Below the pieces are notes generated by a model. That model was not told the origin of the DNA. It saw only the letters and a program-made list of their open reading frames with translations, and ran no database searches. The translations under genes and the position numbers were made by a program. Of a stretch of DNA of 46,647 bases, positions 1-46,647 are shown in pieces. The DNA comes from Pseudozyma flocculosa PF-1 (taxonomy: Eukaryota > Basidiomycota > Ustilaginomycetes > Ustilaginales > Ustilaginaceae): NCBI RefSeq assembly GCF_000417875.1, contig NW_006920873.1, positions 1,013,713 to 1,060,359 on the forward strand, written 5' to 3'. Numbering within the stretch: position 1 is the stretch's first letter; each line of letters begins with the position of its first letter.

Positions 1-519
1 ATGCACTCGCCGACGTCGTCGACGCGCGCGGCGCGTTCGCGCCAGACGTCGGGCTTTGCGGGCGCTACGCCGTCGTCGTCGTCGCTGCTCCGCACGCCCG
101 AGCTGCAGCCACGCCGGCCGAGCACGTCGTCGCTGCGAGGCAGCCGGTACGACTTTGACGACCCGCCGACCTCGTCCAGCCCGTTCCCGCGCACGCCCAC
201 GTTCGACACGGGCAGCCCGCGGTACGGCGGCCCGTCGGACCGCAGCGCGGGTCGTCACCACCCGCCGCTCGGGCTGGGCCTGCCACCGCCGGCGTCTTCG
301 TCGCGCCTCAGCAAGCACTCGAGCGGTGCGGCCGGTCCGGCCACGACGACGGCGCTCTCGTCGAGCTACAGCGCCAACAGCGTCGACCTCAAGGACCGCG
401 TCATCGGCGGCGGCGGCGGTCCGCCCGCCTCGACCGGCAAGGCGAGGCAGGTGTCGAGCGAGATGCCCTTTGGCCTCGGCATCGGCTTTGACCTCGACGA
501 GGTGCTCGACTGGTCCTAG
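1..519 (+). CDS. 3' end of a Ser/Pro-rich low-complexity protein (5' truncated)
   Basis: The frame is open from the first base to a TAG at 517-519 (172 residues). It probably continues upstream of the window, although base 1 happens to be an ATG. The visible part is rich in Ser, Pro, Thr, Gly and Arg, with phosphosite-like SP/TP and RxxS motifs, and looks intrinsically disordered. Only the last dozen residues look ordered: GLGIGFDLDEVLDWS, an acidic/hydrophobic C-terminal tail that could be a short binding motif. Codon use (G/C at third positions) matches the confident genes in the window, which supports it being coding. I do not recognise the family. It could be the disordered tail of a cytoskeletal or signalling protein, but nothing here decides that. 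Confidence 0.55.
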   Translation: MHSPTSSTRAARSRQTSGFAGATPSSSSLLRTPELQPRRPSTSSLRGSRYDFDDPPTSSSPFPRTPTFDTGSPRYGGPSDRSAGRHHPPLGLGLPPPASSSRLSKHSSGAAGPATTTALSSSYSANSVDLKDRVIGGGGGPPASTGKARQVSSEMPFGLGIGFDLDEVLDWS

Positions 520-1009
520 CGACGCGGCGGCTGCGTCGCCCGGGTCGTCCGGTCGTCCTGGGCCAGCCGACGACGACGCTTCTCTTCTGTCTTTGTCGTG
601 TCGATGCGCTCCTCTTGGCATCGCTTCCTTTTTCCCCCTTCCGCGCTCCCCTTGACCCCATCGCCCTCTGGCCAGCGTCGATGACGACGACGCTGAGTTT
701 ACGGCCCTTCCCCACCCTCCTTGCACTCGCCCCCTAGGTCGCCTCTCTTCCTGTTCGCAAGGCCACTCACTCTGCCTGCCATCTGTAGCTTGTCTCGACC
801 CCACTACTCATCCTCGCGAGGGCCGCTCGCCGTCTCTCTGTTTGTCTAGCTGTAATCTTGTCGTAGCCCTCCTGCCGCTCGTCTTGCGGCGGCCCCTCAT
901 TTTGAAATCCACATTGAGCGTTCGAGCTCCTCGCCTTGCTGCGTGCGCGATGGTGAGGTCGTGTGGGCCAGGCCGTGCCCCCGTGTCTGTGGAGGACAAG
1001 GCTCGTGAT

Positions 1010-1345
1010 CGAAGCGGCGAGGCTGAAGGCGAGCTTGAAGGCGAGCTGGAGGGTGAGGACGAGGGTGAGGTTGAGGCGAGGGCAGGCGAGGGCCAGCTTG
1101 AGGACCAGCTTGAGGGCGAGGACGAGGGAGAGGGCGAGGCGAGGGAGAGGGCGAGGCGAGGGAGAGGGCGAGGGCGAGGGCCAGCTTGAGAGCGAGGGCG
1201 AGAGCGAGGGAGAAGGCGAGGGCGAGGGCCAGCTTGAGAGCGAGGGCGAGGGCGAGAGCGAGGGCGAGAGCGAGGGCGAGAGCGAGGGCGAGAGCGAGGG
1301 CCAGCTTGAGGGAGAGGCTGAGGGCCAGGCTGAGGGCCAGGCTGA
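1010..1345. repeat. Degenerate hexamer minisatellite (GAGGGC/GAGAGC type)
   Basis: About 330 bases are built from 6-base units such as GAGGGC, GAGAGC and GAGGCG, with interspersed CAGCTTGAG variants. The + strand is strongly purine-rich (G and A, with roughly one C per unit). Frames through it encode only Ser-Pro-Leu or Arg-Ala-Glu periodic peptides on both strands, so I read it as a tandem repeat and not a gene. Confidence 0.85.
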
Positions 1346-2456
1346 GGACCTGCGTGGCCCCTCCGTCGACAGCAGATGGAGGGCTGGTCGTTGTCGTTGA
1401 GAGAAAGACGGGGCAAGGTAGCAGAGGAAGAGGAAACGAGCGACGTCGCGTCTTCCCTTGGCCTCTCCCGTGTTCGACTTGATCGATGTGCTCTGCGAGG
1501 CGAGACCGACGTCGACCGTGGCCCTCGACCTCGTCCTCGTCCTCGTGCTGGTCCTATGCGGGGATCGCGTTGGAAAGGGCTGCGTCAACGTCGTCGAGAT
1601 CCGGGATACTCATCAGGCCTGCCCGAGTGTGCAGTGACCGACTCGCGTCGCGTCGCGCCCCCCTCGGCGTCCGCGGTAGCTAGATGGCATCAGATCCGTC
1701 CGTCCAACGCGTCTTGTAACCAGATGTGCGAGGACGGCCGCCCGTGCGCCGGTCTGAATGATAGAGGTGGCGAAGAGGAGGGGAAGGAGCTGGATGTCGC
1801 ATCGACCGCGTCGAATCGTGTGGGGCGATGCCGGGCGATGCCTGACGTTGAAGGGTTCGACAACGTCGCCCGAACGAATGGCGCACCGAGCAGCGCATGG
1901 GTGAAAAGGCTGCACTGCGGGAGGGGTAGGAGGATGTCGTGGTGCTCGGCGTGGACAGAGTAGAGGCACCGATCAAATGGCGGCGATGGCGGTGGGAGAA
2001 TGTGGTATGCACGTCCGCGGCAGCACGATGGCTCGCCCGTCGATCGCGAGCAGGCAGCCTCGCCTCGGCACGCTTCTGAGCCTTCGACAACATGCCGCGG
2101 TCCGAGTCGCGGTGCGGCGCGGCAGATCGTTGGGCTGCACTACGCTGCGAGGCGGTAGGTGAATGCCGATGTGTGGCGCTCTGCGAAGAGAGACCGGGGA
2201 TACGGACCAAGCGTACGTGAGGATGGAACGGTACCTCGGCACGATGTCGAGCCCCGTTCGTCTCGATGTCGGCCGTCCCGCCACGTCTCTGTACCCTCGT
2301 TCGAGGATCGAGGGGCGGACGCCTCTCGATGACTAGGTATGCATGCGTCGCAGTGAAGGTGAGGAAGTAGGGAGCGAGGGCGGATGGTGGTGGAAAGAGG
2401 AAGCGGAGCGAGGCTACCCACCCCCACTTCCGACGCCGCTTTGCTGGCTGGCCAAA

Positions 2457-2480
2457 CCAGGCCAGGCTAGGCTAGGCCAG
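2457..2480. repeat. GGCCA/GGCTA pentanucleotide array
   Basis: Short array of GGC(C/T)A pentamers. It is one member of a family of similar arrays dispersed through the intergenic DNA of this window. This is the only clear copy in a convergent (3'/3') region. Confidence 0.7.
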
Positions 2481-2719
2481 ACAGGCAAGGGGCGTGGACC
2501 GTGCACGCTCGCCGCTGCAGAGTGGAGGGCAAAGGCAGCGGCAGCGCCGCGAGACAAGACGGACGGACCGACCGACCGACAGCGGGGGCTGGGCTCTTCT
2601 CTAGCTATGTAGCTGCTGCTCGCCCGCGTCGAAGGAAAGAGTTGGCCTTTTTGCAGACAGGATGACCGCAGCTGACTCGCTCGATGCAACGCTAGCCATC
2701 CATCGGCCAAGAAAAAGGC

Positions 2720-4738
2720 TCAGTCGAGGTTGTCGATACCCCACACCTCCTCCTCGCCCCGCTGCTCGGCCGCGGCGAGGACGAGGCTGGGTGGCGGTGC
2801 TGCGCGGGTACGACGCGGCGACGGCGTCGATCCGAAACCATCGCCGTCCCTGTCGCCGTCCCTGTCGACGTCGGGCGAGACGAGCTCCGTTTGCTGCGCA
2901 TCCCATGCCTCGACGCTGAACTCGATGTCGCCATCGACGTCTCTGCCCTCGCCATCGCCCTCGTGTCCTGCATCTCCTTCTTTGACCGGGGACCAGCCCG
3001 GCTCAAAAGACCACTGCCTTCCACGCTCCGTGCGGTCCATCATCCACCGTCCAAACAGGCTCGGATGTGCCGCCCTCGACGTCGTCATCCTCGTCGCTGC
3101 TTCCTCTTCGGCGCCGCTTCCACGCTCCCTGGCCGTAAGGAGCTGGATCCGCAGCAGCGAGAGCGACGGCGATGCAGCAGTGCCCGCCTCTCCTCCATAC
3201 ACCTCCTCGTTCGACGTCGACGAGCGTGAGCGCAAACTCGGCCTGGGTCGGTGCAGCGCACGCAACCAGGGCCGATAGCGGTCCGTCCAGCCGACGTACT
3301 GCCGGTTGTCGTGGCCGACGACGAGCAGCAGCCGCAGTCGGCGTGCACCGCTCACCAGCGTCTGCAGCACGTTGCGACGGCCAGCGAGGTCAAACGACGC
3401 GTCGGACCAGCTCACCGCATCGTCGCCGTCGTCGACACCAGCGCCGCCTTCGAGGCCCGTCGCGTTGTTGCCCTGCTGCACCACCAGCGGCATAATGAGC
3501 GCCAGCTGCTCGAGGCTCGGGAGCGACGCCAGCGCGCGCGCCGTCGCCTCGGTGAAGCGGAAGCGCGGACCGTACAGCTGAAGGTGCGTCAATGCCGCCC
3601 AGCGACCGTTCGAGGGCGAGGTGGACGGGGATGGGGTAGGCGCCCAGAAGGCGTCGTTGAACTGGCCGGCGTAGACGCTCAGGTGGCACGAGAGGTGGCG
3701 CACCCGCGATGCGAGGACGTCGAGCTGTCGCTGCTGCGATCGCTCCTCTTGCAGTCGCTTGGCCTGGCTGGCTGCGCTGGAAACCGACAGCGACGAGGCT
3801 GGCCGAGGCGACAGCTGCTCTAGCGCCCGTGGCATGCACTCCAGGGACAGCGCCTCGATCTGCAAACACGTCGAGAGGATGTGTCGGAGCGAACGGAGCG
3901 TGGCCCGCTCGAAACGAGCCTGCGCCTCGGCGGCGTCGTAGAGGGCAAAGCGCTTCGCGGGGGGGCTTCTTGCTGCGCATGCGTAGCTGCCTGCGCTGGC
4001 GCTGTGGTCGTCTGCGCCTTCGTTGCCATGGGCGCTCCTCGTCGAGTGTAGCCTCACGTCGAGCTTGCGCAGGCGTGCGCTGGCCAGGGCACGGAAGCCA
4101 TGTCGGTCGCGCTCGAGGGCGGCGCGCAGGGATTCGACCTGCGATGCACCGTAGAGGCGCACAGAGGGAAGGAGGAGCGTGGCGAGGATGGATCGATGGC
4201 AGGCGAGGTCGACGCAGCAGAGTGCCAGCACACGCTGGATCCTATTTGAGCGGGACGTTGCTCCTCTGCCAGAGTGGAGCGGGTCGTCCTCATCGAGTAT
4301 CGAGGAGGCGGCGAGGCATACGATCGAGGTGGTGAGCTCGGCAGGTAGGCGAGGCGGGCCGAGTCTGGTGGCAGCAGCCACAGCCGCCGGCGGTCGGTGG
4401 GCAGTCGATGCGGCGGTGGGTTTCGAAAGATCCAGCGGTGATGCTGCTGATGGTAGCGGGGCCAAGTTGGTCCACAGATCGGTCCGGCCGCCCCCGATGA
4501 CCTCGATATGCTGCTGCTTGCAGAGATGCGACCTCGACTGCTGATGCGGGTGGTGGTGGCTGAGGCGCTGCCTGCGTGTGGGAGACTGCGAGGGCCTGCG
4601 TCGAGACGCCAAGGGCTGGGTCGAGTTGCGTGTAGGCGACGAGTGCGATGGTTGCGACGGTGACTGGGGCGGAGGTGCGTTCGAGGACCACCAGCTTGGG
4701 CTCAGGCTCGACCAAGAGAACGAGGCGGGGGACATGGG
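2720..4738 (-). CDS. F-box/LRR-like hypothetical protein
   Basis: An open frame on the minus strand ends with TGA at 2722-2720. It is open up to 5023, but the first codon there is TTG. In-frame ATGs lie at 4969 and 4738; I take 4738 (672 residues), and the start is uncertain. After a Ser/Pro-rich N-terminus comes LPAELTTSIVCLAA, which resembles the start of an F-box. Leucine-rich segments follow (LTHLQLYGPRFRF, LPSLEQLALIMPL), similar to the degenerate LRRs of basidiomycete F-box-type proteins. The C-terminus is acidic and Gly/Asp-rich. If it is an F-box protein it would present substrates to an SCF ubiquitin ligase. The family call is tentative: the F-box is weak and there is no clear catalytic motif. 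A 5' intron shortening the N-terminus is possible. Confidence 0.6.
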   Translation of the reverse strand, partial: PMSPASFSWSSLSPSWWSSNAPPPQSPSQPSHSSPTRNSTQPLASRRRPSQSPTRRQRLSHHHPHQQSRSHLCKQQHIEVIGGGRTDLWTNLAPLPSAASPLDLSKPTAASTAHRPPAAVAAATRLGPPRLPAELTTSIVCLAASSILDEDDPLHSGRGATSRSNRIQRVLALCCVDLACHRSILATLLLPSVRLYGASQVESLRAALERDRHGFRALASARLRKLDVRLHSTRSAHGNEGADDHSASAGSYACAARSPPAKRFALYDAAEAQARFERATLRSLRHILSTCLQIEALSLECMPRALEQLSPRPASSLSVSSAASQAKRLQEERSQQRQLDVLASRVRHLSCHLSVYAGQFNDAFWAPTPSPSTSPSNGRWAALTHLQLYGPRFRFTEATARALASLPSLEQLALIMPLVVQQGNNATGLEGGAGVDDGDDAVSWSDASFDLAGRRNVLQTLVSGARRLRLLLVVGHDNRQYVGWTDRYRPWLRALHRPRPSLRSRSSTSNEEVYGGEAGTAASPSLSLLRIQLLTARERGSGAEEEAATRMTTSRAAHPSLFGRWMMDRTERGRQWSFEPGWSPVKEGDAGHEGDGEGRDVDGDIEFSVEAWDAQQTELVSPDVDRDGDRDGDGFGSTPSPRRTRAAPPPSLVLAAAEQRGEEEVWGIDNLD

Positions 4739-5622
4739 CTGGACCAGGAGAGACGAGACGAGACGAGACGAGGGCCGCAGGGAGAGACGGGGTGTCAAGG
4801 CAAGGAGGTGACGGGAAGGCGGAACGTTTGTGGATGCGGTGTCGGTCAGAACCAATGTCGGTGGAATACTTGATGGTGGTGGGCTGAAGCAAAGTCTCGA
4901 CGACGACGCACGCCGCCCTCGTCTGCGCCTCCACTCCCCACCGGCCAGCCGGACGGCGTTGGCCCCCATCACGCGCACACGTCGCCGACACCGGCCCCCG
5001 ACCCCCCCGCACAGAGTTGCCAACTAGACGAGGCTCACACACCGAGCAACGCTGGCCCGCGGGCAGACCTCGTGTCGCGGGCCACCAAGATCCGGATAGC
5101 AAGTCGAGTTGCGCTTGTTGCGACGAGGGCCGACGGGATTCAGAGAGGTATCAATTGTACAGCTGCTTGCCAGTCGGACTGGCGGGAGAAAATCGAGTGA
5201 AAAAGAGAGATAATGGCAAGGAGCGAGAGAGCCATGCGAGCCGAGGCAGAGGGTGGGGAGTGCAACGATGCCACAGTGCCACAGAATGGGGCCAAAAAGG
5301 AGTGAGGGGTGGGCAAGGTCGGCGACCGAGTCGATGCGCGCTGTGCCACGAGGCCAGCGACACCTTGTCCTCGATGACGGCGATCGCGGCCGCCCCAGTG
5401 CCCCCGGATGACGATCCAGGACACGCCCAAAGAGCTACCGCCTAGAGCCATCGGCAGGCTCTTGAATGCAAGTCTTAGCCCGGGTGCGAGCGCGTGGACA
5501 GCGACGAAACGAGCGACGCCGTCCGACATTGGCAGCGAACGACACCTTGGCATCGGTCCGAGTCGCTTGGCCTCTACCGTCGGCCGGGGCCACTGCTGGC
5601 CATCGTGTGCGCGGCCGCCTTT
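4739..5622. other. Intergenic region between the F-box-like gene and the G-gamma gene
   Basis: Both neighbours are on the minus strand, so this holds the 5' flank of the F-box-like gene and the 3' flank of the G-gamma gene. The first part may still be its coding N-terminus or 5' UTR. A short AGACG tandem repeat lies near 4750-4773. No other gene is supported. Confidence 0.5.
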
Positions 5623-6012
5623 CTACATGGCCACACAGCTGCACCCGCTGCCAGGAGGGGCGTAGGGGTCCTCGCGCTTGTCGACCTGTCCCCACACCGA
5701 CGGGACGAGGTAGTCGCGCGTCGACTTGCAGTAGTTGATCAGGCTGTCGAGGCCAAGGGCAAGATGGCACGAGGAGAGAGGCCGACAAGCCGTTCCGTGT
5801 CAGCTCACGCCACGCTGCACCGAGGCTGCGCGTTGGCCACCACGGGACACGCCCGACCGCCACCCGACCGCCGCTGCCTGTACTCACCTCTGACTTGCCT
5901 CCGAGACGCGGATCCTGGGGCGGTCAAGGTCCTCTTTGAGGCGCTGGTTGTGCTCAGTGAGGCGGCGGAGCTTGAGCTCGGACATTGACTGCTTGTGCGG
6001 CTTGACGTTCAT
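5623..6012 (-). CDS. Heterotrimeric G-protein gamma subunit (two exons)
   Basis: Exons are 6012-5888 and 5743-5623, giving 81 residues. The 144-nt intron has a GTGAGTA donor, a CAG acceptor and a GCTGACA branch-point-like site. The first exon holds the GGL-type helix: [19 protein letters not shown] followed by [11 protein letters not shown]. The second contains the conserved gamma-subunit block [19 protein letters not shown] and DPYAPPG. It ends in C-S-C-V-A-M: the CaaX box CVAM predicts farnesylation at Cys78, and Cys76 is a candidate palmitoylation site. Family knowledge: fungal Ste18/Gpg-type gamma subunits pair with the G-beta propeller and anchor it at the plasma membrane for pheromone and nutrient signalling. 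Length and gene structure fit the family well. No single open frame covers the gene, so ORF scans miss it. Confidence 0.93.
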
Positions 6013-6568
6013 TGTGGCTATCGGGCTGACTGACCGGTGACCGGTGGACAGGCAGAGTCTTCGAGGATGGCGAAGATCGGACGGTGGAGAGAGTCCTTAG
6101 GCCGAGCTGGCTCCTCTCGTCGACGAAGAGGTCGAGGGCGGTCTGGCAGAGACGTCGTCTAGCTTGGGTCTGCCGAGGATGCGCTCAGAAGGATAGGCTC
6201 GAAGAGCGTGGTAGCAAGGCGAGGGGCTGGTGCGCGAGACTGTGGAGTGGTCGAGCGAATGTGCGCTTGGCAGACAAGAAGGGGGTGACGTGGTGATGGC
6301 GGCAGCGGCGGTGGTGACGGCGGTGGTGTTGGTGTGGGCCAAAGTCGGAGGAGGCGTGCTCTCTCTGGCTTCCCCTGACGCCCCGCTCGCCCTGCCTTTC
6401 CCTGCCCTGCCAGGCCTCTCCCCCTTGGCGTGCCCGCCGGCCTAGCGTGGGGGCGTGCGTCGAAGCGAGCCCAGCAAGGGGGCCTGGGCGGCAGCGGAGC
6501 CGAGAGTGCGGTTCGCCTGCCGCATTTAAAGTAACATATATGCACATTTTGAACTGGCTGTCACACAA
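6013..6568. other. Intergenic region between the G-gamma gene and tRNA-Leu
   Basis: This is the 5' flank of the minus-strand G-gamma gene and the upstream side of the tRNA gene. Open frames here are short and compositionally biased. An unusually AT-rich patch (6524-6556, including taacatatatgcacatttt) lies immediately before the tRNA. I see no other gene. Confidence 0.5.
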
Positions 6569-6677
6569 GGCAAGATGGCCGAGTGGTTAAGGCGCAGCGT
6601 TCAGGCTTGTCTGATGTCAAGAGTTCATTTGAGTTCACCGCTGTCTTCGGGCGTGGGTTCGAATCCCACTCTTGTCA
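6569..6677 (+). tRNA. tRNA-Leu(CAG) with a 32-nt intron
   Basis: The 7-bp acceptor stem pairs GGCAAGA (6569-6575) with TCTTGTC (6670-6676), with one G-T wobble. The discriminator is A6677, the leucine identity base. The D-arm (GCC...GGC), anticodon stem CAGCG/CGCTG (6595-6599 / 6639-6643) and T-arm GTGGG-TTCGAAT-CCCAC are intact. A short variable arm (tcttcgggcg) is present, as in class II tRNAs. The anticodon is CAG at 6602-6604, reading CUG codons. The intron is 6606-6637, directly after position 37. Intron bases CTGA (6611-6614) can pair with TCAG (6601-6604), as expected for the anticodon-intron helix recognised by the tRNA splicing endonuclease. A T-rich run follows downstream (ttcttttgtcttttttat), a good RNA polymerase III terminator. 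Confidence 0.95.
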
Positions 6678-6700
6678 CAATTCTTTTGTCTTTTTTATCT
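6678..6700 (+). terminator. RNA polymerase III T-run terminator after tRNA-Leu
   Basis: T-rich tract with runs of four and six T within about 25 bases of the mature tRNA end, a typical Pol III stop signal in an otherwise GC-rich region. Confidence 0.75.
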
Positions 6701-6826
6701 CTATTTTTGCGCCGCTCGAGGAGGGAGTACATCGTTGCAGCTGCTGGCCCTTGGACGGTGGTGGCCGAACCCCAGCAGGGCTGGCGTTGGGAAGGCTGAC
6801 TTTTTGCCGCTCGTCGTCTGCGTTGC

Positions 6827-6844
6827 GCCAGGCCAGGCCAGGCC
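6827..6844. repeat. GGCCA pentamer array upstream of the Nudix gene
   Basis: Three consecutive GGCCA-type units about 140 bases 5' of the Nudix start codon. It belongs to the dispersed pentamer family described in the findings. Confidence 0.7.
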
Positions 6845-6982
6845 GTGCGCGTCCTCCACATTTTTGGTTTAGAGCGCGGGATGGGGGAAGGCGCAGGCCG
6901 TCATCGAGCGGGGCTGGGCTGACCTCGCCGTCGGTACTGTGTTACCGCATCGCACCTCCCCTCGTCGTCCGTCTTCGCCACC

Positions 6983-7922
6983 ATGACCGCCCGCACGCTC
7001 AGCCTCAGATCGCTCGCACACCTCCATCCCTCCCTTTCCACCCGCAGCCTCGGCAGGATAGGACCGTACCGCATCGTAACCTCCAGCCACACCGCCACCG
7101 CCACCGCCACGGCCATCGGCACCCGCTCCATCCACCGACTCGCCTCGGGCAAAATGTCGAGCCAGGACGCCAAAGTGCTGTCCTCTTCTCCTCTGTCGTC
7201 GTCGGACTCGAAATGGGTGACGCTCCGTTCGATCGCATGGGTGGATCCGACGGGAAAGGAGCGCAAGTGGGAGTCGGCGGACCGGACCACGCGCCGGGGC
7301 GCCGTGGACGCGGTGGCCATCCTGCCCCTCATCCACCGGCCCGAGCATGCGCCGTCAATCCTGCTCATCTCGCAGTTCCGCGCGCCCGTCGGTAAATCCG
7401 TCATCGAGCTCCCCGCCGGTCTCGTCGATGAGGGCGAATCCGTCGAGATGGCCGCACTGCGCGAACTCGAAGAAGAGACCGGGTACGGAACCACCAAAGA
7501 TGGCGCAGAGGTCGAGATCCGCAGAACCTCGCCCGTCCTCTTCAACGATCCAGGCCTCACCGGTAGCAATATGCAGCTCTGCATCGTCAAGATCAAGATG
7601 CAAAAGGGCGCAAAGGACCCCGTCGCCAAGCCAGAGGAGGGAGAGTGCATCGAAAAGTACCTCGTCGACGCTACTCGCCTCTACGACGAGCTTCTTGGTG
7701 AGTCCCTTGGCGACAGGCTGCCTCCGTCCCAGGGGGGGGTCAGACACGTCGTGTGTCGGGTTGATGTCGGCCAGTCGTCGTGCCGCTGGGGGCGCTCGTC
7801 GCTGATGTCCTTCTTGCCCGTCCCTCGCCCTCGCGCAGCATTCGAGAAAAAGGGCTACGCCATCGACGCCCGTCTGGCCCATCTCGCCGCGGGCATGCAG
7901 ATCGGCGGAACCGCCAACCTCT

Positions 7923-7924
<2 letters not shown>
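6983..7924 (+). CDS. Nudix hydrolase, ADP-ribose/ADP-sugar pyrophosphatase (NUDT5/Ysa1-like)
   Basis: Exons are 6983-7697 and 7839-7924, giving 266 residues. The 141-nt intron is a multiple of three, so the frame reads through it, but GTGAGT/CAG borders and the sensible junction LYDELL-AFEKKGYAIDARLAHLA support splicing. The Nudix box (G-x5-E-x7-REL-x-EE-x-GY) lies at residues 146-168, with its catalytic glutamates intact. It is preceded by the beta strands VDAVAILPLI and ILLISQFRAPVGKSVIELPAG typical of ADP-ribose pyrophosphatases. These cleave ADP-ribose to AMP and ribose-5-phosphate. Residues 1-57 are rich in Arg, Ser, Thr and Ala and nearly free of acidic residues, like a mitochondrial presequence. 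A second ATG at 7154 (Met58) would give a 209-residue protein of normal family length. The context of the first ATG (gccaccATGa) is strong. Confidence 0.9.

Positions 7925-7962
<38 letters not shown>
7923..7962. repeat. (AGCC)10 tetranucleotide microsatellite
   Basis: Ten perfect AGCC units that begin inside the Nudix stop codon (tAGcc) and run into its 3' UTR. Confidence 0.95.
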
Positions 7963-7963
<1 letters not shown>

Positions 7964-8641
7964 CTGGCGCGGTGCAATGCAATGCAATCCACCAGACCCC
8001 TGACCGCGGCCTCGCCCTGCAGCCAAGATGGTGGGACCGTCGTGCGTTGCTTGAAAGTGATAAGAGACGGAGAGAAGCGAGGATTGGAAACGGCGGCAAA
8101 GAGCCAAGGCGAATGGCGGACAATAAGAGTTTGGGACAGTGAGCGGCGATGAGGAGCGGCAGAACATGTGCGTGGAGGGGAAGAGGGAGAGGGAGGGCGG
8201 CGATGAATGAACGTGGAGCGGGCCAGGACGAGCTGGCGACTGTGTGTGTGGGGGGTGCGATGCAAGGTTGGAGGCGGGACGTGCGTGCTTGGAAAGTCGA
8301 CGACCGCAACAGGCTCCCCGGGGGGCCAGCAGAGCCGCCACAAGGGTCTCGGCGATGGGCAGCCAAAGCCGCCCCAGACGAGGCGTCTTTTTAGCAACGG
8401 GCTAAGTCGGCTGCGAGGAAAGAGGGGAGCGCGCACGACCCAAAGGGGAGCCTCGAAGATGGTCAGCGAAGGAGAGGGGGGGTATCTGAGGACGAGGAAA
8501 GCATGTTTTGTAGGCCATGATGCGGGCCGTGATGCGGCCGTGTCGCTCGACGAGGGCCGCACAGCGACAAAGGCAGGGGCGGGCGGCAGCGCGATCCGAC
8601 CAGCCGACCGGCTAACCGCAGAAGGGTCGGGCGTACCACCT
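7963..8641. other. Convergent intergenic region (3' flanks)
   Basis: This lies between the Nudix gene (+) and the unknown 566-residue protein (-). It starts directly after the AGCC microsatellite. I see no gene; it should hold both 3' UTRs. Confidence 0.55.
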
Positions 8642-10470
8642 CTACTGGGAGCTAGCAGCGGCGGCGGCGGCTCCGGTGCCCGGAACCTGCGTCTGGAGCG
8701 CCGGCGCCGCCTTGGAAGCCACCTCGTCGACCCGCTGCAGGGCACCGACCTCTGCAGTGTGTCCGTCGCTGGTTCCTGCGGCAGCCGAGTCGGCCGCGCC
8801 GAGGCTGGCGTGCAGCGGATCTTGGCTGTTCTTGCGCGACGCCGTCGGAGTGCGGTCGGCCTTCGGAGGCCTCGGCGGTGCCGCTGCACCGGCGGGTGAA
8901 GCAGAGACGTGAGGCACCGCAATGGCACCTGTGCCGGCGTTCTCGACCACTGCGGCATCGCCCGTCTCGGGAGTGGCAAACCCTGTGGCCGTGTCCAGCG
9001 AGGCCCGGCCAGCAGCGTGGGCCGCTGGCGTGCCCTCGGCCGCGGAAGCTCCGTTGGCGGCAACCGCCGACGTCCCGTTTGCCGGCGCGACATCTGAGCC
9101 GTTGACGTCCGAGCTCGGCCTGCTCCGCTGCATCGAGCTCCTGCGCTGCGGGATGTCGCGCTGCGGCGTCGTGGCCGCCGCCGGGCCTGCACCGTCCTCT
9201 TCGGTGGCCTTGGGAACGGGCTTCCTCGACAGGCTGCCGATTCCTGACTTTGTCAGGGCGGCGCCGTGGCCGTTGACGCCGCCGTTGGCCGTCGCGCCGC
9301 TGCCGCTACCGCTGGCGGCACTGCTCGCCCCTCCGCCTCCGATAAAGTTGCTCGTCCTGAACGACTGGTTCCTCAGCGGCGCCGTGGGCCTTGGCGGCAG
9401 GTCGGCACTGATCGAGCCGCGGCCAGCCTGGGCTCCAGCCTCTTCGAACACGGTGCCGTTGTTGCCCGTGACGATGGGCAGCTGGCTAGAGAGGGCGGCC
9501 TTGCGCTTGTGCGACTCCTCCAGGTCCTTGAGGCTCATCAGGCCGCCCGACCTGTCGACGCCAGTCGTGGTGAAGCTGAGGTTGGCGAGACGGTCGGCCG
9601 TGATGCTCTCCTCCTCCTCGACCGAGTCCTCGGTCTTGAACGTGGGGATCCACTGTCTTCGACTGCCGGGGTCAGCAAGGGCGAGGCGGGCGGCGAAGCA
9701 GGGGAGGGCACGAGAGGGTGTCAGTCAAATGGTTCGGCTCGTCAGGCAGCCCTTCGTCCGGCCGGCCGTCACTCGCGCAGCTCGACTCACGCCTTGAGGA
9801 AGCTCTGCAGGTCCTCGGCCTTGGGCGGCTGGGCGTTGGCGGTCGAGTCGCGCGCGGTGAGGTCGATCTGGTTCCACTGGACGCCCTTGCCGGCAAAGAG
9901 GTCGCTGGGCCGCGGTCCGGCGTTGGCGTTGAGGCCGGCGCCGGGCACGTCCTTGTTGACGGCGTTGACGAGGCTTCCGTCGCCGGTGGGCGTGCCGATG
10001 GTGGGCAGCGAGCCGAGGGTGGGCAGGCCGGCAACACCGGGCTTGGCCGTCTCGGCGACGGGCGTCGAGGTCTTGCTGCCGGCAGGCTCGGCGGCGGGGG
10101 TGCGCGCCTGGCTGGTCGACTTCCTGCCGCCATCAAAGTACTCTGCGGGCTGGGTGATGTTGGGAGACTGCGAGTCCGAGGGACCCTTTGAGGGCCTGCG
10201 CTTCGAGGTGCTGCCTCCGAAGAGCTTCATCATGTTGGTCGAGTTGCGGTTGCGCAGGCTGGCGGTTTCGGAGGTGATCGAGTCCTGCCTTCGAGGCTGG
10301 GACTTGGCGGTCGGGGTCGGGTTGAAGGTGGGCGAGTCGCCGACAATGTCGGAGGCGTCGGGGTTGTGCTTGACGGTCGACGAGGCGGTGGAAGCGTGGA
10401 GGGTGTGCTTCCGGATGCTGCTCGAGTCGGAGTGGGACGACTTCTTTGACTTGAGGCCAAAAAGACCCAT
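8642..10470 (-). CDS. Hypothetical Ser/Ala-rich protein with a short conserved-looking core
   Basis: Exons are 10470-9791 and 9662-8642, giving 566 residues. The 128-nt intron has a GTGAGT donor and CAG acceptor, joining FLKA to RRQWIPTF in frame. The N-terminus MGLFGLKSKKSS is a Gly2 start followed by lysines. A lipid or membrane anchor is conceivable, but position 6 does not fit the classic myristoylation pattern. Most of the chain is disordered and rich in Ser, Pro, Thr, Ala and Asn. The part around the junction looks ordered: WNQIDLTARD, EDLQSFLKARRQWIPTF, SVEEEESITADRLANLSF and GGLMSLKDLEESHKRKAAL. I do not recognise the family. Transcription is divergent from CCT3, separated by a 2.3 kb region. 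Confidence 0.75.
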
Positions 10471-12786
10471 GCTGGACGGGCGGCGAGGTATCGGGCGGCC
10501 GTGGGAGGAGGACGGGACAAGGGGCGATCAGGGCAGGGCGGGCCGAGTCGGACGGGATGGACCGCTGCCAGGTGATGGGCACGGGGCGATGGGCGGCGGG
10601 GCAGCTGTATCGGGATGAGGGCCGAGCTACAGCGAGCAGAGACGGTGCTGAGCAGAAGGAGAGGGTTTGCAAAGCAGATCCCTTGGTTGGCTTGTCGAAA
10701 GTGGACCGAAGATGCAGAGCACCGGAGAGCAGCCGACAGAGAGTCAGCGCAGCGGCGTACTAGACGGTGCGGTACGTGACAGCGGGTCTCGACAAGGCGA
10801 TAGAGGTCGGGCGACAAGCGGCGATGCACGAGTCGTAGGCAGGTGGCCGGAGGGCTGGCCGTCCAGACGAAAGGTGAAGCTGGCGCCGTCGAACGAGGTC
10901 GGCCTTTGCGGAGGGGGCTCTTTTCCGTCGAATGAAGCGGGTCGATGACAGCAGCCAAGGCGAGCTGGACCTAGCAACCAAGGTGGGGATCCTAGCGGCG
11001 GCTAGGCTCGGGCGCAGGGCGGTTCTAGGATACGAGGCGGCAGGGTAGAAGATGGAGTGTGGACCAGCAGATGACGGCTGAGAGAGATCGACTGGGCTGC
11101 GTGGTCGCGAGGTCGATGGAATAAGAATGAGGCGGTGGTGGTGGCCAAGGCTGCTGCTATCACGAAGGGGTGGGGAGGTCCGAAGGAGCGTGGCTCAATG
11201 GCACGGCCGTCTGGCCTGGCCTGGCCCAGCCCGGCAGGCAACCACCACCACGCTCGCTCGCCCACTCGCCGCCACCTCGGCCCACGTCTTTGCGCCTCCG
11301 CCGCTGCCGCTCGGCCTGCTCTCTGCCAGGCAGGCCAGGCAGGCCAGCTGGCCCGCCCAGCTCCTTCCCTCTGCCCCTCTGCCAGCCTGGCCTCTGGCCG
11401 CTCTACCTACAACTCTGCACCTGGTGCGTGCGTACCGGTACGTGCGTGCGTGCGTGCGTGCGCTCGAACCACCTTCCGAGCGACCTCTAGCCAAGCTCGC
11501 TTGCTCGCTCGCCCGCTCGGCGGCTGCACCCGCGCGCTCGTTTTTCTTCTTCCCTTTCCAAGTTGGTCAGGCCAGCCGGCCAGCCCAGCCAAGCAGGCCA
11601 GCAAAAGGGCACCACCGCCCGCTACTTCGCTGCTGGCTGGCCTCGCACCGCCGCCTGCCTCGGTAGGCAAGCTGAAGCCACACCTGCTGCACCGCCCGCC
11701 CACCCTCTGGCTCCCTTGTTGCCGCAACCTTTCTCGACGCGTGCATCAAGCAGCCCGGGCCTGGCCGCTCGTCGCCGCCGCCTCGTTGCAACACCAACGA
11801 CACGGGGTGGGCAATCCTCCAGGCCGTGTCCATTGCACCCTCCTCCCATTCGAGGCCGGCTCCAAACGGTGCAGTAGCAGACATGCCGGCCGCCGAGGCA
11901 GGCAGAAGGCGACCCAGCGCTGCGCCTGCCAATGGTGGCTGCAGGTCTGGCCTGGCCTGCCAGCACGTCGCGCACGGTCCGGCCTGCCTGCCTGCCTGGC
12001 CCCCGCCTCTCGCAAAGCTACGCGCGGCCACGTCAGGCCAGGCGGGATGCTGCAACGAGCTTGGCCAAACAGGCCGGGCAAGGTGTGGACCGCCGTCGTC
12101 TGGCCATCTCGATACAGTATCGCCGCCAGAAGAGAGGTCGAGGCATGCTTTGCGCAGAAGACGAGGAGACGAGCGAACCCGCGCAGCCCTAAAGCCAAGC
12201 CAAGCCATGCCATGCCTCGAAGAAAGAGCGCCGCGCCATATCGAGCCAAATAGAGCGTCCCTCGGCCCTGATCCTCGCCTCGCCTCGTGGCAAGAGGCCA
12301 AAGGGGCGGCAGGCTGGGCAGGAGCGGTTCCGAGCTGGCAGGCCAGACTACTGACGTGGGCGGACCCGAGCGTGATCGACCTTGGCCGAGGCGGGCGGAC
12401 GGGCGGGCGAAGCACGGCGAAAGTGACACTTTTTTGGACTTCTTCGCGCCTGCTTGACTTTGGCCCCGGCTGGGCTGGCCCCCCTGCCAGAAGGAAGGCT
12501 CGGCGGGGCGGGGCCAGGCCAGCCCAGGCCAGCGCAGTTGAGCGCAGGCAGGCCACACGGCATTTGCGCGCGCGTGCCAGGTGAGCCCGGGTCCATCTTC
12601 GCAAGGTGGAAGGTGCCAGGGCCACCTTCACCACACCACACCCACCTTCTCCACCCACCATCATCGTCGCCTTGCGGCCCTCCTTCCCCCGCCACCGTCA
12701 CCGCCGCCAACACTCCGACACATTCTCACTACTCTGTTCCGCCCTCGCCGCTGTCTCAGATCCACCCCCGGCAGCCTCTCTTCACC
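10471..12786. other. 2.3 kb divergent intergenic region upstream of CCT3
   Basis: No gene is supported. Long frames exist on both strands (up to about 370 codons), but they are Ala/Pro/Arg/Gln-biased, mutually overlapping, and match repeats of CCAGG, CAGGC and GCCAG. The area holds numerous GGCC(A/T) pentamer clusters (about 11212-11232, 11330-11352, 11570-11600, 12510-12535) and a CGTG tetranucleotide run (about 11440-11462). It should contain the promoters of both flanking genes. Confidence 0.6.
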
Positions 12787-14808
12787 ATGGCCGGACAGCA
12801 GCCCGTGTTCGTCATGAACACCGGCCCGGAGCGCCAGACGGGCCGTAAGGCCCAGATCTCCAACATCACCGCCGCAAAGACAGTCGCCGACGTCATCCGC
12901 ACCTGCCTCGGCCCCAAGGCCATGCTCAAGATGATCCTCGACCCCATGGGCGGCATCCTCCTCACAAACGACGGCAACGCCATCCTCCGCGAGATCGAGG
13001 TCGCCCACCCGGCCGCAAAGAGCATGATTGAGCTCTCGCGCACCCAGGACGAGGAGGTCGGCGACGGCACCACCAGCGTCATCATCCTCGCCGGTGAGAT
13101 CCTCGCCCAGTCGCTGCCCCAGCTCGAGCGCGGCATCCACCCGGTCATCATCATCTCGGCCTTTAAAAAGGCCCTGGCACGCGCCCTCGAGATCATCGAC
13201 GACATCTCGATCCCCGTCGACATCGACAACGAAAAGGACATGCTCGCCCTCATCAAGACGTCGATCGGCACCAAGTTTGTGTCGCGCTGGTCCGACCTCA
13301 TGTGCAAGCTCGCCCTCAAGGCCGTCCGGACCGTCTCGACCACCGACGCTTCCTCGGCCGGCTCGACCGCCGCCGCCACCGCCGGCTCGTCGCCCAGCAA
13401 GACCGTCGACCTGAAGCGCTACGCCCGCGTCGAAAAGGTGCCCGGAGGCGAGATCGAGAGCTCGCGCGTCCTCGACGGCGTCATGCTCAACAAGGACGTC
13501 ACCCACCCCAAGATGCGCCGGCGGATCGAGAACCCGCGCATCCTCCTCCTCGACTGCCCGCTCGAGTACAAGAAGGGCGAGTCGCAGACCAACATCGAGA
13601 TCACAAGAGAAGAGGACTGGAACCGCATCCTCGAGATCGAGGAGCAGCAGATCAAGCTCATCTGCGACAAGATCATGGAGTTTAAGCCCGACCTCGTCTT
13701 TACCGAAAAGGGCGTCTCGGACCTCGCCCAGCACTTCCTCCTCAAGCAGAACATCACCTGCATCCGCCGCGTGCGCAAGTCGGACAACAACCGCATCGCC
13801 CGCGTCACGGGCGCCACCATTGTCAACCGCGTCGAGGACCTCCGCGAGTCCGACGTCGGCACCCAGTGCGGCCTCTTCCACATCGAGAAGCTCGGAGATG
13901 AGTGAGTCCGCGCGCATTGGCCGTCGTGGCACTGCGGACACAGCTAGACAGCGAGACGGAGCGAGAACTCACCTCGTTTGGACCTCGTCCCTGGCCATAA
14001 CTGCTGCCGCCTTCCTCTGCCCTCCTTTCGTGTGCACCACCCTCAGGTACTTCACCTTCCTCGAGGAGTGCAAGGACGCCAAGGCGTGCACCATCCTGCT
14101 GCGTGGGCCGTCCAAGGACATTCTCAACGAGATCGACCGCAACCTGGCCGACGCCATGGCCGTGGCGCGCAACGTCGTCTTCAACCCGGCGCTGGCGCCC
14201 GGTGGCGGTGCTACCGAGATGGCGGTGGCCTACGGCCTGTCGGAGTTTGCGAGGGAGATGGAGGGTGTCGAGGTCGGTCCCGTCCGCGCCGTGGCGGATG
14301 CGCTCGAGGTCATCCCGCGGACGCTGATCCAGAACTGCGGCGGCAACGCCATGAAGACGCTCACCGCCCTCCGGGCAAAGCACGCCAACGGCGAGCACTC
14401 GTACGGCGTCGACGGCGAAAAGGGCACCGTGGTCGAGATGAAGGAGTACGGCCTCTACGAGAGCGCCGCCGTCAAGATCCAGACGCTCAAGACGGCCATC
14501 GAGGTGAGTCTCGGCTGTTCGCTCTGCGGGAGGGGCTGCGCAGTCAGCCCGGTGCCTGTCCACGTCCTCGCCCTCTCTGTCGTTCGCCTTCCGCTGACCA
14601 TGGTCGTGCTCCTTCATCATCATCCTTCGCTATGGCTGGACTCGTCTTCCCCTCTCGCCCGCTTTTTCCACAGTCGGCCTCTTTGCTGCTTCGGGTCGAC
14701 GACGTCGTCTCGGCGCGGAGGCAACAAGGCGGTGGCGGCGGTGGCGGAGGAGGTGCGCCCAGCATGCAGGGCATGGAGGAGGGAGGCGGAGAGATGCCGC
14801 AGATGTAG
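12787..14808 (+). CDS. CCT3: T-complex protein 1 subunit gamma (CCT3)
   Basis: Exons are 12787-13901, 14047-14503 and 14674-14808 (introns 145 and 170 nt), giving 568 residues. The start has a strong context (ttcaccATGG). CCT3 is one of eight subunits of the cytosolic TRiC/CCT chaperonin, which folds actin, tubulin and other proteins by ATP-driven closure. Visible group II chaperonin signatures are LDPMGGILLTNDGNAILREI, the ATP-binding GDGTTS (from residue 92), GESQTNIEITREEDW, DNNRIARVTGATIV, the apical and intermediate blocks around GDEYFTFLEECKDAKACTILLRG, and the nucleotide-site APGGGATEMAVA. The last exon gives LLLRVDDVVSARR and a Gly/Met-rich tail ending GEMPQM. Compared with yeast and animal CCT3 (about 535-545 residues), there is a Ser/Thr/Ala insertion at about 185-206 and a nine-Gly run near the C-terminus. 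Confidence 0.97.
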
Positions 14809-15530
14809 ATCCGACCTATCCACCCGCGCTCGTGGGCCCGGCCAGAGCAGCACTACCACCACCAGCAGCAGCAGCAGCGATGAGTTCCCAATCCGTCCTG
14901 GTTCGCCCGAGGGCGGCATTTATCCCTGCATCGCCACACGACCGCCCGCAGTACGACAGCCGACACACGCCCCTTGCTCTTCCTCTTGCGCTCCTCTCCA
15001 ACGAGCGTTGTCGCGAGCTGGCAGGGCAGGGCGGCAAAGGATGAGCCCGCTTCACGATGCCCTCGCCCACTTCATCGCATCAGAAGGAAAAAGGTGCGGG
15101 GGATATATGGCATGAACGAGCGACCAGACGAGGGAAGGAGGGGGAAGAGACGAACAAAAACAACAAACGAAGGTGTTACGGTCCGTATAGACGGAAAAGA
15201 CGAAAAGGAGCGACGAGGATGACTGACGCATGCCGTCGGACGCAGGGCATCGCACCACGACGACCACGGCGGACGGCGGCGGCGGGACGCGACCTTCCAT
15301 CCGCTCTAGCATGACTGCTCGCTCCGCGACGCGAGGCGGGCCGGGGCGGGGCGGGGCGAGGCGAGGCATCGGGGTAACATGCGGGATACGACGACGATGG
15401 CGAGGGGCCCACCCGAGATGCCGTGCCGCCCGCCCGCCGGGGTATGGATTATGGGATCAGGTGCGGCCGATGCACCGACAGTCGAGCAGGGGCAGAAATC
15501 GGCGCGATCGCCTGGCGCAGTCGCCAGGCG
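14809..15530. other. Convergent intergenic region between CCT3 and the PLD gene
   Basis: No gene seen. It contains both 3' flanks. It lacks the GGCC(A/T) arrays common in 5' regions, although GGGGC-type runs occur near 15337-15366. Confidence 0.55.
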
Positions 15531-18500
15531 CTACTTGGCCGAGGCATCCGCAGTCGGCGCCGCAGCGACAGAGGCGGGAGCAGGAGCAGGAGCGGCGCCG
15601 GTGGCTTCGGTGCCCGCTGTGGCACCAGCACTGGCGCCAGAACTGGCACCACCATCGCCGGTCGCCGGCGCAGCGTCGACGACGACGGCGCCACCGGCAG
15701 CGCCACCGTTGGCGGCCGTCGAACCGCTCGCCGCCTCGCTCTGGGGCGAGGTGCGGTCCTTGCCCGTATCGGCGATTTCGGCGCCGGTGCGTCCGCGCCA
15801 GACACCGTCGCGCTGGTCGACCTTGCCGTAGAGGTGGGTGCTCTGGTTGCGGCGCAGCGCGTCCATCCACTCGGCCACAATCTGGCGGCTGTCGACCATG
15901 ACGTTGATCTCCTGGCTGTGGAACCAGCTCTGCGTGTCCTGGTTGCCGCTGCCCAGGATGGCCACCTGGCCGTCGATGGCGGCAAACTTGACGTGGCAGT
16001 TGCGCTGCTTGCGCACCGCGTTGAGCGGCCGCGTCATGTCCTTGCCCGTGTACCAGTATACCTCGAGGTAGCGCTCGTCGCCCTTGCCCTCGCGCCGCAG
16101 CTGGCGGTAGAAGCCGGTGACGACCTGCTCGTTGGTGCCGCCCTGGAACGGCATGCTCTCGCTCTTGTCGTTGAAGCCCAGGTCGAGCCAGAGCTCGACG
16201 CGCACGTGGCGCCGCACGCACGCCAGCACGGCCGCCTTGATCGGCGACGCGTTGAGCGTGGGCGACTGGATGAAGACGTGCTCCTTGGCGTATCGGAACC
16301 CGGCCAGCCAGGCGGCGTCCTGCGGGTTGCGGATGTCCGAGTGGCCGGGCGTGCCGTGCGGTCGCCGGTTGACGAGGGCCATGGGCACGGGCTCGTGCGG
16401 CTGGTGGAAGGTGTAGGGCTGGAAGTCGAGCAGCGCATCGGCCGCCGCCGCCTCGAGCGCCCGGTCCGCCAGGTCGTCGGCGGTGATCTCGCCCTTGACC
16501 TTGGAGTTGTTGGCAAAGTCGAGCGCCTTGGTGATGGCGCTCAGCCGCTCGGCGCCCGACGACCTCGACAGGTTGGACAGCGTCCGCCGGTGGATGCGGC
16601 GGTAGGCCACCGAGCCCGGTGCGCCGTCGCCATCGCCCTCGGCGTCGGCATCGTCGTCGGCGACGGCCGATTCGCCGCGTTGCTCGCGGGCACCAGGCAC
16701 CTCGAGCTTCGACGAGTCGGCCGAGGCGGGCGCAACGACAAGCGGCGGTGCCGGCTGCGACGCGTCGTGGTGGCCATCGACATGCGACACGGTGACCAGC
16801 GCCGGATCGCGCACCGCCTTGGCCTTGTCGACGTCCCTGTCGTCGTCGTGGAGGCCGGAGCTGTCGAGCCGCGGGCTCAGGTCACCGTCGACGACGGTCG
16901 TGCTGAGGGCCTCGTGGCTCCCAGCATTGTTCTGGTCGTAGAGCTTCGCGGCCGCCGCTGCTGCTGCCGGCCTGGGTCCGGCGCCGTCGTGCCTGGCTTC
17001 ATCACGGTGGAGGCCCTCCTCCTCCTTGACCGGCTTGGGGATGCGCAGGCCCCTTGCCGCTGCGTCGAGGTTGCGCGGGCGCGGGTTACGTCGGACCTCG
17101 TTGGCCACATTGCGGCTACTGCTGGGTCCGAGCCCGAACACCTCGAGCGCGCCGTCGGCCCATCCGCCGGGCTTGATGCCCTCCATCTTCATCAAGGCGT
17201 CGACCACCTCGGCAAAGTTGCGCGGCCGCGGCGCTCCCGTGGCTGCGGCGGGGTCGCCGTGCTCGGCGCCGCCTGCGCCCATCTTGCCGTGCTGCCCAGA
17301 CCCGCCGAACCTCTCGCCCAGCACCTTGTGCGCCCAGATCGCCCCGGCTTTCCGCGCCGCCTTTTCGCTGTCGACGCNNNNNNNNNNNNNNNNNNNNNNN
17401 NNNNNNNNNNNNNNNNNNNNNNNNNNNNNNNNNNNNNNNNNNNNNNNNNNNNNNNNNNNNNNNNNNNNNNNCGCCTTTTCGCTGTCGACGCCGGCTGCGC
17501 TGCCTCCGTCGGCCGTCGGCGATGTCGTTGGCGTCCCCGCCGACGCACCTCCGACGGGTGTCGCCGCTGCCGCCGCGGCCGCCGCGCCGCCGCCTCCCGC
17601 CGTCGGAGACTCGAGCTGGCTGTAGCTGTCCCTCCGCATCATCTGGTCGACGACGTCGCCGAGGTGGAGCCCGCCGACCAGGCTGCGCTCCTTTTCGTCC
17701 TCGGTCGCCTCGTCGTCCTGCTTGAGCTGCTGGCGCGCGTTGCGGGCCATCTCGCGCATCTTTTCGGGCGACATCGAGGGCAGCGTGCTCGACTTGCCCG
17801 TCATGAACGCCGAGGGCGATGGCGCGACGGGGGCGGGGATCGAGAGGCAGGGCAGAGGCGGCTGGAGACGGTTGCCCCAGCTGATGAGGGCGTGGTCGTA
17901 GATCGAGTTGACAATGTCGCCCTCGAAGCGGACGCAGGCCTCGATGTTGGGGCGGTCCTGGATGTTGTTGCTGTTGATCAGCGCCACCTGCCGGTCGACG
18001 ATGAGCAGCTTGGCGTGGAACGTGCCCATCAGCGGCCGGTGGTAGTTGAGGATCTCCATGGTCAGGTTGGGGATCTCGTGTTCCTCGGGCAGGCCGTTGG
18101 TCTTCCACATGCCCGGCGGGACGGGCTTGCGCAAGCGGAAGAGGTCCGCCAGCGTCTGCGGGCCTCGGTCCCACATGAGCTTGACGACGACCTTTTCGTC
18201 GGGTCCCGGCTCGTCGACATCGACCTCGTCCAGGTCGCCTTCGAGCCTAGCCTTGTCGCCCTCGGACCGCTCCGCCGAGCCTGGCGCGCCGGTATCAGTG
18301 AGCCGCGCCGCCTGCTTCTCGGCCTCGCTGGCCGCTACCGCGGGCGTGCTGGCGCCGCTGTCGCCGGTGCGGCCGCTCTCTGGCGAGGCGCCCCGGCCTC
18401 GGCCCCGTCGTGCCGCCGTCGCCGCTGCCTGGCGCCGCCTCTTCTGGACCCTGCGGTCGAGCTCTCTCAGCGCCTCTGCGATCTTGTCGACGTTTTTGCC

Positions 18501-19179
18501 GCCCTGCCAGTAGTTGGTGAGCAGGATGACTTCCTTGCGCGCCGCGACGATGCAGTCGTAGTAGTGGCCGATGATGTCGGGCCCCGTCGAGAAGATCGAC
18601 AGCGGCGCGATGCCGGTCGTTGCGAGCAGCGGCGGCGAGACGACACCGGACATGGGGTTCCTCGGCAGCGGGAGGAGGCAGTCGGCCAGCATCTGAAGCG
18701 TGGCGAGCGGGGCCGAAGCAGAGCGGGTCAGCTGCCGGACGGAAAACATGGGGAGGCCCGAGGTGCGAGGAGGCGCGAGCAGGACTCACCATGAGGTAGA
18801 GGCGCGAGGGCCCGCCCTTTTCGAGCTCCTTGTAGCCGTAGCGGAGCCGGACGCGCTCGAGCTCGTCGTCGTCGGGCTCGCGGTTGCCGTCGTGCACGGC
18901 GCCCTTGTCCCAGACCCAGTGCTTTCCGCGACCCTCTTCGAGCTGTTCCTTGATGGTGAAGCGGAGCAGGCCGCGGCGAGCGGCCGAGGGTGGTGGGAAG
19001 AGGATCTCTGCGGCTTTCGAGGGCGGCAGGGTTGGGTCGGCTGCGACTGCCGAGGTGATGGTGGCCTGCTGCGACTGCGGACGGGCATCCTGGCAGGTGC
19101 CGACGTCTGCGCCGGCGGATGTATGTGCGAGGTGCTGTGCGCCCTCGCGCGTGGCTTTTGACGACGACCCGCAGATCAT
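15531..19179 (-). CDS. Phospholipase D superfamily protein with two HKD motifs (assembly gap inside)
   Basis: Exons are 19179-18790 and 18731-15531, with a 58-nt GTGAGT...CAG intron joined in phase 0 (RLYLM-LTRSAS). This gives 1,196 codons including 94 Ns. The start ATG has AAG before it; an earlier start cannot be excluded. HKD1 is HAKLLIVD followed by NSNNIQDRP (about residue 369); HKD2 is HVKFAAID followed by GSGNQDTQSW (about 1043 in gapped numbering). Each has the His, Lys and Asp of the PLD catalytic signature. ARKEVILLTNYWQGG precedes HKD1 and WLDLGFNDKSESMPFQGGTNEQ precedes HKD2. There are no PX/PH domains, so this is the fungal non-classical PLDc type and not the Spo14/PLD1 type. Long disordered spacers separate the halves. 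The likely role is phosphodiester hydrolysis or transfer on phospholipids; the substrate is not determinable here. Confidence 0.9.
17358..17491. other. Assembly gap (94 N) flanked by identical 20-mers
   Basis: Ns occupy 17378-17471. The 20 bases before the gap (17358-17377) are identical to the 20 bases after it (17472-17491). The repeat offset is 114 bases, exactly 38 codons. See findings. Confidence 0.97.
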
Positions 19180-21352
19180 CTTGGATGGGCGTTCGAGGCT
19201 CGAGGCGGGTGGCTGCCTTGGCTCTGCTCCGACCTGTCGGTGCGAGGCTGTTTTTTCTATGGATGTAGGATGCGGCAGAGGAGCCGTCTTGCCAGCTCTT
19301 GCTGTGTCGGCGCTGCTGGAGGAAGAAGGAACAGGCGCGGACGGCAATGGTCGTGGCCGTGGCCGTGGCCGTGAACGCAGCAGGGAGGTGGTGGTGACGG
19401 TGGTGCAGTCGGTGTCGGCTGGGATGGTGACGAGGGCGATGGAGGCTTTTGAGACTTCTGCTGGATGATGGTGAGAGCCCGACGAGGCTACGTTGGCGGC
19501 GAGGCCGGAGGGGGGATGGGGATCGGCGAGCAGACGAGCAGACGAGGAGCAAAGGTTGGAGGCACCGCCGTAGGACGCAGGTGGGGCTGGCCAGGTGGAT
19601 CGCTTGGCTGCCGGCCGGCGCGTGCCTGCTTGCCGGCCTTGCCTGCCTGCCTGCTTGCTTGCCTGCTTTGCTTCGCCTCTGGGGGGCGGTAGTCCGGCAT
19701 GGCACACGGCACGGGGGGCTCGCTTGTGAAATTCTGACAGCCTGGCTGGCTGTGCTGCCCCGGCCCCCACCTGCGCGAGCGACTCGCCGTTGTCGTCAGG
19801 CGCCCGCTCTGCCCACATTTTGCCTGCTGCGCCGCACTCGACCCCTTTTTCGGCCATGCCGCCCTGGCGTGCCTGCCCCAGCCCGTGCCCCACGAGCCAG
19901 CTTCCGCCAGCTGGCCTGGCCTGGCCTGCCCTGGCCTTGCGAAATGACGCCGAAGAGGAGCGAGGCCAAGGCCGACAACCGGCACGGCACAGACACCTTT
20001 GCAAGCAAGCTTCTTGGCCAAAATCGCCTGCCTATGCCCAGCAGGCCTGCTGCTGCGACGCAAGCGGAAGACCTCAACGCCAACGGACGGCGCCGGCCTT
20101 CCGGGCTGGGCAGCCAGCCTACGCCATCAATACCCACCCACACCACACCACACCACCGCACCGACCCCTGCCTCCTCTCTGAGCGCCACGTTCCGCCCGG
20201 CGCCGTAGCGTGCGTGCGTGCGTGGTTTCCATGGATTTCCTGGCCTCTTCATTTCGATCCAAGCGTCAATGGGTGGATGACGCTATGGTGTGGGCCCGCG
20301 CCGCTCGATGATGGCTCATGACGAACGCATCACGTACATGGCCGCCAGCCAAGCCAACAGCAGGCAGGCGGGCATGCCGAAGCCCCAACCCACCCTGCCT
20401 GGCCTGACGTGTTGGCTGCTTGCGATCCGCCATCTTGCCGGCCCGCATCTCGTGGCGACCCTCTCCACCCACCTCTTTCTGTGCCATCTTGTCAGGTCTC
20501 TCGTCGTCGTCGTCTGGTTCGCCGCCCCGAACGGATCCACGCAGCTGAGGCGCCGTTGGCGCACAACGTGCTGCGTGCTGCGATACGGCGTGCCTCGTCG
20601 CCGAGGTCTGTGTAATGCCATGGTGCGGCTGTCTGGCGAGCAGCTATTGCAGGCCGCCAGCGAATGAGCACCATCATCCATGTCTCTTCCCGCCTCCCTC
20701 AGCCTCCATGGTGCACCAGCGTGCGATCGACCTCAATCAAGCCGCCCTCAGCGTTCCGCTATGCTGTCCACCTCCGGCTTTGCAACCGCCACCATCACAA
20801 GAGCAGGCTAGGCACGAGGGGCCGGCTTGGCTTGGCTTGGCTTGGCCTGGCTCGGCCCGGCCCGGGCAGGATTGATGATGCTCACCACACACGGCATGCC
20901 ATCGGCCGTCGCTCCGTGATGGACGTCGGGCAGTCCATGATGCCTTGCTATCGGGCGGCCCGCGCCCGACTAGCGGGTGGGTGGCTGGCACAACGCGCTG
21001 CCACAGACCCCGCTCACCTGGGGAGTCGACCTCGCCACAGCCCGCCAGGATGATGGCAGTCATCGGCCTCCTTGATCGGACCAGGTCCGCCTTCCTGCTC
21101 GCCACCACTTACATCTGAATCTGCCCTTGAGAGATGCGCTGCAGAGACTGCGCCCAGCTCGACTCGGAGCTCGTCTCCCCCACCTCGAACGATCGCACAG
21201 GCCGGCCGTCAGGCGTCTGACAGGAGCGCGCTGGCTTGCTGTTGGAGCGTCTGGCGCATCCTTGGGATATCTAATGGTACAGGGAGCTCGAGGGAGGCTC
21301 GCATCCGATGGCGTTGAGGAGTCGACGATCGACACGACGGGGCGGGACCACA
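19180..21352. other. Gene-poor region between the PLD gene and VMA9
   Basis: Both neighbours are on the minus strand. The stretch holds the PLD promoter side and the VMA9 3' side. Repeats include GGCCGT units (about 19354-19375), TGCC/TGCT tetramers (about 19640-19672), GGCCT clusters (about 19916-19938) and the array at 20824-20855. Frames here are repeat-derived and not convincing. Confidence 0.55.
20824..20855. repeat. GGCTT/GGCCT pentamer array
   Basis: Four GGCTT units, then GGCCT and GGCTC. A clear 5-base periodicity variant of the dispersed pentamer family. Confidence 0.8.
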
Positions 21353-21915
21353 TCATTCCTCGAGGAAGCGCAGGTTGCCCCGCTTTGGCTCTGTTCGGCC
21401 AGGCGGTAGGAGGGCAGGGAACGGAAAGGTGAGAGCGACAGACGTCAGTGAGGCTCGACCAGCACGGCCGTTGAGGATGTTGGCCCGCGAGGCAGCCCGT
21501 AGCCAGCACAAGGACCGTCGAGACTCACTGATGACGGGATGGAGCTGCGCCATGTAGACGATGAACCACATCAGGTACATGCAGGTGAGTGCCAGGGCGA
21601 CCGATGTCCGGATCATCCTGGGCAGCGGCAGCCAGCAAGGAACGCGGGGAGGTGGAGCAAGCCAGAGAGCAAGCTGATCAGCACATCGTCCCGCGAGGGT
21701 GTTTGATCTCAGAGCCCCAGTCAAGCGGACAGCGACGAAGCGGCCCAAACAGGGCCACCGACGGAGCCTTCTAGAGGGATCCCCATGGCCGGGCGCAGCT
21801 GCTTCCACGGCCGGCTCACTCACACCTGGTTCGGCCCCTTGGGCGTGGTGATCCATACGCCGCTGATGGCCCCAAAGACCGCGATCAGCGTCCAGATCGT
21901 GGTCCAGCCCGACAT
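21353..21915 (-). CDS. VMA9: V-type proton ATPase subunit e (Vma9)
   Basis: Three small exons, 21915-21824, 21617-21529 and 21390-21353 (introns 206 and 138 nt, GTGAGT donors, CAG acceptors), encode 72 residues, almost exactly the yeast Vma9 length. Exon 1 supplies the first transmembrane helix (SGWTTIWTLIAVFGAISGVW) and the ITTPKGPNQ turn. Exon 2 supplies the second helix (SVALALTCMYLMWFIVYMAQ) and the family signature QLHPVI. Exon 3 ends KPKRGNLRFLEE. Family knowledge: subunit e is a small hydrophobic component of the membrane Vo sector, needed for assembly of the vacuolar/endosomal proton pump. The GTGAGT donor at 21823, two bases 3' of a GTGTGA alternative, is the one that keeps frame. 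No single open frame covers this gene. Confidence 0.95.
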
Positions 21916-22667
21916 GGCGATATTCGGAAGCGGCGACGCGAGGAGCAGCGGAGAGTAGCGGACGGCCGGTGGACCGGTGAGTTCAGTTGCGAAGCGGGAC
22001 CGGATGTGCCTTCAGCTGAGGCCTCGTGCTACGGGCGTCGTCGGCGATGCAGGCGGAGCGAGTGCAGATCGATGTCGTAGGCGGGTCTCTTGGGACGACT
22101 CGGGCGCTGACGGTCGAGGAGAGAGGAGGGAGGAGGAGGAGGAGGTGGACGTGGGGATGGTCGTGCTACGGTGGACTCGAGATGCTGCCCCGGTGGCTGG
22201 CTGGCTGGCTGGCCAGGCTGTCCGCTCGAGCCAGCCCAGGCGAACCCCTGCGTCTCGACCAGTCCCGCCACCACGCACTCGCCCGAGAGAGCACGGGGAA
22301 ACTCGAGCCAGCCAGGCCTGCCATGTGGAGCAGGCGACGGTCGGGCCACGTCTGCTCAGCTGAAGCCCAGGCCAGGCCAGGCGCGCAGGCCAGGCGATGT
22401 CAGGCTGCAGCTCCAGGCCTGTTGGCCTCCCTTGCTGGCTGGCCGGCCGGCGGAACTCTGGATGATGGGGACCCCTTGCTTGCCATGCCTGCTTGCGCTG
22501 GCTGGTCTTCTTCATCCCCTCCCCACCATCTTCCCGTCGTCGTCGTCAGCGTTGCCTTCGTTGCCACCGCCATCACCACTGCCATCCACAACGAGCGTCG
22601 CTGCAGCCCACAACCTTGCTCCTTGCCCCCTCTGCGCCCAACCCCGTCCCCGACCCTCGCCAGCACA
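21916..22667. other. Divergent promoter region between VMA9 and the dehydrogenase
   Basis: About 750 bases shared by two divergently transcribed genes. It contains a CTGG tetranucleotide run (about 22195-22214) and GGCCA/GCCAG clusters (about 22366-22395). No further gene is seen. Confidence 0.6.
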
Positions 22668-24351
22668 ATGTCGGCCACCAACGACGCCAGCGTCGACATC
22701 TCGATCCCCTACAGCACGCCGGGCACGCCGCACCCGCAGCACCAGCTAGGATGGGTGGGTCTCGGCAACATGGGCGCCAAGATGGCCCTCAACCTGGCCA
22801 AGCACCTCTCCACCCTCAGCCCTCCGCTGCCCCCGCTGCTCGTCTACAACCGCACCGTGTCCAAGGCGCAGGAGCTCGAGAAGAGCAGCAACGGTCTCAT
22901 CCGCGCCGTCGGCAGCGCCGCCGAGATCGGACAGAGGTGTGAGCTGATCTTCACCAGCCTCAGCAACGACGCGGCCGCCGAGGAAGTCTTTGAGGAGCTG
23001 CTCAAGGGCGAGGAGAAGCGTGTCGGGCACTCGGCCCAGGAGAGGCTCTCCCGCGGCCTCAAGACCACGTTTATCGAGACGAGCACCCTCTACCCGACTA
23101 CCACCGGTGCGTAGCAGTAGCGTGGCTGGACGGCGAGACCATGCCGCAGCTGTCTACAGCGTAGCGCGCTCTTCCTGACCCATCTGTCTCTCGCTTTCTT
23201 CGCACCCGCTTCGCTGCAGGCGGCCTCGAGCGCAAGGTGTCGAGCTTGCCCAAGCGTCACTTTGTCGCCGCGCCAGCTTTCGGTCCGCCGCCGATGGCTG
23301 CCGACGCCAAGCTCGTCTTTGCCGTCGCAGGACCCCACAACAGCAAGAAGCACGTCAGCCAGTTCTGTGAGTACAGTGCGGCCCGCGGATCTCGCGCTCT
23401 CCAAGATGGATGGAGTTCGTCGCCGCGGCTGGAGATCCCGCGCTGACGCCCGCTTCTTCTCCTTCTCCCTGGGTTGCCGTACACAGTGGTTCCTGCCATG
23501 GGCCGAAAGGTGGGTACCGTCGGCATGATCGCCACGAATCGCCACGCCTACTGATCAACCCCCGACTGACCTCGACCTGCCTGACCAACCCCTTAGATCA
23601 TGGACTTTGGATCTGACCCGGAGCGAGCGGCTTCGTTCAAGCTGATTGGCAACAGCGTGGGTCTCGGCACACGCCGATCGGTTCCGGGCCTTCCTGGAGC
23701 CAGCCTCTGACGTTCTGGTACCGCTTTCTTGCCCTCTCCTTGGCTGCAGCTCATCGTGTCGACGATCGAGATGCTCTCAGAGACCATGACGCTGGCCGAC
23801 AAGACGGGCGTGGGTGCCGAGCGCCTCTACGAGTTCCTCGAGGAGTTCTACCCGGCGCCCTCGGCGCTCGGGTACGGCAAGAAGGTGCGTTGCCGGGACG
23901 GCGTGCATCTCTGCCGTCGCATGGATGCCCTCTCTCTCCTGAAGATGCGCTGACAAACACGAACCCTTCCTCCTCTCGCCGGCCCCGTTGCAGATCCTGA
24001 CCAACAACTTTCACGGCGAGAACGGCTTCACCCTCAATGGCGGCATCAAGGAGTGAGTATCGGCGCAAGGAACTCGCCCTCGGACCAGGGTTGCAGCACG
24101 CTGACGCGAGCGACCCCCTCTGCCAACACCTTTGATGCAGTGCGAGCCACATTATCAAGCTGGGCGAGTCGGTCGACTGCCCGCTGCCCATCATTGACCT
24201 GGCGCGCCAGCACATGCTCTCAGCGCGGGCGATTGGCGGCGAGGACCTCGACTGGTCGTCGCTCTCTGCGGGCTTCCGGGTGACGGCGGGCGTGCCTCCG
24301 TTTGAGCGCAAGGAGATGCTCAAGAAGTGGTCCGAGGAGTCGAAGCAGTGA
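22668..24351 (+). CDS. 3-hydroxyisobutyrate dehydrogenase-like (6PGDH superfamily) oxidoreductase
   Basis: Seven exons: 22668-23106, 23220-23366, 23487-23509, 23597-23656, 23750-23884, 23994-24052 and 24141-24351 (357 residues; introns 87-120 nt). All junctions keep frame. The N-terminal Rossmann motif is GWVGLGNMGAKMALNLAKHL. It is followed by LVYNRTVSKAQEL and the ELIFTSLSNDAAAEEVF and TTFIETSTLYPTTTGG blocks, typical of beta-hydroxyacid dehydrogenases. The C-terminal helical domain has KLIGNSLIVSTIEMLSETMTLADKTG, with the expected catalytic-lysine helix in FKLIGN, then GGIKDASHIIKLGE. Family members oxidise or reduce small beta-hydroxy acids with NAD(P), for example in valine catabolism or succinic-semialdehyde/glyoxylate reduction; the substrate is not determinable. 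Exon 3 is only 23 nt, a microexon. It is the most intron-dense gene in the window. Confidence 0.92.
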
Positions 24352-25540
24352 AAGAGGGATCGTGTAGAGCGCCGCCACACCGAGACGCCAGGACCATGAA
24401 TACTGAGACTGTCCATCGAAGTGGCCTGGATGATTGCCGGAGATGGCCTTGCGCCGATGGCGGCAAAGTGCAGCAGTCGAGTTGATGAGGGGCCCGCCAC
24501 GGCGGCCGTCCGGTCTGAACCCTGCATCCAACGAGGGCTTCGGAGATCGCCGACCCAAGGTGGCGGTGGAGGGCAGCCCGCGGGTCGAGGCTGCGGCGGC
24601 TACGACAGAGTCAAAGCCTGTCACTGAGCAAGCCAAGGTGACCAGAGGAGCTGGACATCGCTGGGACGACGGCGACGGCGACGACGACGGCGACGACGAC
24701 TGCGGGGCGGGAAGGCCGGGGCGCCAACCGATCCGGGAGATGCCGGTCGGCTCGGGACTGGCCTGGCCTGGCCTGGCCAAGATGGGGTCCCACCGTGCAT
24801 CATGCGCCCCGCCCTGCCCGAGCTGCCTGCCCTGCCTGGCCGTGCCTTTCATTCTCGCTTGTCGCGCCTTTTTTTCCAGCTCGTCCATGCCGTCAACCCG
24901 TTGCCGGACCGGCCTGCTTCCCACCACCACCGCTGCCCTCCCTACCCACCCTCACCCAGCGCGGTCCTTCGACCCGGGATCCCTCGTCACCGTTCCTCTT
25001 ATCGACGGATACATCGACCTCGCTGCGCCATTGCAGTGCAGGCGGTGCATCCTCGACTGGCCTCTGCCGCCACCTTCTTCGGCCACCCTCGCTGCTTGGC
25101 TCCGTCTCGTCAGTCTGCGGATGCTCGGGCGGCCACAGCCCTGCTGGCCTGTTCACCTACTACTGTCAAGACTGCCGTCCGCTGCCTCCTTCCTCAAGCT
25201 TGGAAGCTTGCGCCTCGGCAGCCCCAGCCTTGCTCGAACGAGGGACCTTTCACGCCCCGCCTGCCGACGACTGCTGTTGCTGCTGGCACCGGGTTCCTAG
25301 ATCGGATCGCCTTCCCCTCTTGGACGGCTAAAGCACGACGGCGGACGGCCTCAGCATCACTGGCCGATCGAGGAAAAGATGCCTCGGTCGTCCCTGCCGC
25401 GCCGCCATCGTCTCAAGAGCCTATAATCTGCATCCGACCTGGCCTCTCGACGGGGCCCTCGCAAGGTGCCTCGACCCCGCGTACACACCTCTTCAGCTCC
25501 TTGACTTGGTATCCGGCCAACGATCTCCTCCCTCGACATC
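24352..25540. other. Intergenic region upstream of the Zn2Cys6 factor
   Basis: Tandem arrangement, so this is a 3' flank followed by a 5' flank. It contains the GGCCT array at 24758-24778 and a CGACGA trinucleotide stretch (about 24670-24705). Open frames are Ser/Pro/Arg-biased and lack recognisable domains; a 5' UTR is likely in the last few hundred bases. Confidence 0.5.
24758..24778. repeat. GGCCT pentamer array
   Basis: Four GGCC(T) units in a row, the reverse-strand equivalent of the GGCCA arrays. Confidence 0.75.
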
Positions 25541-28500
25541 ATGGCCTCTTCTGCTCCATCAGCAGAAGCTGCGGGCTCTTCTGCCGGACCCTCTGCTTCA
25601 CCCCAGAACATCGCTCCCGCCGCCTCGGCGAAGAAACCGCGCAAGCCGAGAGAGCCCAAGGCGCCCAAACCGGCATCCTCGGCCCAGGCCGCCGATCAGG
25701 ATGCCAAGCCGCTCCACCGGCCCGTCATGGTGTGTCGCCGCTGCAGGACCAAGAAGATCAAATGCGACCTCGGCTTCCCGTCCTGTGGCCCATGCCTCAA
25801 GGCCAACGAGAGCTGTGTCGGCCTCGATCCGGCCACGGGCAGGGAGGTCAGCAGAAGGTGAGCTTGTTGGTGGTTGGTCTGGAGCCCGTTTTGAAGATGC
25901 TTGCGCTTTTCCTTGGACCCATCACTCTGACTCACGTTCCGCAACCCTTCGTGCGAGCAGCTACATCGCCGAGCTAGAGGACCGCGTTGACCAACTTCAG
26001 AAAGAGCTCGAGGCGATACGAGGCTCGCAGCAGCCGCAGCCGCAGCCGCATCAGCAACACCATAGCGGCGCCATCCCCGACCCCTTGTGTGCGCCTCATT
26101 CCTATGCAGGTGCCGGCGCGACGCCAGGACAGCCTGCTGGATCGAGCGAGGCAGCCGCCAAGAGGCACCTCGCAGAGGACCGCCACGACGCCACTGAACG
26201 CCCTGCGAAGCGGCTGGCTCAGCATGTCGAGGTTGCTGCCGGCAGCGGCAGAGGCGTGTATCACCACCCTCTCGGCCCGCAGCGGCTAACGCTCGGTGCC
26301 AACGGCGTCGAGAGCCTGCCCGCCAAAGCGCTGCGACCATCGCTGCGCCAGCTCAACTCGTACGCCAGCGGCCTCTCTCCAGCGCGGCTGCTCTGCCAAG
26401 CCATTCAGCAGTCTGCCTCTGCGGGCCTGCGCTTCCGAGACCCCAAGGCGGGCGGCGAAAAGAAGGTGAGCGCGACCAAGACCCGCGGGCCTGCGGTCCC
26501 GGGTCCCCCAGAAGGATCGGCCGCGGCCGACATCGAAGGCGCCGTCAAGCGCGAGGAGGACGGTAGCGACACTCGCGGCCGGCCCGAGACGCGCGACTCC
26601 GCAGGTGGCGGTGAGACGCAGGCCGAACCTGCCCTGGATGCCAAGTCCGGCTCGGCGACCCCGTCCGAGGGCCACAGCAAGAAGCAGTCGCCCTTCGACG
26701 ACGCCGAGGCGATGCAGTATGCCGAGGCCACCGAGACGTCCGACATCACGGTGCCGGCACCTGAGCAGCTCTCGAAGCCGTCGCCGCCCCCGGCCCCCTT
26801 CCCACCTGTGCCCGTGGCCCGCAGGCTGGTCGACGCCTACTTCGAGCGCGTCAACCCGCAGTGGCCGCTGCTCGATCGCAGCACTTTTATGCCGAGGTTC
26901 GAAGCGGCTTGTCGAGAGGGCCTCAGCCGGGCACGGGCCAAGGCCGAGTCGCACGCGCAGGCCGATGGCAGTGCGTCTGCCAGCTTCCACGAGGACGAGG
27001 TCGAGATCGACCTGCAGCCCGCCGACGGCCACCTCTTCCACCTTGTCCTCGCCATCGCCGCGGCCATGGGCTGGACGCAGGCGCGCTTCTCGGCCGAGCG
27101 TCACCACGAGGCGGCCATGCTCTACCTCGACCCGCGCCGGGCGAGCAGTGGCCAGCACGGCGTCGGCGCCATCATGGGCCGCGACTCGCTCGAGCAGCTC
27201 CAGTGCCTGCTGCTGACGGCCCTCTACTCGATGATGCGCTCGACGCGGCCGGGGATCTGGTACACGCTCGGCGTGGCGCTCCGCCTCACCACGGGTCTGG
27301 GCCTGTACAGCGAGAATTCCGGTCTGCTGAAGGGCGGGCCCTCTGCGGAGGACGGCGCTCCCGAGAGCATCGCCAACAAGAAGCGACGACTCTTCTGGTG
27401 CGCCTACAGCATCGATCGCTCGGTCGGCGTCCACCTCGGGCGTCCGTTCGGCATCGCCGACACCGACATCAAAGTCGGCCTGCCTTGGACGCCGGCGGAC
27501 GATGAGTATGCCGAGGGCCAGCACGGCAAAGACGCTCCTCCGACCGGCGATGACGCAGACGCGGTGGACGACGGCGTGAGCGCTGCCGGCTTTGATGAGC
27601 GCGCGAGCGACACCTCGACCGAGAGGCTGAGGAAGGAGGCCGCCTCGACGCTGGCGGCACTCGGCGAGAGCCGGGCCAGCTCGCCATCATCTGCGATGAC
27701 TGCACCGGCGACGATGACGGGACCAGGCGACGTCGCGGCCTCGAGGCAGGCTCCGCCGTCGTCGAGTCGACCTGGCAGCGGGAGCCGGTGGGTGTCGCTC
27801 GCCTTCTTCCGCCTCCGCATCCTGCAGTCCGAGATCCAGGGCCTGCTCTTCTCCAATGCCGAGCTCCCACGGAGGTTTGCGTCCTTCGAGCACTGGAAGG
27901 TCGACATGCTGGATCGCCTGGCCGACTGGCGCGCCTTTGCACCTTCGTCGAGGGACGAGCTGGCCCGCGCCGGCTGCGGCTACAACCCCATCTTTCTCGA
28001 GCTCAACTTCCGGCAGACTCTGCTGATGATCTACGGCATGAGCCCGCGCTTCCCGACGCCGAACCGCTCGGACCTGGCGCACGTCGAGGACTGCAGCCGC
28101 GTCATCCTCGACATCTACGCCGTGCTGGCCAAGGAGGGCCAGCTCAACTACGCCTGGATGACGGGCCACAACATCTTCATCAGCTGCACCAGCTACCTCT
28201 ACGCAATCTGGCAGATCAGCGCGAGCTACCCGGCCTCGCTGCACTCTTCGTTGCTGCGGGACCACCCGACCAAGGTGGCCGAGATCGAGCACTACGGCCG
28301 CGCCTGCGACGACGTGCTGGCATCACTGCAGTGGTACACGGCCGAAAAGTGCCGCAAGTGCCTGCGGACCATGTTTGCGGCTACGGCGGGGCTGGTCGAG
28401 AAGCTCGACAAGATGGTGGCCAGGGGCCCCGCGACAGTCTCGCTCGGCGACCCGTCCCGACAGGCGCCGCAAGCTCAGCCGCGACAGCCGGCACAGCAGC

Positions 28501-29981
28501 AAGGGCAGCAACAGCAGCAGACACAGCGTCTCCTGCCGCAACCTCCGGCAGCGCATCAGCCGTCCGCCGCCGCCAGCCCGTCATCGGCCTTGATGAGCGG
28601 ACCAAAGGACAAGTGGTGGGACCCTGCGCGCGATGCTCCGACTGGATGGGAGAGCGCCAGGACGAGCGATCTGCGGTCGGAGCGGCAGCCAGTTGGCCGT
28701 ACCGACAGCCCAGGCCTCTCTGCCCGGTCGCTGTACACGCAGGATGCACCATCGCGCCTGCAGCCCTCGGGCAAGACGCCACGAGGTACGCTCGCCATGC
28801 TACCGCCGGTGCCGACCTGGCCGGGCGCCCATGGCCCGGGCTCCAACGTCACCCCGCTTGGCGGCCGCGGCGGTCCGCCGGTCATCGGAGGGCACACTTC
28901 GGGCAGCTTTTCGCCGTCGTCGCGGATGACCCCGTTGCCGCCAGGGGATCCACGTTCTCGGTCTCGATCTGGTAGCCGCAGCTCGGTCTACTATTCGGCC
29001 GACGGTGCCTCGATGGCGACGAGCCCGCACGCCATCGCGAGTGGTGCACATCCAGACGCCCGGATGCCGTGGAGAACGGCCAGCCCTCGATTCCCACCAA
29101 TCGACGGCCCTGCCCGACACCTCTCGTTTGGATCGCCGTATGGGTCGGGTGCCTCGCCAATGGCCGGCTCGCCTTACGCTATCGGCGACACTCGGGCCGG
29201 TGGACACAGCGCTGGCTCTGGTGCTGATACGTTGTCCACCGCCGCCGCGTACCCTGGGCAGCCGCAACAGGCTGGGAGCACGCCCAGCAACGGGCTCGAG
29301 TTTGATGCCATCGCTGGCGTCAATGGCTCTCCCGGTGCGCTGCTAAGGCAGACGCTCGGCGCGAGCCCGGGCAGGATCTCTGCGCATTCGTCGTCTGCGG
29401 CCGACAGCCCAAACCAGATTGACTTTTCGTCGCTCATGGCCGACTCGGCCATGGAGCTGGACCAGCTCTTCCGCGACGCAGGGCTGTCGATCAACTTTGA
29501 CGGCGGATTCGGCTCGGCCGATGGCGGCGCGGCCGGCCTGCCCGCAAACGGCGATCAGAGCCAGCAGGGCGGCCTCGGGTTCGCTGACATGCGACCGGCC
29601 GGGGCTAGCAGCACGTATCTCGACGCTGGGGACGGGACCATCGGCATGCATCACCATGGCAGCGGCGGCGGTCTAGAGGGCTTAGGACGAGGTTACGAAC
29701 ACGGTGGCGGCATGGACGGCGGCCCGGGGCCCGGCTCGACGACAGGCGCAAGCTGGTTCGGCAACGGTGCGAGCTTGGGCGGCGGCGGTGGCGGTATGCT
29801 GGCCAACTCGGACGACGGGCTGGAGAACGACTATGACTGGGAGGCGATGGGATTCGGGTTCCGCATGTCCCAAGCTCCCGCCGTCATCGGCCCTGATCCG
29901 CTGGGCTTCGGTTTCGGCGGCGGCGGCGGCGCAGGTGGTGGCAGTGGCGGTGCTGCGGCAGGCCCGACAGGCTTTGTCTGA
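25541..29981 (+). CDS. Zn2Cys6 fungal transcription factor with fungal_trans domain
   Basis: Exons are 25541-25857 and 25961-29981 (103-nt intron), giving 1,445 residues. The binuclear zinc cluster is at residues 65-92 with spacing C-x2-C-x6-C-x6-C-x2-C-x6-C (CRRCRTKKIKC... GPC...C), so all six cysteines are present. The splice then joins directly to a coiled coil (SYIAELEDRVDQLQKELEAI), the usual dimerisation helix. The fungal-specific transcription factor domain begins near residue 390 (LVDAYFERVNPQWPLLDRST) and includes LQCLLLTALYSMMRSTRPG and KKRRLFWCAYSIDRSVGVHLGRP. The C-terminal third is disordered (Gln-, Ser-, Gly-rich) with an acidic-hydrophobic stretch, DYDWEAMGFGF, resembling an activation motif. 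It should bind CGG-type half sites as a dimer; the target pathway is unknown. No metabolic cluster is adjacent. Confidence 0.93.
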
Positions 29982-30289
29982 ATTGATGCGGCAACAGCGA
30001 GGTGCCCAGAGCGCCGACCCCCACCTTACCCCAGCCTGTCGAGGCAGTCTTTAGCGGGATGCTTTGCATGCGCACAGCGTGACAGGACGGCGTCGGGATG
30101 GCCTGACCCGACCTGTGCCCGGAGCGAGAGAGAGGCTTGCCTACAGCTGAACGACGACGGGGCGGTACGGGGCGGTACGGCGACCGAATTGGGACGGTGT
30201 GGCGAAGCATGTGCGGCGTCGGGGCAGGCCTGGCAAGGCGTTGCGCGCAGCCAGGCCAGGCCAGACCATGCGGCTCGGACGATGGTGCA

Positions 30290-30319
30290 GGCTAGACTAG
30301 GCTTGGCTAGGCTAGGCCC
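30290..30319. repeat. GGCTA/GGCTT pentamer array
   Basis: Mixed GGCTA, GACTA and GGCTT units with 5-base periodicity. Confidence 0.7.
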
Positions 30320-30381
30320 GCCTTCGGTCCGGAGCAGATCCGACCAGGCCAGCCCCATGTACCGCGGAACTTGACCAGCTT

Positions 30382-30406
30382 GCTAGGCTAGGCTAGGCTA
30401 GGCTAG
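30382..30406. repeat. (GGCTA)n pentamer array
   Basis: Near-perfect run of five GCTAG-phase units, the cleanest TA-containing array in the window. Confidence 0.85.
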
Positions 30407-30653
30407 GGAGGGCCGGGCTAGGCCTGCTTCCGCGAGGCTACGCGTAACCATATGCTCTCCGAGCCGAACTCGACCCACGGATCGTCGCCGCAATGCCGCC
30501 GTCGAGCCGGCTAGGAGTCGCACGGTCGCGCGGTCGCGCCGAGGTCCCAGGCCTGGCCAGGCGAGGGTTATCGTATGGTCGGGCCGAGCCTGCCTCTGAG
30601 CTGCTGAGGCGATAAGGCAGCGTCAAGTCGTGCACTGCACAGCCCGCGCTCCT

Positions 30654-30683
30654 AGCCAGGCCAGGTTCGAGCCTGGCCTGGCT
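30654..30683. repeat. Perfect 12-bp inverted repeat (hairpin) with 6-base loop
   Basis: The left arm agccaggccagg (30654-30665) is the exact reverse complement of the right arm cctggcctggct (30672-30683). The arms are separated by ttcgag. They are built from the GGCCA pentamer. Confidence 0.9.
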
Positions 30684-31309
30684 GGTGGCTAACTACCGGC
30701 AGCTGCCCGTCCGTATGGCCGCCGGCTTCGGACGACGTCCGCCAGAATGTAGTGGACGGTGAGCGGCCCCCCAAGAACCAAGACAGCTCCACCCAAGCCG
30801 GACCAGACCAGACCAGCCAAGCCTTTTCGAGTGCCGGACGCCGGCACAGGGTGCAGGACTGGATTTGCATGGCCCGGCCAAGCCAGCCAGCAGACAAAGC
30901 AGGCTAGGCAAGCAAGCCAAGCCGCGTGGACCCTGCCTGTCCGTCTAGGCTGCCTGCCTGCCTGCCAGGCCTGAGGCTTTTGCTTCGCTTTCTTCGGGCT
31001 TTTTGGCCTTCTCCACTTCGGCGCTGCCCGCTGCTCCTTGCCTGGCCTGGCCTGCCTGTCCCTTCGCGAGCATGGGGGCGGCCAGGGTTCGGTACAAAGT
31101 CAGCGAGGGATGCTCGCAAGATGGCAGGTAACTTAGGCCTGCCCTGGCTGCTCCGCTACGGCTGATCCGACGGCCTGCTCTGGCTTGGCCTGTCTGCTCG
31201 TCGTCGTCGTCACCACCACCACCACCATCACCTTCACCTTCACCTTGACCACCATCACCCACCGGCAGTCCTCGACGCTTCGGCCTCTCCGCCCCGTCTT
31301 CCTCCTCCG

Positions 31310-31326
31310 CCCCCCCCCCCCCCCCC
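31310..31326. repeat. C17 homopolymer
   Basis: Seventeen consecutive C in a pyrimidine-rich stretch just upstream of the arrestin start. Its length is likely to be unreliable in short-read assembly. Confidence 0.9.
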
Positions 31327-31414
31327 ACTTCCGATCCCCTCCTCTCCTTGGCCTTCCGCCGCTGCGATGCCGGCCGCACCCCCTTGACGAGGTACCACTC
31401 GACCCTCGTATACC

Positions 31415-34400
31415 ATGAGAGCCGGCGCTGGCACAACAGCCACGATGGCAGCGCATGGCCCCCCAGTCGGCGCACCCGCCCTCCGCACCATCCATACCTA
31501 TACCAACAAGAACGCCACCCTTGCCCTCGAGTGAGTACCCTCGTCGGCGCACATTCGCGCTTCCCGCCGCTCACCGCTCACCGCTCGCCGCTCACCACGG
31601 TGCTTTCTCTACCCCGCCCGACTGCCCGCCACCCTCGCAGCGTCTACACCTACCCGCTCCGAGTGCCCGCGTTCCAAGGCGGCAGCAAGGCAAGGGGCTG
31701 GGGGTCGCTCGCCGGCAGCGTCACGTTCAACGTCACCTCGGACAATTCGCGCGTCTCGGCCATCACCGTCTCGGTGACCGGCACCGCCCGCGTGCTGCTG
31801 CCAAAGAGCGGCTCGGCCGACACGCCCGCCCAGATCGACCACCTGAACCCAGAGGTCGAAGAGGCAAAGGAGCACGACGTCACGCTCCTTCAACTCGAAC
31901 ACACCCTCTGGCAGGCCGACGCCCAGGATCCCGACTCCAACCTCTTTTCCCAGGGCAGGCATCCCTTTGACTTCGACATCGACCTCCCCGCCTACAAGGT
32001 GACGTCCAAGGGCAAGAAGCAGGCCGCGCCCGTCCTCTTGCCGCCCTCGTGCGTCATCGATGCCTTCGCCGCCCCCGCCATCGTCGACACCCGCGCCAAG
32101 TCGGGCGGAGGCGGCGGCGGCGTCATGTCGTCGATCTTCAAGTCGACCAAGGACGCCCTGCCCAAAAACTGGGCCAGCGTCAAGTACGAGATCAGCGTAA
32201 AGGTGCACCGCGTCGGCCTGCTCAAGCGCAACCTGCGCCTCTCGGCCCCCTTTGTCTACCTGCCGCCGCCAGAGTCAGGCCATGAGGTGGCGCTACGCGA
32301 GAGGAGGAGGCTGGCCAACATGATGGCCCAAATCGTCACCAACACCTCGGGCGACGGACGCCACCCGATCGAGTCTCAGGCGCCCTGGCAGCGCGTGGCC
32401 ATCAACTACTCGACCAGCAGGAACGGCGAGCCGATCGACTTGGACGGCGACACCGACCGCAAGGCCGGCGGCGGCGGCGGCGGCCTGCTCGGTTCGATCT
32501 CATCCCTCTTTGGCACCAAGAAGCCCACCGTCATTGGCCGCGAATCCTGGTCGCTCTCGGTGCCCGGTGACGCCGCCGCCGCCTCGTCCGCGTTTGCGCT
32601 GCGGTCTGCCATCCCTTTTATCCTGAGATGCCACACGAACAAGCCTCTGGCGCTCCGACAGGGATCTCCATTGGTAAGTGAAGCTTCCCCGAGCCGCGCC
32701 TGCAGCACAGCTTCCGAACCTGCCTCTGACGGCTGAAGAGCTTGGATTCGACCCTCTCTTGACTTGGTCGCGCCCCATTTACAGATCGTCGTTCTATACC
32801 GCCGGGTGCGCCTGCGCTCGGGCCAAAAGGCCAAGGTCGTAGCCGTCCAGCAGCGGCCGATGGCGACGGCGCAGGTCCGCTTCGCACAGGAGGCGCCCGA
32901 CCTGCACCGCATCAACGGCATCGTGGTGCCGCCCGTGCGGTGCCTGCCCAGTTTCGAGACGCCGCTGATTTCGCTGTCGTACTTTCTCGCAGTGCAGCGC
33001 AGCCGCGACGCCCGCATCGTGCACGAGCACCCCATCACGCTGCACTGCCTCCCGCCGCCAGCCCCGCCCTTTGCCCCCTTCGGACCCTACCCGGCCGGCT
33101 ACGTCAGGCCCGAGGTCCCGCTGCCTCAGCCCACGCCGGACGTCGTGTCGGATCTATCCGGCTTCCCTCCTGCGGCCAACGAGCAACCGAGGTTCGCACC
33201 GCCACCATCGCAGCGGTCCGCCGCGACCACGGCGACGGCGTCGACGTCAAGGTACGATTCGGCGCGCTCGCACGTCTCTTCGGACCGCAAGAGCGGCGCC
33301 CACGGTGGACACACGCTGTCGCCATCGCCGCCAAGGACGCAGAGCAGCTCGCCGTCGCCGTCGCCGTCGCCCTCGATGCGTGCCTCTCCCTCCCGCCCTA
33401 CGAAGCCGCTACCGCCCACCACACAGCTGGCAGCGACGACGCCCGCACCGCCGTCTTCGAAGGGTGATGCGTCGAAGCCACGTAAATCTGCGCGAGAGGC
33501 CGCGTCGAGCACTGGCCGCGCATTGCCGCCCAAGCAGGTCAAGGCAGGCACAACTGCCGCCGCCACTGTGCCACCGGCAAAGGCTGCCGCTGGCTCTACC
33601 TCGCAGCGGCACATGGCACCGGCTCCACCACCCAAGCCTGGTACGCCCAACGGCTCTGGCAACGAGCACCCGAGGCGAGCGAGGTACTCGTCGCGCGGCG
33701 CGGCACCCGATCCGGGACAGCAGCCGCAGCAGCCTGCACTGGGCGCCCCGAGCTCGTCGCGTCGGGTCCACGTACACGGCGACGAGAAGCGCGCCCTCAT
33801 CGACGCCGCCGTACCTTCTCGCTCAGGGAGCGCGGCCGCTGCGAAGGTTTCGCCGTCCATGTCCGGGTTACGCTCGTCTTCGGTCTCGGAGCACGAGGGC
33901 GAAGGGGCGAGGAGGGGCAGCGCAGCGCAGAGAGAGGGAGGACGAGGCGTGGGAGACTATGTGCGCGTCTCGTCGGCGTCCAAGACCAAGAGACCGGTCG
34001 AGGTAGAGCCACCGCCGCCGCCGCCGCCGCCCTCGTCGTCTCGGCACCGTGCCTATGCCACAGAGGCTTTGTCGTCGTCGTCGTCGTCTACGGCGGCGGC
34101 GGCTGGTGGCGCGGACAGGAGAAAGACACGCAAGGGAGGAGCGAGCAGGAACGACCATGTCCACCCGCCCTCGGCCTCGGCCTCGGCGGCGGCGGCGGGA
34201 GCGGGCAGGACGGATTCGTCCGCCCCTCGGTCGACGCGCGGTTCGACGCCTGGATCGGCACGTCGATCCGATCCAGGCGCCGTGCAGACGTTACCTTCCG
34301 CCCCGGCCCCTGCCCCTGCCCCGCTCCCTCCGCCCCCGCCTGCGCTGGAGGCGGATGCCAGCGGTGGGGACGGCGGGGGAGCGGGGACGGGCTATGGATT

Positions 34401-34494
34401 CACCGAGGACGACCTCATGACCTACGGCGAGGACATGGAGCTCGACCTTCCCCCGTCCTATTTCGAGGCCACCGCCGAGGACTTCGAGCAGTGA
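31415..34494 (+). CDS. Alpha-arrestin-like protein (ART family) with C-terminal PPSY motif
   Basis: Exons are 31415-31530, 31641-32673 and 32785-34494 (introns 110 and 111 nt), giving 952 residues. A second ATG at 31446 is possible as the start. The N-terminal half reads as an arrestin beta-sandwich: PLRVPAFQGGS, SLAGSVTFNVTSDNSRVSAI, VSVTGTARVLLP, VKYEISVKVHRVGLLKRNLR. The C-lobe follows in exon 3 (IVVLYRRVRLRSGQKAKVVAV, LPSFETPLISLSYFLAVQ, HPITLHC). From about residue 480 the chain is disordered and rich in Ser, Pro and Ala, with a poly-Pro run. It ends in LPPSYFEAT: the PPSY at residues 939-942 matches the PPxY motif bound by WW domains of Rsp5/Nedd4 ubiquitin ligases. Family knowledge: such proteins link the ligase to plasma-membrane transporters to trigger endocytosis. 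The exact ART orthologue is unclear. Confidence 0.85.
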
Positions 34495-34893
34495 CACCCC
34501 AACGGCCGGCGACGACATGGGCGGCAGCGGCATTGCTGGCGTGTCATGTCGTCGTGTCGTCGCGCCGTGCCGATGCTCTGTCCTCGCTTCAGAGGATGGA
34601 CTCGCGGCCGTCGTCGTCGTCGTCGTCGTCGTAGTGCGAGCAGATACCCCGATCCAAGGACGACGACGACGACGGCCGCGCTGCGAGCGGTGCAGCTCCG
34701 CTTTAAACCCTTGCATGCATGCATCTGCGGAATCGATAATGTACCGTCGGAGGAACGACGCCGTGCCATCGTCGTCGTCGTCCTCGTCGTCGTCGTCGTT
34801 GTCGCCGCCGCCGCCGCCTTAGTCGTCGTCTCCACGATGATGCGCCGTCCGCGTAAAGTCGAAGTCGGTGGCCGGGTATCAGAGGGGGCCCAA
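34495..34893. other. Convergent intergenic region with GTC/CGT trinucleotide repeats
   Basis: About 400 bases between the arrestin stop and the kinase stop. It contains several CGT/GTC microsatellite stretches (about 34606-34634, 34660-34677 and 34769-34834) whose translations are only poly-Val, poly-Ser or poly-Arg. No gene. Confidence 0.7.
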
Positions 34894-36775
34894 TCAAGAC
34901 GACGACGACGGCGGCGGCGACTTGAGGTGGACCTCTTCGAGGCCGCGTTTGAGCTTGTCGATGCCGCTCGACGACGAGGTATGCCCCTCTCCCTCCTGGC
35001 TCGTCTCGTGCCACACGTCGTCGTCGGCGTCGGCATCGGCGTCTTCGTCGTCGTGTGCCCGTGCCTGCGTTGCGTCGTTGTGCTGCGGCGTCGGCGCCTC
35101 CGACGACGACGAAGACGAGTGGGCATGGAAGACGTCCATGTTGCTGACGGAGCTCGAGTGGGAATCCGTCGGCGACCTCCTCCCTCCGAACGGCGAGGCA
35201 GCCTTGCCCTGCGACGCCCCCTGCTGCCCCTGTTGCTGCTCCCCATCGACGTCGGCCGAGGGATTGCCCGAAGACGACGCATTGAGGGCGGCAAACGTCT
35301 TGAACTTGGTCGAGGCGCGCACGGCCGCAATGGCCGACTTCCACCTCTTGCGGTAGTTTTCGCGTAGGCCCGCCGAAATGTCGTGCGACGAGGGCGCGGC
35401 CGTGTGCGACGTGAACCACTGTCGAGACGGGACGGTAGGCAGGCGAGCCAGGAGGACATGGAAAGGGGGAGAGAGTGCGTGAGTCGTGCTGTCTCGGGCT
35501 AAGGACGGGGAGCGGGCAGCGGCGCGGCGACTGGGCGACGTCGACGTACGGGGTGGTCGATGCCTTCGTCGGCCGTGATGCGCTTCTTTGGATCGACCGT
35601 CAGGCACGACTTGACAAAGTCCTTGGCTTCTGCTGAGATGTTCTTCCAGTACCGGTCGTCTGCGACGGGTTGCGCGGGGATGAAAGGTCGAGCGGGTGTA
35701 GCGGCAGATGGCGGCAACGGAGAGAGGGGTGAGGCATGCGGGGTGAGCACGGCCCGCGGCCGACTGGGTGCGTTTGCGGCGCCTGGTACAGGGCGAGCGG
35801 GACCGACTCACGGAACTCGATCTTGCCCCGCTGCGTCTCTGCTGCTAGCGTCGCCGGGTCGTCGGAGCGGAAGGGCGTGTAGCCGCACAGCCTGTCGCAG
35901 CGTCGTCGTGTCGCCGTCGGTGCCGTGGCTCGCCGAGGGAGTCAGCTACGTTCTGCACGCGGGGCTTCCAGACGAGAACGGGGCGCTGGCTGACCGGCTC
36001 ACATTGTGTAGGTGATGACGCCGAGGCTCCACATGTCGACGGCCTTGCCGTGGCCCTTCTTGGCGAGGATCTCTGGTGCGGCGTAGCCGAAGCTGCCGCA
36101 TACGGTGGTGAGGATCTCGCTCTCGTCCTTGAGGTGGGCGGCGATGCCAAAGTCGACGAGGACGACGTTGGCGTCCTCCTCCTTTGTGCGGTAGAGGATG
36201 TTCTCGGGCTTGATGTCGCGGTGGACAATGTTGTGGTGGTGGAGGTACTGAATGGCCGACAGGACGGCGCGGATCGTCTGGCAGGCGTCGTTTTCGGTGA
36301 AGCGTCCCTTTGCGAGGATGCGCTCAAAGAGCTCGCCGCCGGTGGCCTCTTCAAAGACGAGGTAGTACTGAGGGAGGTGGAGTGGGGGGCGGCGAGAGAG
36401 GGAGAGAGGGAGGGGGAAGGAAAGTGAGCGAGCGGTGGGGGTTGGTGAGGATGTGGAGCCGGGGCGGTGCCCCAGGCTCGAGGCGAGGGCTGAGCTCACC
36501 TTGTCCTTGCTCTCGAACCAGTCGAGGAACTTTACGACGTGGGGCTGATCGAGGCCGCGGAGGACGTCCATTTCGTCCTTTACGATTTCGTCGTGGCCCT
36601 TTAGGATCTTTTTCGAAATGACCTTGACGGCGACGTTGATGGGGGGTTCGGCGGCCTTCCATAGTGCGGAGCGCACGACGCCAAAGGAGCCCTCGCCGAG
36701 GGTCTTGTGGAAGGAGTACTCCTTCTTCTTGACATACGACTCGGGCTGCCGAGAGAGGAGGTCGTGCAGGCCCAT
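34894..36775 (-). CDS. Calcium/calmodulin-dependent protein kinase-like Ser/Thr kinase
   Basis: Five exons: 36775-36500, 36367-36003, 35891-35812, 35659-35550 and 35418-34894, giving 451 residues. All junctions are in phase (introns 111-152 nt; the fourth donor is GTACGT). The kinase core is complete: Gly loop GEGSFGVV (27-34), VAVK lysine 51, HRDIKPEN with catalytic Asp143, DFG at 164, APE, and the CAMK-typical [23 protein letters not shown]. Activation-loop [12 protein letters not shown] places a Thr where CaMK kinase phosphorylates CaMKI. The N-terminal [18 protein letters not shown] matches the fungal CmkB-type start. After the kinase domain, HPWFTSH is followed by a basic amphipathic helix ([20 protein letters not shown]), a plausible autoinhibitory/calmodulin-binding segment. 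The last ~130 residues are acidic and Ser-rich. Expected role: cytosolic Ca2+ signalling. Confidence 0.93.
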
Positions 36776-36803
36776 GTTGGCGGCGGCGGGCGGCGGGCGG
36801 CGG

Positions 36804-36892
36804 GCGATGGGTAGAGGAGGGTGAGCGGGCGGCCGGCGATGGGTAGGGGAGGTTGAGCGGGCGGCCGGCGATGGGTAGTGGAGGGTGAGCGG
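36804..36892. repeat. 32-bp tandem repeat, about 2.8 copies, just 5' of the kinase start
   Basis: Three successive units begin with gcgatgggtag and differ by one or two bases. They start about 28 bases upstream of the kinase ATG, probably in its 5' UTR. Confidence 0.85.
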
Positions 36893-37062
36893 AATGAGAA
36901 GAGGCGAGCTGTGGGATCAGGAAGGAATGGACGGCGAGGAGGACGGGTGCGTGTCGAAAAGGAGCGAGATGGCGGGGGGGATGGGATCGAGCGGAGGGAT
37001 GGTGGTGGTGGTGGTGTCGGTGGTGGTGAGGAGTGCGAGCGAGCGGGTGATGACGAGGAATG

Positions 37063-37082
37063 CAGGCCAGGCCAGGCCAGGC
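37063..37082. repeat. GGCCA pentamer array upstream of the kinase gene
   Basis: Four GGCCA-type units. A second array of the same unit lies at 37173-37191. Confidence 0.75.
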
Positions 37083-37783
37083 GGTGCTGCACGGGTGCGG
37101 GCGGGCGGCTGCATGCGGGCGCAACTGAGTTGGGCGGTTGCGGCGGCCGTCCCTGGCCTGCTTGGCCTTCTTGGCCAGGCCAGGCCAGGCCGCGAGCTTC
37201 TCCCCGCTTGCTTGCTTGCTGCCTTGGCAGGGAGCCGAGCCCTGCCTCTTCTATCTCTCTTCTGGCCTGGCCTGGTGCACCCGAGCCATGAAAGGCCGAC
37301 CACCGACACGCCGGACAAGCCGACACGTACGCTGCGCCCGCCTGCTGCTGTCTGCCCGCCTGCCCGCCTGCCCGCACGCGCCATCCAGCCATTCGAAGGT
37401 GGAGGGGGAAAACCCTGGGGCGGCGAGGGGGGGCACGTCCCCCCCAAAAGTCGCCGGCCAAACCTCAGCTCAGCTCAGCTCAGCTCGGATCAGAGCCGCC
37501 CAGGCTGCCCACCACCGTACCGGTACCGCCATCAGGCTGCGCTACGTCCACTAGCCCGGCCGATCCGACGCCCTAGGCCTGCCATCCACCTTCGCCTCTG
37601 CCGTCGCAACCTCATTCTCTCTGCTGGCCTGGGATGTCGGGTCGTCGCAACTCCACGCGCTGCGGTCAACTGCGACGGTTGTGTTTGCCCGCCAGGCTTC
37701 CATCCATATTGGCTCCACGAGGACATGTATACCGGCCCTGCTCGCCGTCAAGCCGGCCTTGGCCATCGCCCCCTCTGCCGCCG

Positions 37784-40096
37784 CTACTTGACGCTCGGCG
37801 GCTCGACGACGGGCACGCAGTACCGCCCGTACAGCGACAGCACCGAGTAGGTCAGGCCGTGCGCCACCTCGACCTGGAACGGCGCATACGCAACCTTTTC
37901 CCCGTCGATGCTGCACATCCCCCCGCCCTTGAGCCGCCGGTGGCCCTCGCGCAGCCGGGGCGTGACGCGGTACGCTTCCACCTTGAGGTACGCCAGCGCC
38001 CGCTGGTAAATCACCCGCCCGCTCTCGGCAGAGTCGCCCTCGGGCAGTTTCGACAGCCGCCCGCCACCGTGCATCATCATGGCAACGTCAATCGCTCCGT
38101 CGCCCGGTAGCGCGTACGGGAACTGCATCAGGTCCCGCCCCACCCACGGCAGCTTGCCCCCGTACAGCGACGCCAGCGGCTCACGGATGCGGTACCACCC
38201 CAGCATCTCGTCGCCCGCGTCGTCGCCGTTGTCGTTGTCGTCGTTGTCGCCGTCTCCGCCCCCTCCGCCCCCTCCTCGTCGCGACCCGTCCGCCGCCGGC
38301 GCAAGGGCGATGCTGTGCGGCCACGAGGGATCCCGAAGGTCAAAGGGCCGCGGTGGCACGCCCTCGGGCCCAAGCGCGTCAGTCACTGCTCCGTGGCGCA
38401 GCGGCGGCTCGGCATCGCGCTCGAATCGCAGGTTGCCAAACGCGTCACGCGCCCACTCGGTCGCGCTGTCGTCCTCGTCGCCGTCCTCCTGCCTTGTCCC
38501 ATCGACCTGCGCGCTGTCGGGCGAACCACCAAAGCCTCCGGACGCTGCGGTTGCACCCGCAACGCTGCCGCCGCCGCCGCCGCCGGCACCGGCCGCCGAC
38601 GACGCCGACGCGCCATCCAGCCGCCCGGCCTGCTGGAACTTGCGCACGCGCTCGCGCATCTCTGCCTTGCTCTTGCTCCCGCGAAGCCCCAGCTTGACGT
38701 CGACGTCGACCTCGCACTCGGTGTTGCGCAGCACACCGGCCGCGTACCCGATCAGGAAGCGCGTGTCGCCCAGCGCCCGCATGCTCTCGGTGCCCAGGTC
38801 AATGTCGGCCATCAGGCCAATCGACTGCGAGAGGAACGAGTAGTACCTCACAAACGGCTTCGACGGCGCATCGGCCATCAGCGCCGCGTCCTCCGAGGCT
38901 CGTGTCGTCGTCGTGCTCGAGGGCACGGGCGCCGCGCCCATGTCCGCCCTGCGCTTGAACTTGGACGGCTGGGCCGGAACGCCAGGGATCGGGGTGCCGG
39001 GAGGGAACGCTGAAGCCGGCTGCGTGACGGTGAGGAGGTCGGCGGGCATGGGGCGGCCCTTGATGATGTTGAGGCAGGCGAGCGCCAGGCTGAAGCCTTG
39101 CTCGACGCCCAGCAGGTTGATGGCCGAGGCGTTGCCGCTGCCGGCGGGGATGGGGGCCAGCGGCAGGCGGAGCGCCCTTTTGGCATCGGACCGCTTGGCG
39201 AGACCATTGAGCACCTCGTGGATGAGGCCGTCGCCGCTCATGACGGCCATGGCGTCGTAGCTGTCGACGTCGAGGTCCCTTGCCACCTCGACGCCGTGTA
39301 GGCGGTACTGGGTGAAGGTGACGTCGAGCTTGCAGAGGGCCGCCTCAAAGATGGGGCGCACGCGGCTGTCGTAGAGCTGCCTTGCCTTTCCCGGCCCGCC
39401 TGCGGGGTTGACGAGGATCTTTAGGCGGCGGAAGGGTTTGACGTCGCCGTAGGCCTTGGCCATGACGTCGTCGACCCAGCGTTGGGCCTTGACCTCGACG
39501 TCGTCGTCGTCGCGCGAGGCGTGTGCGATGCGGGCCTCGATGCGAAAGAGGCGCAGGTTGGAGCAGGGCCCTTCGAGCTGCTGCTGCAGCCTCTGTGATC
39601 GCTGCTGGGGGGTCAGTGCGTGGTAGGCGTCCTCGCTCATCGAGGCCATGCAGGCGGGGCTGGCCTTTGGCTTTTTGAAGAACGAGAAGCCTGAGGCGGG
39701 CGAAGGTGCGGAGCTCTGGAGGGGGGGCGAGAGGAGGCGGACCAGCAGGGAACCGCCGTCGGAGTCTGCGATGAAGGATGTGTGTAGGACGAGGGCGAGG
39801 GGGACGCGGAGGTAGGCCTTTGACTGGTCCGAGTAGGCGGAGCGCGAGTGGCCTCGGAGGACAAAGAAGAACTCGTGGTCGTAGGAGACGAGGGCGGGCT
39901 TGCCCTCGATGGAGACGGCGAGCGATTGGGGAGGGAGGATTGCATGGCCGTCTCCGCCGTTGAGCGATGCGGCGTTTGAGGAAGACGAGGCGGTGGCGGT
40001 GGCGGTGGCAGTTGGCGCAGTCGACGCGGCTGGCCTCGAGTGGGGAGGGAGGACCGAGATGGCGGGCCCGCGGTGGCCCTGGTCTGCCGCCGACAT
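37784..40096 (-). CDS. LCB4: Sphingoid long-chain-base kinase (diacylglycerol kinase catalytic family)
   Basis: A single exon of 770 residues from ATG 40096 to TAG 37786-37784. The DAGK/sphingosine kinase catalytic domain begins at about residue 225: KILVNPAGGPGKA (228 on), the lipid-kinase signature MSGDGLIHEVLNGL (287 on) and PLAPIPAGSGNASAINLLG. Farther on come RYYSFLSQSIGLMADIDLGTE, DLMQFPYALPGDGAIDVAMM and the C-terminal SIDGEKVAYAPFQVEV. This order and spacing match Lcb4/Lcb5 and sphingosine kinases, which phosphorylate sphingoid bases at C1 using ATP to make the signalling lipid. Two disordered inserts (Gly/Ser-rich, then Gly/Asp/Asn-rich) separate conserved blocks. The assignment to LCB4 rather than LCB5 follows the family name only. 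The gene is divergent from the coronin/RIB7 gene across a 479-bp region. Confidence 0.94.
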   Translation of the reverse strand: MSAADQGHRGPAISVLPPHSRPAASTAPTATATATASSSSNAASLNGGDGHAILPPQSLAVSIEGKPALVSYDHEFFFVLRGHSRSAYSDQSKAYLRVPLALVLHTSFIADSDGGSLLVRLLSPPLQSSAPSPASGFSFFKKPKASPACMASMSEDAYHALTPQQRSQRLQQQLEGPCSNLRLFRIEARIAHASRDDDDVEVKAQRWVDDVMAKAYGDVKPFRRLKILVNPAGGPGKARQLYDSRVRPIFEAALCKLDVTFTQYRLHGVEVARDLDVDSYDAMAVMSGDGLIHEVLNGLAKRSDAKRALRLPLAPIPAGSGNASAINLLGVEQGFSLALACLNIIKGRPMPADLLTVTQPASAFPPGTPIPGVPAQPSKFKRRADMGAAPVPSSTTTTRASEDAALMADAPSKPFVRYYSFLSQSIGLMADIDLGTESMRALGDTRFLIGYAAGVLRNTECEVDVDVKLGLRGSKSKAEMRERVRKFQQAGRLDGASASSAAGAGGGGGGSVAGATAASGGFGGSPDSAQVDGTRQEDGDEDDSATEWARDAFGNLRFERDAEPPLRHGAVTDALGPEGVPPRPFDLRDPSWPHSIALAPAADGSRRGGGGGGGDGDNDDNDNGDDAGDEMLGWYRIREPLASLYGGKLPWVGRDLMQFPYALPGDGAIDVAMMMHGGGRLSKLPEGDSAESGRVIYQRALAYLKVEAYRVTPRLREGHRRLKGGGMCSIDGEKVAYAPFQVEVAHGLTYSVLSLYGRYCVPVVEPPSVK

Positions 40097-40575
40097 GCGA
40101 GAGCGTGTTTGATGCCCTGTTGAAGGCAGACGAGCACTCGGTTCTGAAGACCGGATCGACGGAGGACCAGCGGGAGGCGACGACAGAGAGACGTAGGATT
40201 ATGAATGTGGTGGCAAGTCAGGAGGAGTTCCCGACGCGGCCAAAAAGGGGCGGCGAGCGTGGGTTGCCTGGCTGCCTGCCCGCCTGGCCTGGCTGCCCGC
40301 CTCGCTGCCAAGGCACTCCTGGCGTTGGTCCGCTTTCCCATTTGGCGGTCAGAAGAAAGCAAGCGGCACGGCAACGACGGCCCGTGCGTCCAACACGCGG
40401 GGCCCATCATCCTCCTCCTCGCGCGCCCCCTCTGCTCCCTCAACCTGCCACCTTCTCGACCCACCACCTCCATCGATCCCCTCTCCTCCCCCCTCGCCCT
40501 CCCTTGGTCGCTCTGTGTGGCGATCCATCGCCAGCAGCCAGCAACCTGCCTGCCCACCCCATCTCACCGCCCGCC
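40097..40575. other. Divergent promoter region (sphingoid-base kinase / coronin-RIB7)
   Basis: 479 bases shared by two divergently transcribed genes. It contains GCCTGGCCTGG-type motifs (about 40265-40300) and a long C/T-rich stretch toward the coronin start codon. No gene. Confidence 0.65.
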
Positions 40576-43500
40576 ATGCCGCCCTCTCGCTTCGCCAACG
40601 TCTCCAAGTGGAGAAACGCCCTCCTCACCCCGGCCAAGCAACAACACCGCTTCCACGAGCTCGGCCTCGCCACCCCGCCAGACTCGGGCACCTTGGTCGC
40701 CGCCTCATCAGACTGGATCATAGCACGGGCCAATACCACCGGCACCCTCCTCTTCCTCCCCCACCACTCGCCTGGAAAGTATGCAAAGCAGCCCCCCACC
40801 TACCACGCCGCTTCCGCACCCATCTCCGACCTCGCCCTCAGCCACTTTGACGATGGCCTCCTCGCCGTCGCTTCCGAAAACGGCGCCATCGCACTCCACA
40901 CCTTGCCACCGCCACCCACTGCCGACGCCGCCTTCCCTCCAGCCCTCGATCCCCCTCCGCAGCGCCTCATCGACCTCGAGCCAGTCGCCGCCACAAAGCC
41001 CGTCTCGTCCCTCGCCTTTCACACCACCACCAGCAACCTCTTGGCCGCATCCGCACACTCGTCCGTCGCCCTGTACGACGTCAACGCCGCAAAACCCACC
41101 ATCACCTTCGACGCTCCCTCGCCCCTCCTCTCGCTCGACTGGTCCCAGGATGGCGTCAACCTCGCCTCGATCGCAAAGGACGGCGTCGTGAGCATCTGGG
41201 ACCCGCGATCCAGCTCACAGCCGGCCTCGACGGTGCACGCCCACGCCAGCAAGGTCAAGCCCTCCCGACTCGCCTATGTTCGCTCAAACCTCATCACCAC
41301 CGGTTTCTCGGCCATGCGCGAGCGCGAATGGGCCGTGTGGGACCCCAGAGCCCTCCAGTCTCCCCTCAAGCGGGCCACCATCGACAACTCGACCGGAGTC
41401 ATCACGCCCCTCGTCGACCACGACCGCGGACTCGTCTACCTGCTGGTCAAGGGCGACGCGACCCTGCGCTGGCTCGAAGTCGACGACGCCAAGACTTTTA
41501 CCGAGGGCAACTGCCCGCTCAACTTCACCATGGGCGGCGGCGCCATCGCCCCTCCCACGGTGCACAGGGTCATGGAGGGAGAGGTGGATCGCCTTGTGCT
41601 CGCCTCGACTACCAGCGACGACTGCCTCGTGCCCGTCAGCGTCACCATCCCCCGCAGGCAGTACATCGACTTCCACCCCGACCTCTATCCGCCCACGTCG
41701 AGCCGCGTCGCCGCCCAGACCGCTGCAAGCTGGCTGGCAGGCAGCGACGCTGCAGTCGAGCTCATCAGCCAGGATCCCGCACACGCCGCCACGGAGCGTC
41801 AGAGAGTGCGAGGCCAGGCGGGCTTGTCCCGCCACGCTGTAGCGTCGCCCACAAACGCTTCTGACCCAGCCCCCGGCAACGAGTCCTCGCCTGCGCCGGT
41901 ACCGCAGCCGCCGACGCAGGCAGGCCAGCCTGGACAGGACGAGCTTCCTGCTGCTGCGCAGACAATTGCGCCCTCGTCGTCATCCGAGCCCAAGCCTGTC
42001 ACAACGCCTTCGGCGTCAGCTGCGTCCAAGAGACCATCTGAGCCGCAGACCCCGCAGCCTGTCCAGAAGACCTCGGCCGCACCCGTCCGTCACGCAGCTT
42101 CACAGCCGGACGCCAGCAAGGCTCCTTCATCGGGGCTCCCTACATCCCCGAGCCCAGCCGGAGGGGCCCGGACTGCGAACCCGGCTGCGTCTGCGCAGCT
42201 GCCCACTCCCAAGCGCGTCGCTCAGCCGCCTACGGCTCCGAGCAAGGACGCGCCGCGGTGGTCCAGGAGATTCCTGCTCGGCAGCACACCCCTCATCGCT
42301 GCGCACCAGAACCTCGCCGGCCTCGACCTTGGCATGCCGCCAGATGGTCGCATGCTGGCGGCAAACGACCGCTTCCTCCTCTTCCCGCTCGCCGGTCCCG
42401 GCGGCCGGATCGGCGTGCACCCGACCAAGGAGTCGGGCCGGATGCCCACGCTCGTGCCGGCACTGTCGGCGTCGAGCAAGCTCGTCGACTTTGCCCTCGA
42501 TCCCCTGGACCCGCAGCGTGCGGTCTCTGTTCATGAGGATGCGGCAATCCGCGTATGGCGGCTGCCCGCCAATGGGGAGGCGCTCGCGGAGCAGACCATC
42601 GACACGCCGGAAGCCATCCTCTCGTCGAAACGGGCTAGCAAGCAGTCCGAACTCGCCTTCCACCCGAGCGCCAAGGACCTTCTCGCCAGCTGCTCTCCCG
42701 AAAAGGGCGGCAGCCTCCTCTTGTGGAACCTGGCCAGCCCGTCGACCGGGCCCGTCGCGATTCCAGTCGAGGGCGATGGGACGACCTCTCTGGCGTGGAG
42801 CCCCGATGGCAGGTCCATGGCGCTATCGTGCAAGGACAAGGCCGTGCGCGTCATCGCGCTGCGACCCTCTGCCACTCGAGCAGCGGACTCGGCGCCGATG
42901 TCGACGGCCTCGTCGGATGCCGAACGCGCGTCAAGGGCCTTTCTGGAGCGTTCGATCACCTTTGCCCGGCACGAGGGTCGACCCCACGTCACGCTCACCT
43001 TTGCGCAGTCGAGCGACGGCAAGATCGCAGGAGAGGGCAAGCAGCAGCTGGCTCTCAGCGGCAAGGAGAGCATGCTCATGACCCACAACCTCCGGACGCT
43101 GCACGACGGCATCCTCGTCGGCATCGGCACCGTGCTTAACGACGATCCTCAGCTCAACGCCCGGCTGCTGTCGTCGCCAACCCCGGTCGATCGTCTGCCA
43201 CGACCGATCGTCCTCGACTCGGCGCTGAGGACGCCTGTCGCGTGCAAGCTGATCCGCAACGGCCAGAGCGGCGTCGGCCGCCGACCCCTCATCCTCTGTT
43301 CCGCCTCTGCCGACGAAGAGCGCCGACGAGCGTTGCACGAGGCTGGCGCCGAGGTCGTGCAGCTGCCATCGGCCGGGGGCAGCCAGCTAGCCTGGGACGA
43401 CGCGCTGGCGTTGCTCTCGCGGCACGGCATCGAGCGACTCATGGTGGAAGGCGGCGCCGCCGTGATCGATAGCCTGATGGGCCGACAGGACCTCGTCGAC

Positions 43501-44922
43501 ACGCTGCTGGTCACCGTCGCCCCGCGCACCGTGGGCGAGCACGGGTTCGGCTTCTCTGCAGCCGTGCCGCACCCGTGTCCGGGAGCATCGCAGAGAGAGA
43601 GCGACACATTCCGCCTGCGCGCCGAAGAGACCTTTGGGCCCGATCGAGTCATTGTCTGGGACCAGTCGAGTCGAAAGCCGGAGGTGGTTGGGGATGGATC
43701 CGCGACAGCAGTCGACATTAACACGACCGCCGCCACGCTCCGCTTTTCTGATCTGCGCAACTGCCGGCTGACGTGGATCGACGACGAGCACCTCGCCGTC
43801 GTCGGCCACACGGTCGGCTCGGCACGCCAGCTGCGCCTGCTGCGCGTCGGCGGAAGCGGTCTGGAGGAAAAGAGCCGGCTGACGCTCGACGTGTCGCCCG
43901 CGCTCCTCTTTCCGTCGTACGACGCCGACACCAACATCCTCTGGCTGTGGTCCAAGGGCGAGAGGCTCATCTCGGCGTACGAGGTGCGCGTCGCCGACCG
44001 GGGGCCCCTGACCGCCCTCTCGACGTTCCAGCACGGCCAGCCGCAGCTGGGCGTCGCCTTTTTGGCCAAGACGGCCGTCGACCCGAGCAAAGTCGAGATT
44101 GGCGTGAGCTACCGCATCGAAAAGGGCGAGATCCGCAGGGTGTCGTGGAGCGTGCCGAGGTTGAGGGTGAGTTGCGGGATGGCCGCCGGACGCACCGCCT
44201 TGTCTCTCCCGTCGGCGCTGACACGATGCGTCCATGTCTGTCTGCTTGCCCCACGTCCTGCAGCCCGAGTTCTTCCAAGACGACATCTTTATCCCCACGC
44301 GCGATACGTCGCAGCCCTTGACGACTGCGGCGCGGTGGCTCCAGGGCGAGTCAGACGAGCGCGAGGCAACCTACCTGGATCTGCGACCCGCCGACATGGT
44401 GCCGCGTGAGTGCCGGCTCCGGCCTGGTCGCAGTCGCTGCACGGCTTTCCCCCTGCTGACCCGCCCGTCCCACCTGGTCGCGACCCCCTGGGATGTGCTG
44501 TCCCCAGTCTCTCAAGCTCCCGAGGTGAAAAAGGAGAGCAAGCTGCCAAAGGGCCCCGTGGCCAAGGTGCTGACCGAGGACGAGAAGAAGGAGAAGCTGC
44601 TCGATGGCGTGAGTGCCGATGGTCGCTTGGCATCGGACTGGGCAGCGCTGTGCTGGGCTGGGCACCTCTGCGACGGATCGGCTGACGATGGCCTGTCCGC
44701 GTACCCTCCTCCTCACCCTTGGTCTATTCTGCGCCCGTGTGGATGTTGGCGCACCAGATCTTCAAGAAGGCCAAGCACCGTGGCGGTACCGCCTACGACG
44801 CCGCCGGCGCCGGCAATGGCGTTGGACGCGATGAAGAAGAGGACGACGACGACGACGACGATGAGCCCCCCGTCGGCTCTGCCGCTCGAAGGGCCCCCGA
44901 CAACGACGACTGGAGCGACTGA
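40576..44922 (+). CDS. Coronin-7-like WD40 protein with an embedded RIB7 reductase domain
   Basis: Exons are 40576-44166, 44264-44405, 44508-44608 and 44758-44922 (introns 97, 102 and 149 nt), giving 1,332 residues. The start is gcccgccATGC. The first coronin unit covers about residues 1-400: RFANVSKWRNA, LDWSQDGVNLASIAKDGVVSIWD, DRGLVYLLVKGDATLRWLE and RRQYIDFHPDLYPPT. A Pro/Ser/Ala-rich linker follows (about 405-555). A second coronin unit begins at about 560: NLAGLDLG, DFALDPLDPQRAVSVHEDA, SLAWSPDGRSMALSCKDKAVRV. It resumes at about 1055 (NCRLTWIDDEHLAVVG, LLFPSYDADTNILWLWSKGE, PEFFQDDIF) and ends with DMVPLSQAPE and an acidic tail with NDDWSD, the coronin-7 C-terminal hallmark. Residues about 775-1030 are a RIB7 reductase (separate entry). 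Coronin-7 proteins act in Golgi/endosomal trafficking and actin regulation. There is no stop, frameshift or intron around the insertion. Confidence 0.9.
42898..43665 (+). other. RIB7: RIB7 (diaminohydroxyphosphoribosylaminopyrimidine-type reductase) domain inside the coronin gene
   Basis: Residues about 775-1030 of the fusion. The block starts at an in-frame ATG (MSTASSDAERASRAFLERS) and continues RPHVTLTFAQSSDGKIAG, LALSGKESMLMTHNLRTLHD, GILVGIGTVLNDDPQLNARL, RPIVLDSALRTP, RLMVEGGAAVIDSLM and DTLLVTVAPRTVG, finishing near FGPDRVIVWD. These are the diagnostic blocks of fungal Rib7 / the RibD C-terminal reductase, including the NADPH-site EGG (residues 958-960). Family knowledge: Rib7 reduces 2,5-diamino-6-ribosylamino-4(3H)-pyrimidinone 5'-phosphate to the ribitylamino form, an early step of riboflavin synthesis. 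The domain looks complete at both ends and no catalytic block appears degraded, so an active enzyme is plausible (inference). Confidence 0.93.
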
Positions 44923-45920
44923 GGGCGCGGCCGCAGCGCACCGTAGGCACCGGATCTCTTGTCGAGGAGATGAGGTCCAGGCGGGTGGGTGTGCGGCCTC
45001 ATCCCAACCTTGAATGGACTGCCACCGTATCGCCCCGGAACTGCCCGACGTCGATGGACAGACGATGCGACCGGCTCAGTTGGTGGTGGCGGGCCCCGCC
45101 TCTGACCGGCCGACAGCGGGCAGGGCGGGCGGCGCGGCGGGTTGCCAGGTCTTGTCGTTTCCCCGCATTTTGAGCACGCCCATCTGGCCCGCCTGCCTGC
45201 CCTGCCAGTCTGGCTGTGTGAAAGCGCAGACGAGCCAGCCCAGGCCAGGTGGATTTCCAAGTCAGCTCCCCAGCTCCCCAGCCCCAGCGAGCGGGCTCTG
45301 GACGCGGCCAAGCCAGAGGAAATTCCATCTGCCGCCTAGCCTCGCTTGCCCCGCGCTGGGATCGCCTGCTTGCGTCTCGGTCGTACCCCCGCCTACCGCC
45401 TACCGCCTGCCTGGGCTGCCTAGCCTAGCCTCTTCAGGCGTGACCCGGTCGCCCTCGTGCCTGGACCAGCGATCCAACGACGCTCCAGCCTGCTTGCGGC
45501 GGCCGCTCCATCCTCCATCCAGACCATCATCGCCTTCGCCTTCGCCTTTGCCTTCATCGCCCTCGCTTTCGACCTCGACTCCGCACTCGTCTCCTTCCTA
45601 CGACGCTGCACTCGACGTTTGTGCTCCCTCCACGTCCCACTCTCACCTGCCCCTCACCCGCTCCTCCTTTGTCCAGCCGTCCCTCGACCCGATCACCGCC
45701 ACTGGACGTCCATCCTTGCATCCTCGCACTCGCCCTCGCGTCCGCAACCCGCGTCGCCCTCGCACTCGGTGGCGCCGTTGCCCTCGCACTCGCACTCACC
45801 CTCGCCCTCACACTCGCACTCGCACTCGACTTCGATCTCGGATCGCTCCTTTGCCTTGCGCAGTCACCCCCGTCGTCCTATCAGCAAACACCCGCCCACC
45901 CGCCACCCCACCCACTCGCC
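44923..45920. other. Intergenic region upstream of the secreted-protein gene
   Basis: 3' flank of the coronin/RIB7 gene, then the 5' region of the secreted-protein gene. It contains a CCTAG array (45413-45431) and degenerate CTCGCC/CTCGCA hexamers (about 45530-45850), like the minisatellite at the left end of the window in reverse orientation. Frames through the hexamers give only Ala-Leu, Ser-His or Arg-Thr periodic peptides. Confidence 0.6.
45530..45850. repeat. Degenerate CTCGCC/CTCGCA hexamer repeat
   Basis: Long stretch with 6-base periodicity (ctcgcc, ctcgca, ttcgcc, ctcacc), interrupted but recognisable, ending about 70 bases before the start codon of the secreted-protein gene. Confidence 0.75.
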
Positions 45921-46647
45921 ATGGTTCGCTCCACGATCTGCGCCGTCGTTGCGCTCAGCATCGCCGCCACCCTCGCCCCCGTCGCGGCACAGCTGACGAC
46001 CAACAACGCACAGGTGAGTCGCTCGACGTGGCCTCGCCTCGATCCTCGATCCTCGTTCCACAGGGTACGGCGACGCCTCTCTGAACACGCTGCCGACCCC
46101 TCCTTCCGGCTCTTTGCCCTCACGTCGACAGTCTGCCTGCGTGGAATACGGTGATTGGTGAGTGCCTGCCCGCCAACCGCAATGCAAACGCAACTCGGCC
46201 AACGTGCAGACGACCCACTGATCCGCCTCCTTCCGCCGATCCTTGTCGATCCTTCCGCCGCCCCGTTCTCGACCCTTCTGCCGCCCCGTTCTCGATCCTT
46301 CCGCCGCCCTCTTGTCGATCCTTCCGCCGCCCTCTTGTCAATCCTTCACCGCCCTCTTCCTCCGTCGCTCTCCCGCTCTCTCCCGCTCTCTCCCGCTCTC
46401 TCCCGCTCTCTCCCGCTCTCTCCCGCTCTCTCCCGCTCTCTCCCGCTCTCTCCCGCTCTCCCTCCCCCACCCACTCGCAGCACGACGCTCGGGCAAAACA
46501 CGTTCAAGACCGAGACGCAGTACGCGCCCGTCACCCCGCCCGCCTACACGCCCGGGCTGGCAACCATCATCAACCCGGCCTCGGACTCGGCCTACCTCTC
46601 CTCGCTCGCCGCCGCGGGTGGCTCGGCCGCCTTCCAGGCCAACCAGG
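45921..46647 (+). CDS. Putative secreted protein, 5' part (3' truncated by window end)
   Basis: Exons are 45921-46013, 46132-46157 (only 26 nt) and 46481 to beyond 46647. All junctions are in phase with GTGAGT donors and CAG-type acceptors. The N-terminus MVRSTICAVVALSIAATLA followed by PVAAQ is a good signal peptide with likely cleavage after VAA. The mature part starts QLTTNNAQSACVEYGDCTTLG and continues into Thr/Ala/Ser-rich sequence without recognisable domain (TETQYAPVTPPAYTPGLATI). The second intron (323 nt) is filled with tandem repeats. I do not recognise the family. The paired cysteines directly after the signal peptide suggest an extracellular protein. The tiny second exon makes the structure less certain, but skipping it would break the frame. 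Confidence 0.7.
46244..46358. repeat. 23-bp minisatellite inside intron 2 of the secreted-protein gene
   Basis: Roughly five imperfect copies of a 23-base unit of the form gatccttccgccgccctct, with a short gtc/ctc end. Confidence 0.8.
46371..46460. repeat. Perfect 10-bp tandem repeat, nine copies (TCCCGCTCTC)
   Basis: Ninety bases made of nine identical decamers, within the same intron, ending 20 bases before the 3' splice site. Confidence 0.97.

Follow-up and report, generated by a model that had tools for sequence, protein, structure and literature searches.

A RIB7-type riboflavin-pathway reductase encoded in frame within the second propeller of a tandem coronin of Pseudozyma flocculosa

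The window analysed here is a 46,647-nt stretch of the Pseudozyma flocculosa PF-1 genome. On its forward strand, at 40576–44922, lies PSFLO_03196, a gene named as a P. flocculosa Coronin by a protein database match and, judging by its sequence, a tandem coronin of the coronin-7 type (class 3) with an embedded RIB7; frame, GT-AG introns and stop were checked by script. Exon 1 (40576–44166) is open from the ATG at 40576 to the GT at 44167 (1197 codons) and is followed by three GT-AG introns (97, 102 and 149 nt) and by exons 2–4 (44264–44405, 44508–44608 and 44758–44922), which run to a TGA stop at 44920–44922, in agreement with a first-pass annotation that had placed the coronin-7 C-terminus on three further exons. 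The joined reading frame encodes 1332 aa plus the stop, with no internal stops. The same annotation had described the upstream part as one continuous exon, a description true of the reading frame though not of the annotated transcript; the NCBI model (P0002, 1260 aa) is identical to the joined frame except that two in-frame introns are removed (41806–41907 and 42085–42198), both in the inter-propeller linker and outside RIB7. The start codon is supported by the motif MPPSRF or MPYSRF at this position in 9/10 aligned coronin-7-type proteins (P0016 has it after an N-terminal extension, while P0004 is without unit 1).

Pfam analysis of exon 1 returned WD40, WD40_4 and DUF1899 besides RibD_C. Coronin unit 1 (40576–41775, + strand, residues 1–400), consisting of the first propeller and a WD40_4 end piece (residues 352–393), was delimited by phmmer against Coronin-1A (2aq5), which it matches over residues 8–400 (E value 1.2e-41). 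A proline/serine/alanine-rich linker (41776–42255, +) separates the two units and was recognised by the NCBI-model introns and by its low identity to the Thecaphora frezii protein (43 %, vs 68–81 % for the coronin units). The N-terminal part of unit 2 (42256–42864, +), placed by alignment and ending at the strand CKDKAVRV, matches Coronin-1A residues 38–207 (E value 1.3e-12). The remainder of the second propeller (43735–44166, +) shares 117/144 residues with T. frezii and 81/141 with insert-free Violaceomyces. Exons 2–4 (44264–44922, +) encode a WD40_4-type end piece (six-frame match at about 44261–44353, E value 6.5e-7) and an acidic tail ending in DNDDWSD, with 91/129 residues of the C-terminal tail identical to T. 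frezii; similar endings (DDWS, DDWD or DDWG) occur in 5/7 insert-free relatives and are missing from the P0013 and P0016 models. The two Coronin-1A matches, one to unit 1 and the other to the N-terminal part of unit 2, together with the two WD40_4 matches in the gene, indicate two tandem coronin units. DUF1899 was matched at the start (E value 4.2e-8 for the whole protein); a six-frame genome search for this family at an E value of 0.001 listed only a short coronin on contig C21, the fusion gene being absent from that list.

Between the two parts of unit 2 lies a RIB7 domain (2,5-diamino-6-ribosylamino-4(3H)-pyrimidinone 5′-phosphate reductase; 42919–43662, +). RibD_C was detected at exon-1 residues 803–988 (E value 1e-32, profile positions 1–167 of 197), inside the open frame and with coronin sequence on both sides, bearing out the original reading of a RIB7 enzyme embedded in a coronin-7-like protein. 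A profile of RIB7 made from 11 stand-alone sequences matched P0002 residues 707–958, that is, exon-1 residues 779–1030, so the extent first proposed (residues 775–1030) was right to within a few residues. This match covers profile positions 4–258 of 259; the embedded enzyme is thus near-complete, beginning at about codon 4 of RIB7 and reaching its final codons in frame with coronin. It is flanked by two fast-evolving linkers, the N-terminal junction (42865–42918, +), delimited by identity, pLDDT and alignment of RIB7 N-termini, and the C-terminal junction (43663–43734, +), delimited by identity and pLDDT. The former contains Met775 (ATG 42898), which is in frame and lines up with the first residue of numerous stand-alone smut RIB7s.

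The insertion site falls between two strands of unit 2 that insert-free coronin-7 relatives bridge with about 20 residues. Insertion into a propeller loop, as first suggested, stands, whereas the rough placement between blades 3 and 4 probably does not: the site lies between the third and fourth WD-repeat sequences, which by structural convention is likely to be the c–d loop of blade 4 (a numbering deduced from the sequence). Structure models of two fusions agree with the proposed excursion of the reductase from a closed propeller. In both, a Rib7 fold hangs on low-confidence linkers outside a coronin-like propeller built from sequence on either side of RIB7; in the P. flocculosa model, pLDDT is below 50 at residues 207–218 (N-terminal junction) and 478–489 (C-terminal junction). 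The second unit is thus predicted to form one propeller despite the insert, with the reductase fold present. A Foldseek search with the P. flocculosa model returned no coronin among the best 50 of 1792 matches, coronins appearing only on a second look.

In an alignment to yeast Rib7 (4ha7), the experimentally important residues of the yeast enzyme are retained. The equivalent of yeast Thr35, associated with substrate choice, was matched by hand on this alignment to the Thr of LTFAQS (42997–42999, +); GIGTVLND (43120–43143, +) contains the counterparts of G76, G78 and T79 (NADPH) and of D83 (activity), and EGG (43447–43455, +) corresponds to E180, G181 and G182 (activity, NADPH). These roles, and the existence of yeast Rib7 as a stable homodimer, are as given in PMC3631187. 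LTFAQS, GIGTVLND and VEGG are kept in 3/3 fusions (P0002, P0003 and P0004), which carry the fungal Thr and not the bacterial Lys at yeast position 35.

The same RIB7-in-coronin arrangement, at the same site, was found in T. frezii and in one further protein (P0004), and coronin-7 relatives without the insert were also recovered (e.g. Violaceomyces). Between P. flocculosa and T. frezii, identity is 77–81 % in the halves of unit 2 and 74 % in RIB7, and falls to 18–25 % in the junctions (3/12 aligned residues at the N-terminal and 4/22 at the C-terminal side). No coronin-7 from Ustilaginaceae was present among 17 matches, an absence that is weak because only 7,997 candidates of about 693–2205 aa were scored. 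A literature search on coronin in Ustilago maydis gave no title on tandem coronins among 20 of the 23 matches, and a search on the kinship of P. flocculosa with Thecaphora returned nothing.

The embedded RIB7 is 56–61 % identical to its 26 best stand-alone matches (among the best 120 of 2759), of which the nine named are all smut fungi or their yeasts. In a first RIB7 tree (53 rows, flagged for long branches that meet), P0004 fell into a group with 27 further rows, most of them stand-alone smut RIB7s, that excluded P. flocculosa and T. frezii (98/91), hinting at fission, i.e. release of a free enzyme from the fusion. We do not claim this, as a second tree (41 rows) did not resolve the placement of P0004 and topology tests allowed both monophyly of the fusions (p-AU 0.166) and monophyly of the stand-alone enzymes (p-AU 0.336).

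The first-pass annotation had raised the question of a second RIB7; none was found in the 23 Mb P. flocculosa genome, the next matches having E values of 0.925 and 0.971. Families for other steps of the riboflavin pathway match elsewhere in the genome, on contigs other than C5. An apparent giant RIB1, in which GTP cyclohydrolase II is surrounded by an open frame of 8442 aa, was dismissed as an artefact of an N gap. None of five terms bearing on riboflavin requirement or expression occurs in the P. flocculosa transcriptome paper PMC6079639.

Taken together, these data place a near-complete RIB7, with its frame intact, within a second-propeller loop, and make it probable that a single protein serves P. 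flocculosa both as its only RIB7 reductase and as its coronin-7. The bases for this lie in the sequence: the site and extent of the insert, the lack of a second RIB7 match, the retained catalytic residues, the conservation of both parts and the decay of the junctions. Because the only detectable RIB7 is in frame within the coronin gene, both would be made as one protein, and one step of vitamin B2 synthesis is likely run from the loop of a cytoskeleton protein, coronins being proteins with established roles in actin handling. RIB7 was probably acquired a single time, by an ancestor shared by the three fungi with the fusion, at a loop that tolerates long insertions. On becoming the only RIB7, the fusion would have been locked in, leaving coronin to carry the enzyme, since a cell relying on riboflavin of its own making cannot dispense with its sole RIB7. 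Given the stable dimer formed by the yeast enzyme, dimerisation through RIB7 would bring together two molecules of coronin-7 as well; these are otherwise without the coiled coil of short coronins.

Our best guess is that such passive capture and lock-in is likelier than selected tethering, in which the fusion is kept because it brings the reductase, and perhaps also the making of flavin, to the actin- or Golgi-associated sites of coronin-7 action; the first-pass annotation had raised both a tether and a passive carrier. Riboflavin-pathway substrates are small and would diffuse, the other pathway enzymes show no sign of linkage and the junctions are not conserved, all of which make tethering unlikely; the conservation of both parts across three fungi would suit it, but is also expected under lock-in. 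A repeated pattern also speaks for tethering: Tilletia has RIB7 joined to Sec7, the domain of ARF exchange factors, and different enzymes are borne by the coronins of Filobasidiella/Cryptococcus (PMC3203266). We hold it distinctly improbable that RIB7 pairing creates a two-headed actin/Golgi scaffold that is changed by NADPH or substrate binding, making B2 synthesis and the cytoskeleton one regulated machine, with related Ustilaginaceae later freeing RIB7 and losing the tandem coronin.

Other readings question whether one protein is made at all. Met775, lying in frame where many stand-alone smut RIB7s begin, could be the start of a separate nested RIB7 made from an internal promoter or an internal start codon, with the coronin readthrough product mattering little. 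We think this very improbable: none of the three fusions has a stop codon separating RIB7 from coronin, the coronin parts are conserved as much as RIB7, the block does not stand out in third-position GC (0.820 vs 0.817 and 0.892 in the flanks), and T. frezii has no Met between the coronin strand and the RIB7 core, a point against any separately made nested protein. Excision of RIB7 by alternative splicing or protein cleavage, giving coronin-7 and a separate RIB7, is likewise very improbable. The junctions are variable and predicted to be flexible, as a cleavage site would be, yet their sequences are not conserved; and while there is one weak donor (GTGCGC, 42844) with acceptors near 43663–43711, no GTRNGT donor occurs in 42700–43850. 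Pairing the one donor with three acceptors by hand gave a sole in-frame combination (42844–43665), which at 822 nt would far exceed the gene's introns of 97–149 nt and would delete the strand residues VRV. Gene models can be merged, and two other RIB7 'fusions' from the same search (Geosiphon and Mycena) may be such cases. However, a single open exon contains the whole P. flocculosa block together with in-frame coronin sequence to its left and right, and the recurrence of this arrangement at that position in T. frezii and P0004 argues against both a misassembly, the error against which the first-pass annotation had cautioned, and a merging of neighbouring models; an artefact is therefore extremely improbable.

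Enzyme-bearing coronins have already been described in another basidiomycete group (PMC3203266); a coronin–RIB7 fusion was not found in the matching portions of open-licence full texts, consistent with the initial view that none had been described, and one candidate paper (PMC13261697) was set aside as the letters RIB7 in the matching text belong to the ciliary protein RIB72. The nearest precedent, the class-3 tandem coronin of Filobasidiella/Cryptococcus, carries a D-glycerate 3-kinase (Eckert et al. 2011, PMC3203266) and is likewise a basidiomycete coronin-7-type protein with a small-molecule enzyme, in which long exons bridge the enzyme and coronin domains. There, however, the enzyme is a kinase, lies between the coronin units and has an extra genomic copy, whereas P. 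flocculosa has RIB7 inside the unit 2 propeller with no second copy found; the P. flocculosa linker, where a glycerate 3-kinase would lie, had no match among 25 of the 27 Pfam families. Tremellomycetes, according to PMC3203266, also join coronin and a metabolic enzyme in one protein, but there a short coronin bears a C-terminal dUTPase, which replaces the coiled coil. Stand-alone fungal RIB7s (yeast Rib7 4ha7; smut proteins of ~255 aa) align over nearly their whole length with the P. flocculosa enzyme and share its catalytic and cofactor residues, but it is fused at both ends into another protein. Sec7–RIB7 proteins (P0005–P0009, and P0012 with only the RIB7 start; those named are from Tilletia) similarly combine RIB7 with a protein related to trafficking, in a different lineage of smuts; in these, RIB7 is C-terminal to the Sec7 domain and not inserted into a domain, and the RIB7 trees set it apart as a clade of its own (100/99).

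A metabolic enzyme that is likely to be essential thus seems to have entered a propeller loop of a cytoskeletal protein and to have been kept in that position while at least three fungi diverged. The locus offers a natural test of the tolerance of WD40 propellers for insertion of a whole domain, and of whether the capture of enzymes by scaffold proteins is accident followed by lock-in, or useful. Alongside the published Filobasidiella cases (PMC3203266), it points to coronins as recurrent enzyme carriers in basidiomycetes, and, if this is the sole RIB7 of P. flocculosa, loss of the coronin would be loss of the vitamin pathway.

The coronin-RIB7 gene runs from an ATG at 40576 to a TGA at 44922 (+) and comprises four exons when modelled from the reading frame; the GT-AG introns between them measure 97, 102 and 149 nt. 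The encoded protein has a 100 % identity match, Pseudozyma flocculosa PSFLO_03196, labelled Coronin by one source. After coronin unit 1 (residues 8-400; match to Coronin-1A, 2aq5, E 1.2e-41), exon 1 continues with a low-complexity linker and the beginning of unit 2, then a RibD_C domain (residues 803-988, E 1e-32) and finally the remainder of the unit 2 propeller, bearing out the first-pass annotation of a RIB7 enzyme embedded in a coronin-7-like protein. The coronin C-terminal end follows over three more exons, as proposed, with exons 2-4 supplying another WD40_4-like end piece, followed by an acidic tail whose last residues are DNDDWSD. The proposed single continuous exon holds for the reading frame but not for NCBI's model (P0002), which splices out two extra in-frame introns in the inter-propeller linker, neither touching the RIB7 block. 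Upstream lies a divergent diacylglycerol/sphingosine kinase-type gene (window 37787-40096 (-), DAGK_cat E 1.3e-22); the window also encodes a protein with a fungal-specific transcription factor domain (25701-29978 (+), E 1.4e-23) and a PLD-like protein (15531-18749 (-), E 1.9e-17), the latter overlapped by a long antisense open frame (15444-18794) with no Pfam match at 1e-5.

A profile of stand-alone RIB7s covers three blocks at positions 4-258, 5-258 and 6-258 of 259, upholding the annotation of a full reductase. Judged by sequence, the insert is essentially whole RIB7, including the N-terminal segment ahead of the core (DAERASRAFLERSITFA in P. flocculosa versus DAEEQAASFLRESLAFA in Sporisorium reilianum). 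It lies downstream of strand CKDKAVRV, where the Coronin-1A alignment reaches about residue 207, and upstream of the strand at TLRFSDLRN, a site that, by the usual WD40 order, would be the c-d loop of a blade, as we infer from how the strands follow one another in structure models.

Using the RIB7 part as query against proteins of about 659-2096 aa, we scored 2,628 candidates and obtained 11 matches. Three are coronins: P. flocculosa, Thecaphora frezii (P0003) and P0004, the last encoded on an 18-kb contig and without unit 1 or tail. A Sec7 domain accompanies RIB7 in another six (four from Tilletia; one, P0012, with the RIB7 start only), and Geosiphon and Mycena supply one each. Relatives were also searched for coronin-7 with or without the insert: among ten aligned coronin-7-type proteins, three carry the block, at an identical position each time, and seven are insert-free (Violaceomyces, Ceraceosorus, Tilletiaria, two Tilletia, one Adiantum-filed entry and one more). 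By script, 19-24 residues separate the two flanking motifs in 6/7 of the latter, Ceraceosorus being a pattern misfit. In a unit 2 tree with the insert removed, rooted on Tilletia by our choice, the three fusions group at 97/96 and adjoin Violaceomyces at 100/99. The fusion is real, and a single insertion in a common ancestor of its three carriers is the simplest account. The Adiantum nelumboides-filed P0014, a fungal-type coronin-7 placed beside Ceraceosorus in an unresolved fork of this tree, is probably a fungal contaminant of fern data.

Identity between P. flocculosa and T. frezii is 272/399 (68 %) in unit 1, 38/88 (43 %) in the inter-unit linker, 155/202 (77 %) in unit 2 before the insert, 3/12 (25 %) at the N junction, 184/248 (74 %) in RIB7, 4/22 (18 %) at the C junction, 117/144 (81 %) in unit 2 after the insert and 91/129 (71 %) in the tail; against P0004, unit 2 before the insert, N junction, RIB7, C junction and unit 2 after it give 60, 29, 61, 12 and 62 %. 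At the sequence level, this is a profile of constrained domains and free linkers. Yeast Rib7 is described as relying on T79, D83, E180, G182 and the G76-x-G78 plus G181-G182 motif for activity/NADPH, and on T35 for substrate choice (PMC3631187); all have counterparts in 3/3 fusions (by motif, hand-matched on the 4ha7 alignment).

The search for a second RIB7 in the 23.0 Mb genome returned none: PF01872 matched once, and a stand-alone Sporisorium graminicola RIB7 matched the coronin locus at 2.0e-86, its further matches being chance-level (0.925 and 0.971). There is some chance that assembly gaps conceal a copy. Genome matches to the GTP cyclohydrolase II (C14, C25), DHBP synthase (C28), lumazine synthase (C8) and riboflavin synthase (C11) families lie on other contigs than the coronin gene (C5); the six deaminase-family matches all fall outside C5, and RIB2 was assigned to none of them. 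C21 carries a second, short coronin. The GTP cyclohydrolase II match on C14 (near 743000-749000) sits in an apparent open frame of 8442 aa, which proved to be due to an N-filled gap in the assembly and not to a giant gene.

Could RIB7 also arise as a separate protein? No stop codon separates RIB7 from coronin in 3/3 fusions, and no GTRNGT donor occurs within 42700-43850. Met775 of P. flocculosa (ATG 42898) sits where many stand-alone RIB7s start and is perhaps a relic; T. frezii has no Met from the coronin strand to the RIB7 core, so an ATG-started separate enzyme there would need a start inside the propeller or the enzyme. Alternative products are possible in P. flocculosa.

Enzyme-bearing coronins are already known: Eckert et al. 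2011 describe Filobasidiella tandem coronins whose two units are separated by D-glycerate 3-kinase, as well as Tremellomycetes short coronins with dUTPase, and report an additional copy of each enzyme in Filobasidiella genomes (PMC3203266). P. flocculosa likewise has a coronin carrying an enzyme, but what is new is the enzyme, RIB7, its position inside a propeller and its being the only copy found. The statement that no coronin-RIB7 fusion was known stands, none having turned up in open-licence literature (coronin with RIB7, riboflavin, RibD, smuts, fungal coronin 7). Sec7-domain proteins of Tilletia horrida, T. indica, T. caries/laevis and two further entries (P0005-P0009, P0012) also carry RIB7, fused at their C-terminal side; these form one clade in RIB7 trees, with Rib7 activity motifs intact in four Tilletia rows, and are a second, separate RIB7 fusion with a trafficking-type protein in smuts. 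P0010 (Geosiphon pyriformis; RIB7 with PF01222/PF09759) and P0011 (Mycena citricolor; RIB7 with a RhoGEF domain) may be merged gene models.

The fusion protein is likely bifunctional, in that RIB7 would work as an enzyme on two tethers and the propeller would stay whole. Yeast Rib7 is described as a stable homodimer (PMC3631187) and class-3 coronins as having no coiled coil (PMC3203266); by analogy, RIB7 pairing would therefore couple two coronin-7 molecules. Because the junctions are unconserved and no pathway match lies on the coronin gene's contig, we favour passive capture with lock-in over selected tethering; the data fit both. As the genome search yielded no further RIB7, lock-in of the fusion would hold while P. 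flocculosa synthesises riboflavin for itself.
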